64,000 bases of DNA from Sulfurivermis fontis (GTDB taxonomy: Bacteria > Pseudomonadota > Gammaproteobacteria > Thiohalomonadales > Thiohalomonadaceae), in assembly GCF_004001245.1 (NCBI RefSeq), contig NZ_AP018724.1:124001-188000 (forward strand). Reading direction: 5' to 3'. The translations under genes and the position numbers were made by a program. Positions within the stretch are counted from its first letter, which is position 1, and each line of letters starts with the position of its first letter. Positions 1 to 64,000 of this stretch are shown in pieces. The notes beneath the pieces were generated by a model. That model had not been told where the DNA came from. It saw nothing but the letters and a program-made list of their open reading frames with translations, and searched no databases.

Positions 1-112
1 CGAGCAGCGACAGGCGGCGGTACTGTGGGTGAGCCATGATCCGGCGCAGATGCAGCGCGTGGCCAGCCGCCAGATCCGCATCGTGGCCGGCAGGCTGGAG
101 GAGGCGGCATGA
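1..112 (+). CDS. ABC transporter ATP-binding protein, FetA-like (3' end only)
   Basis: This is the last 36 codons of a reading frame entering from the left edge and stopping at TGA 110-112. The visible part contains VLWVSHD, the H-loop region of an ABC ATPase, followed by a short tail. Its stop overlaps the start of the downstream permease (ATGA), so the two are translationally coupled. With a FetB/UPF0014 permease next to it, the most likely role is the nucleotide-binding subunit of a FetAB-type exporter. The Walker A, Walker B and signature motifs lie outside the window, so the family call rests on the H-loop and the neighbour. Confidence 0.75.
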   Translation, partial: EQRQAAVLWVSHDPAQMQRVASRQIRIVAGRLEEAA

Positions 113-906
113 GTGTCATCGCGCTGTCTCCCTTTGACCTCGGCCTGGCGGCACTGCTGGTGTTGCTGCTGGCCGGCTTGTCCTGGCGCCTGCAACTGGC
201 CATGGAGCGCAAGTTGCTCGTGGCTGCCCTGCGCACCACCATCCAGCTTCTGCTCATCGGTCTGGTGCTCAAGGCGCTGTTCGACAACGCGCAGTGGTGG
301 TGGGTGAGCCTGATGGCTCTCATCATGCTGGCGGTGGCGGGGCGCGAGGTGATGGCGCGGCAGCAGCGCCGCTTCAGCGGCTGGCGCGGTTACGGCGTCG
401 GCACCAGCGCCATGTTTGTATCGTCATTTACCGTCACGGTGATGGCCCTGATCGTGATCATCGGCAATGACCCCTGGTACAAACCGCAATATGCCATTCC
501 GCTGCTTGGTATGGTCTTGGGAAATACCATGAATGGCATTGCACTCGGCATGGACCGCCTCACCAACGGTGCCTGGCAGCAGCGCGCGGTGATCGAGGCA
601 CGGCTGATGCTCGGCCAGAATGCCATGGAGGCGGTGAGCGACCTGCGCCGCGAGGCGATGCGCGTCGGCATGATCCCGATGATCAATTCCATGGCCGCCG
701 CCGGCGTGGTCAGCCTGCCCGGCATGATGACCGGCCAGATCCTCGCCGGCACACCGCCGCTGGAGGCGGTGAAATACCAGATCCTGGTGATGTTCCTCAT
801 CACCGCCGGCACCGGTTTCGGCACCATGGTGGCGGTATGGCGCGGCGCGCGCGGCCTGTTCGACGAGCGTGACCGGCTGCGGCTGGAGCGGTTGTCCGGT
901 CCGTAG
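109..906 (+). CDS. fetB: FetB-like ABC transporter permease (UPF0014)
   Basis: This 265-residue integral membrane protein matches the UPF0014/FetB family, with about six to seven hydrophobic segments (roughly residues 8-27, 37-58, 64-82, 97-119, 127-147, 190-212 and 222-243). The conserved central region GNTMNGIALGMDRL (about 138-151) is typical of the family. FetAB in E. coli is an iron exporter that relieves oxidative stress, and that role is inferred here. The start overlaps the ATPase stop by four bases. The gene is the last of its transcription unit. Confidence 0.85.
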   Translation: MSVIALSPFDLGLAALLVLLLAGLSWRLQLAMERKLLVAALRTTIQLLLIGLVLKALFDNAQWWWVSLMALIMLAVAGREVMARQQRRFSGWRGYGVGTSAMFVSSFTVTVMALIVIIGNDPWYKPQYAIPLLGMVLGNTMNGIALGMDRLTNGAWQQRAVIEARLMLGQNAMEAVSDLRREAMRVGMIPMINSMAAAGVVSLPGMMTGQILAGTPPLEAVKYQILVMFLITAGTGFGTMVAVWRGARGLFDERDRLRLERLSGP

Positions 907-944
907 CCCGTGACGTGGCGTCGTTGAAGATCAAGGAGGTGTCC

Positions 945-1397
945 ATGCATTTACGTTTGACGCTGTTGCTGATGTCAGTGTGCCTGGCGCCGGCCTTTGC
1001 CGCCGGTGTCTACAAGTGGGTAGATGAGCAGGGCCAGGTGCACTTCGGTGAACGACCGCCGGCACGGGCACAGGCGCAGGAACTGCAGCTGAAGGTGCTG
1101 CCAGCGGCGCCTGCCGCGACCCCGACCGAGGCGGAACGGCGCGACAACGAACAGCGCCTGCTGCGGGCCTTCGAAGAGGAGCGCGAGCTGAAGAAGGCGC
1201 AGGAGGAGCAGAGCCGGAAAGAGCAGGCGCAGCGCGAACGCAACTGTATCCTGGCGCGCGACCGCCTGCGCCGTTATCGCAGCGCCGGCAGCCTGTACAA
1301 CCTGGATCAGCAGGGTAACCGCGTCACCCTCGGCGAGAATGAGCGCGCGGCGGCGGAGCAGCGCGCCGAGCAGGATGTGGCGCGCTGGTGCGACTGA
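945..1397 (+). CDS. DUF4124 domain periplasmic protein
   Basis: The protein opens with a signal peptide (MHLRLTLLLMSVCLAPAFA, cleavage after AFA). GVYKWVDEQGQVHFGERPP follows, the hallmark of DUF4124. The rest is charged and Glu/Arg/Gln-rich, probably a coiled coil. ATG 945 was chosen over an in-frame GTG at 915 because a perfect Shine-Dalgarno (AAGGAGGT, 933-940) sits just before it and the signal peptide begins there. DUF4124 proteins are periplasmic and of unknown function. No operon partner is evident. Confidence 0.8.
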   Translation: MHLRLTLLLMSVCLAPAFAAGVYKWVDEQGQVHFGERPPARAQAQELQLKVLPAAPAATPTEAERRDNEQRLLRAFEEERELKKAQEEQSRKEQAQRERNCILARDRLRRYRSAGSLYNLDQQGNRVTLGENERAAAEQRAEQDVARWCD

Positions 1398-1447
1398 GCC
1401 CCGAGTGGTTACGCCGCGCAGCACCCAGCCCGAAGTCAGGCGGGGCA

Positions 1448-1464
1448 GGCTGAAGCCCGCCCTG
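1448..1464. repeat. Short REP-like palindromic sequence, copy 1
   Basis: The string GGCTGAAGCCCGCCCTG occurs here and again at 43524-43540. It contains the complementary pair GGCT/AGCC. It sits between the DUF4124 gene and the convergent speE gene and may act as a bidirectional transcription stop. Only two copies are seen, so the REP assignment is tentative. Confidence 0.4.
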
Positions 1465-1467
1465 TGA

Positions 1468-2331
1468 TCAGCCGGCGATTTTTGCGAATGCCTCTTTCAT
1501 GAACGGCGGCAGGGCCAGCGCGCCCTGGTGCACCTCGGCGCTGTAGTAGCGGGTGGGGAAGGGTTTGGCCACGGCGTCGGCAATGCGGAATCCCTTGAAG
1601 GCGTGTTTGGCGGCCATGGTGCAGGTCCACCAGCCGGAGGGGTACACCGGCTGCGGGAAGTGCAGGGTCTGCACGTCGGCATAGCCGGCGCCGCGCATGG
1701 CCTTGTGCATGTCGGTGAGGATCTGCATGTTGAGCAGGGGCGACTCGCTCTGTTGCACGATGATGCCATCGTCCCCCAGCGCGCGGTGGCAATCGCGGAA
1801 GAACGGCTCGGAGAACAGGCCGATGGCCGGGCCCACCGGGTCGGTGCTGTCGACGATGATCACGTCATAGCTGCCGGGCGTCGCCTCCTGCACCCACTGG
1901 ATGCCGTCGGCGAAGTGCAGTTCGGCGCGCGGGTCGTTGTTGGATTCGCACAGTTCGGGGAAGAACCTTTCCGCGGCGCGGGTGACGCCGGCATCGATAT
2001 CCACCTGCTGCACCTGCGCCACCTCCGGATGGCGCAGCACCTCGCGCAGGGTGCCGCAATCGCCGCCGCCGATGATCAGTACGCGCTTCGGATTCGGATG
2101 GGTGAACAGCACCGGGTGGGCCAGCATCTCGTGGTAGAGATAGTTGTCGCGTGCGGTGAGCATGATGTAGCCGTCGATCACCATCAGGTTGCCGAAACCT
2201 TCGGTGCCGTAGACCTCGATCTTCTGGAACGGCGTCTGTTCCTCGTGCAGCTTGCCGGTGATCTTGAGGGAAAAGGTGGAACCGTCGGCGGTGGGGTTTT
2301 CGGTGAACCAGAGAGTATCATCCAGGGCCAT
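1468..2331 (-). CDS. speE: Polyamine aminopropyltransferase (spermidine synthase)
   Basis: The 287-residue protein transfers an aminopropyl group from decarboxylated S-adenosylmethionine to putrescine. Length and architecture match bacterial SpeE (E. coli about 288). The nucleotide-binding loop IIGGGDCGTLREV is near residue 86, where E. coli has GGGDGG. The catalytic region IIVDSTDPVGPA is near residue 160, and FADGIQWV lies between them. It is divergent from speA across about 80 bp, so the two polyamine genes probably share a control region. Confidence 0.95.
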   Translation of the reverse strand: MALDDTLWFTENPTADGSTFSLKITGKLHEEQTPFQKIEVYGTEGFGNLMVIDGYIMLTARDNYLYHEMLAHPVLFTHPNPKRVLIIGGGDCGTLREVLRHPEVAQVQQVDIDAGVTRAAERFFPELCESNNDPRAELHFADGIQWVQEATPGSYDVIIVDSTDPVGPAIGLFSEPFFRDCHRALGDDGIIVQQSESPLLNMQILTDMHKAMRGAGYADVQTLHFPQPVYPSGWWTCTMAAKHAFKGFRIADAVAKPFPTRYYSAEVHQGALALPPFMKEAFAKIAG

Positions 2332-2412
2332 GGCTGCTCCGCGCTATTCAGTATGTGAGTATTCGCCTATATTGTCTCCCGGTAGTCATTCATCTTCAAC
2401 TTCGGCGGCGAC

Positions 2413-4314
2413 ATGGGCGATTGGGATCAGGACAAGGCGCGCGAAACCTATGGTATACCGCACTGGAGCGGCGGCTACTTCGATGTCAATGCCGCGGGCC
2501 ATCTCGTCGCGCGACCGGATCGCAACCAGGCCAGTCCCGGTATCGACTGCTTCGCCCTGGTCGATGACCTGCGCCAGGCCGGGCTCACCCTGCCGGTGCT
2601 GGTGCGTTTTACCGACATTCTGCGTGATCGTGTCGATGTGCTGTGCCAGTCATTCCAGCGCGCCATGGTGGAAGATGATTACCGTGGCGGTTACACCGCC
2701 GTGTATCCCATCAAGGTCAACCAGCAGCGCAGCGTGGTGGAGGAAATCCTCCGTCATGGTGGCCGCCGCGTCGGCCTGGAGGCGGGTTCCAAGCCGGAGC
2801 TGATGGCGGTGCTGGCCCTGTCCGATGCCGAGGGCGGCACTGTGGTGTGCAACGGCTACAAGGATCGCGAGTACATCCGTCTGGCCCTTATCGGCCTGCG
2901 CCTCGGTCTGCGCATTTTCATCGTGGTGGAAAAGCTCTCCGAGCTGGAGCTGGTGATCGAGGAATCGCAGGCCCTCGGTATCGCGCCCCTGCTCGGTGTA
3001 CGGGTGCGCCTCGCCTCCATCGGCGCCGGCAAGTGGCAGAACACCGGTGGCGAAAAGGCCAAGTTCGGCCTGTCGGCGGCGCAGATCCTGCGTGTGGTGC
3101 AGCGCCTGCAGGAGGTGGACATGCTCGGCGCCCTGCAGATGATCCACTTCCACATGGGCTCGCAGGTGGCCAATATCCGCGACATCCAGCGCAGCATGCG
3201 CGAGTGCGCGCGCCACTATGCCGAGCTGCGCGCCATGGATGTGGATATCCGTTATGTCGACGTGGGCGGTGGCCTGGGCATCGATTACGAAGGCAGCCGC
3301 TCGCGCAGCGATTGCTCCATGAACTACGGCGTGCAGGAATATGCCAACGACGTGGTGCATGCGCTGTGGGAGATATGCGAGGAACAAAACCTGCCGCATC
3401 CGCACATCATCACCGAGTCGGGCCGCGCCATGACGGCGCATCACGCCGCCTTGTTCACCCAGGTCATCGATCAGGAGCAGGCACCGGCGCCGCGCGAGGT
3501 CATGCCGGCGGCGCCGGATGAGCCGGTGATCATCGCCAACCTTTGGCAGGGGCTGTGCAATGTGCGCGACGGCGGCAGTGCCCGCTCGCTGGTCGAGGCG
3601 TACCACGACGCCGTGTACTGGCTGGCCGAGGCGCAAGGCATGTATCAGCACGGCGTCATCACCCTGGAGCAGCGGGCGCGCGTGGAGGAACTGTACTTCG
3701 CCATCTGCCAGCAGGTGCGCAGCCGCCTGCAACCGGGAGTGCGCGCGCACCGCGAGGTGCTGGACGAGCTGAACGAAAAACTGGCCGACAAGTATTTCTG
3801 CAATTTTTCCCTGTTCCAGTCCCTGCCCGATGCCTGGGGTATCGATCAGGTGTTCCCGGTGCTGCCGTTGCACCGCCTGAACGAGCGCCCGCCGCGCCGC
3901 GCCGTATTGCAGGATATCACCTGCGACTCGGACGGTCGCATCGATCACTACATCGATCACGACAGTCTGGAAACCACCCTGCCGGTGCATGGCCTGCGTC
4001 CGGGCGAGTCCTATGTGATGGGTATGTTCCTGCTTGGCGCCTATCAGGAAATCCTCGGCGACCTGCACAACCTGTTCGGTGACACCGATTCGGTGAATGT
4101 GGAGCTGCTGCCCGATGGCAGCTACCGTCTCACCGCCGCGCAGCTGGGCGATACCGTGGATCGGGTGCTGCGCTACGTGAATTACGATACCGCGCTGTTG
4201 CAGGCGGCCTATCAGGCCAAGCTGGCGGCAGCCGATCTGAGCGCGGACGAACGGGCACGCTTTGCCGATGCGCTGGATGCCGGCCTGGCCGGCTACACCT
4301 ACCTGGAAGAGTGA
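2413..4314 (+). CDS. speA: Biosynthetic arginine decarboxylase
   Basis: This 633-residue PLP enzyme converts arginine to agmatine, the first step of putrescine synthesis from arginine. PLP lysine K101 lies in YPIKVNQQRS, and the glycine-rich phosphate-binding stretch DVGGGLGIDY follows the first barrel. The C-terminal domain carries LQDITCDSDGRID, with the cysteine that completes the dimeric active site. Length agrees with SpeA (about 630-660). With divergent speE it gives a route to spermidine; agmatine-processing genes are not in the window. Confidence 0.95.
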   Translation: MGDWDQDKARETYGIPHWSGGYFDVNAAGHLVARPDRNQASPGIDCFALVDDLRQAGLTLPVLVRFTDILRDRVDVLCQSFQRAMVEDDYRGGYTAVYPIKVNQQRSVVEEILRHGGRRVGLEAGSKPELMAVLALSDAEGGTVVCNGYKDREYIRLALIGLRLGLRIFIVVEKLSELELVIEESQALGIAPLLGVRVRLASIGAGKWQNTGGEKAKFGLSAAQILRVVQRLQEVDMLGALQMIHFHMGSQVANIRDIQRSMRECARHYAELRAMDVDIRYVDVGGGLGIDYEGSRSRSDCSMNYGVQEYANDVVHALWEICEEQNLPHPHIITESGRAMTAHHAALFTQVIDQEQAPAPREVMPAAPDEPVIIANLWQGLCNVRDGGSARSLVEAYHDAVYWLAEAQGMYQHGVITLEQRARVEELYFAICQQVRSRLQPGVRAHREVLDELNEKLADKYFCNFSLFQSLPDAWGIDQVFPVLPLHRLNERPPRRAVLQDITCDSDGRIDHYIDHDSLETTLPVHGLRPGESYVMGMFLLGAYQEILGDLHNLFGDTDSVNVELLPDGSYRLTAAQLGDTVDRVLRYVNYDTALLQAAYQAKLAAADLSADERARFADALDAGLAGYTYLEE

Positions 4315-4823
4315 GCATGGCCGAAGCCGTACGCAAATTCATGGCCGGCGACGCGGTCGCTTATGTGGATACCTACCGGCGCCTGATCATGAACACGCCG
4401 GGCGACATCTCCGCCGCCAAGGAGCGGCTGGAGGCGCGCATGCGCGAGATGAATCTGGTGCCATCACGCCTGTATGCCGAATTGCGCGCCCATGAGCATG
4501 CCCTCAATTTCGTGTTGAAGAAGCAGGAGCCGGGCATGGTGGTGCTGGGCGAGGCGCGCGACGACAGCGAGAGTGCCGCCGGGGTGGCTGCCCACGATGA
4601 GGAAAAACGCCGCCTGGAGGATGAGGTATCCGAACTGCGGCGCAACCTGAAGCGCGCCGCCCAGCAGCAGCATGAGCTGGAGGCCGAGCTGATCGTGCAG
4701 AGCCAGGAGGTGGCGCGGCTGAAGAACAAACTGGCGCAGACCTACAACTCCGTGGCCGTGGGCGGCGTTGCGGTGGTGGTGGTGCTGGCGGTGTTGTTCG
4801 GCATCATCGCCTTCCGCGGCTGA
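4311..4823 (+). CDS. Tail-anchored coiled-coil protein of unknown function
   Basis: The 170-residue protein starts at GTG 4311, overlapping the speA stop, or at ATG 4317 two codons later; both are plausible. Residues about 1-70 form a soluble N-terminal domain. Residues about 95-145 are strongly heptad-like and charged (EEKRRLEDEVSELRRNLKR), predicting a coiled coil. A single transmembrane helix (VAVGGVAVVVVLAVLFGIIAF) ends the protein, so it looks tail-anchored. Coupling to speA suggests cotranscription, but no function is recognised. Confidence 0.6.
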   Translation: MSMAEAVRKFMAGDAVAYVDTYRRLIMNTPGDISAAKERLEARMREMNLVPSRLYAELRAHEHALNFVLKKQEPGMVVLGEARDDSESAAGVAAHDEEKRRLEDEVSELRRNLKRAAQQQHELEAELIVQSQEVARLKNKLAQTYNSVAVGGVAVVVVLAVLFGIIAFRG

Positions 4824-4847
4824 TGGTGCCCCAGTGAAGAGTGAAAA

Positions 4848-4952
4848 GCCTGCAACGCAGAGGCGCAAAGGACGCCAAGGCCGCAAAGAGTTTCAACGGC
4901 GGCGCGGCTCTGCCCGTACGCCGCCGCGCGGCGGAGCGGTTCCTGCGAACAC
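4848..4952 (+). repeat. Dispersed GCAAAGG-type intergenic repeat, copy 1
   Basis: The stretch begins with reiterated CGCAAAG/CGCCAAGG units (4850-4890) and ends with GCGGTTCCTGC near 4934. The same order of motifs, in opposite orientation, is found at about 56862-56928. It fills the gap between the coiled-coil gene and the convergent chemoreceptor gene. It also contains a GC-rich inverted repeat (CCGCCGCGCGGCGG). Function is unknown. Confidence 0.5.
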
Positions 4953-4992
4953 CAGTGAAACGTTGCATCCGGACGTTTGATGGCTTTTTCCG

Positions 4993-7014
4993 TCATACCC
5001 GGAACACGGCCACCATACCGTTCAGCTCCTCCGCCAGACGGGCCAGTTCGGTGCTGGAGGAGGCCGTCTGGGTGGAGGCGGCGGCGTTCTGATCCGACAC
5101 CTGGGCGATTTGCGTCACGTTGCGGTTGATCTCCTCGGCCACGGTGGCCTGCTCCTCGGCGGCGGCGGCGATCTGCGCGCTCATGTCGGCGATGGTGGCC
5201 ACCGAGCGGGTGATGGAGTCCAGCGCCTCGCCAGCACGGGCCGCCATGGCCACGCCTTCCTCGGTCTTGCTCTCGCTGGCCACCATGGCCTGCACGGCCT
5301 GGCGTGCACCCGATTGCAGGCGTTCGATCATTGCCTGGATCTCCTGCGTCGATTGCTGGGTACGTCCCGCCAGGGTGCGCACCTCATCGGCCACCACGGC
5401 AAAGCCGCGGCCCTGCTCGCCGGCGCGCGCGGCCTCGATGGCGGCGTTGAGGGCGAGCAGGTTGGTCTGTTCGGCGATGGTGCGGATTACGTCCAGCACC
5501 TTGCCGATCTCCTCACTGTCCTCGCCCAGCTTGCGCACGACACCGGCAGCGCTGCGGATTTCCTCGGCCAGGGCATTGATGGTTTTCACCGTATCGCGCA
5601 CCACGCCGTGGCCGGTGTGCGATTCCTGCTGGGCGTTGCGTGTCGCATCGGAGGTGGAGGCGGCGCTGCGCGCCACCTCCTGCACGGTGGCGCTCATCTG
5701 GTTCACTGCCGTGGCCACCTGATCGGTCTGCGCCAGTTGTTCGTTGATGCCCTGGTTGGTCTGCTCGCTGACCGCCGACAGCTCTTCCGCCGCCGTGGCC
5801 ACCTGGTGGGTGGAGCGCAATACGTTGCCCACCAGTTCGCGGAAGCGGCTGGCCATGGCATTCACCTGATCGGCGATGTGGCGGATTTCATCGCGCGTCT
5901 GCAGGGTCAGGTTCACGGTAAGGTCGCCGTCGGCCATGCGGTGGATGGCGTCCTTGAGATCGGCGATGGAACGCAGCACGGCCATATAGAAGGCCGAGAA
6001 GATGTATACCATCGCCAACAGCACGCTCAGCATCACGGCCAGGGTCACGGCCTTGATGTTGTTGTAGTCGGCGATGCGCTGGGTCAGCAGCCCATCCAGG
6101 GTGGGCACGATGAGATCGAACAGGCCGAAGACGGCGTCGATGGCGCGGGTGCTCTGATCGAAGATCTCGGCGGCGCTGACGCTGACTTGATCCTGCTCCA
6201 GCATGCCGTTGATGAGGGTGGTATAGCTGGCGACGGTGCTCGCTGCCTGTGCGCCCGCCTGTTGCAGCCTGCCGGCCAGGGCCGGGTTTTCGCGCATGGC
6301 CGTGGTCAGGTTGTAGTTCAGAGCCTTTTCCGCCTCGCGGATGCGATCGATGCGGATCGCCAGCTGCGCCCAGCTCTGCGGTGTGAAGGCGTGCCGCGCC
6401 GCGACGCCGGAACCGATGGCGCGCGACTGCCCCATGCCCTCGGTGAGCGCCGGCAGGCGCGCCACCATCAGGTCCATCAGGTAGTAGCTGTCCAGTTCCG
6501 GGTCGAGGATCAGGTTGGAGGTGTCGGCGAGGTAGGTGATGAAGTCACGCAGGCCCTCGATGAGGGCGGTGTGGCGCTCGAAGCTCTGCGGCGGGGTGTA
6601 GGTGGTGACTTCGCCTTTCAGCGTATTCCATTGCCGCTCCAGCGTGGCGAGCTTGTCGCCGCTCTTGAGGGCGCTGCCCAGACGTTGATCGACGCTGCGC
6701 AGGGTGGCGAAATGGGCGTCGATGGCGGCCTGACGCTGTGCCATGCGCTCACGGAAGCTGGCGTCGCCGTTGAGGAAGGCGGCGCTCATGCCGCGGTGCT
6801 GCTGGATGTCCTGGATCGGCTTGCGCAGCTGGGCGATGTACTCGACGCCGAGCCGCTCCTGTTCCATGAAGCGGATGCGCTGGTTGACCTCGTTGACGAG
6901 GAAATAGCCCATCACCACCAGGGGCGCCAGGAAGATCACACCGATGAACAGGAACTTGTGCGGATAGCGCAAACGGTTGAGCAGCCCGATGCCGGGCCTG
7001 AAGACTATGTCCAT
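4993..7014 (-). CDS. Methyl-accepting chemotaxis protein
   Basis: This 673-residue transducer has a first membrane helix at about 21-42 ([20 protein letters not shown]), a periplasmic helical sensor of about 290 residues and a second helix near 325-350. A HAMP domain follows, then a long signalling domain with the hairpin-tip sequence [20 protein letters not shown]. There is no C-terminal CheR-tethering pentapeptide. The ligand cannot be read from the sequence. It is a lone gene. An FNR/ANR-like box lies about 130 bp upstream of its start, which may mean oxygen-responsive control. Confidence 0.93.
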
Positions 7015-7145
7015 ATTCCCCCCTTTCCTTGCAAAGCGCCAACGGCGCCAGGTCGTGTTACCCGCGTGTGGTACGTCTATTGTTGGACGGCCGGGTAAGC
7101 GAATTCTTTATAACGCTAATGGGGTATAGGGGCAAGGGGACAAAA

Positions 7146-7159
7146 TTGATAAATGTCAA
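7146..7159 (-). promoter_or_regulatory. Candidate FNR/ANR box upstream of the chemoreceptor gene
   Basis: TTGATAAATGTCAA matches the FNR/ANR consensus TTGAT-N4-ATCAA with one mismatch; TTGAT-N4-GTCAA is a used ANR variant. It is centred about 139 bp upstream of the chemoreceptor ATG. A TATAAA-like -10 lies on the minus strand at about 7107-7112. Regulation is inferred, not shown. Confidence 0.4.
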
Positions 7160-7203
7160 TAAATCATGGGGTTAGGGAAGGTTGTGGCGGGATTTGCACC
7201 ATC

Positions 7204-7246
7204 GGGGTGCTGGGAGGCGGCTCCGGCCACCGGTCCCATGCACCCC
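7204..7246 (-). terminator. Hairpin downstream of the SPOR gene
   Basis: GGGGTGC (7204-7210) and GCACCCC (7240-7246) form a 7-bp stem just past the stop of the minus-strand SPOR gene. The loop is long and no clear T-run follows, so this is at best a weak or Rho-assisted stop. Confidence 0.3.
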
Positions 7247-7262
7247 ATTCGGGCAGGGTGTG

Positions 7263-7877
7263 TCAGCTCTTTTCCCGCAGCAGCATGAAGGGGATATCGT
7301 TCTGCCGCAGGGTGTTGCGCACCTGATCCAGGCGGGCGAGATCCTTGATCGGACCGATGCGCACGCGGTGCAGGGTGTTGTTGTCGATGGTGATGACCTG
7401 GATGGAGGAGACGATGCCGAGCAGGGCCAGCTCCGCCTTGCGCGCGTCGGCGTCCTTCATTGTGCGGAACGCGCCCACCTGGACCACATAGCTACCGGGA
7501 GCTACCGGCGTGGGCGGCAGGCCACGCGCCGTGGGCTCGTTGTCGGGCACCGGCACTTCCATCTCCGGCAGCAGGGTGTAGAAGTCGTAGGCCAGTTTGC
7601 GTTCGTCCTTGGCCTGGCTATCCGGTGCCTTGGGTGGTGTCTCCTTCATCACGCTGCGTGCATCTTTCTGCTCGGCCTTGGCCGGGGCCGGTTTCTCCAC
7701 CGCCGTCCGGGCCGGTGCCGGCTTGGGCAGAGGCAGCTTGTCCAGCCAGATCAGGAAGGCCACCAGCAGGCCGACGGCGAGGCCGGCCAGCAGCCACAGC
7801 CAGCCGGGGGCGCCGCCGCCCTTCCTGGCCGGGGAGCGTTTGGCCTGGGGACGCTTCTTGTAATCGCGGGTAGCCAT
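7263..7877 (-). CDS. SPOR domain membrane protein (FtsN-like)
   Basis: The 204-residue protein has a basic cytoplasmic N-terminus and one transmembrane helix at about 25-45 (WLWLLAGLAVGLLVAFLIWL). A Pro/Ala/Lys-rich linker leads to a C-terminal SPOR domain (about 126-200, starting YVVQVGAFRTMKDADARKAEL). SPOR domains bind denuded septal peptidoglycan, so a role in cell division or wall remodelling is likely. It lies 3 bp downstream of argS and is almost certainly cotranscribed, as in many gammaproteobacteria. Confidence 0.88.
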   Translation of the reverse strand: MATRDYKKRPQAKRSPARKGGGAPGWLWLLAGLAVGLLVAFLIWLDKLPLPKPAPARTAVEKPAPAKAEQKDARSVMKETPPKAPDSQAKDERKLAYDFYTLLPEMEVPVPDNEPTARGLPPTPVAPGSYVVQVGAFRTMKDADARKAELALLGIVSSIQVITIDNNTLHRVRIGPIKDLARLDQVRNTLRQNDIPFMLLREKS

Positions 7878-7880
7878 GAA

Positions 7881-9641
7881 TCACATGGTTTCCGGCGCGG
7901 ACACGCCGAGCAGCGACAGGCCGTTGTGCAGCACTTGGCGCACGGCACTGATCAGGGCCAGGCGCGCATCGCGCAGACCGCTGTCGTCGACCAGGAACTG
8001 GTGGGCGTTGTAGTAGGTATGGAAGCCGTTGGCCAGTTCGCGCAGGTAATGGGCCAGTTGGTGCGGTTCGTGGGCCAGCGCCGCCGATTCCACCACTTCG
8101 GGATAACGGGTCAGCGCCTGGATCAGTTCCTGCTCGTGGGATTCGGTGAGCAGGTGCAGGTGCTTGAGTCCCGCCGCCTGGTCGTAGGACAGGCCCTTCT
8201 CGGAGAGCTGGCGCATCACGGAGCAGACGCGGGCGTGGGCATACTGGATGTAGTACACCGGATTGTCGGCACTCTGCGACTTGGCGAGATCCAGATCGAA
8301 GTCCATGTGCTGCTCGCACTTGCGCAGCACATAGAAGAAGCGCGCCGCGTCGTTGCCCACCTCGTCGCGCAGTTCGCGCAGGGTGACGAAGGAGCCGGAG
8401 CGGGTGGACATCTGCACGCGTTCGCCGCCGCGGTAGAGGATGGCGAACTGTACCAAGAGCACGTCCAGCTTCGACGGGTCATCGCCCATCGCCTGCAGCG
8501 CGGCCTTCACCCGCGGCACGTAGCCGTGATGGTCCGCGCCCCACACGTCGATGATACGCTCGAAGCCGCGTTCGAGCTTTTCCATGTGGTAGGCGATGTC
8601 GGAGGCGAAGTAGGTCTTCACGCCGTTGTCGCGCACCACCACGCGGTCCTTTTCGTCGCCGAAGGCGGTGGAGCGGAACCACAGCGCGCCGTCCTTTTCG
8701 TAGACATGCCCGGCCGCTTGCAGGCGGCGGATCGCCTCGTCCACCTTGCCGCTCTCCACCAGCTTGCGCTCGGAATACCACTCCTCGTAGGCGACGCCGA
8801 ACTCCTCCAGGTCCTGTTTGATGTCGGCCAGGATCACGTTGAGGCCGAGGTCGAACACCGTGCGGTAATTCGCCGCGCCGAGCAGCTGCTTGGCGCGGGC
8901 GATGAGCTCGTCGATATGCACCTCCTTGTCGCCGCCGGCGGGCTCGTCGGGGGAGATGTCCTGAAACACGGCACTGGCGGGATGGCGGAAGGCATCGCCG
9001 TGCTCGCGGTGCAGGGTGGCGGCGATGTCCCACACGTAGTCGCCCTTGTAGCCGTTGACCGGGAACGGAATCTCCTCGCCGCACAGGTCGAGGTAGCGCA
9101 GCCACACCGAGGTGCCGAGGATGTCCATCTGGCGCCCGGCATCGTTGACGTAGTACTCGCGGTGCACGTTGAAGCCGACGGCGGCGAGCAGGTCGGCGAC
9201 GGTGGCGCCGTAGGCGGCACCACGACCGTGGCCCACGTGCAGCGGCCCGGTGGGATTGGCGGAGACGAATTCCACCTGCACGCGCTTGCCGTTGCCCAGG
9301 GTCGAGCGGCCGAAGGCCTCGCCGCGCTCCAGCACCTCGCCCACCACGGCGGTGAAGGCGTCGCTGCTCATGAAAAAGTTGATGAAGCCGGGACCGGCGA
9401 TCTCCACCTTGCTCACCTTCGTGGAGGCCGGCAGCGCGCCAGTGATCAGCTCCGCCAGTTCGCGCGGCTTGCGTCGCGCTATCTTGGCCAGCGGCATCGC
9501 CACGTTGCAGGCGAAGTCGCCGTGGCTCTTGTCACGGGTGTGCTCGATGACGATGGAGTCGGGCAGCGCACAGTCCAGCACGCCGTTGGTGCGCAGGGCG
9601 TCGAGGGCGGCGGTGATGAGCTGTTGCAGGTGGTGTTTCAT
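7881..9641 (-). CDS. argS: Arginyl-tRNA synthetase
   Basis: The 586-residue class I synthetase charges tRNA-Arg. The HIGH motif is present as HVGHG near residue 137 ([17 protein letters not shown]), and the KMSKS loop is replaced by MSTRSG ([13 protein letters not shown]), as is usual for ArgRS. The N-terminal additive domain (about 1-110) and the C-terminal DALR anticodon-binding domain ending at [10 protein letters not shown] are complete. It heads a two-gene unit with the SPOR gene. Confidence 0.97.
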
Positions 9642-9762
9642 GGAATCAGATACAGGGGTAAAGGGGCAAGGAGAAAAGGGAACACTGGGAATGGCGGGGA
9701 AGTATACCGATTTGGCTCGTGTCTTGTCCCTTTCCCGTTGTCGCGCCCGTCAGCCATGGTGG

Positions 9763-9789
9763 TTGACGTTTAACGCTAGACGTTATACG
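9763..9789 (+). promoter_or_regulatory. Promoter/operator of the higBA module
   Basis: TTGACG (9763-9768) resembles a -35 box and TATACG (9784-9789) a -10 box, with a short 15-bp spacer. The perfect inverted repeat TAACG-N5-CGTTA (9771-9785) lies between and over them, where an antitoxin such as HigA would bind to autorepress. The ATG of the toxin is 9 bp beyond the -10 box, so the mRNA would be nearly leaderless. Position and symmetry are seen; binding is inferred. Confidence 0.5.
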
Positions 9790-9797
9790 CTTGGCGC

Positions 9798-10076
9798 ATG
9801 ATCAAGTCGTTCCGCTGCAAGGATACGCAGGCGCTGTACGAGGGAGGGAGCCCGCGGCGCTTTCGCGCCTGGCAGGCGCAGGCCGAACGCAAGCTGCAAA
9901 TGCTGGATAGTGCCGCCGTCCTCGACGACCTGAAGAGTCCACCCGGCAACCGGCTGGAAAAGCTGTCTGGCGGCCGTGCCGGGCAATACAGCATCCGCAT
10001 CAACGACCAGTGGCGGGTGTGTTTCCGCTGGCAGGACGGCGATGTTTGCGACGTGGAAATCGTCGATTACCATTGA
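9798..10076 (+). CDS. higB: HigB-type toxin (RelE/ParE superfamily)
   Basis: The 92-residue protein matches HigB-1 toxins: it opens MIKSFRCKDTQALYEGG, has RKLQMLDSAAVLDDL in the middle and ends QWRVCFRWQDGDVCDVEIVDYH. HigB toxins are ribosome-dependent mRNA endonucleases. The toxin precedes its antitoxin, the usual higBA order, and the genes are 10 bp apart. Both are full length, so the module looks functional. Confidence 0.9.
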   Translation: MIKSFRCKDTQALYEGGSPRRFRAWQAQAERKLQMLDSAAVLDDLKSPPGNRLEKLSGGRAGQYSIRINDQWRVCFRWQDGDVCDVEIVDYH

Positions 10077-10086
10077 GGAAACCGCG

Positions 10087-10383
10087 ATGAGCAACAAGAT
10101 GCGTCCCATCCATCCCGGCGAGGTTCTGCGCGAAGAGTATCTCACCCCCCTTGGCCTTTCGGCCCACGCCCTGGCCCAGGCCCTGCGCGTGCCGGCGACG
10201 CGCATCGGCGAGATAGTCAACGAGCGCCGCGCCATCACGCCGGATACCGCTCTGCGTCTGGCACGTTATTTCCACACCAGCGCCGAGTTCTGGATGAATC
10301 TGCAAACTGCCTACGACCTCAAGGTTGCCAGCGCCGAGTTGGCCGAGCGTATCGGGCGCGAGGTGGAGCCACGCGCGGCGTAG
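10087..10383 (+). CDS. higA: HigA-type antitoxin (XRE family)
   Basis: The 98-residue protein has a helix-turn-helix of the HigA type: HPGEVLREEYLTPLGLSAHALAQAL, then RIGEIVNERRAITPDTALRLARYF and FWMNLQTAYDLKVA. It should bind HigB and repress the module through the inverted repeat upstream of higB. The start ATG 10087 follows a GAGGA ribosome-binding site (10075-10079); an in-frame extension upstream lies inside higB and is not needed. Confidence 0.9.
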   Translation: MSNKMRPIHPGEVLREEYLTPLGLSAHALAQALRVPATRIGEIVNERRAITPDTALRLARYFHTSAEFWMNLQTAYDLKVASAELAERIGREVEPRAA

Positions 10384-10392
10384 TTGTAATGT

Positions 10393-10623
10393 TGCATACC
10401 GGGCTGGTGCGGCTCTGTAGGCGGCATGGTGTTTGTCTACTGCCACGACGATGACGAGCAGTCGGTTATGGATGCCACATCATCGTCGGGTGTGTCTTCT
10501 TCCCTCCCCGGAAGGGTGTTCCAGTCGTGCGGCCAGATTTTTCTTGACTTGGGTACGTACGGAGTTGTCGAGCGCGCGCCATTCGGCGAATGCGTCCGCA
10601 TGGAAGGCCTGCTCATGGCTCAT
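10393..10623 (-). pseudogene. Decayed RelE/StbE-type toxin
   Basis: From ATG 10623 the frame encodes 47 residues (to the stop at 10480) including FAEWRALDNSVRTQVKKNLAARL, the N-terminal helices of StbE/RelE toxins. It then loses homology and stops. The C-terminal part of the same family, LLVIVVAVDKHHAAYRAA, is found in another frame at about 10393-10461. The middle of the toxin, about 20-25 residues, is missing. The ATG overlaps the end of the upstream antitoxin frame as in intact stbDE operons. The toxin is therefore dead. Confidence 0.75.
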
Positions 10624-10858
10624 CCAGCGTCACCTTCACCGGCTCCTTGCCATCCTTCAGGCGCGTATCGGCCAGGGCATTGAGTTCCAGGTCTTCCAGC
10701 CGGTCCATGAGCGCTTCATAGGCGGCCGCCGGTACGCAGTAGAAGGCAGGTTCGTTGCGGTTGAGGATGGCGACCGGAAAGCCCTCGCCGGCGGCCACCG
10801 TGCCCATGGGGTTTTTCTTCAGCTCGGAAATACTTGCCGTGGTCTCGGCCAGGATTGT
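10613..10858 (-). pseudogene. StbD/Phd-type antitoxin lacking a start codon
   Basis: The frame from 10858 reads TILAETTASISELKKNP and continues MGTVAAGEGFPVAILNRNEP to a stop at 10613, a good match to StbD/Phd-YefM antitoxins. No ATG, GTG or TTG lies between the upstream in-frame stop and the start of homology. The first usable codon is an internal ATG at 10807, which would give 64 residues and lose the N-terminal DNA-binding strand. With the toxin also broken, the module is a relic. Confidence 0.65.
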
Positions 10859-10948
10859 ATGTGCCCTCTGTCTTCTCCAGCCACTTTAATGGCATCAATA
10901 TTCGTGCTCTTATCTGGTCTCCAAAATCCGGGGCGTGATGTCAGGTCT

Positions 10949-13138
10949 TCAAAACATCTCCCCCGGGTCGACATCCAGTGACCAGCGCACCTTGCGCCCG
11001 GTTTTTGATTCTTCCAACAACGGCAGCCAGCGATCGAGCAGGCGGTGCAGCGCGGGGCGGCTGGCGGTCTGCAACAGCAACTGGGCGCGGTAGCGGCCGG
11101 CGCGGCGTTCCATCGGCGCCGGCACCGGGCCGAGCAGCATGATGCCTTCGGGCCGCAATCCTTCCGCGAGTTGCCGCGCCTGTTCCAGAAAGGCCAGCGG
11201 GGCGGCGGCGGCCGGTGCCTCGGCGCGCAGCAGGGCGAGGAAGGCATAAGGCGGCAGCTCGGCCTGGCGGCGTTCCTCCAGGGCGGCGGCGGCGAAGGCG
11301 CCGTAGCCCTGGTCGATGAGCAGGCGCAGCAGTGGGTGATCGGGGTGGTGGGTCTGGATCAGCACCTCGCCGGGGCGTTCGGCGCGGCCGGCCCGTCCCG
11401 CCACCTGCAAGATGAGCTGGGCCATGCGCTCGCCGGCGCGGAAGTCGGCGGAGAACAGGCCCTGGTCGGCGTCGAGGATGCCCACCAGGGTGACGTCGGG
11501 AAAGTGATGGCCCTTGGCCAGCATCTGGGTGCCGATGAGGAGGCGCGCCGCGCCGCTGTGCACCCGCGCGAGCTTTTCCTCCAGGCTGCCCTTGCGGCGG
11601 GTGGCGTCGCGGTCGATGCGCTCGATGCCGATGTCCGGAAAACGCGCGCGCAGCGCCTCCTCCACCCGTTCGGTGCCGTGGCCGATGGGGCGCAGGTCGT
11701 GACTGCCGCAGCTTGCGCATTGCTGCGGCACCGGCCGCTCGGTGCCGCAGTGGTGGCAGCGGATGCGCCTCTGGCCGGCGTGGTAGGTGAGGTGGGCGTC
11801 GCAGCGGCGGCAGGTGGCGACCCAGCCGCAGTCGTGGCACAGCAGCACCGGGGCGTAGCCGCGGCGGTTGAGAAACAGCAGCACCTGGCCGCCGCGCTCC
11901 AGATGGCGGCCCATGACGCCGTAGAGCGGTTCGCTGATGCCGCCGTCGAGGCGCTGGTGGCGGATGTCGAGCAGGTGCAGGTGCGGGTGGATGGCGCTGC
12001 CGGCGCGTTCCGGCAGTTCCAGCCGCGTATAGCGGCCGGCGGCGGCATTGGCCAGGCTCTCCAGCGCCGGGGTGGCGGAGCCGAGCACGATGGGCACGCC
12101 GGCCTTCTGCGCCCGCACCACCGCCACGTCGCGCGCCGAATAGCGGAAGCCGTCCTGCTGCTTGAACGAGGGGTCGTGCTCCTCGTCCACCACGATCAGG
12201 CCCAGCTGCGGCAGCGGGGTGAACACCGCCGAGCGGGTGCCGATGACGATGGGGGCGAGGCCGGCGCGGGCGGCGAGCCAGGCGTTGAGCCGTTCGCCGT
12301 CGGCGAGGCCCGAGTGCAGCACGGCGATGGGTGCCGGGAAACGGCGGCGGAAACGCTCCAGCAGCTGCGGGGTGAGGCCGATCTCCGGTACCAGCACCAG
12401 GGTCTGGCGACCGGCGGCGAGATTCTGGGCGATGAGGCGCAGGTACACCTCGGTCTTGCCGCTGCCGGTGACGCCGTCGAGCAGGAAGCCGCCGAAACGG
12501 CCGAAGGCGGCGCTGACGCTATCCACCGCCGCCTGCTGTGCCGCCGCCAGCGGCGGTGAGGTGTCGGAAGCCGTTCCGGCCGCGGGCAGGGCCGGCGCCT
12601 CCTGCACCTCCACCCAGCCTTTTTCCACCAGCCGTGCCATGGCCCCCTGCCAGCCCTCGACCTCGTCCAGCTCAGCGGCCCCGGCCGGGGCATCCAGCCG
12701 TTGCAGATGGGCCAACAGAGCGGCCTGGCGCGGCGCGCGTTTCAGTTCATCCGGCCGCGCGGCACGGCCGGCGGCGGTGAGGGCATGGCGGCGCAGGGTG
12801 CGCGGCTGCGCCGGCTCGCCCTGCCGCAGGGCTACCGGCAGGGCGGCGGCGCACACCTCACCGATGGGATGGTGATAGTAAGTGCTTGCCCAGGTGAGCA
12901 GTTCCAGGATCTCCGGCGGCAGTAACGGTTCGGCGTCGAGCACCGTCTCCACCGGGCGCAACTTGTCCGGCGGCACTTCGCTGTGGGCCGAACTGCCCAG
13001 CACCACACCCACCAACGCCCGGCGGCCGAAGCCGATGCGCACCCGGCAACCCGGCGCCACCGCTTCGGCCGGCGCCAGGTAGTCGAAGCGGCGCCGCAGC
13101 GGCGAGGGGATGGCAATGTGGAGCACGGTGCGGGACAT
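10949..13138 (-). CDS. priA: Primosomal replication restart helicase PriA
   Basis: The 729-residue DNA helicase loads the replisome at collapsed forks. It has the N-terminal 3' DNA-binding domain (about 1-105), Walker A in DGVTGSGKTEVY (near 222), the DEEHD Walker B (VVDEEHDPSFKQQ) and a zinc-binding insertion with eight cysteines (CHDCGW, CRRCDA, CHHCG, CASCG; about 437-480). The C-terminal helicase core is complete. Length matches E. coli PriA (732). It is a single gene, and its upstream region carries several DnaA boxes. Confidence 0.96.
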   Translation of the reverse strand: MSRTVLHIAIPSPLRRRFDYLAPAEAVAPGCRVRIGFGRRALVGVVLGSSAHSEVPPDKLRPVETVLDAEPLLPPEILELLTWASTYYHHPIGEVCAAALPVALRQGEPAQPRTLRRHALTAAGRAARPDELKRAPRQAALLAHLQRLDAPAGAAELDEVEGWQGAMARLVEKGWVEVQEAPALPAAGTASDTSPPLAAAQQAAVDSVSAAFGRFGGFLLDGVTGSGKTEVYLRLIAQNLAAGRQTLVLVPEIGLTPQLLERFRRRFPAPIAVLHSGLADGERLNAWLAARAGLAPIVIGTRSAVFTPLPQLGLIVVDEEHDPSFKQQDGFRYSARDVAVVRAQKAGVPIVLGSATPALESLANAAAGRYTRLELPERAGSAIHPHLHLLDIRHQRLDGGISEPLYGVMGRHLERGGQVLLFLNRRGYAPVLLCHDCGWVATCRRCDAHLTYHAGQRRIRCHHCGTERPVPQQCASCGSHDLRPIGHGTERVEEALRARFPDIGIERIDRDATRRKGSLEEKLARVHSGAARLLIGTQMLAKGHHFPDVTLVGILDADQGLFSADFRAGERMAQLILQVAGRAGRAERPGEVLIQTHHPDHPLLRLLIDQGYGAFAAAALEERRQAELPPYAFLALLRAEAPAAAAPLAFLEQARQLAEGLRPEGIMLLGPVPAPMERRAGRYRAQLLLQTASRPALHRLLDRWLPLLEESKTGRKVRWSLDVDPGEMF

Positions 13139-13532
13139 GGGCGGAGTTTACCGAAGGCGGGGCGGGGAAGCAGAAGGATTGTGCCGGAACGGCTGCCGCA
13201 GTTAGCGGCGCCGCTTGAGGCGAAATCTGCGAAAATCGGCTAACTCATTGTGCGGCCGGCAGAAGCGGGATTATCCACAAAACCTGTGGATAACTTTGTG
13301 GATGAATTGGGGTAAAGCGGCCCGGGCCCGCGTCATTGCTACATTCCTGTTAAACTGGCGAGAAATTGACCTATGTATAAATCCTTTTGATTTCAATGTG
13401 TTGCAAAATATCAACGAGTGCTGATTAGGATTGTTCCAACAAATATAGGGGAATCGTGACGCCAGGATGTTGACTGTGTATAAGAATTCTGCATCGGGCA
13501 GAAAAGATCTTGCCGGATGGTCCGAACCTGTG
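13139..13532. promoter_or_regulatory. priA upstream region with DnaA-box cluster and AT-rich stretch
   Basis: This 394-bp gap contains no convincing gene. TTATCCACA (13271-13279) and TGTGGATAA (13285-13293) are perfect DnaA boxes in inverted orientation. TGTGGATGA (13297-13305) differs from the consensus by one base. TGTGTATAA (13475-13483) is the complement of TTATACACA, identical to the R2 box of E. coli oriC. An AT-rich stretch (about 13335-13450) lies between the groups. The boxes lie 130-350 bp upstream of the priA start. Either DnaA control of priA or a DnaA-titrating or origin-like site would explain them. Confidence 0.55.
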
Positions 13533-14984
13533 TTAGTGGCGCCGCTGTGACAGGTGGCCGAGACCGAGGCCGGCCTGTTGCACGAAGTGCTTGAAGCTCT
13601 CGAAACTCTCTTCGTCCAGGGGGCGTTCGCTGAGGGCGCGGTCGCAGAAAAACAGGCCGATCGCCTTGCCGTTGACCAGGATGGGGGCCGCAAAGAAGGG
13701 GGCCCGCCCCACCGCCTCGGTCAGCTGGGCCGTTTGCCAGCGGCGCTGTTCGGGCCGTTTGGCGGGGTCGAACCAGAGCGGGGCCGGGTCGTCCAGCAGG
13801 TGGAAGAAGAGGTTTTCCTCTTGGGGATGGCGGGTGAAGTGGAAGAGGCCGGTGAGGGTATCGCGTCCGCCGCCGAGGGCGAACTTGGCGCGCAGGCCGC
13901 GGCGGTCCGGGGTGAGCAGGGCGAACAGGGTGCGGTCCATGCCGGCGCCGCGGTAGATGCCTTCCAGTACCAGTTCCAGCACCAGATTGAAGTCCGACTT
14001 GGGGTCGTCCAGCAGCAGCGCCAGCTCGCGCAGGATGCGCAGCTGCAGCATGCCATCCGGCTCCGGGTATTCCTGCACCTTGAGTTCGTCCTCCCCCACC
14101 ACCGTTTCGCCGCGCGGCAGGGGGATCACGGCGGCGGCCGCCGCCGCGCCGTAGTAGCCGGCGATACGGGCGGCGTCGCGCGCGTTCTGGTGCAGACGGC
14201 TGCTGACCGCCTTGTCGCTCTGGCCGGTCATCCTGGCCAGTTCCTGGGTGAGCTGCTGTACCCTGGGGCTCTCCCAGCCCTTTTCCGCCGCCCGTGCCAG
14301 CTGATGGCACAGGGTGATGTTGCGGCTGCGTGGGTCGGGGCTGTCGGGGTTTTTCAGCGTGGCGCTGAGCAGGTCGTTGATGCGCCACTCCTTCACCAGG
14401 CTGGCGGAGAGTTGCCGCAGGGGGAAGCCCAGCACCTCCATCTCGGCCTGTTCCGGGGTGATGCCGGGCTGGCGCAGCAGGGTGTCGAGCCGGTCGCCGG
14501 CTTCGCCGCTGAAGCACCAGAAGGCCAGGTCGCCCAGGTGGTAGAGCAGGGCGGCGATGAACACCTCTTCCGGTGAATCGTCGCCCCGTTGCAGGGCCAC
14601 GGTACGGGCCTGCACCGCGGCATGGATGGCGCGGGCCAGTTCCCGTGTCAGGCGGTCGCGCGGGGCGCCCTGGACGAAGGAATCCACCAGGGCGATGGAC
14701 AGGCACATGCTGCGCACGGTGGTGAAGCCGAGTACCACCACGGCGCGGCTGATGGTGCTGATCTGCTGTTCGCGTGGGTTGTAATAGACGCTGTTGGCCA
14801 GCTTGAGCACGCGCGCCGTCATGGAGGCGTCCTGCAGGATGACGCGGGCCAGGGCGGCGGTGGGCGCGTTCTCGTCCTCGGCCACGCTCACCACCTGCTG
14901 CACGGTGTGGCCGAAGATGGGCATCTCCTCTTCGCTGATGCGGCGGACCCATTCGTCCAGGGAGCTGCGCTTGGGGCTGTTCAA
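13533..14984 (-). CDS. HDOD domain signalling protein with C-terminal GAF-like domain
   Basis: The 483-residue protein has an N-terminal HDOD domain (about 10-215): MPIFGHTVQQVV, ILQDASMTARVLKLANS and the conserved RAVVVLGFTTVRSMCLS are all present. A linker follows, then a GAF-like sensory domain (about 315-475, starting LQLRILRELALLLDDPKSDF). HDOD domains lack phosphohydrolase activity and usually relay signals in motility, virulence or stress pathways. No partner lies beside it. Confidence 0.82.
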   Translation of the reverse strand: MNSPKRSSLDEWVRRISEEEMPIFGHTVQQVVSVAEDENAPTAALARVILQDASMTARVLKLANSVYYNPREQQISTISRAVVVLGFTTVRSMCLSIALVDSFVQGAPRDRLTRELARAIHAAVQARTVALQRGDDSPEEVFIAALLYHLGDLAFWCFSGEAGDRLDTLLRQPGITPEQAEMEVLGFPLRQLSASLVKEWRINDLLSATLKNPDSPDPRSRNITLCHQLARAAEKGWESPRVQQLTQELARMTGQSDKAVSSRLHQNARDAARIAGYYGAAAAAAVIPLPRGETVVGEDELKVQEYPEPDGMLQLRILRELALLLDDPKSDFNLVLELVLEGIYRGAGMDRTLFALLTPDRRGLRAKFALGGGRDTLTGLFHFTRHPQEENLFFHLLDDPAPLWFDPAKRPEQRRWQTAQLTEAVGRAPFFAAPILVNGKAIGLFFCDRALSERPLDEESFESFKHFVQQAGLGLGHLSQRRH

Positions 14985-15043
14985 AACGGCGGATATCCAG
15001 AAAGGTGGGGTTTGTCACGCAGTATACAGCGCGGCGGCCTTCC

Positions 15044-15601
15044 TCACGCGTCGGAACCCAGTCCCGGTGCTGGCAGGCCGTCGATGCTGACCGCGTTCTT
15101 CTGGCGCCGGTATTCCGCCATGCCCGCCTCCCCCTTGTGGCGCGCCCAGGCCAGCAACTCCTCGCGTTGGCCGCGGTAGTCCAGCAGCGGTACGCCGGCG
15201 CCACAGGAGGTCTGCACCCGCTCCACGGCCATGCGCACGATCTGGCGTACGCCGGGAAACTCGGGAAAGCGCGGCCGCAGCGCCGCCCAGGCGGCATCGC
15301 CCGGCAACACCACCGTGCCGCGGCCGTACAGGCGCAGGATGCGCGGCGGGCCACTGAAGGCGCAGAACATCACCGTCAGGCGGCCGTTTTCCACCAGGTG
15401 CGGCGCGCTTTCGTTGCCGCTGCCGGTGAGGTCGAGCCAGGCCACCTCGTGCGGGCCGAGGACGCGGAAGGTATCCAGTCCGCGCGGCGACAGGTTGATG
15501 TGGCCGTCGGCGGCCAGCGGCGCGGTGGCGTTGAAGAACAGCGGCTGGGCCGCCATCCAGGCGGCCAGTTCGGCGTCGATCTCGGGCAGTACCTTGGCCA
15601 T
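15044..15601 (-). CDS. Pyridoxamine 5'-phosphate oxidase family protein
   Basis: The 185-residue protein fits the flavin-binding split-barrel family: PLFFNATAPLAADGHINLSPRG, VAWLDLTGSGNESAPHL and RLTVMFCAFSGPPRILRLYG are characteristic of general-stress FMN-binding proteins rather than of PdxH. Bound flavin and redox activity are inferred. It is followed on the same strand by the glycosyltransferase gene's 5' flank but separated from other genes by short gaps, and seems monocistronic. Confidence 0.82.
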   Translation of the reverse strand: MAKVLPEIDAELAAWMAAQPLFFNATAPLAADGHINLSPRGLDTFRVLGPHEVAWLDLTGSGNESAPHLVENGRLTVMFCAFSGPPRILRLYGRGTVVLPGDAAWAALRPRFPEFPGVRQIVRMAVERVQTSCGAGVPLLDYRGQREELLAWARHKGEAGMAEYRRQKNAVSIDGLPAPGLGSDA

Positions 15602-15669
15602 GGCTTTAGACGATATTCATGCAGACAAGAGTGGCTGTCCTAGGCGCGCATTGCAGAGCAAAAATTACT

Positions 15670-16509
15670 TCAGTCCTTCCTGATAATGTCGATCTTTTCT
15701 TGTTCCCTGGTCCACTTCCCCTGTGGCTTATCTACATACTGGAAATATTCGTTGGTAAAGGAACCTTGGTTACAGGTATAGCGATAATAGGTGGTGTTGA
15801 CAGTATTGATGTCCAAAACTTTATTGAATACACCAGGACCTGTTAACTCATAAACATTCGTGAGGCGACACTCTCGAATGTTTCTCAGCACCAAATCAAT
15901 CATTTGAGCAAGGTGAGGGTTTTCTGGTTTGCTGGCGATGAAATAGTTGCTGATCTCTCCACGCTTCGTCCTGATATAGAGTTCATCGAACTCCGGCCGC
16001 ACAATATATCCCAATGGCCAGACGACGTGAGCATCTATATCAAGATAGACGCCACCGTATTTTTGCAGTACCAGTAATCGCCAGAAGTCAGCCTGCGCGG
16101 CGCCAATCTGGATTCTGGAGTAGTTGGCAAAGATTTCATCAGAAAAATTGGCCTTAATAAACTCCGCGCGTGCTTCCGTAACCATAAACCGATACGCAAA
16201 ACCAGGGGCCATCAGGCGATTGAATAGATAATTCAGATAGACGGGTAAGGTGACCCGATTGGTGTAATTGGTTTGCCAGATGATACGAGGGATGGTAGAG
16301 GGTTTCTTATTGGAAATGAGAGGCGCGGCTTCAGCTGGCAAGACAAATCGTTTTTTGGGGAACAAAAAATGAAAGCCGTAACAAAGCAGTTTAGTTATGT
16401 TCGCAAAGAGCCGGATAACTCGGCTGGACAATAATATGAAGAACGGCTTCACGGCAGATTGACCTAATGTGGAAGTTGCACGCGGGCGGAAGGCCGGTGA
16501 CCTGGGCAA
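15670..16509 (-). CDS. Glycosyltransferase family 32 (OCH1-like sugar transferase)
   Basis: The 279-residue protein has the GT32 signature: IPRIIWQTNY (about 74-83), then ADFWRLLVLQKYGGVYLDID (about 139-158), where DID is the metal-binding DXD motif. A hydrophobic, basic N-terminal region may give membrane association, and the start is uncertain. GT32 enzymes transfer hexoses to polysaccharides, glycolipids or proteins; the acceptor is unknown. The DNA is visibly more AT-rich than its neighbours, which suggests recent transfer. Confidence 0.8.
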   Translation of the reverse strand: MPRSPAFRPRATSTLGQSAVKPFFILLSSRVIRLFANITKLLCYGFHFLFPKKRFVLPAEAAPLISNKKPSTIPRIIWQTNYTNRVTLPVYLNYLFNRLMAPGFAYRFMVTEARAEFIKANFSDEIFANYSRIQIGAAQADFWRLLVLQKYGGVYLDIDAHVVWPLGYIVRPEFDELYIRTKRGEISNYFIASKPENPHLAQMIDLVLRNIRECRLTNVYELTGPGVFNKVLDINTVNTTYYRYTCNQGSFTNEYFQYVDKPQGKWTREQEKIDIIRKD

Positions 16510-16671
16510 GTGTCAAGTGATTGTGCTGTAGTTGCACTATAAAATGGGGCAAGCATACATCATTCGGGTTCATGAACGCACATTCCGATAGGCCTGATGT
16601 AGTAGAATATCCGAGCGTCTATAACGCTCCACCCTTATTGCCGGCCTACCTGGATAGTCAATTCCTGTGTC

Positions 16672-17553
16672 ATGGGATCATCGATCTGGAACAGCCTCGC
16701 TGAGGCGATCTGCCGCGCCAGCGGCATCCCCTTTGTGCTGCGTGGCCGGCACGGCGTGGGCGGCGGCTGCATCAATTCCACCCATGTGCTGGAGGACGGC
16801 GCGCGGCGCTGGTTCGTCAAGCTCAATGACGCCACGCGGCTGGACATGTTCGCCGCCGAGGCCGCCGGCCTGAGCGAGCTGGCCGCATCGCACACGGTGC
16901 GCGTGCCGCGTCCGTTGTGCCACGGCGTGGCGGCAGGACAGGCCTTTCTGGTGCTGGAATGGCTGGACCTGTCCGGTTCCGGCGCGCAGGAACTGCTCGG
17001 CCGGCAGCTGGCGGCGATGCATGGCGTGACGCGTGAGGAGTACGGCTGGTGGCGTGACAACACCATCGGCTCGACGCCGCAGCCCAACGAGCAGAGCATG
17101 GACTGGATGGAGTTCATGTGTGAGCGTCGCCTGGGCCACCAGCTCGATCTGGCGGTGCAGGCCGGCAACCGGCGCTTGCACCGGCGCGGCGAGGAGCTGC
17201 TCGATCGCATGCCCGATCTGTTCACCGACTACACGCCGGCCGCCTCGCTGCTGCACGGCGATCTGTGGTCGGGCAATTACGCCGTGACGGCGGCGGGCGA
17301 GCCGGTGCTCTTCGATCCGGCGGTGTACTATGGCGACCGCGAGGCCGACCTCGCCATGACCGAACTGTTCGGCGGCTTCGGACCACGCTTCTATGCCGCC
17401 TACAACGAGGCCTGGCCGCTGGACCCCGGCTACAAGGTGCGCAAGACGCTGTACAACCTATACCACATCCTCAATCACTACCACATGTTCGGTGGCGGCT
17501 ACGGCCAGCAGGCGGAGCGCATGATCGATCAACTGCTCAGTGAGTTACGTTGA
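16672..17553 (+). CDS. Fructosamine kinase family protein
   Basis: The 293-residue protein is related to fructosamine-3-kinases, which phosphorylate glycated amines so that they fall off proteins. The N-lobe has GGCINSTHVLEDGARRWFVKLN with the ATP-binding lysine. The catalytic loop is LLHGDLWSGNY (about 199-209), and the metal-binding DPAVYYGDREADLAM follows. It ends 0 bp before the acyltransferase start, so the two are cotranscribed. Confidence 0.9.
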   Translation: MGSSIWNSLAEAICRASGIPFVLRGRHGVGGGCINSTHVLEDGARRWFVKLNDATRLDMFAAEAAGLSELAASHTVRVPRPLCHGVAAGQAFLVLEWLDLSGSGAQELLGRQLAAMHGVTREEYGWWRDNTIGSTPQPNEQSMDWMEFMCERRLGHQLDLAVQAGNRRLHRRGEELLDRMPDLFTDYTPAASLLHGDLWSGNYAVTAAGEPVLFDPAVYYGDREADLAMTELFGGFGPRFYAAYNEAWPLDPGYKVRKTLYNLYHILNHYHMFGGGYGQQAERMIDQLLSELR

Positions 17554-18489
17554 ATGAACCCAGACGGACACCGCCCCTACCCACCGGAGTTCCCGCGTCG
17601 CTTCCTGGCGCCGCGTTACTGGGGGATCTGGCTGGGCCTTGGCCTGCATGCGCTGTCCGGCCTGTTGCCGACCGTATTGCGACGCGGCCTTGGCGCCTGG
17701 CTGGGCATGCAGGCCTACCGCCGCAATGCCAAACGCAGCGGGATTGCTCGGCTCAACCTGGCCTGGTGCTTCAACCACTGGGATGAGGCACGGCGCGAGG
17801 CCGTGTTGCGTGACAGCTTTCGCTCCCTGGGCGCCGCGCTGGCCGATTTCGGCCTGTTCTGGTGGGCTGGCCGACGGCGCTTCTTCTCGCGCATCGCCAT
17901 CGAGGGCGAGCAACACCTGGCAAAGGTGCTCGGCGAAGGTGGCCGGGCGATCCTGGTGACGGTGCACTCTCACGGCATGGATTTCGGTGGCATCGCCCTG
18001 TCGGGCCGCTGGCCACTGGTCACCTACGCCAACCGTATGCGCAACCCCCTCATCGAATGGTTGATGTCCCATCGCCGCACGCGTTTCGGCTGCCTGCTGT
18101 ATACCCGAGAGGAGGGCCTGCGTCCGGTGATCCGTGAGGTGAAGGCGGGACGGGTGTTCTTCTATCCGGTGGATGAGGACGGACACGGTGGCGAGGCGGT
18201 GTTCGCCCCCTTCTTCGGCGTGCCTAAAGCGACGCTTACGGCGCCGTTCCGTCTGGCGCGCCTGTGCCAGGCGCGGCTGATTCCCTGCACCACCTGGTAT
18301 CGCGCCAGCGACAAACGCTATGTGGTGCAGATCCTGCCGCCGCTGGAAGGCGTGCCGAGCGGCGATTACACGGCCGATGCGGAGCGGCTCAATGCCGCCT
18401 TCGAGGAGCTGGTGATGCTGGCGCCGGAGCAGTACATGTGGGGCCAGCGCATCTTCCAGACGCGGCCCGACGGCAGGCGACCCTATTAG
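17554..18489 (+). CDS. LpxL/HtrB-family lysophospholipid or lipid A acyltransferase
   Basis: The 311-residue protein has an N-terminal membrane-proximal hydrophobic helix and the HX4D acyltransferase motif in VTVHSHGMDFGG (about 132-143). The later PVDEDGHGGEAVFAPFFG block replaces the PDQD region of LpxL. LpxL-type enzymes add a secondary acyl chain to lipid A, at the inner membrane. Whether this copy acts on lipid A or another lipid cannot be told. A hairpin-chain element has inserted exactly at the TAG stop codon. Confidence 0.85.
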   Translation: MNPDGHRPYPPEFPRRFLAPRYWGIWLGLGLHALSGLLPTVLRRGLGAWLGMQAYRRNAKRSGIARLNLAWCFNHWDEARREAVLRDSFRSLGAALADFGLFWWAGRRRFFSRIAIEGEQHLAKVLGEGGRAILVTVHSHGMDFGGIALSGRWPLVTYANRMRNPLIEWLMSHRRTRFGCLLYTREEGLRPVIREVKAGRVFFYPVDEDGHGGEAVFAPFFGVPKATLTAPFRLARLCQARLIPCTTWYRASDKRYVVQILPPLEGVPSGDYTADAERLNAAFEELVMLAPEQYMWGQRIFQTRPDGRRPY

Positions 18490-18694
18490 GGAAGGTCTGA
18501 ATAAGTCCATCCTGGACTTTTCAGGTCGCTCCCGCCCCTCCCTGGGCTGCGCGACATAAGTCCATCCGTGGACAAAACCACGCCAAGCGAAAAGTGTGAT
18601 TTTCGCTTGGCTTCATTTTTCAACGACTTATCGTCGTTGAAAAATGGCGGCACATCCCTGTGCCGCGGAAGCTCTGAACTTATTCAGAGCTTCC
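18490..18694 (+). mobile_element. IS5-like MITE composed of hairpins, copy A
   Basis: This 205-bp element is flanked by the 4-bp duplication TTAG (18486-18489 and 18695-18698). Its ends, GGAAGGTCTGAATAAG and CTTATTCAGAGCTTCC, resemble IS5-group termini. It has no coding capacity. Inside are consecutive hairpins: AAGTCCA/TGGACTT, GTCCA/TGGAC (18560-18573), an 11-bp stem (18583-18610), a 14-bp stem with loop TTATC (18614-18646), an 8-bp stem (18647-18666) and a 12-bp terminal stem (18667-18694). It lies between convergent lpxL-like and ttcA genes, where it could end transcription in both directions. Confidence 0.9.
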
Positions 18695-18704
18695 TTAGCC
18701 GGCG

Positions 18705-19484
18705 CTACATGCCGTCGCTGTCGCCGTCGTCGCTGTCGTCGCGGCCGTCGACGCGCTCGCCCATCAGCGGGCGCATGGTGTGCAGCAGATTGCGGAACAG
18801 GTGCTTGTAGCGCGCCTCTTCGTCGAGCAGCAACTGCTTCATGTGCTCCCGTTCGGTGGGCATGTCGAAACAGGCCGGGCAATTCTCCGGGATGATGGGC
18901 AGTGCCGCCGCCGCGGCGAAGGCGGCGGTCTGCCGTTCGCGCACGTAGACCAGCGGGCGGATCACGCGCAGGTCGCCGGCATCGATGGTGTAGTGGGCCT
19001 TCATGGTGCGCAGCTGGCCGCGGTGCATGGCGGACATGAGGAAGCTCTGCGCCAGGTCATCCAGATGCTGGCCCAGGGCGATGACGTTATAGCCCTCGCG
19101 CCGCGCCGTGCTGTAGATGATGCCGCGCTTCATGCGCGCGCAGAAGGCGCAGAAGGAGAAGCTGGGCTCGGTCGCGTGTTTCGTCGCGTCGTCCATGATC
19201 GGCTGTTCCTGGTAGAAATAGGGCACGCCGAGGCCGGCGAGATAGGCCTTGAGCGGTGACGGATCGAAGGCCGGGATCTGCGGGTCGACGGTGATGGCGC
19301 CGACCTCGAAGTGCACCGGGGCGGCGCGCTGCAGGTGGCGCAGCACATGCAGCAGCGACAGCGAGTCCTTGCCGCCGGACAGGCCGAGCAGCACGCGGTC
19401 GCCCTCCTTGATCATGCCGTAGTGGGCGATGGCCTGGCCGACCAGGCGCAGCAGGGATTTCGGCGGGCGGACGGTGGTGTTCAT
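18705..19484 (-). CDS. ttcA: tRNA 2-thiocytidine biosynthesis protein TtcA
   Basis: The 259-residue enzyme thiolates cytidine 32 of certain tRNAs. The PP-loop ATPase motif SGGKDS is at about residue 39, and FCAFCARMKRGIIY supplies the CxxC that binds the Fe-S cluster. A second Cys pair occurs in PENCPACFDMP. ATG 19484 was chosen because MNTTVRPPKSLLRLVGQAI is the normal TtcA start; an upstream in-frame ATG would add 44 unlike residues overlapping the next gene. It follows the DHH gene on the same strand. Confidence 0.94.
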   Translation of the reverse strand: MNTTVRPPKSLLRLVGQAIAHYGMIKEGDRVLLGLSGGKDSLSLLHVLRHLQRAAPVHFEVGAITVDPQIPAFDPSPLKAYLAGLGVPYFYQEQPIMDDATKHATEPSFSFCAFCARMKRGIIYSTARREGYNVIALGQHLDDLAQSFLMSAMHRGQLRTMKAHYTIDAGDLRVIRPLVYVRERQTAAFAAAAALPIIPENCPACFDMPTEREHMKQLLLDEEARYKHLFRNLLHTMRPLMGERVDGRDDSDDGDSDGM

Positions 19485-19501
19485 GGCGGCGGATAAAAAT
19501 C

Positions 19502-20461
19502 TCAGCGCTGGTATTGGGCCTGGAAGGCGGCGATGAAGGTGTCGAGTTCGGCTGCCGGCAGGTGGTTGATGCCCGCCGCCGACTTGCGGCCGCCGCCGCC
19601 GGGAAAGCGGTGGCACAGCTCGTCGGCGCCGCTCTTCACGGTGAGCGGCGCGCGCACGCTGACGCGGTAACCGCCGTCGGGCAGCAGGGTCAGCAGGGCA
19701 TGGGCGCGCGCCGGATGCCGCTCGGCCAGGGCATTGCCGTAGACGCCGCTGACGCGCCGGCTCCAGTCGGTGTCCGGGAAGACATACAGCGCGGTATGTT
19801 CGTTTGCTGCGCTGGGTGCAATGGCCGCGGCCTGCGCCATGTCGTGGCGGTAACCCTCGGAAAGCTGGCGGAACAGCGGCTCCTCGGCGGCGAAGACGAA
19901 TGGGTCGGCATAGGCTTGCAGCGTGCGGAACAGCGCATCGGGGGCGACGAACAGATCGGCCAGCCCGTTGCCGTAGCCGTTGTAGTTGATGCAGGTGCCG
20001 ATGTCGCGCAGTACCTCGATCTGCGGTGCGGACAGGCCGAGGGCAGTCGCCATGCGCTGCGCCGTGTCGAGAATGTTGTCGCCGAAGGCGGCGGCGATGG
20101 CCCAGGTACTGTAGCGGCCTTTCAGGTAGCCGTCGACCAGGAGGCTGGTGCAGACGTCGGCGGAGGTGTTGATGGTGGTGTGCAGGTTGGCGTGCTCGGG
20201 GATGTCGCCGGGGAAATGGTGATCGAAGTAGCGCACGCTGGCACCGGCGGCGAGCAGGCGCTTGAGATCATCGACATTCTTCTCCAGTGCGATGTCCAGC
20301 ACGGTGACGTGGTCGCCGGCCCCGGCCTGGACGCGTTTCAGCAGGGCGATGTCACGCTTGACGCCGGTCACCAGGATGGACTCGTGCGGTTCGGCCAGGC
20401 GTAGCTGGTGCAGTGCCAGGATGCCGTCGGCATCGCCGTTGAATACGTCGAAAAAGGCCAT
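19502..20461 (-). CDS. DHH family phosphoesterase
   Basis: The 319-residue protein has the N-terminal DHH domain, with DVFNGDADGILAL (first metal-binding aspartates), VLDIALEKN and RYFDHHFPGD (the DHH motif, about 99-101). The C-terminal DHHA1 domain ends with RFPGGGGRKSAAGINHLP. Such enzymes cleave phosphodiesters in nucleotides or short oligonucleotides; the substrate is unknown. It lies 17 bp upstream of ttcA and probably shares its mRNA. Confidence 0.85.
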   Translation of the reverse strand: MAFFDVFNGDADGILALHQLRLAEPHESILVTGVKRDIALLKRVQAGAGDHVTVLDIALEKNVDDLKRLLAAGASVRYFDHHFPGDIPEHANLHTTINTSADVCTSLLVDGYLKGRYSTWAIAAAFGDNILDTAQRMATALGLSAPQIEVLRDIGTCINYNGYGNGLADLFVAPDALFRTLQAYADPFVFAAEEPLFRQLSEGYRHDMAQAAAIAPSAANEHTALYVFPDTDWSRRVSGVYGNALAERHPARAHALLTLLPDGGYRVSVRAPLTVKSGADELCHRFPGGGGRKSAAGINHLPAAELDTFIAAFQAQYQR

Positions 20462-20577
20462 ATGTCATGCTCGCTGTCGGGGGGACGGATATGGTAGCAG
20501 AAGCGGCCCGCTATTCCTTCCGTCATCACGGTGTTACGCTAGCCTCGCCCATCCGCTACAACGACAAAGGAGTTCCC

Positions 20578-21507
20578 ATGGAAGGTTTTGCCACATTCGT
20601 GCTGTTCCTCCTCGTGCTGGCCGTGGTGCTGGTGTTTCTCGGCGTCAAGTCGGTGCCCCAGGGCATGGAATACACGGTGGAGCGCTTCGGCCGCTACACC
20701 CGCACCCTGGAGCCGGGGCTGCACTTCATCGTGCCGGTGATCGATCGCCTCGGCGCGAAGATGAACATGATGGAGACGGTGCTCGACGTGCCGTCGCAAG
20801 AGGTCATCACCAAGGACAACGCCATGGTACGTGTCGATGGCGTGGTGTTCTTCCAGGTGCTGGATGCCGCCAAGGCCGCCTACGAGGTGAACCAGTTGCA
20901 GCTCGCCATCCTCAACCTCACCATGACCAACATCCGTACCGTGATGGGCTCCATGGACCTGGACGAGTTGCTGTCGCAGCGCGACAAGATCAATGCCCAG
21001 CTGCTCACCGTGGTGGATGACGCCACCACGCCCTGGGGCGTGAAGGTGACGCGCATCGAGATCAAGGACATTTCGCCGCCGCGCGACCTGGTGGACGCCA
21101 TGGCGCGGCAGATGAAGGCGGAGCGTGAGAAGCGCGCCTCGATCCTGGAGGCCGAGGGCGAACGCGCCGCGGCCATCCTGCGCGCCGAGGGTGAGAAACA
21201 GGCGGCGATCCTGGAGGCCGAGGGCAAGCGCGAGGCGGCCTGGCGCGAGGCGGAGGCGCGCGAGCGTCTGGCCGAGGCCGAGGCCAAGGCGACGCACATG
21301 GTGTCGCAGGCCATCGCCCAGGGCGACATCAACGCCATCAATTACTTCGTCGCCACCAAGTACGTGGATGCCTTGCAGAAGATTGCCAGCGCCGACAACC
21401 AGAAGGTGGTGTTCATGCCGCTGGAGGCCTCCGGGGTGATCGGCGCCATCGGCGGCATCGCCGAGCTGGCGAAGAATTCGCTGGCGCAGCAGGCCAAACA
21501 GGGCTGA
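20578..21507 (+). CDS. SPFH/Band 7 membrane protein, QmcA/stomatin-like
   Basis: The 309-residue protein has one N-terminal membrane helix (about 3-22) and a Band 7 domain (SVPQGMEYTVERFGRYTRTLEPGLH). A long Ala/Glu-rich coiled coil follows (about 180-250), then a C-terminal segment. It resembles E. coli QmcA and scaffolds membrane microdomains. ATG 20578 is preceded by AAAGGAG (20566-20572); an in-frame upstream extension is unlikely. The next gene encodes its usual partner, an NfeD-like protein, 4 bp away. Confidence 0.92.
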   Translation: MEGFATFVLFLLVLAVVLVFLGVKSVPQGMEYTVERFGRYTRTLEPGLHFIVPVIDRLGAKMNMMETVLDVPSQEVITKDNAMVRVDGVVFFQVLDAAKAAYEVNQLQLAILNLTMTNIRTVMGSMDLDELLSQRDKINAQLLTVVDDATTPWGVKVTRIEIKDISPPRDLVDAMARQMKAEREKRASILEAEGERAAAILRAEGEKQAAILEAEGKREAAWREAEARERLAEAEAKATHMVSQAIAQGDINAINYFVATKYVDALQKIASADNQKVVFMPLEASGVIGAIGGIAELAKNSLAQQAKQG

Positions 21508-21511
21508 GGCC

Positions 21512-21961
21512 ATGGCGGACCTGATCGGGCAGTGGAATCACTGGCACTGGTGGATCCTCGCCGTGCTGTTCGTGGTGCTGGAGGTGTTCACCCCCGGCAC
21601 CTTCTTCCTGTTCATGGGCATCTCCGCCGCGGTGATCGGCGGGGTGGTGCTCATCGTGCCGGGCATGGGCTGGGAATATCAGGTGCTCGGCTTTGCCGTG
21701 CTGGCGGTGGTGGCCACGGTGCTGGGGCGCAGTTACCTGAAAAGGCGTCCGATCCACACCGATCGCCCCACCCTCAACCGCCGCGGTGCACAGTACATCG
21801 GCCGCACCTTCAGTCTCGATGAGCCCATCGTCAACGGCCAGGGCAAGATCCGCGTCGATGACTCCACCTGGAAGATCAGCGGCAGCGACTGCGCCGCCGG
21901 CAGCCGGGTCAAGGTCACCGGGGTGGACGGCACCGTCCTGCAGGTGGAAGTGATTCGGTGA
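21512..21961 (+). CDS. Short NfeD-like membrane protein
   Basis: The 149-residue protein has three hydrophobic segments in the first 70 residues (WWILAVLFVVLEVFTPGTFF, LFMGISAAVIGGVVLI, VLGFAVLAVVATVLG). A C-terminal OB-fold domain follows (RTFSLDEPIVNGQGKIRVDD to VLQVEVIR). This is the short NfeD form that pairs with SPFH proteins, as in ybbK-ybbJ. It lacks the ClpP-like protease domain of long NfeD. The stop overlaps the next start. Confidence 0.88.
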   Translation: MADLIGQWNHWHWWILAVLFVVLEVFTPGTFFLFMGISAAVIGGVVLIVPGMGWEYQVLGFAVLAVVATVLGRSYLKRRPIHTDRPTLNRRGAQYIGRTFSLDEPIVNGQGKIRVDDSTWKISGSDCAAGSRVKVTGVDGTVLQVEVIR

Positions 21962-22281
21962 ACGGCTGGCACTATCTGCTGCTGGCAGGGTTCTTCGAAC
22001 TGGGTTTCACCACCAGCCTGAAGTTGTCGGAGCAGTTCAGCCGCGCCGTCCCGACGCTGCTGACCCTGCTCTTCGGCGGCATCAGCTTCTGGCTGCTGTC
22101 GAAGGCGATGCAGACGGTGTCGCTGGGGACCGCCTATGCGGTGTGGACCGGCATCGGCGCCTTCGGTACCGCCATCATCGGCATCCTGTTCTTCAAGGAC
22201 CCGCTCACCTTCTGGCGGGCCTTCTTTCTTTGCACCCTCATCGGCTCCATCGCCGGGCTGAAGTTCATCGCCCGCGAGTGA
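21958..22281 (+). CDS. SMR family transporter, Gdx/SugE-like
   Basis: The 107-residue protein has four transmembrane helices. The membrane glutamate of helix 1 lies in LLLAGFFELGFTTSLK, and helix 3 has GTAYAVWTGIGAFGTAIIG, which is closer to guanidinium exporters (Gdx/SugE) than to EmrE. It begins with GTG overlapping the NfeD stop. Small multidrug resistance proteins act as proton-coupled dimers. No guanidine riboswitch is seen, as it lies inside an operon. Confidence 0.85.
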   Translation: MNGWHYLLLAGFFELGFTTSLKLSEQFSRAVPTLLTLLFGGISFWLLSKAMQTVSLGTAYAVWTGIGAFGTAIIGILFFKDPLTFWRAFFLCTLIGSIAGLKFIARE

Positions 22282-22287
22282 GCCGTC

Positions 22288-24804
22288 TCAATGGGGCGCG
22301 TGGTTGCCGTTGTGCTCCAGGCGATAGCCCCTGGCCTGGAACAGGCGCAGGCAGGCATCGACCAGCTGGGTGTCGAATTTCACGCCGCGATGCCGCACCA
22401 GTTCCTCCAGCGCCGCCGCCACACCGAGGGCAGGCCGGTAGGGGCGATGTGCGGACATGGCCTCGATCATGCTGGCGATGCCGATGACCTGCGCCTCCGG
22501 CAGGATGGCGCCGTCCTTGAGTCCTGAGGGGTAGCCGGAGCCGTCGAGCAGCTCGTGGTGCTGCAATACCATCTCGGCGATGGGCCAGGGGAAGTCGATG
22601 GTGCTGAGGATCTTGTGGCCGATCTGCGGGTGGTTCTTCACCAGTTCGAACTCCACGGCGGACAGGCGGCCCGGTTTGCTCAATATCTCCGCCGGCACGT
22701 AGATGTTGCCGACGTCGTGCAACAACGCGGCGATGCCTAGCGCCTCGATGCGCTCCTCTTCCCAACTCAGGTCGCGTGCGATCGCCATGGCGAGATCGCG
22801 CACCTTCTGCTGATGGCCGGCGGTATAGGGATCACGCGCCTCTACCGCGGCGGCCAGCGCGAGTACCGTCTTGCCGAGCAGGCTCTTCAGCTGTTCCAGT
22901 GTGGCGATGTGTTGCTGCTCGATGCGCCGGTGTGCCTCGCGGGCGCGCAGCGCATTGATGCCAAAGGCGAGATCACTGGCGAGCTCATGCAGCACGTCGA
23001 GTTCCGGTGCGGTGAAGGCATGGGATGTCGCGGCAGCGATGAACAATACGCCGAGTGTTTCGTTGCCGGTACGCAGGGGAAAGGCGGCGGCGGAGGCATA
23101 GTCATGTTCCCGCGCCAGCTGTGCGCTGAGCGGATAGCGTTCGTCATGCTGCAGGTCCTGCGCTATCTGTGCGTTGCCGCTGTATACCGCATGGGCGCTG
23201 AGCAGTTGTCCGGCGGCCTGTTCGCTCCACTGCTGCGGCCACTGCGCCAGCGTTTCGATGCTGATGCCGGCCGCACCGATCGGACGCAGGGTGTGTGCCG
23301 CGTCGTCTTCCTTATAGGCGGCCCAGGCCTGGCGGTAGCCGCCCTCCTCCACGGCGATGCGGCAGACCTCCTGCAGCAGACCTTCTTCACTGGTAGCGTG
23401 GATCAAGGCCTGGTTGCTGGCACTGATGGTGCGCCGCGCACGCATTTCGTGCTGCAATGCGCTGCTGATGCGCTCCAGATCGGAGACATCCTGCAGAACG
23501 TGAATGGAGAAGCGGAAGCCGCCATTGTGGTCGCGGATGGGGAAGGAGCGCGAGATGTACACGCTGCCGTCCTCCAGGCGCACCTCCTCCTCGCTGTGAT
23601 CACTGCCGTGGTGCATGGCCTGCGCGCAGCCGGGCAGCGGGCCGCCATTGCGCGGGAACACCTCCCAGTAGGGCCGCCCCAGCAGATCATGAAAGCTCAT
23701 CCCGGCTCGTTCGGCATAGGTGCGGTTGGCGCGGATGACGCGGTAGCGCTCGTCATGCAGGAAGATGGGCTGTTCGATGGCATCGAAGGATTCCCCCCAC
23801 TCGTTGTGGGCTGCCTCCAACTGGTCCAGCGTCTGCTGCAATTCACGCTCCGATTCGCTCAGCACACGCTCGGCCTGGCAGGTGATGTGGCGCAGGAATA
23901 CCAGCAGCAGGGCAAGGATGGCAAAGGTGACCAGGGCGATGGCGGCGGCACTCAGCAGCAGGGTGGCGCGCACATCGCTGACGTCGCGCAGCGTCACCAG
24001 CCAGCCGAGCGCATTGCCCGTGCCGTCGAGCAGCGGGATGGCGCCGGCGAAATACCATTTCTCGGCCCGCTCCAGCGCCACCCCCTGCTCCACTTCCTGG
24101 ATGCGGTCGCGCTGCAGCAGGCGCATCAGCACGCCGGGCGGATCCGCCAGCGAGGCCGGGAGCAGGGTGAGCGCCGTGGCCTCCGGCCGTGGCGGCGGCA
24201 GGGCGACGAGATGATGCATGGTGAACAGATGATCGAGCTCCCCGGCGAGCTCATCCAGGGAAAAACCCAGCAGCAGATAGCCCAGGCGCCGGCCGTCCTG
24301 CTGCCACGGCACGGCGCCGAGCAGACGCAGCGTGTTCCACTGATCGATTTCCAGCCCGGTGTGTGCGCTGCCGCTGGCCATGGCGCGTTCAAGTACGCTG
24401 GAGTGCAGGCGTTCGCCATCGATACCGGGGTGATGCAGGCCGAGCACTGCCCTGCCGTCGGGTGCAACCAGCGTCAGGCTGGTGAGGCCGTAGTCCTGTT
24501 GCAGGCGGGCAAACAGCGGAGTCGCCGCTGCAATGAGACGGGTATTGTCTCCGGCACGCCAGGCCGCACCCAGGGCCGGGTCGGCGGCGATCACCTCGCC
24601 CAGGCTGCGCAGCCGGGAGGCGTGATGCTCCAGCTGCATCTGCCAATGGGCGCGCACCACGGTGAAGTCGCGGCCGAATTCTTCCTTGGCACTTTGCGAC
24701 AGCATCGTCAGCAACAGCACCAGCAGGACGATGCTGGAAACCACCATCGCCGCTGCGACCGGCATCAACACGCCTTTTTTCAGCCAGTGCGCCTGTAATT
24801 TCAT
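22288..24804 (-). CDS. HD-GYP domain cyclic-di-GMP phosphodiesterase with Cache, PAS and GAF domains
   Basis: The 838-residue membrane protein has a first helix (about 14-36), a periplasmic dCache-like sensor (about 40-285) and a second helix (about 290-315). A PAS domain follows (about 345-440), then a GAF domain (about 460-600) and an HD-GYP domain (about 650-838). Catalytic features are intact: LLHDVGNIYVPAEIL, KNHPQIGHKIL and LLDGSGYPSGLKDG. It should hydrolyse c-di-GMP in response to an extracytoplasmic and a cytoplasmic signal. It is a single gene convergent with the SMR gene. Confidence 0.92.
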   Translation of the reverse strand: MKLQAHWLKKGVLMPVAAAMVVSSIVLLVLLLTMLSQSAKEEFGRDFTVVRAHWQMQLEHHASRLRSLGEVIAADPALGAAWRAGDNTRLIAAATPLFARLQQDYGLTSLTLVAPDGRAVLGLHHPGIDGERLHSSVLERAMASGSAHTGLEIDQWNTLRLLGAVPWQQDGRRLGYLLLGFSLDELAGELDHLFTMHHLVALPPPRPEATALTLLPASLADPPGVLMRLLQRDRIQEVEQGVALERAEKWYFAGAIPLLDGTGNALGWLVTLRDVSDVRATLLLSAAAIALVTFAILALLLVFLRHITCQAERVLSESERELQQTLDQLEAAHNEWGESFDAIEQPIFLHDERYRVIRANRTYAERAGMSFHDLLGRPYWEVFPRNGGPLPGCAQAMHHGSDHSEEEVRLEDGSVYISRSFPIRDHNGGFRFSIHVLQDVSDLERISSALQHEMRARRTISASNQALIHATSEEGLLQEVCRIAVEEGGYRQAWAAYKEDDAAHTLRPIGAAGISIETLAQWPQQWSEQAAGQLLSAHAVYSGNAQIAQDLQHDERYPLSAQLAREHDYASAAAFPLRTGNETLGVLFIAAATSHAFTAPELDVLHELASDLAFGINALRAREAHRRIEQQHIATLEQLKSLLGKTVLALAAAVEARDPYTAGHQQKVRDLAMAIARDLSWEEERIEALGIAALLHDVGNIYVPAEILSKPGRLSAVEFELVKNHPQIGHKILSTIDFPWPIAEMVLQHHELLDGSGYPSGLKDGAILPEAQVIGIASMIEAMSAHRPYRPALGVAAALEELVRHRGVKFDTQLVDACLRLFQARGYRLEHNGNHAPH

Positions 24805-24969
24805 GGTGAGACTCCTTCCCCTGCAACATATCCTTGGTTTGTTGGGGGTTTATCCCCGTAAGCCATTTTCTTACTTCTTTTATGGCAAGTGTGGCTTTGC
24901 GGGGGAGGGATATCTACCAAGCAGGCTGGTTATGTATTGGTGCAAGGCGGGACAGGCGGCCTGTGCAAA

Positions 24970-25224
24970 TCACAGCGGCGGGAGTGCCAGCTCGTATTCT
25001 CCTGCAATCGGCGCCGGGTCCATCCAGAACACCGTCCAGTTAGGCGCGTCCGGTTCCTCGAAGGCACGGCCGAACATGGAACCGTCGTCCTCCGCCATGT
25101 GCGGTTCACGGGTGCCGGCGATGACCTTGTGGGTAAAACGGCGAAAGCCGGGTTCCGCGTGCAGCATGGCGAGAATGGTGTCGGTGGGCTTCAATGCCGA
25201 TGGCGGTGAAAAAGGCCATGGCAT
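24970..25224 (-). CDS. Small hypothetical protein
   Basis: The 84-residue frame reads like a folded acidic protein (FRRFTHKVIAGTREPHMAEDDG, NWTVFWMDPAP) and ends with a hydrophobic tail. No family was recognised. The start has no clear ribosome-binding site, and other starts nearby lie in a different frame, so it could also be the 3' remnant of a longer gene. It lies between the HD-GYP gene promoter and a strong hairpin. Confidence 0.4.
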   Translation of the reverse strand: MPWPFSPPSALKPTDTILAMLHAEPGFRRFTHKVIAGTREPHMAEDDGSMFGRAFEEPDAPNWTVFWMDPAPIAGEYELALPPL

Positions 25225-25267
25225 GGGGCAGATGAGACACCGGCACTGTGCCGGTACGTGAGATGCA

Positions 25268-25299
25268 GCCCTTGCGGCCGCAGCAACGGCCGCAAGGGC
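25268..25299 (-). terminator. Strong GC hairpin downstream of the HMA-like small gene
   Basis: GCCCTTGCGGCCG (25268-25280) and CGGCCGCAAGGGC (25287-25299) form a perfect 13-bp stem with loop CAGCAA. It begins right after the stop of the minus-strand 74-residue gene. No T-run follows, so it may stop transcription only partly or protect the 3' end of the mRNA. Confidence 0.55.
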
Positions 25300-25304
25300 A
25301 AGGC

Positions 25305-25529
25305 TTACAGGTCGATGAGCTGGGCGTGCAGCCCGCGTTCGCCGACGATGGCCACCAGGTCATGGGGGCACATCTCTTCGGGGTTGTAGGCGACGAACAG
25401 CAGGTGCTCCTTGTCCGATTGCATGCGCGGCTGGAGGCCTTCCGCGCGGTTGCCGAGCCAGGCCAGCAGATCGCGGCGCTGGGCGGGGTTCAGGGATTCA
25501 TCGATGTGCAGCAGGGTCTCGCTGATCAT
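25305..25529 (-). CDS. Small conserved protein with HMA-like (ferredoxin) fold
   Basis: The 74-residue protein (MISETLLHIDESLNPAQRR, LLFVAYNPEEMCPHDLVAIV, ending GLHAQLIDL) has the beta-alpha-beta-beta-alpha-beta spacing of heavy-metal-associated domains. The CxxC metal site is missing. Similar small proteins are, to my knowledge, common in sulfur-oxidising gammaproteobacteria, function unknown. It has its own strong downstream hairpin. Confidence 0.6.
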   Translation of the reverse strand: MISETLLHIDESLNPAQRRDLLAWLGNRAEGLQPRMQSDKEHLLFVAYNPEEMCPHDLVAIVGERGLHAQLIDL

Positions 25530-25626
25530 GGTCGTGCCCTCCGCGAGTGGTTACACGGATAACTCTAATGCAAACGGCGGCGACCGCAAGGATGGCGATG
25601 CCGGAAACAGGCCGCCCCGCAGGGGA

Positions 25627-26448
25627 TCAAAGGGTGGCGGTCGCGGTGGCGGCTGCGTGGCGCGGCTGGCAGTTCAGCAGGTCGTCCGCCTGCCGGGCGA
25701 GCAGGCGGAAGTAGAGTTCGCTGCCGCTGCGCAGGTGCTGCCCGAGCACGTCGCTGCCGCGGATCATGCAGCCGTGTGCCGCCCCCGTCAGATCGGCCTG
25801 CTGCAGCGCGGGTGCCGCCTCCAGGCCGAAGCGGTGGTAGAAATACGGCGCGCCGTCGGCCTTGAGGTATACCGTTGTGCCAGCCAGGGCGGCGAGGCGT
25901 TCGCGCAGTTCCTCTTCGGTCTGGCGCAGGCGGGCGAGCAGGCGGATTTCGTTGTCCAGGTAGCGTTCGGTGTTGTCGGGGTCGAGGCGCACCAGATGCG
26001 GGGTGAGGTGGTGCACGGCGATGGCGGCCAGGCGCGGGTCCAGCCAGAAGCGGGGATCGCGGGCGATGCCGTCGGCGTGATGGTGCGTGCCATGGATGGC
26101 CAGCGGGCTGCCGGGCAGGGCGGCGAGCAGCGGCAGGTGGTGGGCCATCATCATGGCCTGCCGGGCGGCGGCCGGGGTCTGTTCCAGGGCGGCCGCCAGG
26201 GCCGTTTCGTATTCCGGACCGCTCCACAGCAGCAAATCGGCCTGCAGCACCAGGCGCATCTGCGCGTGCGTCAGCTGGTCGGCGCGTGCCTCGCTCTCGC
26301 TGCGCAACAGCAGCTCCGGGGTGGCGACCCCCTCCATCAGGGCGGTGACCAGGGAGTGCAGCGGCGGCACGCTGACCACCACGCGTGGCGCGGCCTGTAG
26401 GGGTAGGGCGGCGAGCAGCAGCAGGACAAACAGCAGGCGCTTGGGCAT
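25627..26448 (-). CDS. ZnuA-like metal ABC transporter substrate-binding protein
   Basis: The 273-residue protein has a signal peptide (MPKRLLFVLLLLAALPLQA) and the cluster A-1 fold of ZnuA/TroA proteins. Metal-ligand candidates are His in PPLHSL (about 30), the HHH run of THHHADGIARDP (about 122) and residues of VYLKADGAPYFYHRF. Zinc or manganese binding is inferred. No permease or ATPase gene is adjacent, so it is an orphan or works with a transporter encoded elsewhere. Confidence 0.8.
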   Translation of the reverse strand: MPKRLLFVLLLLAALPLQAAPRVVVSVPPLHSLVTALMEGVATPELLLRSESEARADQLTHAQMRLVLQADLLLWSGPEYETALAAALEQTPAAARQAMMMAHHLPLLAALPGSPLAIHGTHHHADGIARDPRFWLDPRLAAIAVHHLTPHLVRLDPDNTERYLDNEIRLLARLRQTEEELRERLAALAGTTVYLKADGAPYFYHRFGLEAAPALQQADLTGAAHGCMIRGSDVLGQHLRSGSELYFRLLARQADDLLNCQPRHAAATATATL

Positions 26449-26597
26449 GGGTATTTCCTCGGCAGACGTGGACAGTGACCCATGATCAGGAGCAGATGTT
26501 GTGCCAGAAATTGATCTTTGTCGGATCAGGTAGTTGGCAGAAGAGCTGTCGCGGGTGCTGCGGGAGAAGCCGCAGTGGCTGCGGTAGGGGACACACG

Positions 26598-26619
26598 GGG
26601 CCGGACGGACGCCCGGCCC
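26598..26619 (-). terminator. GC hairpin after the M48-like gene
   Basis: GGGCCGG (26598-26604) and CCGGCCC (26613-26619) form a 7-bp stem 5 bp past the stop of the minus-strand gene. There is no T-run. The 175-bp gap before the metal-binding protein gene otherwise shows nothing. Confidence 0.4.
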
Positions 26620-26623
26620 GGAC

Positions 26624-29026
26624 TCAGGCGGTTGATGCCTTGAGGGCGAAGGCCTTTTCCACTTGCAGGGCGATGGCGCAAAGACGGCCGACCACCAGCC
26701 GCTGTAGCAGCGCCAGGTTCTGGAAGGTATCGATGCCGCGGTCGAGGGCGGCCGTGGCGTCGCCCGCGGGCAGGGCGTTGCGCAGCACCCAGTCCATCAC
26801 GTTGCGGTACTTGTGCGGCGAGGGGAAGGGGAAGGGCACGCTGCGCAGGATTACCTCGATGTTTTGCAGGCTGCGGTTGACGTCGTCGGTCTTCTCGACG
26901 ATGAGGTCGCGCAGTTTGCGCTTGGCGCGCGGCGAGTCGTGGCTGAGCAGCGACTCCAACAGCAAGGTGTGCAGGCGTAGTTCGCGCAGATGCGGATAGA
27001 CGTGCTCGATGCGCGCGCCGGCCTTGACCACCAGCGCCTCCGCCTCGGCGTGCAGTTGCGCGCCGTTGACGATGCGCGCCTGGCCTTCGGGGATGGTGAG
27101 CAGGGCCAGAGTGGCGGCGAGGCGGCCGATGTACGGCGTCACGGCCTTGCTGGCGTCCTCCAGCGCGGCCTCGTATTTCGCCTCGTATTCGCGGCAGGTT
27201 GCGAAGATCTCCTCCTGCTGTTTTTTCAGCAGCGGCAGTTCCCCCAGGTAGCTGCCGTAGCCGGCGCGATGCATCACCTCGCGGTTGCTGACGGTGACGA
27301 GATCGTCGTCGCACTGATGCAACGCGGTCATCACGGCCCGCGCCTTGCTGCGCTCCTTTTCCATCAGCGCCATGGACAGCATCCAGTGCTGGATGGCGGT
27401 GTCGGTATCGAGGGGCATCTGGCTGAAGCGGGTTTCGAAACCGAGCGGCGTGAAATCGGCATAGAGGGCGCCGAAGTAGCAGTCGATGATGTGGTTGGCC
27501 TCGTATTCCTGGCTGCCCTTGGGCGGGGTGCGAATCAGATCCTTGGTGGTGACCGGCAGGCGCAGGTGCTGGTGGTAATAGCGCATGGTGATGCTGTGCA
27601 TCAGCTTGCCGAAGCGGCGGAACAGCAGCGCGCTGTCGCTGGTGCAGCGGTAGCGGCCCTCTTCCTGCTGGATGTCGAGCCAGGCCAGGCGCTGGCCGTC
27701 GCCGGCCTGCAGGGCGCGGGTCTGGGCGATGTGCCGGGCCTGGCGTTGGCGCAGGTGTTCGTGCACGTCGGCGGGCAGGTAGGAGGCCTGTGCCACCACC
27801 GCCATGGCGATGTTGTCCGGCAGCTCGCCGCGATCGCGCCACATGCGTGTCAGGGTGGGGATGGTCTTTTGTGCGGCATAGGCCAGCACGCGGCTCTGCT
27901 CCAGCATGTGGCGGAAGTCGGCGTTGCCGGCCAGATGGCGTGCCGCGGCATCGGCGCGGGTGATGCGGCGCTGGAACAGGCGGCGGGCCAGCAGGTGAGT
28001 GAGCCACAGGTTCAGACGCAGGGGCAGGCGTGACCAGGCGATGAGACGTTGCAGGCTGTCATACAGCGGTGCCGCGTGTCTGGCCTTGGCGCGCAGGCGT
28101 TCCAGGCGGCGGTCGATGGCGTCGGGCTGGTGCAGGGCGCGGTGCATCCAGTCGTTGAGGCGCTCGATGAGGCGCACGGTGCGCGGCGCCTCGCACGGTG
28201 CCCAGCCGTGCATGGCCTGGGCGATGGCGGCGGCCAACTGGCGCACATTGAGGCTGACGAGCAAGGGCATGCCCAGCGTCAGCACGGTCTGTCCCTTGAG
28301 CAGCCCGTCGCCCAGATCTTCCCGGAACCGCATCTCCAGCGCGGCGTCATGGCTGAGCTGGATTTCGGCCGGCGGCGGCACCGATATCTGGTCGCAGACG
28401 TCCTCCACGAAGGCGAACAGGTCCGGTTCCTGTTCCGCGGCCAGCGTGACGCGGGGATGGCGGCGCACGTGCAGCACCAGCAGCGGCTTGAGTAGCAGCG
28501 CGGTGAGCAGCAGGCCGAAGCAGAGTAGAAAGGCGTAGGCGGCCGCCGCCACCGGGGCATAGGGGATGAGGGAAAACATCCAGCCGACCAGCAGGTCCGG
28601 ATGGAGCAGGGTCACCAGCAGGGCGCCGGTGACGGCCAGCCAGGTCAGTACCATGCCCAGTTCGGTGGCGGCGACGAACCACAGGGCCGGCCGATAGAGC
28701 CAGGCGATCCTCCAGGGCTTGAGCGGCGGCAGGCTGGGTGCCGTCACCTTCTGCACCGCCCCGGCGCTGGCCTTGCGCCGGGCCTTGTCCTCCGGCCGTT
28801 CCACCAGGGTGACCAGGCCGGCACGGGCGAACATCCGCACGTAGCGCGTGGCGCGTTCCAACGAGTCGGTGCGCTTGAGCACCTGTTTTTCGCCGGAGAA
28901 GAAGGCCTCGATTTTCTCCGGGCTGAGGCCGAGCTGGCTGGCCAGGCCGCGCTTGACCTCGGCCGGATCGAAGCCATCGAGCAGGCGGCCGGAAAAAACG
29001 ACGCGATAGGTGTGGCTGTTGTCCAT
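26624..29026 (-). CDS. Large membrane protein with degenerate M48 peptidase-like domain
   Basis: The 800-residue protein has an N-terminal alpha/beta domain (about 5-80, YRVVFSGRLLDGFDPAEV) and two or three membrane helices (about 115-185). An M48-like region follows (about 185-520). Where M48 peptidases have HEXXH, this protein has QAMHG (about 270-274; LAAAIAQAMHGW), so both zinc histidines and the glutamate are lost. The C-terminal 250 residues are helical and unassigned. It is probably a catalytically dead scaffold or sensor. It is divergent from metH. Confidence 0.7.
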   Translation of the reverse strand: MDNSHTYRVVFSGRLLDGFDPAEVKRGLASQLGLSPEKIEAFFSGEKQVLKRTDSLERATRYVRMFARAGLVTLVERPEDKARRKASAGAVQKVTAPSLPPLKPWRIAWLYRPALWFVAATELGMVLTWLAVTGALLVTLLHPDLLVGWMFSLIPYAPVAAAAYAFLLCFGLLLTALLLKPLLVLHVRRHPRVTLAAEQEPDLFAFVEDVCDQISVPPPAEIQLSHDAALEMRFREDLGDGLLKGQTVLTLGMPLLVSLNVRQLAAAIAQAMHGWAPCEAPRTVRLIERLNDWMHRALHQPDAIDRRLERLRAKARHAAPLYDSLQRLIAWSRLPLRLNLWLTHLLARRLFQRRITRADAAARHLAGNADFRHMLEQSRVLAYAAQKTIPTLTRMWRDRGELPDNIAMAVVAQASYLPADVHEHLRQRQARHIAQTRALQAGDGQRLAWLDIQQEEGRYRCTSDSALLFRRFGKLMHSITMRYYHQHLRLPVTTKDLIRTPPKGSQEYEANHIIDCYFGALYADFTPLGFETRFSQMPLDTDTAIQHWMLSMALMEKERSKARAVMTALHQCDDDLVTVSNREVMHRAGYGSYLGELPLLKKQQEEIFATCREYEAKYEAALEDASKAVTPYIGRLAATLALLTIPEGQARIVNGAQLHAEAEALVVKAGARIEHVYPHLRELRLHTLLLESLLSHDSPRAKRKLRDLIVEKTDDVNRSLQNIEVILRSVPFPFPSPHKYRNVMDWVLRNALPAGDATAALDRGIDTFQNLALLQRLVVGRLCAIALQVEKAFALKASTA

Positions 29027-29178
29027 GTGCGGTACCGATTCCTTCCGTCAGCAGGGGCACACATACTAGCGACAGTGAGGCCAGCATACTGCCGACACGG
29101 TCAAACTTGCACCCCGTGCCGCCGCCACCCCGTGATAGAATCGCGCATCCTTTCAGTAAGATATAGCGCGAATTCCCC

Positions 29179-32964
<3,786 letters not shown>

Positions 32965-33069
32965 CGCCTGCCCTCCGCCGCCGCCCGGCGGGGGGCCGAT
33001 GTCAGGAAAGGCACGGCAGTGCCGGTGTCAGGGCTATACCCGATACCTGGTTAGGTTTATAAATAGGCC

Positions 33070-33354
33070 ATGGACCGTCTGATCGAACAGCATCGCCAGG
33101 AAATTCTCAGCCTCGCCGCCCGGCGTGGGGCAAAGCTGGTGCGCGTATTTGGTTCCATGGCGAAGGATCGTGCCCGCCCCGATAGCGATGTCGATCTGCT
33201 GGTCGAGATGGAACCGGGCAAGAGCGCCTTTGCCCTGGGCGCCTTGCTGCTCGACCTGGAAGGCCTGCTCGGACGCAAGGTCGATCTGGTCACCCCGGCG
33301 GCATTGCATCCGAAGATTCGTGATCAGGTGCTCAGGGAAGCCATTGAGCTATGA
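33070..33354 (+). CDS. mntA: MntA-type nucleotidyltransferase antitoxin
   Basis: The 94-residue minimal nucleotidyltransferase carries GSMAKDRARPDSDVDLLVE, the GSX10DXD motif of MntA. MntA proteins AMPylate and silence HEPN toxins of the HepT family. The stop overlaps the ATG of the hepT gene. All catalytic residues are present. The gene opens the defence-type island between metH and the restriction-modification operon. Confidence 0.88.
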   Translation: MDRLIEQHRQEILSLAARRGAKLVRVFGSMAKDRARPDSDVDLLVEMEPGKSAFALGALLLDLEGLLGRKVDLVTPAALHPKIRDQVLREAIEL

Positions 33355-33663
33355 CGCCTGATGACAAGGACCGTCTTTACGCAGAATACATGCTGGAGTG
33401 TATTGCGCGCGTTCGTGCCTATACACAGGATGGCAAGGCCGTCTTTCTTGCTTCTACCCTGATTCAGGATGCCGTGCTGCGCAATCTGCAGATCATGGCC
33501 GAATCCAGCCAGCGCCTGTCAGACAGTCTCAAAACAGCTTTTCCGCACATCAACTGGCGCCGGCTTTCGCAACGTGGTAGTGCATGACTACCTGGGCGTT
33601 GATGCCGAGCTGATTTGGGCGGTTGTAGAACAGGAATTGCCGGCATTGTGCGTGCTTGTTTGA
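33351..33663 (+). pseudogene. hepT: hepT toxin gene with a frameshift
   Basis: The first frame gives MTPDDKDRLYAEYMLECIAR to FPHINWRRL and stops at 33587 after five unrelated codons. Another frame resumes the family sequence (GFRNVVVHDYLGVDAELIW) and stops at 33663. The break, near 33565, fits a loss of about eight bases. The HEPN catalytic motif RX4H (RNVVVH) lies after the shift, so the translated product lacks it. The partner MntA is intact, and the module has lost only its toxin. Confidence 0.82.
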
Positions 33664-33665
33664 AG

Positions 33666-34766
33666 TCAATCGACATTCAAGTTCAGTATGTCCTGCAGGC
33701 GTACCGGGTTTCTACAAAAGTCATGCATACCAAGCAGCTTGTCGGGTTCAGACATAAACCATGCAAAGCTACCCCACGCCAATGATGGGACGGTCTTCTT
33801 GAGGGCTGTTGTGTCCCGATCTGCATAGGCGGTAACAAAGGCCACACGTCGGCGATCGAATCCGGCTTTGTCGGTCAACAAGTGCAGTGCGTCGCGGCGA
33901 CGTTCTGTTATTGGGCCATCGGTGGCAACCACCTCTACGAATACCAGCAGCGGCTTTTCATCGGCCAAGTCTACCAAGATGATGTCGGGGAGATTTTTGT
34001 CTACCTCGATATGCAGGCCGATGGCCCGTGCCAATTCTTCATCGCGTGTTACCACCTTGTTTCCGCTCTCACTAAGCCACAGAACTGCCGGATCGGTCAG
34101 GAAGGTGTGGGCGAAAGTCTCGATTACCGCCTTTGAGATGACTGAACTTGGGCCGGCTATGAGGCGACGAGTCTCCTGGTTAGGGAAAGTAACTAGTACG
34201 CCGTCCTTGGAGGCGGCCGCACCACGGCTTCGTATGGCTATGCGCGCCAAGACTTCCCGATTCAGATTATGTTTTCTCCAATCGGCGATACGTTGGTTCA
34301 GCTCATCACCTGTCAGGTCGGGGTCAAACAGCGCGGCCAGGTCGGCCTTGAGCGTATAGCGCGGTTTGCTCGATGTGGTGGGCAGGTCGCTGCGAGAGTA
34401 GGCCGCCCCTATGGCTAGCAGGCCCTCGCGCAGGGTTTCGTCGCGGATGGGTTCGCGGGTGTTGTCGGCATACCAGCGTGTGCCTGGCGGCCGGTATCCA
34501 GGCTTCATGGCATCGGCGGCGTAGCTATATCGTGCTTCATCGTCGGACTGCCCGGCGATTTCATCGGTCATCAGATAAACGTGCTTCGGGCCGAGGTAGA
34601 CGTCGCCGCCCTCGATGGCGCCGATATAGAGCATGGTGAAGATGGTGCTGGCGGCAAGATCGCGGATGCAGTAGTTACGGTTGGATGTGCCTTCCGGAAA
34701 GATTAACGGCAGCCGTTCCGCCACCAGGGCTTTGGGCGTGTAGGGGGGAAGCGGCGTTTTCGTCAT
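33666..34766 (-). CDS. BsuBI/PstI-type restriction endonuclease
   Basis: The 366-residue protein belongs to the BsuBI/PstI family, whose members cut CTGCAG. An N-terminal winged-helix domain (MTKTPLPPYTPKALVAERLPLIFP) is followed by a C-terminal PD-(D/E)XK-like domain, with LPDIILVDLADEKPLLVFVEVVATDGP as the core. Start ATG 34766 overlaps the methyltransferase stop (ATGA); an upstream in-frame ATG at 34796 is unlikely. Expression after the methyltransferase keeps the host protected first. Confidence 0.88.
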   Translation of the reverse strand: MTKTPLPPYTPKALVAERLPLIFPEGTSNRNYCIRDLAASTIFTMLYIGAIEGGDVYLGPKHVYLMTDEIAGQSDDEARYSYAADAMKPGYRPPGTRWYADNTREPIRDETLREGLLAIGAAYSRSDLPTTSSKPRYTLKADLAALFDPDLTGDELNQRIADWRKHNLNREVLARIAIRSRGAAASKDGVLVTFPNQETRRLIAGPSSVISKAVIETFAHTFLTDPAVLWLSESGNKVVTRDEELARAIGLHIEVDKNLPDIILVDLADEKPLLVFVEVVATDGPITERRRDALHLLTDKAGFDRRRVAFVTAYADRDTTALKKTVPSLAWGSFAWFMSEPDKLLGMHDFCRNPVRLQDILNLNVD

Positions 34767-36568
34767 GCAGTATCCAATCCATAGAGCCGGGCGCATTCGG
34801 CATCGATGGCCTCTGGCCCGGCGTTGCTGCGCACAAGCTTGTCGAGGCGCTTGAGGCTGGCTGGCGGAGGCAGGGGCAGCGATTCAAGTTCATAGGCGGA
34901 GACAGCGACGCTTCCGCTAAGACAGCGGAACACGGAATCCACGACCATACTGTCGAGTAATGCCCGCAGTGTCGCCTGTGACACTGCGGGCTTGTCGTCC
35001 AGTGGGCGCACCATGTTCAGGTGATTCTCGACCACGGCACCGCCATGCTGCTCGATGAATTCCAAGGGAAGCTCGGCGGTGATCAGGCGGCGCTTCTGCT
35101 CCTTGGAGGTGGTGCGCTGCAGCAGGATGCAGGGTGCGGTGACGATTAGCCAGTCGTCGCCCCGGCGCGGCTCAAAATAGGGCTGGTGGCCGCGTTTCTC
35201 GGCGCGGAACAGGAAACGCCCGTCGCTGGTGACGGCCTCGGCCCAGATCAGCGGCAGGCGTCCCTTGCCGGCGGTGCTGTACAACTGGTCCTTGTGGCGG
35301 TTCCACACCAGCGGGCCGGTGCTCACGCCGTAGCCGTAGTCGCGCAGGCGGTGCGTCAGTGTGTTGACGTGGGCCATGTGTACCGATTGATGGCCGCTGC
35401 GCGGAATGATCCATGGCGTCGAGCCGTCCAGCGGGAGCTGGAATTTGCCCACGCTTTCGATGCGCAGCTTATCTGCTGAGATTGGTGTCAGGGTATGGAC
35501 GGTCGCCAATTTGCGCTTACCGTTCTTCCGATAGCAGGCCAGCAGGGTTTCCTGCAGAACGCTGTCGAAGACCCCTTTGCGTTCAGTCACAAAGTCGATG
35601 CTCGTAGGCGCGGTCTCGCTAGCCAGCAGGGCACGTAGGTTTTTGAAGTATCTGCCAGCTAGAAAGGAGGTAGGCGTGACATAGGCCACCACACCGTTTT
35701 TGCGCGTGTGGTGCAGCGCGAGGTCGGTGAAGAGGCCGTACAGGTTGGCATGGCCGTAGATGCTGCGCTTGTAGCGCTCGCGTTGTTGCACGTCGAGTTT
35801 TACGCGCCCGTAGGGCGGATTGCCGACGACGAGATCGAAGCCTTCCGCGGGCGGGGTTTGTTCCAGCGCATCGCAAACCTTTACTTGGACCGGCACCGGG
35901 CGACGCGCCTTCTTGCTGACCGGCAACAGAACGGCATCAAGCGCCAGTTGTGACAGCCAGGCGGAAAACGGATCGATTTCGTAGCCGTGCAGGCGAGTGG
36001 CGATGTTTTTCAGCAGGAGCGCCGGGGAACACTGCCCAGCGGCATCCTTCATGCGGCGCGCCACCGGTGCCAAGAAGGCCCCTCCACCACATGCAGGGTC
36101 CAGGGCTCGGCAGGTGGACCAATCGACGCCGGCCTGCGTTGCCTGATCCAGCAGCCGTTCGGCGAGAACGGGAGGCGTGTAATAGACGCCATAGGCGGAG
36201 CGCCACTCATCGGGCAGCATCACGTTATAGGTCAATCCGAGTTCGTAAATGGCTTGCTCCGGTGGCAACTGCGCGGCCATAGTGCCCATGCGGTCAGCTA
36301 AGGGCAGAGCCTGTTCCGGCATCTTGACGGTTGGTATTGCCGAGAAGAGCGTGCGCACGGGAGATGGGCCGCCGATGGCTTGCCAATAGAACGCGGCGGC
36401 GTGGTAGCAAAACAGGCGGGCTAGAGAGAGTCGCTCGGCGGATGTTGCGGTGGCAACAGCCAAGCTGCGTGCCATGATGCGGCCGGATGACAGAGTCTCT
36501 TTAAGCATGTCGGGCTCGCCAGGAAACAGCGACGGTTGTATGAGGTCGGAAATGAGCGATCTGTTCAT
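34763..36568 (-). CDS. N6-adenine DNA methyltransferase of a PstI-like system
   Basis: The 601-residue protein has the SAM-binding motif I region RALDPACGGGAFL (near 152) and the adenine-methylating motif IV in VVGNPPYGRVK (near 251). A long target-recognition region occupies the C-terminal half. It should methylate the target of the neighbouring endonuclease, probably the A of CTGCAG. It is first in a two-gene operon. GC content is a little below the flanking genes, suggesting acquisition. Confidence 0.9.
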   Translation of the reverse strand: MNRSLISDLIQPSLFPGEPDMLKETLSSGRIMARSLAVATATSAERLSLARLFCYHAAAFYWQAIGGPSPVRTLFSAIPTVKMPEQALPLADRMGTMAAQLPPEQAIYELGLTYNVMLPDEWRSAYGVYYTPPVLAERLLDQATQAGVDWSTCRALDPACGGGAFLAPVARRMKDAAGQCSPALLLKNIATRLHGYEIDPFSAWLSQLALDAVLLPVSKKARRPVPVQVKVCDALEQTPPAEGFDLVVGNPPYGRVKLDVQQRERYKRSIYGHANLYGLFTDLALHHTRKNGVVAYVTPTSFLAGRYFKNLRALLASETAPTSIDFVTERKGVFDSVLQETLLACYRKNGKRKLATVHTLTPISADKLRIESVGKFQLPLDGSTPWIIPRSGHQSVHMAHVNTLTHRLRDYGYGVSTGPLVWNRHKDQLYSTAGKGRLPLIWAEAVTSDGRFLFRAEKRGHQPYFEPRRGDDWLIVTAPCILLQRTTSKEQKRRLITAELPLEFIEQHGGAVVENHLNMVRPLDDKPAVSQATLRALLDSMVVDSVFRCLSGSVAVSAYELESLPLPPPASLKRLDKLVRSNAGPEAIDAECARLYGLDTA

Positions 36569-36962
36569 CCCGGAAGCCTCCCTGCGGACGGGTTGGTACT
36601 ATCAACAGATGCTGATCATTAATACACTACTCGGCCCACAAACGCCACCTGCACTGAGGAAGATCGAACAGACGTTTGTTTCAAACGGGTGTCCGTCAGC
36701 CAGGATGCACGATACCGCCGTAGTTTGGCGCCAGTTTAGCGTTTTTGGGTCGATAGCGGCACCATCGTTGGTATGCTGGATATCTTGCTATCAGCAAAAG
36801 ATTTCAGTGCATTGTTTTATAAGGGATCTTTCGCACAGGGTTCCTCCATGTCCTGAATGCTATGGCAGTTCAGATTGTCCAGTCGGCTGCAAGACTATTA
36901 GAGTACGGGCCTGCCCGTCCTGCGGGCATTACTGAAAGGCCAACTGATGAGGAACGGACGCC
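36569..36962. other. Intergenic gap, no gene recognised
   Basis: This 394-bp region is more AT-rich than its surroundings and has the promoters of the divergent methyltransferase and beta-propeller genes. Open frames here read no recognisable protein. It is likely the edge of the imported restriction-modification island. Confidence 0.5.
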
Positions 36963-38648
36963 ATGATCGAACTCTCCCCCAGCCGCAGCGCCAATATCCT
37001 CGCCGTCGCCGCGATCCTCGGCATCCTGGGCACCTTTGCGCTGGTCTGGCAGGCGGGCGAGGGGGTCGGCGCGACGGCGGGGCCGAGCGTGCTGGCGACG
37101 GCGGAGGACGCGGTGTATTTCATTGCCGGCGGCACGCTGTATCACGCCGACGGCAATGGCGCGCTGCAGGATGCGGCGACGCTGGCGTCGCTCGACCTGC
37201 CGGCGGCGGTGTCGCATCTGGCGGTGATGCCCGACGCGCTGCTGGTGGCGGAGGGACGGCGCGGCACCGTGCAGCGCTGCGATCTGCCGCGGCGCACCTG
37301 CGTCGAGCTGGCGCGCATCCCGCTGCCGCCCGAGGGTGCGACGCTGGCGCTGGCCCATGCGCCGCAGGAGGCGCGCTTCTACGTGGCGGACAGCGCTCGC
37401 CATGAACTGCATGCCTGGGGTCTGGACGGCAAACACCAGTACCGCCTGACCATCGCGGGCGGCCTGAAATATCCCAACGACCTCGCCTGGCTCGGCGCGG
37501 GCCAACTGCTGATCGCCGACACCAATCATCACCGCGTCCTCGTCATCGAGGACCAGGGCCGGGGACGTAGCCGCGTGGTGCAGCAGGTGGAGGCGGACAA
37601 CCCGCTCGGTTCCTCCGGCAATACCTGGCCGACGGCGGCGGCGCGCGATGGCGCAGGCCGCGTCTGGGCGGTCAACAGCAACGGCCTGCTGCAGAACGGC
37701 GAGATCATCGTGTTCGATGTCGCCGGCACGGCACGGCAGCGCATCGCGCTGGCCGGCGCCGCCGATCCCATCGCGCTGGCGCCGCTGCCGCAGGCCATGC
37801 TGGTGCTCGATCATGATCATTACCGCCTGCAGGCCGTCAGCCTGGAGGATTTTTCCGTGCGCGACTTTGGCGATGACGCCGTGCAGGGTGCCCTGCGCGC
37901 CCTGCAGGCGCGCCGCGGCCACTGGCAGCAGATACGCTATTTCAGCATCGGCATGATGGTGCTGTTCGGCGTGCTCGGCGCGCTGGCCGGCTATCTCGAT
38001 TGGCAGGCGCGCAGGCGCCTGGTGCCGGGCGAGCGCCGTCCCGGCGTGGTGCAGCATCCGGCGGATGTCGCGCGCCAGGTGCAGACCGCGGCCGCGTCGC
38101 TGCGCCTGCGTTCCGATGCACAGGGTGTCACCTGGCTGGCGGTGAATCCGAAATTCCTGCGCCTGATGCGCCTGTTGCTGCTGGCGATCGGCGTGTTGTT
38201 CGGGCTGATTGTGCTGCTATTCCATTCCGCCGGCAGCCGGCTGTCGTGGGAATTCATCTCGCTGCTCGGCGCGGTGTCGGCGGCGGTGATGGCCGCCGCC
38301 TTCTGGGCGCAATACCGCATGCAGCGCATGCGTATCGGCACCGACGGCACGGTGATCCACGTGGTGGACATCCTCGGGCGCCAGGGCCAAGGCACGCCGG
38401 AGGAGTTCGTGCAGACCGGCCGGCGCCTGCTGCTCGGCCGCGTGGCGGTGCCATTGCCCAATCCGGCGGCGGCGGTGTTCGACAAGGACGCCTTCGACGC
38501 GCTGTTCGGTCCGCTGCTGGAGCGCGTGCCGCGCAGCAACGAATTCGCCATTCTGTGGCGCGACCTGCGCCGCGGCGATCCGCTGACCTGGGGCAGTCTG
38601 GTGGCCGTGATCGTGTTCATCGCGCTGCGTGTGTGGTTCGAGTTTTAG
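36963..38648 (+). CDS. Beta-propeller (NHL-like) membrane protein
   Basis: The 561-residue protein has an N-terminal anchor (about 10-30), then a repeat-rich extracytoplasmic domain (about 40-310) with NHL-like blades such as PNDLAWLGAGQLLIADTNHH. Three hydrophobic segments follow (about 322-343, 396-420, 425-445), then a cytoplasmic domain and a last hydrophobic segment (about 538-558). Function is unknown; the propeller suggests ligand or protein binding. Its TAG stop coincides with the target duplication of a hairpin-chain element. Confidence 0.65.
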   Translation: MIELSPSRSANILAVAAILGILGTFALVWQAGEGVGATAGPSVLATAEDAVYFIAGGTLYHADGNGALQDAATLASLDLPAAVSHLAVMPDALLVAEGRRGTVQRCDLPRRTCVELARIPLPPEGATLALAHAPQEARFYVADSARHELHAWGLDGKHQYRLTIAGGLKYPNDLAWLGAGQLLIADTNHHRVLVIEDQGRGRSRVVQQVEADNPLGSSGNTWPTAAARDGAGRVWAVNSNGLLQNGEIIVFDVAGTARQRIALAGAADPIALAPLPQAMLVLDHDHYRLQAVSLEDFSVRDFGDDAVQGALRALQARRGHWQQIRYFSIGMMVLFGVLGALAGYLDWQARRRLVPGERRPGVVQHPADVARQVQTAAASLRLRSDAQGVTWLAVNPKFLRLMRLLLLAIGVLFGLIVLLFHSAGSRLSWEFISLLGAVSAAVMAAAFWAQYRMQRMRIGTDGTVIHVVDILGRQGQGTPEEFVQTGRRLLLGRVAVPLPNPAAAVFDKDAFDALFGPLLERVPRSNEFAILWRDLRRGDPLTWGSLVAVIVFIALRVWFEF

Positions 38649-38853
38649 GGAAGCTCTGAATAAGTTCAGAGCTTCCGCGGCACAGGGATGTGCCGCCATT
38701 TTTCAACGACGATAAGTCGTCGAAAAATGAAGCCAAGCGAAAATCACACTTTTCGCTTGGCGTGGTTTTGTCCACGGATGGACTTATGTCGCGCAGCCCA
38801 GGGAGGGGCGGGAGCGACCTGAAAAGTCCAGGATGGAGTTATTCAGACCTTCC
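38649..38853 (-). mobile_element. IS5-like MITE composed of hairpins, copy B
   Basis: This 205-bp copy, in inverse orientation to copy A, is flanked by TTAG (38645-38648 and 38854-38857). It differs from copy A by only a few bases; one, in the 14-bp stem, makes an A-C mismatch. Insertion overlaps the TAG stop of the beta-propeller gene and precedes the TauE/SafE gene, so it may insulate the two. Confidence 0.9.
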
Positions 38854-38926
38854 TTAGGATGGGTCTGGCGCTGCGTGCCCGGCATGGCGCCGGCGTGTGC
38901 AATAAGCCGTAGCGGCGCGGAAACTC

Positions 38927-39697
38927 ATGGAACTGCTCTCGCCCGAAATCCTGCTGTTGCTGACGCTGGTGGCCTTCATCGCCGGTTTCGTCGATGCCAT
39001 TGCCGGCGGCGGCGGCCTGCTCACCGTGCCGGCGCTGCTGGCCGCCGGTCTGCCGCCGGCGCAGGCGCTGGCCACCAACAAGCTGCAGGGGAGTTTCGGC
39101 AGCCTCGCCGCGGCGCTGCATTTCGTGCGCGCAGGTTATGTCACCTGGCGCGAGATGCGCCTGGCCATCGTCTGCACCTTCGTCGGCGCAGCGGCCGGGG
39201 CACTGGCGGTGCAGGTGCTGGAGCGCGATGTGCTGGGACGCGTGGTGCCTGTCCTGCTGATTTTCGCCACGCTGTATTTCGTGTTCTCGCCGCGGGTGAG
39301 CGACGTGCACGGTGCGCGCCGCATCGGCGATGGTGTGTTTGCGCTGCTGATCGGTACCTGCGTCGGGTTTTACGACGGCTTCTTCGGCCCGGGCACCGGC
39401 TCGTTCTTCGTGCTCGCCTTCATCGCCCTGCTCGGCCTGTCGGCCCGTGTCGCCACGGCGCGCACCAAGATCCTCAACTTCACCAGCAATTTCGCCGCGC
39501 TGCTGCTGTTCGTCCTCGGCGGCAAGGTGCTGTGGACCGTGGGCCTGCCCATGGCGGCGGGGCAATTCATCGGCGGCCGTCTCGGCGCCGGCGTGGTGAT
39601 CGGTGCCGGGGCGCGGGTAGTGAAGCCGATGCTGGTGGCGGTGTCGCTGCTGCTGACCCTGAAGGTGGCGCTGGAGAGCGGCGGCCGCCTCTGGTAG
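38927..39697 (+). CDS. TauE/SafE (TSUP) family membrane transporter
   Basis: The 256-residue protein has about eight transmembrane helices and the family repeat: FIAGFVDAIAGGGGLLTVPALL at the N-terminus and GFYDGFFGPGTGSFFVLAF in the second half, with PTQALATNKLQ-like APPAQALATNKLQG between. TSUP proteins export or import sulfonates, sulfite, thiosulfate or similar anions. In a sulfur oxidiser, sulfite export is an attractive but unproven role. Confidence 0.9.
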   Translation: MELLSPEILLLLTLVAFIAGFVDAIAGGGGLLTVPALLAAGLPPAQALATNKLQGSFGSLAAALHFVRAGYVTWREMRLAIVCTFVGAAAGALAVQVLERDVLGRVVPVLLIFATLYFVFSPRVSDVHGARRIGDGVFALLIGTCVGFYDGFFGPGTGSFFVLAFIALLGLSARVATARTKILNFTSNFAALLLFVLGGKVLWTVGLPMAAGQFIGGRLGAGVVIGAGARVVKPMLVAVSLLLTLKVALESGGRLW

Positions 39698-39761
39698 GCG
39701 CCGAGTCCGATCGGCGCATGCAGCGCCCGACCCGGCACCTGTTCGCCCACGGAGTGGACTC

Positions 39762-40676
39762 CTACAGGGTACGCAGCCGCTCCACCGACGGCGCGAAGAA
39801 ATATCCGCCGCTCACCGCCTCGGTGAATTCCATCAAGCGGTCATGCAGGCCGTCGCCGCTCAGGCCGAACATGCGTTGCAGCATCTTGTCGTAGATGGTC
39901 AGGTCGCGGGAATAGGCGAGGAAGAACAGGCCGCTTTCGCCGCACACCGCGCCGTAGGGCAGGCTGTGGCGCACGATCTCCAGTTCCTCACCGTCCTCCT
40001 CGATCACCACGCGGGCGATGTGCGCGGTCGGCGGCTTCACCGCGTCGTCCAGCTCCACCGAGTCGGGCTTGCTGCGGCCGATGATGCCCTCCTGCTCCCG
40101 CTGCGGCATGGCGTTCCAGCGCTCCAGGTGATGCACGTAGCGCTGGGCGATGACATAACTGCCGCCGGCGAACTCGCTGTCCTCGTCACCGATCAGCGCC
40201 ACCTCGCGCCGCTCCTCCTGCTCCTGCGGATTCTCCGTGCCGTCGATGAAGCCGGTGAGGTCGCGCGCATCGAGATAGCGGAAGGCGGGCGTCTCCTCGG
40301 TGCGTTCAATCCAGGGCCTGAGCGGTGTGACGAAGCGGTTGGCCAGCAGGTAGTTGAGGTCGGCGCGCGCCGAGTGCAGGTGCAGCAGCAGATCGCCGCC
40401 GGTGGCCGGGGCGCGCAGTGTGCCGCCGTCGAGGGGAGCGAAGGGCTTGAGCAGTTTCGGCCGCGTCCTGCTCAGGCGATCCCACTGCTCTGCGCCGAAG
40501 GCCAGCGTGCCGACCAGTTGTGCCGCGGGCGCGATGGAAGAAATTTCTTCCAGCAATGCCGGGAAGGTCGCCGCGGCCCGACGCACGGCCTCATCGGCGC
40601 GGGGCTTGAGGTGCAGTACCAGAAACAGGCCGGCGGGGCCGTCCAGGGCGAGGATGGCGGATTGCGGGGTGGGCAT
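39762..40676 (-). CDS. Dyp-type peroxidase
   Basis: The 304-residue heme peroxidase has the GXXDG motif in LTGFIDGTENP (about 142-152) with the catalytic aspartate. The proximal heme histidine is expected in TAHIARVVIEEDGEEL (near 222), and SGLFFLAYSRD follows. ATG 40676 is preferred over an upstream in-frame ATG (40784), because MPTPQSAILALDGPAGLFL starts the family domain. No signal peptide is seen, so it acts in the cytoplasm or in an encapsulin, though no encapsulin gene is nearby. Confidence 0.9.
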   Translation of the reverse strand: MPTPQSAILALDGPAGLFLVLHLKPRADEAVRRAAATFPALLEEISSIAPAAQLVGTLAFGAEQWDRLSRTRPKLLKPFAPLDGGTLRAPATGGDLLLHLHSARADLNYLLANRFVTPLRPWIERTEETPAFRYLDARDLTGFIDGTENPQEQEERREVALIGDEDSEFAGGSYVIAQRYVHHLERWNAMPQREQEGIIGRSKPDSVELDDAVKPPTAHIARVVIEEDGEELEIVRHSLPYGAVCGESGLFFLAYSRDLTIYDKMLQRMFGLSGDGLHDRLMEFTEAVSGGYFFAPSVERLRTL

Positions 40677-40804
40677 GATGGTTTCGTGCGCAGGCAAGGT
40701 TGTTTGCAGGAGTCCACGATCGAAGGGAGTGGTTAGCTTACCGGCAGCTTGCGCGATAAAAAACCACTCGCTACGCTGCGGCATCCTCCATGCGGGCTAC
40801 GACC

Positions 40805-41011
40805 ATGAATTTGCGCCAACTCAATCTTCTGCACGACGACGACCCGGCGGCGATCCGCGCCCTGGCCGGCGAATGCGGCCTCGACCCGGTGCTCGCCATC
40901 GGTGTGGCCAAGCTGCTGCTGGCCAATGACGGCAATCTCGCCAGCCTGTCGCCGCAACAGCGGCAGTGCTTCGAGCAGGTGTTGCGGCCGCTTATCGAAA
41001 ACCGCGGCTGA
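40805..41011 (+). CDS. Small hypothetical protein
   Basis: The 68-residue frame from ATG 40805 (MNLRQLNLLHDDDPAAIRAL) has the look of a small helical protein and ends QVLRPLIENRG. An ATG five codons upstream is also possible. It overlaps the tail of the convergent symporter gene by 20 bp. No family was recognised, but the divergent placement from the Dyp peroxidase and its composition suggest a real gene. Confidence 0.5.
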   Translation: MNLRQLNLLHDDDPAAIRALAGECGLDPVLAIGVAKLLLANDGNLASLSPQQRQCFEQVLRPLIENRG

Positions 41012-42395
41012 ACGACTTCGCCGCGACGAACACCAGCAGGCCGGCACTGATGCCGGGCGCCACCGCGTACACCGCCGCCGGCCCGTACAGGCTCCAGCCG
41101 TACATGGTGAGCACACCGCCGATCAGCATGGCGACGGCCAGCCGTTCACTCACGCGCTGGCCGAGGGCGTAGACCGCAAGCAGCGGCGCGAAGGCGGAGG
41201 CCAGCACACCCCAGGCGTCGAGCACCAGGTCGTATACGCTCTTGTGGCCGGACAGGGCGATGGCGAGGGCGCCGAGGGTGACGGCGACGGTGCCCAGCTT
41301 GGTGAGCCAGTAGTGATCCTGTTTCTGCCAGTGGAAGTCGCGCGTCAGCGCGGCGGCGCAGCTCAGGATCAGCGAGTCGGCGGTGGACATGGTGGCGGCG
41401 AAGATGCCGGCGAGGATCACGCCCACCAGCACCTCGGGCAGCAGTTGCAGCGCCAGCGTCGGCAAGGCCAGTTCGGCGTCGAAGCTCGCCACCTCCGGCA
41501 GCAGCAGGCGCGCGCCCATGCCGACGATGATGGCGGCGCTCCAGAACAGGGTGAACCAGCCGTAGTACCAGGCGCGGGCGGCGCGGAGATTTTCTGCATC
41601 GTCCAGCGCCATGAAGCGGATCATGATGTGCGGCTGGCCGGCGACGCCGAAGCCGGCGAACAGCCAGCCCGCCACGAACAGCAGCGGGCCGAGCCAGGGA
41701 CCGTAACCCTCTACCACGGGGAACAATTGCATGTAACCGGGTTCGACCGCATGCAGCCCCGCCACGAAGGCGCTCCAGCCGCCCAGGCTGTCGAGGGCTG
41801 CCGCCATGAGCAGGAACATGGCGCCGATCATCACGATGGACTGCGCCGCATCGGTCCAGATGGAGGCGCGGATGCCGCCGGCGAAGGAATACAGCAGCAC
41901 CATCACCGCCCCCATCACCGCGCCGGCCCAGTGCTCCCACGCGAACAGCACCTGCAGGGCCTTGCTGCCGGCGGAGAGCTGCGCCGCGGCGTAGGTGCCG
42001 AGGAACAGCAGGATCATCAGTCCGCTCAGAAAACGCAGCACGCGGTAATTGCCGCCCTGCCAGCGTGACAGCAGGCCGCTGAAGGTATGCACGTCGTGGC
42101 GTTCGGTGGCGAGGCGCACCTGGCGGTGGATGAAGCTGGAGGCGATGAAGTCGCCGATGATCCAGCCCAGCATCATCCAGATCGCCGCGAGGCCGGTGAG
42201 GTAGGTGTAGCCGATGAGGCCGATGAACATGTAGCCGCTGTTGTTGGTGGCCACCGCCGACAGCGCGGTGAGCCAGGGCGCCACGCTGCGGCCGGCGAGC
42301 AGGTAGTCGATGCTGTTGTGCCGGCTGCGGCGCATCGACCACAGGCCGATGGCGACGAAGAACAGCAGAAAGGCGAGAAAGCTGGTGACGATCAT
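40992..42395 (-). CDS. Sodium:solute symporter family protein (PutP-like)
   Basis: The 467-residue protein has about 13 transmembrane helices. Signature elements are YLLAGRSVAPWLTALSAVATNNSGYMFIG near the N-terminus and GVILAGIFAATMSTADSLILSCAAAL near residue 330, the sodium-site region of the SSS family. Substrate is unknown; the relatives include proline and pantothenate carriers. ATG 42395 (MIVTSFLAFLLFFVAIGLW) starts the first helix; an upstream in-frame ATG would add a hydrophilic tail of 32 residues. Confidence 0.88.
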   Translation of the reverse strand: MIVTSFLAFLLFFVAIGLWSMRRSRHNSIDYLLAGRSVAPWLTALSAVATNNSGYMFIGLIGYTYLTGLAAIWMMLGWIIGDFIASSFIHRQVRLATERHDVHTFSGLLSRWQGGNYRVLRFLSGLMILLFLGTYAAAQLSAGSKALQVLFAWEHWAGAVMGAVMVLLYSFAGGIRASIWTDAAQSIVMIGAMFLLMAAALDSLGGWSAFVAGLHAVEPGYMQLFPVVEGYGPWLGPLLFVAGWLFAGFGVAGQPHIMIRFMALDDAENLRAARAWYYGWFTLFWSAAIIVGMGARLLLPEVASFDAELALPTLALQLLPEVLVGVILAGIFAATMSTADSLILSCAAALTRDFHWQKQDHYWLTKLGTVAVTLGALAIALSGHKSVYDLVLDAWGVLASAFAPLLAVYALGQRVSERLAVAMLIGGVLTMYGWSLYGPAAVYAVAPGISAGLLVFVAAKSFSRGFR

Positions 42396-42532
42396 GCAGA
42401 ATCCGCGACACGGTGTGCGCTTCACCCTACACGACACAGGGGCATGGTTCAAACCGACTGCCCGCGCCATGCGCTGCATGGCATGAAACACCTGTAAATT
42501 TCAGGGGTTACACATTGTGTTCGTTTCGCTAG

Positions 42533-42737
42533 GGAAGCTCTGAATAAGTTCAGAGCTTCCGCGGCACAGGGATGTGCCGCCAATTTTCAACGCCGATAAC
42601 TCGTTGAAAATTGAAGCCAAGCGAAAATCACACGTTTCGCTTGGCGTGGTTTTGTCCACGGATGGACTTATGTCGCGCAGCCCAGGGAGGGGCGGGAGCG
42701 ACCTGAGAAGTCCAGGATGGACTTATTCAGACCTTCC
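42533..42737 (-). mobile_element. IS5-like MITE composed of hairpins, copy C
   Basis: This 205-bp copy is flanked by CTAG (42529-42532 and 42738-42741). It is the most diverged copy. In the 14-bp stem an outer pair is changed on both arms (T:A to A:T), while two pairs near the loop are lost. It lies between the divergent symporter gene and the small membrane protein gene. Confidence 0.9.
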
Positions 42738-42806
42738 CTAGATTGCGCGGCCGCCCACGTGGCGACCACCACACACCTCCCTTATCATTGACTGAGAGAT
42801 TACATT

Positions 42807-42920
42807 ATGGATGCCACCGCCATCGGGGCCGTTCTTTCCGTCGTCGGCTCGATCATCGTGTTCGTGTTTCTCGGCGTGCGGATCACGCGGCTGATGAAGA
42901 CCTGCAACTCGCAGGACTGA
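42807..42920 (+). CDS. 37-residue single-helix membrane protein
   Basis: ATG 42807 opens a 37-codon frame: MDATAIGAVLSVVGSIIVFV, then FLGVRITRLMKTCNSQD and TGA. It has one transmembrane helix (about 5-24) and a short basic cytoplasmic tail. A good intrinsic terminator follows 8 bp after the stop, which marks it as a discrete gene. Proteins of this kind occur, to my knowledge, in other sulfur-oxidising gammaproteobacteria. Function unknown. Confidence 0.6.
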   Translation: MDATAIGAVLSVVGSIIVFVFLGVRITRLMKTCNSQD

Positions 42921-42928
42921 ACAGGATG

Positions 42929-42955
42929 AAGGGGACGCAAGTCCCCTTCTTGTTG
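42929..42955 (+). terminator. Intrinsic terminator of the 37-residue gene
   Basis: AAGGGGAC (42929-42936), loop GCAA and GTCCCCTT (42941-42948) form an 8-bp stem, followed by CTTGTTG. This matches a Rho-independent terminator with a short, interrupted T-tract. Confidence 0.75.
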
Positions 42956-43022
42956 TGGGGCGAAGGAACCGATGCCGGCCGGCGCAGTCTCTGGGTTCAA
43001 CCGCATTGCCGAGGAACATGTC

Positions 43023-43457
43023 ATGAAGCGTTACATCATTGCAGGATGGCTGCTGGCGCTGTGGTTGCCGCTGCAGTCCCTTGCCGCCGGTGCGGTGCTC
43101 TCCGCCCCCGAGGCGTTGGCCGCCATGGAGGCCGGCAGGCTGACCCTGGTCGATATCCGCACGCCGCCGGAGTGGCGCCAGACCGGTGTTGCCAGGGGCG
43201 CCAGCCGGCTCGACATGCGGCACCCGCAGGGTGGGCAGGGATTCGTCAATGACCTGCTGAAGATGGTCGGTGGCGACAAGAACGCGCCCATCGGCCTCAT
43301 CTGCCGCACCGGCAACCGCACCACCCAGGTGCAGAAATTCCTGGAGGCGCAGGGTTTCACCAATATCTACAACGTGAAGGAAGGCATGGCCGGCAGCGGT
43401 GCCGGTCCGGGCTGGCTGCGCCGCGGCCTGCCGGTGGAGCAGTGCACGCGCTGCTGA
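43023..43457 (+). CDS. Periplasmic rhodanese-like sulfurtransferase
   Basis: The 144-residue protein has a signal peptide (MKRYIIAGWLLALWLPLQSLAA) and one rhodanese domain. The active-site loop is LICRTGNRT, with the cysteine at about residue 99, as required for persulfide formation; LVDIRTPPEWRQTG is the usual entry motif. ATG 43023 was chosen because it starts the signal peptide and has a GAGGAA site upstream. It may handle sulfane sulfur in the periplasm. Confidence 0.88.
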   Translation: MKRYIIAGWLLALWLPLQSLAAGAVLSAPEALAAMEAGRLTLVDIRTPPEWRQTGVARGASRLDMRHPQGGQGFVNDLLKMVGGDKNAPIGLICRTGNRTTQVQKFLEAQGFTNIYNVKEGMAGSGAGPGWLRRGLPVEQCTRC

Positions 43458-43519
43458 ATCTTCCTCACGACCTCGCCCGCGAGGAAGAAAGGCGCCGCGC
43501 CTCTTTGCCGGCATCACCC

Positions 43520-43540
43520 GGCGGGCTGAAGCCCGCCCTG
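43520..43540. repeat. Short REP-like palindromic sequence, copy 2
   Basis: GGCGGGC-TGAA-GCCCGCC (43520-43537) is a 7-bp stem with a 4-base loop. The bases 43524-43540 repeat the 17-mer at 1448-1464. It separates the rhodanese and DUF1840 genes. Confidence 0.45.
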
Positions 43541-43569
43541 CATCAACCTACTGTCGGGAATCCTTGTCC

Positions 43570-43881
43570 ATGCTGGTGACCTTTCACAGCCGCGCCTATG
43601 CCGATATCACTCTGTTCGGCGATGTCGCGAAAACCCTGCTCAAGATGATGGGCCATAGCGGCACCGTGCCCGGCGCCCTGCTGGCGGAGGACATCCCGGC
43701 GGCGCTGACGCGGCTGCGGGCGGCGTTGGCGGCGAAACAGCAGGCGCACGATGAGGACAAGGGAGACGAAGAAGAGGACGAGGAGAAGGAGGCGAAGCCC
43801 CCACTCGACGTGCGAGCGTTGCCCCTGGTCGAACTGCTGGAGGCCTCGGCGCGCCGGGGTTGCGACGTGATGTGGGATTGA
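43570..43881 (+). CDS. DUF1840 family protein
   Basis: The 103-residue protein starts MLVTFHSRAYADITLFGDVA, continues LLKMMGHSGTVPGALLAEDI and has an acidic middle (DEDKGDEEEDEEKEA) before RALPLVELLEASARRGCDVMWD. These are the hallmarks of DUF1840. Function is unknown. ATG 43570 was chosen as the family start; an in-frame upstream extension overlaps the rhodanese gene. Confidence 0.82.
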   Translation: MLVTFHSRAYADITLFGDVAKTLLKMMGHSGTVPGALLAEDIPAALTRLRAALAAKQQAHDEDKGDEEEDEEKEAKPPLDVRALPLVELLEASARRGCDVMWD

Positions 43882-43964
43882 CCCGCCGCAGGGGCGGATT
43901 CGCTTACGATCAGCAACTGCCTGCGGTGCAGTTGCGCGTACTGCGATCAGCGACTATGTATTAG

Positions 43965-44168
43965 GGAAGGTCTGAATAAGTCCATCCTGGACTTTTCAGG
44001 TCGCTCCCGCCCCTCCCTGGGCTGCGCGACATAAGTCCATCCGTGGACAAAACCACGCCACGCGAAAAGTGTGATTTTCGCTTGGCTTCATTTTCAACGA
44101 CTTATCGTCGTTGAAAAATGGCGGCACATCCCTGTGCCGCGGAAGCTCTGAACTTATTCAGAGCTTCC
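43965..44168 (+). mobile_element. IS5-like MITE composed of hairpins, copy D
   Basis: This 204-bp copy is flanked by TTAG (43961-43964 and 44169-44172). It matches copy A except for a one-base deletion in the 14-bp stem and one mismatch in the 11-bp stem. Its right end lies only 36 bp before the likely start of the small gene upstream of cbbL, so it must have displaced or supplied that gene's promoter. Confidence 0.9.
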
Positions 44169-44208
44169 TTAGCAGTACATGGCCATGCAGCGCAGGAATC
44201 TTCCAGGC

Positions 44209-44601
44209 ATGAAATCCAGTCTTCCTGATCTGCCGATCCTCAAGTCGTTGCCGCTGCGCATGGAGGCGGTGCATTACAACAATGTCTATCTCGCCCTGCA
44301 CCGTCTCGGTGATCCGCTGCGCCTGATGTTGTCCGGCGTGCGTGGATTCGAGGTACGGCTCAGTCACGATGCATGGGTCTGTTTCGATCGCACCAGCGAC
44401 AATCATCCCCTGCTGGCCTGGACCGGTTTTCGCGGCAATGCGCGCAGCGGTCTGTATGAGCCGGTACCCTGCCGCCTGCTGATGTATCACCCCTACGCCT
44501 CGCTGCTGATGCGCAGTCTACCGCGAGAAATCAGCCGTCTGCTGATTCGTCGCCTGAACCAGCGCCGCGTTTCCACGCTGGCGCAGCTCCATCCTCTCTG
44601 A
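44209..44601 (+). CDS. Small conserved protein upstream of cbbL, paralogue of the one after cbbO
   Basis: The 130-residue protein shares a pattern with the gene at 50072: HYN near residue 22, then GDPLRLMLSGVRGFEVRL matching GHPLRLELPGVSGMELIL. DAWV, LAW, PVxC and YH follow at the same spacing. ATG 44209 (MKSSLPDLPILKS) was chosen because it aligns with the paralogue's start and has AGGAA 10 bp upstream; ATGs at 44179 and 44185 are possible. No known domain is recognised. Position at the head of the cbb locus suggests a RuBisCO-related role. Confidence 0.65.
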   Translation: MKSSLPDLPILKSLPLRMEAVHYNNVYLALHRLGDPLRLMLSGVRGFEVRLSHDAWVCFDRTSDNHPLLAWTGFRGNARSGLYEPVPCRLLMYHPYASLLMRSLPREISRLLIRRLNQRRVSTLAQLHPL

Positions 44602-44660
44602 GTTTCATCCTGCCAGCGCTGATGGACAGCCATAGTTCATCAGTCGACCATTATGCCTCC

Positions 44661-44684
44661 ATAAGTCAATAAATATTGTCTTAT
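44661..44684 (+). promoter_or_regulatory. Candidate CbbR-binding inverted repeat upstream of cbbL
   Basis: ATAAG (44661-44665) and CTTAT (44680-44684) are inverted across 14 AT-rich bases in the 255-bp gap before cbbL. The same half-sites recur upstream of cbbM at 52697-52712 with a 6-base spacer. LysR-type CbbR proteins bind such AT-rich dyads. A TTTATA-like -10 occurs near 44712. The activator gene is not in the window. Confidence 0.4.
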
Positions 44685-44856
44685 CATTTCGGCAATTATT
44701 ATTGAATTTACTTTATAGGACGGCTGCCTACACTTGAGTCCAACAAGGGATACGCCTTGGTGAACGACATCCGGCCTGAACCCCGCCACGCGGGATGCTC
44801 GACGGGGTGTCAATGGACCATCTGAAATCGCTAACCGATCGTGGAGGGCAAGCGAA

Positions 44857-46278
44857 ATGGCAGGAAAGACTTATAACGCGGGCGTTAAAGAGTACCGCGA
44901 AACTTACTGGGATCCCAACTATACGCCGAAGGACAGCGACATCCTGGCCTGTTTCAAGGTCGTGCCGCAGGCCGGCGTACCGCGTGAAGAGGCCGCCGCT
45001 GCCGTATGTGCCGAGTCCTCCACCGCCACCTGGACCACGGTGTGGACCGACCTGCTGACCGACCTGGACTACTACAAGGGCCGTGCCTACGCCATCGAGG
45101 ACGTGCCGGGTGACGACGAGGCGTTCTATGCGTTCATCGCCTACCCCATGGGATTGTTCGAAGAAGGTTCCGTAGTCAACGTCTTTACCTCCCTGGTCGG
45201 TAACGTATTCGGTTTCAAGGCGGTGCGTTCGCTGCGTCTGGAAGACGTGCGCTTTCCGCTGTGGTTCGTGACCACCTGCGATGGTCCCCCGCACGGTATT
45301 CAGGTCGAGCGCGACAAACTGGACAAGTATGGCCGTCCGCTGCTGGGCTGCACCATCAAGCCGAAGTTGGGTCTGTCCGCCAAGAACTATGGCCGCGCCG
45401 TATACGAGTGCCTGCGCGGCGGTCTGGACTTCACCAAGGACGACGAAAACGTCAACTCCCAGCCGTTCATGCGTTGGCGCGATCGTTTCGAGTTCTGCCA
45501 GGAAGCCATCGAGAAAGCCGAGCGCGAGACCGGCGAGCGCAAGGGACACTACCTGAACGTGACCGGACCCAACATGGAAGAGATTTACAAGCGCGCGGAG
45601 TTCGCCAAGGAGATCGGTACTCCGATCATCATGTCCGACTACCTGACCATCGGCTGGGCCGCCCAGGCCAGTCTGGCGCGCTGGTGCCGTGATAACGGGA
45701 TGCTGCTGCATGTCCACCGTGCGATGCATGGTGTCATCGATCGCAATCCGAAGCACGGCATCAACTTCCGTGTGCTGGCCAAGATGGCACGTCTGCTCGG
45801 TGCCGACCACCTGCACTCTGGTACCGTCGTCGGCAAACTGGAGGGCGATCGCGATGCGACGCTCGGCTGGATCGATCAAATGCGTGAGCGTTATGTGAAG
45901 GAGGATCGTTCGCGCGGTATCTTCTTCGATCAGAACTGGGGCCACATGCCCGCCGTGATGCCTGTTGCTTCCGGTGGCATCCATGTCTGGCATATGCCCG
46001 CACTGGTTTCCATCTTCGGTGACGACTCCGTGCTGCAGTTCGGTGGTGGCACCATCGGCCATCCGTGGGGCAACGCCGCTGGCGCCGCTGCCAACCGCGT
46101 CGCACTGGAGGCCTGCGTGCAGGCCCGCAACGAAGGTCGTGTAATCGAGAAGGAAGGCAAGGATATTCTGACCAATGCCGCCAAATCCAGTCCTGAGCTG
46201 AAGATGGCGATGGAGACCTGGAAAGAGATCAAGTTCGAGTTCGACACCGTCGACAAGCTGGACGTGGCGCATAAGTAA
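44857..46278 (+). CDS. cbbL: RuBisCO large subunit, form I
   Basis: The 473-residue protein carboxylates ribulose bisphosphate in the Calvin cycle. Key elements are the catalytic lysine in [11 protein letters not shown] (near 167), the carbamylated lysine and metal ligands in [13 protein letters not shown] (near 192), [11 protein letters not shown] and the loop 6 [12 protein letters not shown]. Sequence is of the proteobacterial form IA type. The CbbQ/CbbO genes downstream suggest the IAq (non-carboxysomal) group, and no carboxysome genes are present. GGAGG precedes ATG 44857. Confidence 0.98.
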
Positions 46279-46345
46279 GTCGCAAGTTGCAAGTGACAAG
46301 TTGCAAGTGGTGTCTCTTGCCACTTGTAACTTGAAACTTGTGACT
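46278..46345 (+). promoter_or_regulatory. Imperfect long hairpin in the cbbL-cbbS spacer
   Basis: The 115-bp gap between cbbL and cbbS has reiterated CAAGTT/CAAGTG units in the left arm (46278-46310) and complementary CCACTTGTAACTTGAAACTTG in the right arm (46320-46345, reading to TGACT). Together they form a stem of over 20 bp with a bulge. It may halt part of transcription, guide mRNA processing or stabilise the cbbL message, and could tune the L:S ratio. Confidence 0.55.
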
Positions 46346-46393
46346 CGATTCCAGAACGCACACGAAGTTACGACTGAATTTGGAGTGAAGACC

Positions 46394-46753
46394 ATGAGCG
46401 AAATGCAAGACTACAATTCCCGCCTGTCGGATCCGAACAGCCGCAAGCTGGGCACCTTCTCCTACCTGCCGCAGATGGATGCCGACCAGATCCGCAAGCA
46501 GATCCAGTACATCGTCGACAAGGGTTGGAACCCGGCAATCGAGCATACCGAGCCGGAAGAGGCCGGCAGCCACTACTGGTACATGTGGAAACTGCCGATG
46601 TTCGGTGAAACCGACGTCAGTCGCATTCTCGACGAGATCGAGGCGTGCAAAAAGGCCAATCCTGGTCACCACGTCCGTCTCATCGGTTACGACAACATCA
46701 AGCAGTCCCAGGGTGCGAACATGATCGTACATCGTGCCCCGATCAAGTCCTGA
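46394..46753 (+). CDS. cbbS: RuBisCO small subunit
   Basis: The 119-residue protein starts [20 protein letters not shown] and has the family core [20 protein letters not shown], then [11 protein letters not shown] and [14 protein letters not shown]. It completes the L8S8 holoenzyme with cbbL. ATG 46394 is the family start; an upstream in-frame ATG lies inside the hairpin region. Confidence 0.97.
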
Positions 46754-46771
46754 GGAGTGAAACCGGAAGTA

Positions 46772-46796
46772 CGGGCCGCCATTGAAGGGCGGCCCG
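46772..46796 (+). terminator. GC hairpin between cbbS and cbbQ
   Basis: CGGGCCGCC (46772-46780) and GGCGGCCCG (46788-46796) make a perfect 9-bp stem with a 7-base loop 19 bp after cbbS. Only CTTC follows, so it is likely a partial stop or 3' stabiliser that lowers cbbQO expression relative to cbbLS. Confidence 0.6.
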
Positions 46797-46841
46797 CTTC
46801 AAAGCGAATTCTTGTTTGCCCGAAACGAGGAGCATGGTGCC

Positions 46842-47651
46842 ATGAGCGAAGTCAATCGCGATCAGTACTTGGTGAAGAGCGAACCCTACTACCATCCCGT
46901 GGCTGATGAAGTGGCACTCTATGAGGCCGCTTACAGCGTGCGCATGCCGGTCATGCTCAAGGGTCCGACGGGTTGCGGCAAATCCCGCTTCGTGGAATAC
47001 ATGGCATGGAAACTCGGCAAGCCACTGATCACTGTGGCGTGTAACGAGGATATGACCGCATCCGATCTGGTGGGTCGTTTTCTGCTCGATATCAATGGGA
47101 CCAAATGGCAGGATGGTCCATTGGCCATCGCTGCCCGCATCGGCGCCATCTGTTACCTCGATGAGGTGGTCGAAGCCCGCCAGGACACTACCGTGGTGAT
47201 CCATCCGCTGACTGACCATCGCCGACAACTACCGCTGGAGAAGAAGGGCGAGCTGATCAATGCCCATCCGGATTTCCAGATCGTCATCTCCTACAACCCA
47301 GGCTACCAAAGCCTGATGAAGGATCTGAAACAGTCGACCAAGCAGCGTTTCGGCGCCATGGATTTCGACTATCCGGCGGCCGAGATTGAGACCAAGATCG
47401 TGGCCCATGAGTCCGGTGTCGATGAAAAGACCGCCGCGAAGCTGGTACAGGTGGCACAGCGTTCGCGCAATCTAAAGGGACACGGCCTTGACGAGGGCAT
47501 CTCGACACGTCTGTTGGTCTATGCCGGGCAACTCATCGCCAAAGGCATCGACGCCAAGGCGGCCTGCCGCATGGCGCTGGCCCGTCCTCTCACCGACGAT
47601 CCGGATATGCGTGATACCCTCGACGCCGCCGTGGATACCTTCTTCGGCTAA
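46842..47651 (+). CDS. cbbQ: RuBisCO activase subunit CbbQ (MoxR AAA+ ATPase)
   Basis: The 269-residue AAA+ protein has Walker A in GPTGCGKS (near 39), a conserved [15 protein letters not shown] and Walker B in [14 protein letters not shown] (near 104). [16 protein letters not shown] follows. With CbbO it forms the hexameric QO activase, which removes inhibitory sugar phosphates from form I RuBisCO. ATG 46842 follows CGAGGAG; an upstream in-frame ATG is inside the hairpin. It is 74% or so similar by eye to the second copy at 55924. Confidence 0.95.
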
Positions 47652-47741
47652 GAGCGGCAGCAAAAGCGATGAGTTGCGTGGCCAACCGCCGACTCCCCGC
47701 TGTCCGGCAAACGTCACATCTGTGCAGACGAGGGCAGGGCC

Positions 47742-50072
47742 ATGAGCGTTTCTCTTGATGATTACCGCGAGGAATTAATCCAAGCCGCACCGGCTTTGGC
47801 CGATACTCTGGATGGCATCTTCCACGAGGCGGCGCGCACCATGTCGCCCACCGGTCTGAAGGACTACATGGATGGGGCGCGCGGAATTATGAACCTGGGC
47901 AAGGGCTCGGCCTTGCTCACCACCTATCTGGAAGAAATGCCGTTGGTGGCCAGGGAGTGTGGCGACGATGTGATCCGCGATGCGGTTCACTCGGTAATGA
48001 AACTCGCCTCGATGGTTTCGGGAGAAGTGCTTACCCTGGTTTTTGCCACCCTCCCCACCGCCGCGCGCCGCCTCGGCGACCCCGAACTGCTACGTGCCTA
48101 TCTGCAACTGCTGCATCGGTTGGTCGCCAAGGCACCGCGCGGCCTGCGTCCCATGCTGGGCGTATTGGATGAACTGCTTGGTAAGTTGACACTTTCCGGT
48201 CTGCGCCGCTGGGTAGATTTCGGTGCCGAGGCCTACCGGCGCGACTTACCCAAGCAGGCCGCCTATTTCGGTTTGCAGAGCGAAGACAGCAAGGCGGTAT
48301 TGCAGCGCGAGCGGCGCGGCACTCTCTTTATCGACAATCAGCGCAAGCTCAATTTCTACCTGCGCGCCTTCTGGGGGCGGGATTTCTTCATGCGCCCGAG
48401 TGCTGCCGATTATCTCGGTTTCCGACCCTTTATCGAGGCGCGTGCTATGCACCTGCCCGATGCAGCCGATGACCTCGGCGATTTGACCGGACTCGATCTC
48501 TATCGCGCCATGGTGGCACATATGGCCGCCCATCTGGTCTATACCACGCAACCCCAGTCGGCCGAGGCGCTCGCACCGGCACAGATGTTCTTTGTCGGAT
48601 TTTTCGAAGATGCGCGGGTCGAGTATTGCGCCATCCGTGACTTTCCGGGCATGCGCCGGCTGTGGCGGTCTTTCATGGAGTTGCCCAAAGAGGGCAAGGC
48701 AGAACACGAATCGGTGCCCTTGCTGGAGCGTACGGCGCTGGCCTTGCTGGTCCCGGAGATCACTACCGGGGATGATGAAATCGACGCCATTGTGGCGCGA
48801 TTCCATACCAACATCGCGGCCAACGCCGAACACGGCATGTTTTCATGGCACCTGGGGCTCGATCTTTTCAATCTGTTATCACAGCGCAAGGCGGTGCCGA
48901 GCCTGCGTATCCTGGAAAACCTGCGCCTTCCCTACCGTGATGACAACCGCTTCGTCTGGTCGCTGGATCAACATGACTGGAACGAATCGACCGCCTATCT
49001 GCCGGCGAGCCAGCGTCAGGTGCGCCGCAAGGTCGGCTTGATGGAGTTCGTCAACGAGATCGACGTGGAAACCGCCGGCGATGACGCTCAGGAAATCTGG
49101 ACGCTGGAGACCGAACTCTTTCCCTATGAAGACGAAGGGGTGTCGTTCAACCAGATGGAGGGCAAGGAACCGGTTTCCGAGCCGTTTCATTACCAGGAGT
49201 GGGATTACCAGGTACAGTTGTACCGTCCCAATTGGGCAACTATCTACGAACGGCGCCAGAGTCGTGGTGATCCGGAAATCATCGATGAGGTGCTCACCGC
49301 CCACAAAGGCGTATCGCACCGTATCAAGCAGATCATCGATCGCCTGCGTCCGCAGGGCGTGTCGCGCATGCGCAAGCTGGAGGACGGTGACGAACTGGAT
49401 ATCAACGCTGCCGTGGAGGCGATGGTGGCGGCGCGCATGGGGCGCAATCCTGATCCACGCATCACGATGCGCTACGTAATCAATCGCCGCGACCTCGCGG
49501 TAGTGATCCTGCTCGATCTTTCCGAATCGACAAACGAGAAGGTGCGTGGCACTGACAAGACGGTAATTGATCTGACACGCGAAGCCTGTGCATTGGTGGC
49601 CACAGCCATCAACGGCATTGGCGACCCCTTTGCCATTCATGGTTTTGCCTCAGACGGACGCCATGATGTGCAGTATTACCATTTCAAGGATTTCGAGCAG
49701 CGTTTTGATGACGATGTCAAGAGCCGTCTTGCCGGCATGAGAGGTGGGCTGTCCACCCGCATGGGGGCCGCGATGCGCCACGCTGCCAGGCACCTGATGC
49801 AACGGAGCGAAAAACATAAGCTGCTGCTCATTGTTACCGATGGCGAGCCAGCCGATATCGATGAGCGTGATCCGCAATATTTGCGTCTGGATGCGAAAAA
49901 GGCAGCTGAGGAATTGCGCACCAAAGGTATCCTGAGCTACTGCCTTACCCTCGATCCCGAGGCAGACCGTTACGTGGAGCGGATCTTCGGCGCCAACAAC
50001 TACACCATAATCGATAACGTGCAGCGTCTGCCGGAAAAACTGCCGACGCTGTTTGCCAGCCTGACGCGCTGA
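47742..50072 (+). CDS. cbbO: RuBisCO activase adaptor CbbO (VWA domain)
   Basis: The 776-residue protein has a long helical N-terminal region and a C-terminal VWA domain (about 580-776). The MIDAS motif DLSES is in VVILLDLSESTNEK, with the later TRMGAAMRHA and LLIVTDGEPADID. CbbO recruits RuBisCO to the CbbQ hexamer, with the MIDAS binding an acidic residue of the large subunit. The TGA overlaps the next ATG by one base (TGATG), so the small gene is translationally coupled. Confidence 0.95.
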   Translation: MSVSLDDYREELIQAAPALADTLDGIFHEAARTMSPTGLKDYMDGARGIMNLGKGSALLTTYLEEMPLVARECGDDVIRDAVHSVMKLASMVSGEVLTLVFATLPTAARRLGDPELLRAYLQLLHRLVAKAPRGLRPMLGVLDELLGKLTLSGLRRWVDFGAEAYRRDLPKQAAYFGLQSEDSKAVLQRERRGTLFIDNQRKLNFYLRAFWGRDFFMRPSAADYLGFRPFIEARAMHLPDAADDLGDLTGLDLYRAMVAHMAAHLVYTTQPQSAEALAPAQMFFVGFFEDARVEYCAIRDFPGMRRLWRSFMELPKEGKAEHESVPLLERTALALLVPEITTGDDEIDAIVARFHTNIAANAEHGMFSWHLGLDLFNLLSQRKAVPSLRILENLRLPYRDDNRFVWSLDQHDWNESTAYLPASQRQVRRKVGLMEFVNEIDVETAGDDAQEIWTLETELFPYEDEGVSFNQMEGKEPVSEPFHYQEWDYQVQLYRPNWATIYERRQSRGDPEIIDEVLTAHKGVSHRIKQIIDRLRPQGVSRMRKLEDGDELDINAAVEAMVAARMGRNPDPRITMRYVINRRDLAVVILLDLSESTNEKVRGTDKTVIDLTREACALVATAINGIGDPFAIHGFASDGRHDVQYYHFKDFEQRFDDDVKSRLAGMRGGLSTRMGAAMRHAARHLMQRSEKHKLLLIVTDGEPADIDERDPQYLRLDAKKAAEELRTKGILSYCLTLDPEADRYVERIFGANNYTIIDNVQRLPEKLPTLFASLTR

Positions 50073-50449
50073 TGGCTGCGCGCCTCGATGATGTGCCGGT
50101 CTATGCCAGTCGGCCTGACGAGATTGGGGCGCGCCATTACAATCTGTGGCGCCGAGCACGGCAACGGTTCGGCCATCCGCTGCGTCTGGAATTGCCAGGC
50201 GTATCGGGGATGGAGCTGATTCTCGATGACGATGCCTGGGTGGTGGTGGATGTGCGCCAATTCGAACTGCCGATTCTGGCCTGGGTGGAGCTGCAGGGCG
50301 AACGTCGCAGCGCACTGCATCAACCGGTGCGATGCCAATTGAATTATTACCATTTTGCCGCGACGCGGCTTCGCGCCAAGGTGCTGGACATTCTGGAGCG
50401 TGCCCTGGAAGATAGATTGCGTTCGCCTCATCACGGAATATCCAAATAA
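50072..50449 (+). CDS. Small conserved protein coupled to cbbO, paralogue of the one before cbbL
   Basis: The 125-residue protein (MAARLDDVPVYASRPDEIGA) shares HYN, the GxPLRLxLxGVxGxE core, DDDAWVVVD, LAW, PVRC and YYH with the protein at 44209. Its longer C-terminus (LRAKVLDILERALEDRL) is helical. It has no recognised domain. Overlap with the cbbO stop suggests that it works with the CbbQO activase or RuBisCO assembly. Confidence 0.72.
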   Translation: MAARLDDVPVYASRPDEIGARHYNLWRRARQRFGHPLRLELPGVSGMELILDDDAWVVVDVRQFELPILAWVELQGERRSALHQPVRCQLNYYHFAATRLRAKVLDILERALEDRLRSPHHGISK

Positions 50450-50462
50450 GAGAGCCAAGCCG

Positions 50463-50792
50463 ATGAACAGCAGACCGCATGCGCCTCCGGGCCAGGTGAC
50501 CTATGTCGGCATTCATGACGATGATGATGGCGGCATGACCGCTCTTGGCTTGGTGGTGCGCGATGCGTGGGTGTTCGGCATCATCCCGGAGAACGAAAGC
50601 TGCAAAGGGTGGACTGCGCAACAGATGCAAGCGTTGTATGAGAAGGTGCACGCCGCCTGGGAGCCCTATGCCCACCTGCCCAGCCGCCTGCCGGAAGACT
50701 TGCGTACCCGCCATGCCCGCATCCACGATGCCGCGCTGGAGCGGGCCCGTGCCCAGGGTTGGGATGCCAGCCTGGACGATGAAGATGATTGA
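50463..50792 (+). CDS. Conserved hypothetical protein of the cbb cluster
   Basis: The 109-residue acidic protein starts MNSRPHAPPGQVTYVGIHDD, has VVRDAWVFGIIPENESCKGW and a helical tail (LYEKVHAAWEPYAHLPSRLP) ending in an acidic cap (LDDEDD). It is 13 bp past the preceding gene with no terminator between. No domain was recognised. Confidence 0.65.
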   Translation: MNSRPHAPPGQVTYVGIHDDDDGGMTALGLVVRDAWVFGIIPENESCKGWTAQQMQALYEKVHAAWEPYAHLPSRLPEDLRTRHARIHDAALERARAQGWDASLDDEDD

Positions 50793-50849
50793 GTCGGCGC
50801 GACACACCATAACGCGCGTTCCGTTTTCGTACAGCCGAGAGAGCAAAGC

Positions 50850-51410
50850 ATGATCCGCAAGAATCCCAGCGGCGACCTGCCGATAATCCACGAGAGCGCC
50901 TTCGTCGATCCGACGGCGATCATCTGCGGCAAGGTGATCGTGCACGAGAACGTGTTCATCGGTCCCTATGCGGTGATCCGTGCCGATGAGGTGACTGCCG
51001 ACGGCGGCATGGAGCCGATCGTCATCGGCGCCAACTCCAATATCCAGGACGGCGTGGTGATCCACTCCAAGTCCGGTGCCGCGGTGACCATCGGCGAACA
51101 CAGCTCCATCGCCCACCGCTCCATCGTCCACGGCCCCTGCACGGTGGGTGACCGGGTGTTCATCGGTTTCAATTCGGTGCTGTTCAACTGTGTGATCGGC
51201 GCCGGCTCGGTGGTGCGCCACAACTCGGTGGTGGAAGGCTGCCACGTGCCGGAAGGGTTCCATATTCCGTCCACCACCAACATTCACAACGATGCCGATC
51301 TGGCCCGCATCCAGCCCGTCCCCGTGGACATGACCGCCTTTTCCGAGGACGTGGCCCGTACCAACGTCGACCTGGTGCGCGGCTACAAGCGTCTGGCGAA
51401 CGAATTCTGA
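50850..51410 (+). CDS. Gamma-class carbonic anhydrase-like protein
   Basis: The 186-residue left-handed beta-helix protein has hexapeptide repeats throughout. Zinc-ligand histidines are expected in GVVIHSKSG (near 72), IAHRSIVHGP (near 90-95) and the interface; the conserved VIRADE and NIQDGVVIH are present. It resembles Cam/CcmM-type gamma carbonic anhydrases. Inside a RuBisCO cluster it could supply carbon dioxide locally. Enzyme activity is inferred. Confidence 0.85.
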   Translation: MIRKNPSGDLPIIHESAFVDPTAIICGKVIVHENVFIGPYAVIRADEVTADGGMEPIVIGANSNIQDGVVIHSKSGAAVTIGEHSSIAHRSIVHGPCTVGDRVFIGFNSVLFNCVIGAGSVVRHNSVVEGCHVPEGFHIPSTTNIHNDADLARIQPVPVDMTAFSEDVARTNVDLVRGYKRLANEF

Positions 51411-51448
51411 GCGCCGGGCGCGCGATGCGGTAGGCAGGAGATAGCACG

Positions 51449-52645
51449 ATGCCGTTGGTGGACATGGGGGACATGCTGCGTCACGCCTATACCCATCGCT
51501 ATGCCGTGGGGGCGTTCGATCTGGTGAGTCTGGATTTTCTCCAGGCCATCATCGAGGGTGCCGAGGCCTGCGACGCGCCGGTGATTCTCAGTCTGGCCGA
51601 ATCCCACTTTGCGTATTTCGATCTGGAGCTGCTGATGCCGGCGGTGGAGGCGGCGGCACGGCGCAGTCGTGTGCCGGTGGCCATCCACCTGGACCATGGT
51701 GCCAGTCTGGAATCGGCCAGACGGGCGATTGCGCTTGGCTGCAACGGGGTGATGGTCGATACCTCGAGCCAGCCGTTTGCGGCGAATGTGGCGCGCAGCG
51801 CGGAGATCGTGCGTATGGCACACGCTTGCGGCGTCACCGTGGAGGGCGAGCTGGGCTATGTACCCGGTGTCGAGGGGGAGGATGCCGAGCGTCACCCCGG
51901 GGCGCTGGTCTACACCACGGTGGAAGAGGCGCGCGACTATGTGGCGCAGACCGGCGTCGATTGTCTGGCGGTGTCCATCGGTACGGTGCACGGCCACATG
52001 CGCGGTACGCCGGAACTGGATTTCGAGCGCCTCGCCGCCATCAACGCGGCGCTGCGCCTGCCGCTGGTGATCCATGGCGGCACCGGTCTGGGCGAGACAC
52101 AGTTCCGCCGCCTCATCGAGCACGGTGTGGCCAAGATCAATTACTACACCGCCCTGTCCGAGGCCGCTGCCGCGGCGATCCGCCGCCGTGCCCTGCAAAC
52201 TGACGCCGGTGGTTATACCGGCCTGGTGCGTGATGTACAGGCGGCGATTCGGGCAGAGGTGGAACGCTGCATCCGTCTGTGGGGCGGCGCCGGCCGTGCG
52301 GCGGACGTGCTGGCGCAGTGTCGCCCCTGGCACAACGTCGAGCACGTCATTCTGTACAACACGGCGGGTATGGCGGACGCGGACGCACATGCCATGATGG
52401 CGGAGGGACAGCGCGTGTTGGCGGCGATCCCCGGCGTGCGCCAGGTGGCGGTGGGGGAGGCGGTCGATGAGGCCGCGCGCTATCGCTACTGTTGGCTGAT
52501 CCGTTTTTCCGCTCAACCGGTCATTTCCGCCTATAAACATCACCCCGACCATGTGGATTTTGCCGACCGGTTGTTCCGGCCGGTGGCCGCAGACCGCGTC
52601 ACGGTGGATTTTGCACTGCGGAGTCACAACCAGGAGCTGTCCTGA
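51449..52645 (+). CDS. Class II fructose-bisphosphate aldolase with C-terminal Dabb domain
   Basis: The 398-residue protein has an aldolase barrel (about 1-270): VAIHLDHGASLESARRAI, SIGTVHGHMRG and VIHGGTGLGETQFRRL supply zinc and catalytic residues. Residues about 288-392 are unrelated and read as a Dabb-type alpha/beta-barrel domain (NVEHVILYNTAGMADADAH, YCWLIRFSAQPVISAYKHHP, HVDFADRLFRP). The barrel lacks the full length of CbbA, so a fused, specialised aldolase is likely. It may serve the Calvin cycle at the fructose- and sedoheptulose-bisphosphate steps. Confidence 0.82.
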   Translation: MPLVDMGDMLRHAYTHRYAVGAFDLVSLDFLQAIIEGAEACDAPVILSLAESHFAYFDLELLMPAVEAAARRSRVPVAIHLDHGASLESARRAIALGCNGVMVDTSSQPFAANVARSAEIVRMAHACGVTVEGELGYVPGVEGEDAERHPGALVYTTVEEARDYVAQTGVDCLAVSIGTVHGHMRGTPELDFERLAAINAALRLPLVIHGGTGLGETQFRRLIEHGVAKINYYTALSEAAAAAIRRRALQTDAGGYTGLVRDVQAAIRAEVERCIRLWGGAGRAADVLAQCRPWHNVEHVILYNTAGMADADAHAMMAEGQRVLAAIPGVRQVAVGEAVDEAARYRYCWLIRFSAQPVISAYKHHPDHVDFADRLFRPVAADRVTVDFALRSHNQELS

Positions 52646-52694
52646 GAGGGAAAGAGCCGAAGAAACAGCAAGTTACCAATCAGAATACATTAAA

Positions 52695-52805
52695 GGATAA
52701 GCAATAACTTATCCATTCTATCAGTATTTCAGATTTTCTTTATGAAAATCGATCGAGTATCTTTTGCCCCGCGTTTTATACAGATACGGCTTCTGTGTAT
52801 ATGAT
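52695..52805 (+). promoter_or_regulatory. cbbM promoter with two inverted repeats
   Basis: GGATAAG-N6-CTTATCC (52695-52714) and GATTTTC-N5-GAAAATC (52732-52750) are perfect 7-bp dyads. A promoter candidate follows: TATACA (52777-52782), 17-bp spacer, TATGAT (52800-52805). The second dyad lies about 70 bp before the likely transcription start, a normal position for a LysR-type activator such as CbbR. The rest of the 220-bp gap is AT-rich. Confidence 0.5.
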
Positions 52806-52865
52806 GGCCGGCGAGAACAACCGTCAGCCGTTTTTTACTCAAACAATGTCAGGGGTAATTGATAG

Positions 52866-54245
52866 ATGGATCAGTCCGCACGTTATGCTGACCTCTCGCT
52901 GAAAGAAGAGGATCTGATCGCCGGTGGCAAGCACATTCTGTGCGCCTACAAGATGAAGCCGGCCAAGGGTCATGGCTTCCTGGAAGTGGCTGCCCACTTC
53001 GCCGCCGAGTCTTCCACCGGTACCAACGTCGAAGTCTGCACCACCGACGAATTCACCAAGGGCGTCGACGCCCTGGTCTACCACATCGACGAAGCCACCG
53101 AAGAGATGCGCATTGCGTATCCGCTGGAGCTGTTCGACCGCAACGTCATCGACGGCCGCATGATGCTGGTCTCCTTCCTGACCCTGACCATCGGCAACAA
53201 CCAGGGCATGGGCGACTGCGAATACGCCAAGATGTACGACTTCTACATGCCGCGCCGCGCCATCGAGCTGTTCGATGGTCCGTCCAAGGGCATCTCCGAT
53301 CTGTGGCGCGTGCTGGGCCGTCCGGTGGTCGATGGCGGCTACATCTCCGGCACCATCATCAAGCCGAAGCTGGGCCTGCGTCCGGAGCCGTTCGCCAAGG
53401 CGGCCTATCAGTTCTGGCTGGGCGGCGACTTCATCAAGAACGACGAGCCGCAGGGTAACCAGGTGTTCGCTCCCATGAAGAAGGTCATGCCGCTGGTGTA
53501 TGACGCCATGAAGCGCGCCATGGACGAGACCGGCGAGGCCAAGATCTTCTCCGCCAACATCACCGCCGACGACCACCGCGAAATGATCGCCCGTGGCGAG
53601 TTCATCCTGGAGACCTTCGGTCCCGATGCTGACAAGGTGGCCTTCCTGGTCGACGGTTACGTCGGCGGCCCGGGCATGGTGACCACCGCCCGCCGTTACT
53701 TCGCCAACCAGTATCTGCACTACCATCGTGCCGGTCACGGCGCCGTGACCTCCCCCAGCTCCAAGCGCGGTTACACTGCCTACGTGCTGGCCAAGATGAG
53801 CCGTCTGCAGGGTGCCTCCGGTATCCACGTCGGCACCATGGGCTACGGTAAGATGGAAGGCTCCAAGGATGACCGCAACATCGCCTACATCTGCGAGCGC
53901 GACGAGTTCCAAGGCCCGGTCTACTACCAGAAGTGGTATGGCATGAAGCCCACCACCCCGATCATCTCCGGTGGCATGAACGCCCTGCGTCTGCCGGGTT
54001 TCTTCGAGAACCTGGGCCACGGCAATGTGATCAACACCGCCGGTGGCGGTTCCTACGGCCACATCGACTCCCCGGCCGCCGGTGCCAAGTCCCTGCGCCA
54101 GGCCTACGAGTGCTGGAAGGCCAAGGCCGATCCGATCGAGTGGGCCAAGGAGCACAAGGAGTTCGCCCGTGCGTTCGAGTCGTTCCCGCACGACGCCGAC
54201 AGGCTCTATCCGGGCTGGCGCGAAAAGCTGGGCGTGCATAAGTAA
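52866..54245 (+). CDS. cbbM: RuBisCO, form II
   Basis: The 459-residue enzyme has the catalytic lysine in [14 protein letters not shown] (near 166), the carbamylated lysine in [14 protein letters not shown] (near 191), [13 protein letters not shown] and the loop 6 [12 protein letters not shown]. Form II RuBisCO is a homodimer or small oligomer suited to high carbon dioxide and low oxygen. A strong terminator follows directly. Its QO genes are split from it by an insertion sequence. Confidence 0.98.
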
Positions 54246-54275
54246 GCAGCACGTGCAGTTGTAGGTAATACAGAG

Positions 54276-54306
54276 AAACGCCCCCTTTTTTCGGGGGCGT
54301 TTTTCT
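54276..54306 (+). terminator. Intrinsic terminator of cbbM
   Basis: AAACGCCCCC (54276-54285) and GGGGGCGTTT (54293-54302) form a 10-bp stem followed by TTCTTCC. It is a textbook Rho-independent terminator and shows that cbbM can be transcribed alone. Confidence 0.92.
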
Positions 54307-54409
54307 TCCTGTAGTACAAACCCGCGCGTAATATGGGAATTGCAGGACGCAGGCCAGCGCGCATCGGAAGCGGTGCGCGGCGGCATGCGGATTTGCACAG
54401 GAGAATTGA

Positions 54410-54529
54410 ATGGACGCCTCCCACCCCGTGAGCGCTGAACACGAGTTATCCGGCGCGCTGGCCGTCTTCGGTATGGAGGGACCTGCGGCGCCCGGCGCCG
54501 TGGATAGCTTTGCGGTGTGGGTGGGATGA
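54410..54529 (+). CDS. Short ORF interrupted by the insertion sequence
   Basis: ATG 54410 follows AGGAGA (54398-54403) and encodes MDASHPVSAEHELSGALAVF and a further 19 residues to TGA 54529. The frame ends right where the insertion sequence begins. It may be the 5' end of a gene cut by the insertion. No family was recognised. Confidence 0.35.
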   Translation: MDASHPVSAEHELSGALAVFGMEGPAAPGAVDSFAVWVG

Positions 54530-54532
54530 AGG

Positions 54533-55746
54533 TGGACCCTCACGGGCCGACGGCATCGAAGTGCCCAAGGTGGAAGATACTGAAGGTCTTCACAGGCAAA
54601 CCGGAGGGTCCGAAATGAATGGTAGCAAAACGGTCGTTGGCGTGGATATCGCCAAGCGGGTATTTCAGTTGCACTGGATCGACATGGAGACCGGAGAGAT
54701 CGTGAGCCTGCAGCTCAAGCGCGAGAAGTTCCTCGAACACTTCGCTAACCGGCAACCATGCCTCATTGGGATGGAAGCCTGCGGCGGTGCGCAGCACTGG
54801 GCGAGGAAACTCACGGCGCTGGGCCACCAGGTCAAGCTCCTGCCAGGCAAGGCGGTGAAGCCGTTCGTCACCGGCAACAAGAACGACCGGCAGGACGCGC
54901 GGGCGATCTGGACAGCGGTGCAGCAGCCGCACGTCAAGGCGGTGGCGATCAAGACGGAAGAACAGCAGGCCATCCTGGCGCTGCACCGCATGAGGAGCCA
55001 GTTGGTCAAGTTCCGCACCGCGCAGATTAACGGCCTGCGGGGGTTGCTCGCCGAATACGGTGAAGTGATGCCGCAGGGCAAAGCGGGGGTCAGGAAGGGA
55101 ATTGCTGCGGCTTTGGCCAGACTGGAAGACCGGCTGCCGGCAATGGTGATCGATACGTTGCGCGAGCAATGGGCGCGCATCGAGAAGCTGGATGGGGAAA
55201 TCGCCGCCATCGAGCAGCGCATCCAGCTGTGGCTCAAGCAAGACGAAGCTTGCAAGCGAATCGCTGAAATTCCTGGTGTCGGGCCGCTGACCGCCACGGC
55301 GGCGGTCGCCATCATGGGCGACGCCAAAGCCTTCAAGTCGGGGCGAGAGTTCGCCGCCTTCGCCGGCCTGGTGCCGCGACAGGTGGGCACTGGTGGGCGC
55401 ATCAAACTGCTCGGCATCAGCAAGCGCAGTGACACCTACCTGCGCACCTTGCTGATTCACGGTGCGCGATCCGTGCTGACCCACGCCAAAGACCCCGGCC
55501 CGTGGGTCACGAAATTACGCCAGCGCCGGCCGCTGAATGTCGCGGTCGTGGCCCTGGCCAACAAGATGGCGCGAACGATCTGGGCGATGCTCGCCCATGA
55601 ACGGACGTACCAAAAGGGATTCGTCAGTCAGCCGGCATAGGTGCCTGACGAGTGTATCAACCACTTTGAAGAAAGGAGTGGCCGCCGTAAAGGTTGCGCA
55701 AGGTCGATAAAGTGTGATGGCAAACAGGTCAGACCGTGACCCGCCA
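54533..55746 (+). mobile_element. IS110-family insertion sequence (IS1111 type)
   Basis: The element is marked by subterminal inverted repeats, TGGACCCTCACGGGCCGAC at 54533-54551 and the complement of TGGCGGGTCACGGTCTGAC at 55728-55746 (13 of 19 match). Outer limits lie a few bases beyond and cannot be fixed, as IS1111 elements make no clear duplication. It encodes one DEDD transposase. It separates cbbM from cbbQ2-cbbO2. Confidence 0.8.
54615..55640 (+). CDS. IS110/IS1111-family transposase (DEDD recombinase)
   Basis: The 341-residue protein has an N-terminal DEDD (RuvC-like) domain: VVGVDIAKRVFQLHW (first Asp), GMEACGGAQHWARKL (Glu) and KNDRQDARAIW (Asp pair). A coiled coil is followed by the C-terminal domain with IPGVGPLTATAAVAIMG, FAAFAGLVPRQVGTGG and GARSVLTHAK, where the catalytic serine lies. 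ATG 54615 follows GGAGGG; the frame continues upstream into the left end. It is intact and probably active, using a bridge RNA. Confidence 0.93.
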   Translation: MNGSKTVVGVDIAKRVFQLHWIDMETGEIVSLQLKREKFLEHFANRQPCLIGMEACGGAQHWARKLTALGHQVKLLPGKAVKPFVTGNKNDRQDARAIWTAVQQPHVKAVAIKTEEQQAILALHRMRSQLVKFRTAQINGLRGLLAEYGEVMPQGKAGVRKGIAAALARLEDRLPAMVIDTLREQWARIEKLDGEIAAIEQRIQLWLKQDEACKRIAEIPGVGPLTATAAVAIMGDAKAFKSGREFAAFAGLVPRQVGTGGRIKLLGISKRSDTYLRTLLIHGARSVLTHAKDPGPWVTKLRQRRPLNVAVVALANKMARTIWAMLAHERTYQKGFVSQPA

Positions 55747-55790
55747 AACCTGTATGGCGGTAAGGACTTCGAGTCCTTCAGGAGAATGAG
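55641..55790 (+). ncRNA. Candidate bridge RNA region of the IS1111-type element
   Basis: The noncoding right end is structured: CCACT/AGTGG, CCGCCA/TGGCGG (55741-55760), AAGGACT/AGTCCTT (55763-55779) and a longer GACCCGC/GCGGGTC pairing. In IS1111-type elements the bridge RNA is encoded at the right end. No RNA boundary can be read from sequence alone. Confidence 0.3.
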
Positions 55791-55923
55791 GCGCGGGTCA
55801 GCGGATTCCATCAGGGCCAGCAGGTCTATTCCTGCACAACAGGCCGGATATAGAACTGCAGCCTATCTGTCCCAACACACCAAAATCGCCCTTGGCAAAC
55901 GGGAGGCGTCCATATAGAACGCC
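55747..55923 (+). other. Leader region upstream of cbbQ2
   Basis: This stretch between the insertion sequence and cbbQ2 is an open frame in one direction (ending at TAG 55915-55917, with GYRTAAYLSQHTKIALGKRE near its end). The sequence matches nothing known. It may be the remainder of the gene begun at 54410, or leader DNA. Which promoter drives cbbQ2 is unclear. Confidence 0.3.
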
Positions 55924-56727
55924 ATGAGCGACAAAGAACAGTACAAGGTCCACAAGGAACCCTTCTATCAGCCGCAGGGCAATGAAGTCGCCCTGTATGA
56001 AGCGGCCTATCGCAACCGCCTGCCGGTGATGGTCAAGGGCCCGACCGGCTGCGGCAAGTCGCGCTTCATCGAATACATGGCCTGGAAGCTGGGCAAGCCG
56101 CTGATCACCGTGGCCTGCAACGAGGACATGACCGCCTCCGACCTGGTGGGCCGCTACCTGCTCGAGTCCGGCGGCACGCGCTGGCTGGACGGCCCGCTCA
56201 CCACCGCCGCGCGCATCGGCGCCATCTGCTATCTGGATGAAGTGGTGGAGGCACGCCAGGACACCACCGTGGTGATCCACCCGCTCACCGATCATCGTCG
56301 CACCCTGCCGTTGGACAAGAAGGGCGAGCTGATCGAAGCCCATCCCGACTTCCAGCTGGTGATCTCCTACAACCCCGGCTATCAGTCGCTGATGAAGGAT
56401 CTCAAGCAGTCCACCAAGCAGCGCTTCACCGCCTTCGAATTCGATTACCCGGAAGCCGAGTTGGAAACGACGATCCTGGCCAAGGAAACCGGCCTCGATG
56501 CCGCGGTTGCCGGCAAGCTGGTGAAGATCGGCCAGACGGCGCGCAATCTCAAGGGCCATGGCCTGGACGAAGGCATCTCCACCCGTCTGCTGGTGTACGC
56601 CGCCACCCTGATCAAGGACGGCGTGGCCCCGGCCGATGCCTGCCGCATGGCCCTGGTGCGTCCCATCACCGACGACGCCGACATCCGCGAGACCCTGGAT
56701 CACGCCATCGACGCGACCTTCGCGTGA
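55924..56727 (+). CDS. cbbQ2: RuBisCO activase subunit CbbQ2 (form II partner)
   Basis: The 267-residue MoxR AAA+ ATPase has Walker A GPTGCGKS (near 40) and Walker [15 protein letters not shown] (near 105), and closely matches the first CbbQ. It differs in the substrate-contact region ([20 protein letters not shown]). It pairs with the downstream CbbO2 and should reactivate form II RuBisCO, from which it has been separated by the insertion sequence. Confidence 0.94.
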
Positions 56728-56737
56728 AGCCAACGCC

Positions 56738-56928
56738 AAAAGATTTCAACGCAAAGGCGCGAAGAACGCAAAGAGTGCAAAGGAGAGCGATGTGAAATTC
56801 ACCTGTAGGGGCGTCTCTGGCGTGATGCGGCGCACCAGGCCAGCCGCGCGCCAGGTTTGGCAGGAACCGCTCTTACCCCGATTTCTTTGCGGCCTTCTGC
56901 GCCCTTTGCGTCTTTGCGTTTAATTCTT
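56738..56928. repeat. Dispersed GCAAAGG-type repeat as inverted pair, copy 2
   Basis: AACGCAAAGGCGCGAAG (from 56738) and the complementary CTTTGCGTCTTTGCGTTT (to about 56922) flank the centre of the gap between cbbQ2 and cbbO2. The right part repeats the order of motifs at 4848-4952, including GCGGTTCCTGC. The gap is 212 bp, so cbbO2 may have its own control or the repeat may weaken readthrough. Confidence 0.5.
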
Positions 56929-56939
56929 GCATCCGTGCC

Positions 56940-59204
56940 ATGACCGAAACTGCATACGAACATCCCTTGATGAAGGCCTACTGGAAGCAGCTCAACAGCG
57001 GCTTCCCGCAGGTGCGCGAGGTGTTCGAGGACTGCATGGTGGAGGCCCTCGCGGTGCTGTCGCGCGAGGGGCTGTCCGCCTATCTCGATGCCGCCGGCTT
57101 CATCGGTCGTCTTGGCCGCGGCGTCGAGCCGATCCTGGTATTTCTGGAAGAGTGGCCGTCAGTGGCCCAGGCGCTGGGGGAGGAGGCGTTGCCGCCGGTG
57201 ATGGAGGCGATCAAGGCGATGCAAAAGTCGCCCAACGGCAAGGCCATCGCCCCCTTTTTGCAGACCCTGGCCCCGGTGGCGCGCCGGCAGCACTCGCTGG
57301 AACAGCTGCGCCATTATCTCGACATCGCACTCGACCTGATGCAGCGCACCACCGGTTCGATCCACGGCCATCACACCACCTTCCCCAGCCCCGGCCTGCC
57401 GGAGTTTTTCCAGCAGGCGCCGTTCCTGTTCGCGCAGTTGTCCATGGAAGGCGTGCGCAATTGGGTGGAATATGGTATCCGCAACTACAGCCGCCATCCC
57501 GAGCGGCAGATCGAATACTTCGCACTGAAGTCCGCCGACAGCCGCGCCGTGCTGCAACGCGAGCGCCACGGCGTGTTGTTCGCCGATGTGGAGCGCAAGC
57601 TGGACCTGTATCTGCGCGGCCTGTGGCAGGACAGCGAGACGTTGGTGCCCTATTCCACCGCCTTCGACGAGCTGCGCAAACCGATCCCCTATTACGACAA
57701 GCTGGGCATGCGCGTGCCCGATGTCTTCGACAGCCGCAACGAGGTCAAGGGCATCGACCGTTACCGCGCGGTGCTGGCCCATATGGTGGGTCATCGCCGC
57801 TGGACCAGCCAGGTCATCGCCGACAACTACAGCCCGCTGCAGCGCATGGGCGTGGAGTTCTTCGAGGACTGCCGCATCGAGACGCTGCTGATACGCGAAT
57901 ACCCGGGCCTGAAAAAGATCTTTCTCGCCCTGCATCCCCATCCCGGTGAGGACGACTGCGATCAGGAGACCATGTCCTGCCTGCGCCACCGCCTGACCAT
58001 GCTGTCGCGTGCCCTGCTGGACGAAAACCACGGTTACAAGAATCCGGCCATCCTCGAATTCGTCGATCGCTTCCATACCCTGCTGGCGCGGGGTGAGTCC
58101 AGCACGCGCGAGATCGCCGACCTGGCCCTGGCCTTCAGCGCGCGCACGCGCCGGCAGAGCGATCAGTACGCCAATGTCTACTTCGACAACACGGTGATCG
58201 ACTACCGCGACGACAACCGTCATATGTGGCAGTTCATCGAGGATAGCGACGACGAGGATTACTTCGACGACCCGGACAAGAAGCAGAAGAAAGAGGCGGA
58301 GGTGCAGACCCTGCCGCCGCGCCACTATCCGGAGTGGGACTACAACAGCCAGACCTACCGCCCCGACTGGGTCAGCCTGTACGAGGCGCTGCATCCCAAG
58401 GGCAATGCGGCGGATATCGACCGCCTGCTGCAGAAGCATGCCGCGCTGGCCAAGCGGCTGAAAAGGATGCTGGACCTGCTCAAGCCGCAGGACAAGGTGC
58501 GCATCCGCTATCAGGAGGAGGGCAGCGAGCTGGACCTCGACGTGGCGATCCGCTCGCTCATCGACTTCATGGGCGGCGCCACTCCCGACCCGCGCATCAA
58601 CATGAGCCACCGCACCTCGGGCCGCAACATCGCCGTGTCGCTGCTGCTCGACCTGTCGGAGTCTCTCAACGAAAAGGTGGCCGGCTCCGAGCAGACCGTG
58701 CTGGAACTGTCGCAGGAGGCGGTGTCACTGCTGGCCTGGTCCATCGAACGGCTGGGCGACCCCTTCGCCATCGGTGGTTTCCATTCCAATACGCGCCACG
58801 ACGTGCGCTACATGCACATCAAGGGCTACCGCGAACACTGGAACGACGAGGTGAAGGCGCGTCTTGCCGCCATGCAGGCCGGCTGGTCCACGCGCATGGG
58901 CGCCGCCATGCGCCATGCCGCGCATTATCTGGAAGGGCAGAGGGCGGACAAGAAGCTGCTGCTGATCCTCACCGACGGCGAGCCCGCCGACGTCGATGTG
59001 CAGGACGGCAAGCTGCTCATCGAGGATGCGCGTCGTGCCGTGAAGGAACTGGATCAGAAGGGCATCTTCACCTTCTGCATCAATCTCGATCCCAAGGCCG
59101 ACGAATACGTCAGCGACATCTTCGGCCACCGCTACGCGGTGGTGGACAACATCCAGCGCCTGCCGGAAAAGCTGCCGCAGTTGTTCATGGCGCTGACAAA
59201 GTAG
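56940..59204 (+). CDS. cbbO2: RuBisCO activase adaptor CbbO2 (VWA domain)
   Basis: The 754-residue protein parallels the first CbbO. The N-terminal helical region (YLDAAGFIGRLGRGVEPIL) is followed by an acidic linker (EDSDDEDYFDDPDKKQKKEA, about 436-455) and a C-terminal VWA domain. The MIDAS is in LLLDLSESLNEK, with TRMGAAMRHAAHYL and LILTDGEPADVD. It should dock form II RuBisCO on CbbQ2. A strong hairpin follows the stop. Confidence 0.94.
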   Translation: MTETAYEHPLMKAYWKQLNSGFPQVREVFEDCMVEALAVLSREGLSAYLDAAGFIGRLGRGVEPILVFLEEWPSVAQALGEEALPPVMEAIKAMQKSPNGKAIAPFLQTLAPVARRQHSLEQLRHYLDIALDLMQRTTGSIHGHHTTFPSPGLPEFFQQAPFLFAQLSMEGVRNWVEYGIRNYSRHPERQIEYFALKSADSRAVLQRERHGVLFADVERKLDLYLRGLWQDSETLVPYSTAFDELRKPIPYYDKLGMRVPDVFDSRNEVKGIDRYRAVLAHMVGHRRWTSQVIADNYSPLQRMGVEFFEDCRIETLLIREYPGLKKIFLALHPHPGEDDCDQETMSCLRHRLTMLSRALLDENHGYKNPAILEFVDRFHTLLARGESSTREIADLALAFSARTRRQSDQYANVYFDNTVIDYRDDNRHMWQFIEDSDDEDYFDDPDKKQKKEAEVQTLPPRHYPEWDYNSQTYRPDWVSLYEALHPKGNAADIDRLLQKHAALAKRLKRMLDLLKPQDKVRIRYQEEGSELDLDVAIRSLIDFMGGATPDPRINMSHRTSGRNIAVSLLLDLSESLNEKVAGSEQTVLELSQEAVSLLAWSIERLGDPFAIGGFHSNTRHDVRYMHIKGYREHWNDEVKARLAAMQAGWSTRMGAAMRHAAHYLEGQRADKKLLLILTDGEPADVDVQDGKLLIEDARRAVKELDQKGIFTFCINLDPKADEYVSDIFGHRYAVVDNIQRLPEKLPQLFMALTK

Positions 59205-59208
59205 TTAG

Positions 59209-59238
59209 TTGCAGGGTGCGCGCTGCGCGCACCCTGCA
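59209..59238. terminator. Bidirectional hairpin between cbbO2 and the DsrE gene
   Basis: GCAGGGTGCGCG (59211-59222) and CGCGCACCCTGC (59226-59237) form a perfect 12-bp stem with a 3-base loop, between convergent genes. No long T-run follows on either side, but the stability is high. Confidence 0.65.
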
Positions 59239-59246
59239 GGCCGGTG

Positions 59247-59708
59247 TCACGGCTTGATATAGACGTAGCCGCGCAATTGCAGCTCACCCACGGTGGCGAC
59301 GCCGGACGGCACGATCACCGCATTCATGTTGACCGCGTTTTCGTCCAGCATGCGCCCGTTCAGCGTATTGCGGCAGACGTTGAATTTGACGCCCTGGTTG
59401 GCGAGATCCTGCACCATGTCGCCGTGGCTCTTGCCGGCGCTGTCCTTCCAGTCCTCCAGCAAAAAATCGATGCCCTTGCCGTGGGTGACCACGACGATCT
59501 CGGCATTGCCCGCGCCGACGGCATTGATATGATTCTGCACGTTGCGCAGGGCGACGCCGGCAACGGCGCTGTCATTGATGTGATAGACCACCTTCTGCTT
59601 GTGGTAACCGTTTTCCGCGGACTCCTGCTTGCTGCCGGTGCCGGCGCATCCGATTATCAGCAGGCTGGCGCCAAGCAGCAGTGCTGTCGCTGTGGTGTGC
59701 AGATTCAT
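59247..59708 (-). CDS. DsrE-family lipoprotein
   Basis: The 153-residue protein has a lipoprotein signal (LLLGASLLIIGCAG, Cys about 21) and a DsrE/DsrF-like domain: KVVYHINDSAVAGVALRNVQ, IVVVTHGKGIDFLL and GVKFNVCRNTLNGRMLDEN, with a cysteine at about 112. DsrE-type proteins carry or transfer sulfur. This one is a membrane-anchored periplasmic version. It is monocistronic. Confidence 0.85.
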   Translation of the reverse strand: MNLHTTATALLLGASLLIIGCAGTGSKQESAENGYHKQKVVYHINDSAVAGVALRNVQNHINAVGAGNAEIVVVTHGKGIDFLLEDWKDSAGKSHGDMVQDLANQGVKFNVCRNTLNGRMLDENAVNMNAVIVPSGVATVGELQLRGYVYIKP

Positions 59709-59865
59709 GATGACTCCTCCATAGTTTTTATGTGGTATTTTCCAGCCTGAACCCCTGGGCCGGTGATCTCTAGATTCAGCATGCCCCGGCGTTATTCCGT
59801 TACCTGCGGGAACATGAAGTCATTTGTAGCGTCTACACTACATGGCAGGCACCACGACATACACC

Positions 59866-60303
59866 ATGCGCACATTTCTATTGATACTGGCGGGCATTTC
59901 CCTCGTCGCTTGCAGTGAATCGGCACCGCCCGGCGGACCAGGGCGCAATGCCGATCCGGCGCGCATCACGCGGGGCGCCGAATTGTTCCGCCAACATTGC
60001 GCGGTGTGTCACGGTGCCGTGGCACAAGGTGGTGCCGCGTGGCGGACGCGCAACCCCGACGGCACCTTCCCGCCACCACCGCTGAACGGCACCGGCCACG
60101 CCTGGCATCACCCCTGGACGGCCCTGAAGCGCACCATTCGGGAGGGTACGGCGGCGCTCGGCGGCAACATGCCGGCCTGGCAGGGGACGCTGAGCGAGGA
60201 ACAGATCGAGGATGTGATTCTGTGGTTCCAATCGTTATGGAGCGACGAGGTGTACGCGGCGTGGTGGGAGATAGACCAGCGCCAGCGGCGCGGCGATCGC
60301 TGA
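59866..60303 (+). CDS. c-type cytochrome lipoprotein
   Basis: The 145-residue protein starts MRTFLLILAGISLVAC, a lipoprotein signal with Cys at 16. The heme-binding motif CAVCH lies in FRQHCAVCHGAVAQGG (near 45-50), and GGNMPAWQGTLSEEQIEDVI contains the distal methionine. It is a small class I cytochrome c on the outer side of the membrane. ATG 59866 suits the signal peptide; ATG 59842 would add eight residues. Electron transfer partner unknown. Confidence 0.88.
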   Translation: MRTFLLILAGISLVACSESAPPGGPGRNADPARITRGAELFRQHCAVCHGAVAQGGAAWRTRNPDGTFPPPPLNGTGHAWHHPWTALKRTIREGTAALGGNMPAWQGTLSEEQIEDVILWFQSLWSDEVYAAWWEIDQRQRRGDR

Positions 60304-60352
60304 AAGTTGCCGCTGCCGGGCTAACGTCAATAGCAAAGAAGGAGATCGATGT

Positions 60353-60742
60353 ATGTACGGATTTACCGTAAACACGGCAGGTGATTTCAATACGGCCCTG
60401 GCGCGCGTGACCGAGGCCCTGAAGGCCGAGGGGTTCGGTGTGCTCACGGAGATCGATGTGGCCGCGACGCTGAAGGCCAAGCTGGGGGTCGACAAGCGTC
60501 CCTACCGTATCCTCGGTGCCTGCAACCCCAAACTGGCGAATCAGGCGCTGGAGGCGGAACCGGATATCGGACTGCTGCTGCCGTGTAATGTGGTGGTGCG
60601 CGAGGACGAGGATGGCAAGGTCGTGGTCGGCTTCATGGACCCGGTGCCGGTGCTGGGTCTGGTGCAGCGCAAGGAGCTGGAGCCGTTGGGCAGTGAAGTG
60701 CGCGCCAAATTGCAGCGTGTGGCCGAGGCCTTGCGCAGCTGA
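60353..60742 (+). CDS. DUF302 domain protein
   Basis: The 129-residue protein covers one DUF302 domain: DFNTALARVTEALKAEGFGVLTEIDVAATLKAKLG, then PYRILGACNPKLANQALEAEPDIGLLLPCNVVV. The family is common in sulfur- and metal-handling bacteria, role unknown. It has an AAGGAG site. It is likely cotranscribed with the Gly/Met-repeat gene. Confidence 0.88.
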   Translation: MYGFTVNTAGDFNTALARVTEALKAEGFGVLTEIDVAATLKAKLGVDKRPYRILGACNPKLANQALEAEPDIGLLLPCNVVVREDEDGKVVVGFMDPVPVLGLVQRKELEPLGSEVRAKLQRVAEALRS

Positions 60743-60832
60743 TGGGGGCTGTGCCCCGCCCCCTTGTCGTTGGCGCTTGAATTTCGGAAGCCGCGCCTGT
60801 TGCACGGCATGGATGAGCAGGAGGTGATGACG

Positions 60833-61441
60833 ATGCAAAGGTTAACTGAATGGCGTTGGAGCATGCCGCTGTTTCTTACGGCGGTATTGGTCATGGGCGT
60901 GGCGCAGGCCGCAGATCCCCGTCCGGCCTATGGTCCCGGCATGATGGGTGGTTACGGCATGGGGCCGGGGATGATGGGTGGCTACGGCATGGGGCCCGGT
61001 ATGATGGGCGGCTATGGCCCGGGCCTGATGTATGACGGTGGCGATGGTTACGGTCCCGGTATGATGGGGGGCTGGGGCATGGGGCCCGGGATGATGGGCG
61101 GTTACGGCTTGGGGCCCGGGATGGGGATGGGTCCCATCTGGGCACTGGATCTGAATGAAAACCAGCGCCGTGCCATCGACAACATCATGGCCGAGCAGCA
61201 CAAGCAGCATTGGGCCGCGATGTCCGCCATGATCGCTGCCCAGGGCCGTCTGCGCGAGCTGCAAATGGCCGAGCAGTGGGATGAGAAGGCCATTAGCGGC
61301 GTGTATGACGATATCTACAAGCAGCAACGGGCCATGATCGAAGCCATGGTTCGTGCCCGCAACCGCATCTACGATCAGCTCAGCGCCGAACAGAAGGCAC
61401 AGCTGCGACGCTGGTCCTGGGGCGGCCGCTGGGGTCGCTAG
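60833..61441 (+). CDS. Periplasmic Gly/Met-repeat protein with Spy/CpxP-like C-terminus
   Basis: The 202-residue protein has a signal peptide (MPLFLTAVLVMGVAQA) and about six copies of the decapeptide GMGPGMMGGY (about 30-102). A helical domain follows, with LDLNENQRRAIDNIMAEQHKQHW and QLSAEQKAQLRRW, resembling LTxxQ motifs of Spy/CpxP. Met clusters could bind Cu(I). ATG 60833 is 8 bp from AGGAGG; ATG 60827 is too close to it. Function inferred as metal binding or stress sensing. Confidence 0.72.
   Translation: MQRLTEWRWSMPLFLTAVLVMGVAQAADPRPAYGPGMMGGYGMGPGMMGGYGMGPGMMGGYGPGLMYDGGDGYGPGMMGGWGMGPGMMGGYGLGPGMGMGPIWALDLNENQRRAIDNIMAEQHKQHWAAMSAMIAAQGRLRELQMAEQWDEKAISGVYDDIYKQQRAMIEAMVRARNRIYDQLSAEQKAQLRRWSWGGRWGR
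60932..61133 (+). repeat. 30-bp tandem repeats coding GMGPGMMGGY
   Basis: About six units of a 30-bp motif encode the Gly/Met repeats. Units at 60941-61010 are nearly identical and later ones diverge and include an inserted GLMYDGGDGYGP segment, so copy number may vary. Confidence 0.8.
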
Positions 61442-61552
61442 TACGTCAGGGGGCGGGCCGCATGCCCGCCCCTGTTTCCTGATCCAGGTCAATGTCGCGT
61501 GTGCTTCGGCCCCTGTTAAACTACAGTCCGTTTTTCATCTCCGAGGCCAGGC

Positions 61553-62482
61553 ATGAGTTCTGAGGTTCCCCCCGGGTCGCCCTTCGATTTGCACAACGAG
61601 GCGGCCTACCGCCGCTGGCGCGATGCCAAACTGACCGATTATCCGCAACGGGCCGAGCAGCTCATCGTCGAGGTACGCGACCCGCGCGCCTTGAGCGACG
61701 GCGAAGTTGCCGCACTGCAGCAGCGCCTGCGAAAGGCCAATATGGTCATTTATGCCGCAGCCACCGGTGACGATCCGGACAAGGCCATCCCGCGCGAGTT
61801 GGGTCGCCGCTTCGGCCTGGTGCACCTGGACAGCAACTATCTGGCCGATGACGACGGCATCACCTCGCTCACGGTCAATCCGGAAGGCGAGCACCCCAAC
61901 TACATCCCCTACACCAACAAGCCCATCAAGTGGCACACCGACGGTTACTACAACACGGCGGCAAAACAGATCCGCGGCCTGATCCTGCACTGCGTGCATG
62001 CGGCCGGTGCCGGTGGCGACAACGGCCTCATCGATCCGGAGATCGCCTACATCCTGCTGCGCGATGAAAATCCGGACTTCATCCGCGTGCTGATGCGTGG
62101 CGACGTGATGACCATTCCGCCCGGCAAGGACGGCGAGGGCGGCGAGCGTGATGCGGCCAGTGGACCGGTATTTTCCTATGATGCGGCGAGCGACAGCCTG
62201 CACATGCGTTATACGGCGCGCAAACGCAACATCGAATGGAGCCAGGACTCGATGACCCAGGACACGGTGGCCTTCCTCGAACAACTGCTCGACAGCGCCA
62301 ACATGCCCTACCGTTTCCGCGCCCGTCTCGAACCGGGCATGGGCCTGCTGTGCAACAATGTGTTGCATGACCGCAGCGGATTTACCGACCCGGCAGAGGG
62401 TGAGCGGCGTCTGCTCTACCGTGCGCGCTATTTCGATCGCGTTGCCGGTACCGGACTGCGGCAGGTCTATCCGCAGCTGTAA
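61553..62482 (+). CDS. TauD/TfdA-like Fe(II)/2-oxoglutarate dioxygenase
   Basis: The 309-residue protein has the HxD of the 2-His-1-Asp triad in IKWHTDGYY (near 125-127) and the distal histidine in CNNVLHDRSGF (near 271), then RRLLYRARYFDR with the 2-oxoglutarate arginine. Substrate is unknown; taurine or other sulfonates are only one option. It ends before a long palindrome. Confidence 0.83.
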   Translation: MSSEVPPGSPFDLHNEAAYRRWRDAKLTDYPQRAEQLIVEVRDPRALSDGEVAALQQRLRKANMVIYAAATGDDPDKAIPRELGRRFGLVHLDSNYLADDDGITSLTVNPEGEHPNYIPYTNKPIKWHTDGYYNTAAKQIRGLILHCVHAAGAGGDNGLIDPEIAYILLRDENPDFIRVLMRGDVMTIPPGKDGEGGERDAASGPVFSYDAASDSLHMRYTARKRNIEWSQDSMTQDTVAFLEQLLDSANMPYRFRARLEPGMGLLCNNVLHDRSGFTDPAEGERRLLYRARYFDRVAGTGLRQVYPQL

Positions 62483-62491
62483 CGGCTCCGC

Positions 62492-62566
62492 GCCGCTGCG
62501 CTGGATAAGCGATCGGCTTAGGAAGCTCTGAATAAGTTCAGGCCTTCCCTTATCCAGCGCAGCGGC
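62492..62566. repeat. 18-bp palindrome arms interrupted by a MITE scar
   Basis: GCCGCTGCGCTGGATAAG (62492-62509) is complementary to 62549-62566. The 28-bp core (62521-62548) joins the two ends of the IS5-like MITE (GGAAGCTCTGAATAAG and TTCAGGCCTTCC) and is flanked by CTTA on both sides. The palindrome was probably the terminator of the dioxygenase gene and received an element that later lost its middle. Confidence 0.7.
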
Positions 62567-62658
62567 CTTCCTTGCGACATATCGCTTTCTGAATCTGCAC
62601 CATCTTGGGGCGGGTTCATCCCCCCGTTGCCGCCTGCGCCGGCCCCCGCTATGCTGCG

Positions 62659-62681
62659 CACCCGCCGGCAGCGGGTGTTTT
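62659..62681 (+). terminator. Intrinsic terminator before the hemerythrin operon
   Basis: CACCCGC (62659-62665), loop CGGCA and GCGGGTG (62671-62677) are followed by TTTT. It would stop readthrough from upstream. Confidence 0.6.
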
Positions 62682-62693
62682 GACCTTCATCAA
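62680..62693 (+). promoter_or_regulatory. FNR/DNR-type box of the hemerythrin operon
   Basis: TTGACCTTCATCAA matches TTGAT-N4-ATCAA with one mismatch. It is centred about 65 bp before the hemerythrin ATG, which allows a class II promoter with a start near 62728. The regulated genes suit oxygen or nitric oxide signalling. Confidence 0.6.
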
Positions 62694-62751
62694 TGCACAG
62701 CGCTTCCCGCCGGCGAGATCATGCCTCTCCACAGTGTCGAGGACCCCTGCA

Positions 62752-63189
62752 ATGACCACTATCACCGCCTATATGGAGAACGACCATCGCCGTTGCGACG
62801 AGTTGTTCGCCGCGGCCGAACGGCTGGTGGCTGCCGGCGAGTGGAGCGCCGCGGCCGAATCCTATGGCAAGTTTCATCAGGCCATCGAACATCATTTCAG
62901 CATGGAAGAAGACGAACTGTTCCCTGCCTTCGAGGCGGCGACCGGCAGCACCCTGGGACCGACCCAGGTGATGCGCATGGAACACGGCCAGATGCGTTCA
63001 CTGTTTCAGCGCATGGACAAGGCCCTCACGGCCAAGGATATGGAAGAGTATCTCGGTGCCTCCGATACACTGCTGATCCTCATGCAGCAGCACAACATGA
63101 AGGAAGAGCAGATGCTCTATCCCATGAGCGAGCGTGCCCTGAACGGCGGTGATGCCGTGCTGCAGCGCATGCAGTCTATGGGGGGATGA
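62752..63189 (+). CDS. Hemerythrin-like HHE domain protein
   Basis: The 145-residue four-helix protein has the metal-ligand pattern ENDHRRCDELF (His about 11), FHQAIEHHFSMEEDELFP (His and Glu about 42-51), MRMEHGQMRSLF and MQQHNMKEEQMLYP. Such proteins bind a di-iron centre and handle oxygen or nitric oxide, or repair Fe-S clusters. Stop and next start overlap (ATGA). ATG 62752 is the family start. Confidence 0.9.
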   Translation: MTTITAYMENDHRRCDELFAAAERLVAAGEWSAAAESYGKFHQAIEHHFSMEEDELFPAFEAATGSTLGPTQVMRMEHGQMRSLFQRMDKALTAKDMEEYLGASDTLLILMQQHNMKEEQMLYPMSERALNGGDAVLQRMQSMGG

Positions 63190-63482
63190 TGCCGCGCGGT
63201 GTCGAGCGCAACATCGATGTGAGTGCCCTCGGTCCACCCGAACCGCTGGTGCTGACCCTGGCGGCGGCAGAACGGTTGCAGCCAGGTGAATTTCTGCGTA
63301 TGCACCACCGCATGAAGCCCTGCCATTTGTATGGCGAGCTGGAGTGTCGCGGTTATGGCCATGATACGCGGCGCACCGTTGACGGCATGTGCGAGGTATT
63401 CATCTGGCGTCAGGGGGATGAGGTGGCGGCCGCAGCGGCGCAAGACGCGGCACAGGCCCTGGCTGCCTGGCCGGCAAATTGA
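63186..63482 (+). CDS. DUF2249 domain protein
   Basis: The 98-residue protein has IDVSALGPPEPLVLTLAAAE, LQPGEFLRMHHRMKPCHLYG and ends with a helical tail, which fits the DUF2249 family. These proteins are often found with hemerythrins and NnrS-like genes in denitrifiers, where a role in the nitric oxide response is proposed. Here it is between such genes. Confidence 0.85.
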   Translation: MMPRGVERNIDVSALGPPEPLVLTLAAAERLQPGEFLRMHHRMKPCHLYGELECRGYGHDTRRTVDGMCEVFIWRQGDEVAAAAAQDAAQALAAWPAN

Positions 63483-63510
63483 TGGTCTGCCGGTTTTTCT
63501 TGTCCGAAGC

Positions 63511-64000
63511 ATGACTCCCAGTACCGCACTCCTCAGTCTGGAACAGACACCACCCCTGGCGGTGCCGCTGCGTTTTTTTCTCACGGCGCCGCTGTTCGGC
63601 CTCGCCGCCGCCCTGCTGGCGCTGTGGATCGGGCCGGGCCACCTGGGTTCGCGCTGGCAGCCGGGCGTGCTGGCCTTTACCCATCTGCTCACCCTCGGCT
63701 ATCTGGCGATGGTGATGTTCGGTGCGCTGTTCCAGTTGCTGCCGGTGCTGGTCGGTGTGCGGCTGCGCTGGCCCTTGCCTACCGCCCGGGTGATACACGG
63801 TCTGCTGGTGGCCGGGACGCTGCTGCTGGTGACGGCGTTCCTGCGCGATACCGCCGGCTGGTTCGTTGCCGCTGGGCTGGTGCTGGGACTGGCCATCGGT
63901 ACGTTTGTCGCCGTCATCGGGCATGCCCTGTGGAATGCCTGTTCGGTGCACGATACCGTGTGTGCCATGAAGCTGTCGCTGACTTCGCTCGGCGTCACCC
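63511..64000 (+). CDS. Multi-helix membrane protein, NnrS/oxidase subunit I-like (5' part)
   Basis: ATG 63511 opens a frame running off the right edge, with 163 codons visible. It has at least four transmembrane helices (FFLTAPLFGLAAALLALWIG, FTHLLTLGYLAMVMFGALFQ, VIHGLLVAGTLLLVTAFL, FVAAGLVLGLAIGTFVAVIG). His in FTHLLTLGY suggests heme or metal binding as in NnrS or heme-copper oxidases. Placement after hemerythrin and DUF2249 points to a nitric oxide response role. The 3' part is missing. Confidence 0.7.
   Translation, partial: MTPSTALLSLEQTPPLAVPLRFFLTAPLFGLAAALLALWIGPGHLGSRWQPGVLAFTHLLTLGYLAMVMFGALFQLLPVLVGVRLRWPLPTARVIHGLLVAGTLLLVTAFLRDTAGWFVAAGLVLGLAIGTFVAVIGHALWNACSVHDTVCAMKLSLTSLGVT

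Follow-up and report, generated by a model that had tools for sequence, protein, structure and literature searches.

A class II aldolase fused to a Dabb domain in a RuBisCO gene cluster of Sulfurivermis fontis

Introduction

In A. ferrooxidans, the cbbA gene of the cbb1 operon (ACK80290.1, AFE_1676) encodes a protein in which Pfam01116 and Pfam07876 occur in one chain, an arrangement on record since 2010 (PMC2942843, Table 3). This gene is the last one listed in a cbbLS...cbbQO operon that also carries carboxysome genes; RT-PCR showed that the operon, the equivalent of the one described here, is a single transcript (PMC2942843), and its expression has been the subject of a further study (PMC6458275). 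A second A. ferrooxidans cbbA gene, with Pfam01116 only, is located after pykA.

The aldolase half resembles the class II fructose-1,6-bisphosphate (FBP) aldolases (FBAs), such as those of S. aureus (4to8) and B. anthracis (3q94) and FbaA of E. coli, for which the roles of His110, His226, His264, Glu182 and Asp109 have been described (PMC11194214). Asp288 is required for FbaA activity (PMC5434028), and the Arg at the R331 position provides the contact of the partner subunit to carbon 6 of FBP (PMC4973958). YdjI of E. coli (6ofu), an L-glycero-L-galacto-octuluronate-1-phosphate aldolase, has the same barrel and zinc site, acts on another ketose phosphate and lacks the Arg that contacts the C6 phosphate. 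The Dabb fold is known from stand-alone proteins, including olivetolic acid cyclase (OAC) (5b08, 3bde and 3bgu). Here, we compare these systems with a fusion gene found in a 64,000-nucleotide stretch of the S. fontis genome, hereafter the window.

Domain composition of the fusion protein

The fusion gene is one open reading frame (51449-52645, + strand) that begins with ATG and encodes 398 amino acids, and a Shine-Dalgarno-like AGGAG (51436-51440, +) is located 8 nt ahead of the start codon. An overlapping ORF of 414 amino acids on the minus strand (51383-52627) was regarded as a mere shadow ORF of the coding strand. Pfam detected F_bP_aldolase (PF01116) at residues 5-283 (283.9 bits, cut-off 25.5, E 1.9e-84) and Dabb (PF07876) at residues 297-388 (46.0 bits, cut-off 25, E 8.9e-12). 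The class II aldolase domain was delimited to residues 1-284 (51449-52300, +) and the Dabb domain to residues 297-388 (52337-52612, +).

The AlphaFold2 model of the whole single chain had a mean pLDDT of 91.7 and a pTM of 0.90. Residues 1-290 of this model superpose on solved class II aldolases with Z scores of 38-40 and rmsd values of 1.2-2.2, and the solved aldolases of the same subgroup stop at about model residue 284-290. Because the rows of the structural alignment spanned residues 1-290 only, the tail was also predicted and searched alone. Its AlphaFold2 model (pLDDT 92.9) matched the Dabb crystal structures 3bde, 3bgu and OAC in Foldseek with E-values from 2e-9 to 1e-6, and the match to 3bde (E 2.4e-9, TM 0.79-0.85) corresponds to the ferredoxin-like Dabb fold. 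The idea that the tail is an ordinary aldolase extension was rejected on the basis of the Pfam match, the fold of the isolated tail and the end of the solved aldolases ahead of it. The initial annotation had described an aldolase barrel joined to a Dabb-like tail; Pfam, AlphaFold2 and Foldseek agree with this domain call and its coordinates, and two of the checks that it had proposed, the structure prediction of the tail and a survey of homologues, bore it out, the latter by finding both halves in full-length homologues of 50-70% identity. The protein combines an N-terminal zinc (class II) DHAP-enolate-type aldolase, which retains its catalytic residues, with a C-terminal Dabb domain.

Operon context and distribution

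The genes cbbL-cbbS-cbbQ-cbbO-ORF125-ORF110-gamma-CA-like-fusion follow each other on the + strand with short gaps. cbbL, for the large subunit of a green form I RuBisCO (44857-46278, +), precedes cbbS, for the small subunit (46391-46753, +), cbbQ, for an AAA+ RuBisCO activase subunit (46842-47651, +), and cbbO, identified as its activase partner by similarity and position (47742-50072, +). Next come two small conserved genes, ORF125 (125 aa; 50072-50449, +), which belongs to no Pfam family and whose relatives occupy the same place, after cbbO and ahead of the fusion gene, at many loci, and ORF110 (110 aa; 50460-50792, +), which has no Pfam match above cut-off and is recurrent in cbb clusters. 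A gene for a gamma-carbonic anhydrase (gamma-CA)/CcmM-N-like hexapeptide protein (50850-51410, +) is located 39 bp ahead of the fusion gene. Its product scores below all NCBIfam equivalog cut-offs, and no carboxysome genes were noticed in the examined part of the window, despite the presence of this gene in the cbb operon. Based on the spacing, we infer that the fusion gene closes a cbbLSQO operon.

The fusion protein corresponds to the A. ferrooxidans cbb1 CbbA in having both domains in one chain and in being encoded in a cbb cluster after an activase gene, and the cbb1/cbb3 layout of A. ferrooxidans also matches this genome. Unlike the A. ferrooxidans operon, with its carboxysome genes, this cluster has the gamma-CA-like gene and two small ORFs as intervening genes, and cbbM follows. 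The initial annotation knew of no such fusion as standard; this view has to be abandoned, since the fusion is full-length in at least 80 GTDB species and was recorded for A. ferrooxidans in 2010 (PMC2942843). The possibility that the fusion is novel was rejected on Table 3 of that paper and the 80 homologous loci. A keyword search of the literature for Dabb-FBA returned only PMC2942843 as relevant. The fusion itself is thus already known, and the gene described here adds one more member. A Hydrogenophilus thermoluteolus aldolase is reportedly named in the Pfam Dabb entry.

Scanning GTDB genomes identified 167 related places, of which 80 were kept as full-length homologues of about 56-70% identity, mostly from gammaproteobacterial records, with some from beta- and alphaproteobacteria. 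To relate the fusion to RuBisCO, 276 genomes were sampled from the class, and those with a match at E 1e-60 or better (45/276) were counted as carriers. The RuBisCO small subunit was present in 42/45 carriers and in 73/231 non-carriers (Fisher p 2.5e-15, odds ratio 30, with kinship ignored), and one of the three carriers without it had the large subunit (PF00016). RuBisCO or activase genes were located within 8 kb at 50 of the 140 loci read, and in 39 of the 140, a CbbO or CbbX gene of the same strand lay no more than 1.5 kb upstream of the fusion gene. Green form I (31), red form I (10) and form II (2) RuBisCO types were represented at fusion loci. A location shortly downstream of an activase gene recurs in clusters of all three types, and this association, seen with unrelated kinds of RuBisCO, is the most telling synteny. 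Only a divergent LysR-type regulator adjoined the gene at 15 of the 140 loci, and at seven nothing but genes for carbonic anhydrase or SbtA-like transporters, named from sequence and not by family search, was nearby; for the remaining 68, the available DNA showed neither cbb nor LysR nor inorganic-carbon genes as neighbours, and some of these contigs end there. A link of the fusion to the RuBisCO cluster, as initially proposed, is supported by both the conserved synteny and the co-occurrence.

Aldolase active site

We aligned the family with E. coli FbaA, GatY and YdjI and with S. aureus FBA. Residues D82, H83, E134, E142, H181, H209, K229, N231 and T234 are kept in the fusion, and seven of them (D82, H83, H181, H209, K229, N231 and T234) are invariant among 84 homologues. 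H83, H181, H209, D82 and E142 align with H110, H226, H264, D109 and E182 of FbaA, respectively. The fusion shares with the class II FBAs the barrel, the zinc ligands, the catalytic Asp and Glu, and the GGTG and K-x-N motifs. It differs from them, in addition to the C-terminal Dabb domain, at four positions that read N/S/D-or-N/R in E. coli FbaA and S. aureus FBA: D24 stands for N35 of FbaA (83/84 homologues), A50 for S61 (82/84), Y233 for D288 (81/84) and T257 for R331 (77/84), with Arg at the last position in none of the 84. All four are acceptor-side positions of the FBP site, a role that we assume for Asn35 and Ser61 of FbaA. YdjI, which has no Dabb domain, carries other residues at the D24, A50 and Y233 positions and lies in another gene context.

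Among the NCBIfam models, TIGR00167, a broad ketose-bisphosphate aldolase model, was barely passed (221.9 versus 215.6 bits), and all FBA equivalog models were missed (TIGR01859, 237.4 versus 343.05 bits); the best model, PRK06801 (ketose 1,6-bisphosphate aldolase), was below its cut-off. The genome contains two PF01116 genes, the fusion gene and a canonical FBA gene beside pyruvate kinase at 3.11 Mb, and exactly one Dabb domain at the family cut-off, in the fusion gene. The canonical FBA rules out the fusion as the sole FBA of its genome, and a second, canonical class II FBA-like match was found in 12 of the 12 carrier genomes that are at least 90% complete, including this one. A profile search for class I FBA (PF00274) detected nothing even in control genomes and therefore carries no weight here.

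The initial annotation had called the barrel a fructose-bisphosphate aldolase. The class II aldolase barrel stands; the FBP identity is doubtful, because other residues occupy the acceptor side throughout the family and the genome has a canonical FBA as well. These two observations, the latter extending to other carriers, and the failed FBA equivalogs are the reasons why we did not file the fusion as an FBA. The Arg-to-Thr and Ser-to-Ala replacements may nevertheless be compatible with FBP activity: K229 and E142 remain, and a neighbouring subunit could provide the lost phosphate contact through its Dabb domain or through Arg377 within it.

Dabb pocket

The Dabb domain has a conserved pocket formed by H299, N304, W349, Y362, H365, H368 and R377. 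The set H5, Y72 and H78 of OAC is matched in the fusions by H299 (83/84), Y362 (81/84) and H368 (83/84), and N304, G320, W349 and H365 are invariant among the homologues. Unlike OAC and 3bde, which are stand-alone proteins, the fusions have N304, W349 and R377, which are near-invariant among them and differ in the aligned OAC and 3bde sequences. This conservation suggests a pocket with a conserved ligand and not a mere dimer interface. The Tyr/His pocket is common to other Dabb proteins and hence may not be specific. The polyketide context that would accompany an OAC-like role was not seen among the neighbours in the window, which are cbb genes, and the protein was not filed as a cyclase.

Divergent members of the family

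Re-aligning 60 loci of related genomes with the 84-row alignment showed 15 rows of at least 340 aa that lacked two or more of D82, H83, H181 and H209. The Dabb pocket is kept despite the lost aldolase site in genomes G012, G008, G016, G055, G077 and G260, and nearly so in the second copy of G020. In G012, a single-contig genome, the three zinc His residues are replaced by R, Q and E. In G016 (76 versus 36%), G077 (71 versus 44%) and G260 (71 versus 44%), the Dabb domain agrees with the family consensus much better than the aldolase domain does, the opposite of the usual order, and Pfam still detects both domains in all six members of this kind that were scanned. The reverse also occurs: the members of G053, G015b, G013b, G011, G094 and G054 keep the aldolase residues with an altered Dabb pocket, and Dabb is undetected by Pfam in G053 and G013b. 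Part of the decay may reflect general relaxation, because some divergent members (G092, G293, G205 and G099) have both domains decayed. On the tree, the lost aldolase state requires six changes, two of them forced by strongly supported branches; some placements are unsure owing to long branches. The persistence of the Dabb pocket where the aldolase site has decayed argues for a role of the domain beyond holding together an active aldolase, and the two patterns of decay suggest that the halves of the fusion are under separate selection. We found no paper on a changed acceptor site or on pseudo-aldolase members, in a literature short on subscription journals.

Three groups of loci showed further features. 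The G012 member (7910-9022 of L170) is located between sahH/metF-like and trpG-trpD-trpC-like genes, neighbours that resemble those of the A. ferrooxidans cbb3/cbb4 operons. A supported clade (L126, L135 and L141-L144), whose members mostly lie in operons for a green form I RuBisCO, carries Gln at two positions, that of the zinc ligand H181 and that of H80 (TVQGR motif). In G055 (L161/L094), two aldolase relatives are adjacent and divergently placed near cbbL/cbbS, and one of them is the decayed aldolase with the Dabb pocket kept.

Functional interpretation

We favour, with a probability of about 0.5, the reading that the fusion acts for the RuBisCO module as a zinc aldolase of the DHAP type, that its acceptor specificity is altered and that its Dabb domain is under selection of its own. 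As a member of that gene module, the enzyme would likely still bind DHAP through its zinc and phosphate site. The partner aldehyde, or the ketose phosphate cleaved, would likely not be that of FBP, given that the family throughout has other residues at the positions that hold the distal half of FBP and that the genome encodes a normal FBA elsewhere. The Dabb domain, which probably dimerises, would carry a ligand or substrate pocket composed of the OAC-like Tyr/His set and the family-specific Arg and Trp, and its function is likely selected apart from that of the aldolase. The main rival, which we consider somewhat unlikely, is a plain Calvin-cycle fructose/sedoheptulose-bisphosphate aldolase (CbbA) in which the added Dabb domain serves for dimerisation and determines the oligomer. 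It agrees with the place of the gene in the operon, with the annotation of the A. ferrooxidans counterpart as a cotranscribed cbbA, EC 4.1.2.13 (PMC2942843, PMC6458275), with the retention of every catalytic residue and with the score above the TIGR00167 cut-off. However, the replacement of the acceptor-side residues in nearly all 84 homologues, the wide distance from the FBA equivalogs and the canonical FBA in each near-complete carrier genome compared speak against it, and pure dimerisation leaves the conservation of the Dabb pocket in aldolase-decayed members unexplained.

Those same members, with the six intact/lost changes inferred on the tree, would fit a barrel that is mainly a scaffold, its aldolase activity ancestral and dispensable, with the Dabb domain as the working sensor or small enzyme of the RuBisCO module. 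We regard this as quite improbable: the protein in the window and its 84 close relatives keep every catalytic residue, several RuBisCO-linked members decay in the opposite direction, and only two of the changes are forced by strongly supported branches. That the fusion is a neutral or chance join with no function of its own is very improbable indeed; the loss of one domain in some lineages would agree with it, but the fusion persists at full length across species at 56-70% identity, with four invariant Dabb residues.

Under the favoured reading of an aldolase with altered acceptor specificity, the fusion might, speculatively, handle a sugar phosphate that is formed or set free in the vicinity of RuBisCO, e.g., a misfire product freed by the activase. 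Xylulose-1,5-bisphosphate has FBP-like stereochemistry and would be split to DHAP and glycolaldehyde phosphate, which would fit a shorter acceptor and the place near the activase gene; a tie to such a RuBisCO by-product is a guess with a small chance of being right. More generally, and only as a tentative proposal that is rather unlikely as it stands, the cbbA of RuBisCO operons may be a repair or salvage enzyme for a RuBisCO-specific sugar phosphate, with the Dabb domain as a second, independently selected active or sensing site that would be functional alone in several lineages. A gene regarded as that of a Calvin-cycle aldolase seems to have lost part of its FBP site while staying in RuBisCO operons near the activase, and the relatives with a Dabb pocket and no aldolase site suggest, from their sequences, a further RuBisCO-tied activity. 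It is this reading of the family, rather than the fusion itself, that would matter.

Region downstream of the fusion gene

The fusion gene is followed by cbbM, which encodes a form II RuBisCO (52866-54245, +) and is located 220 bp downstream, then by an IS110-type transposase gene and a second cbbQ/cbbO pair. A promoter-like match between the fusion gene and cbbM (52777-52805) was no better than chance. The same gap contains an inverted repeat, GGATAAGTTATTGCTTATCC, at 52695-52714, a possible terminator or regulator site. The IS110-family transposase gene (54612-55640) splits an apparent form II RuBisCO-activase cluster, with cbbM on one side and the second cbbQ/cbbO pair on the other.
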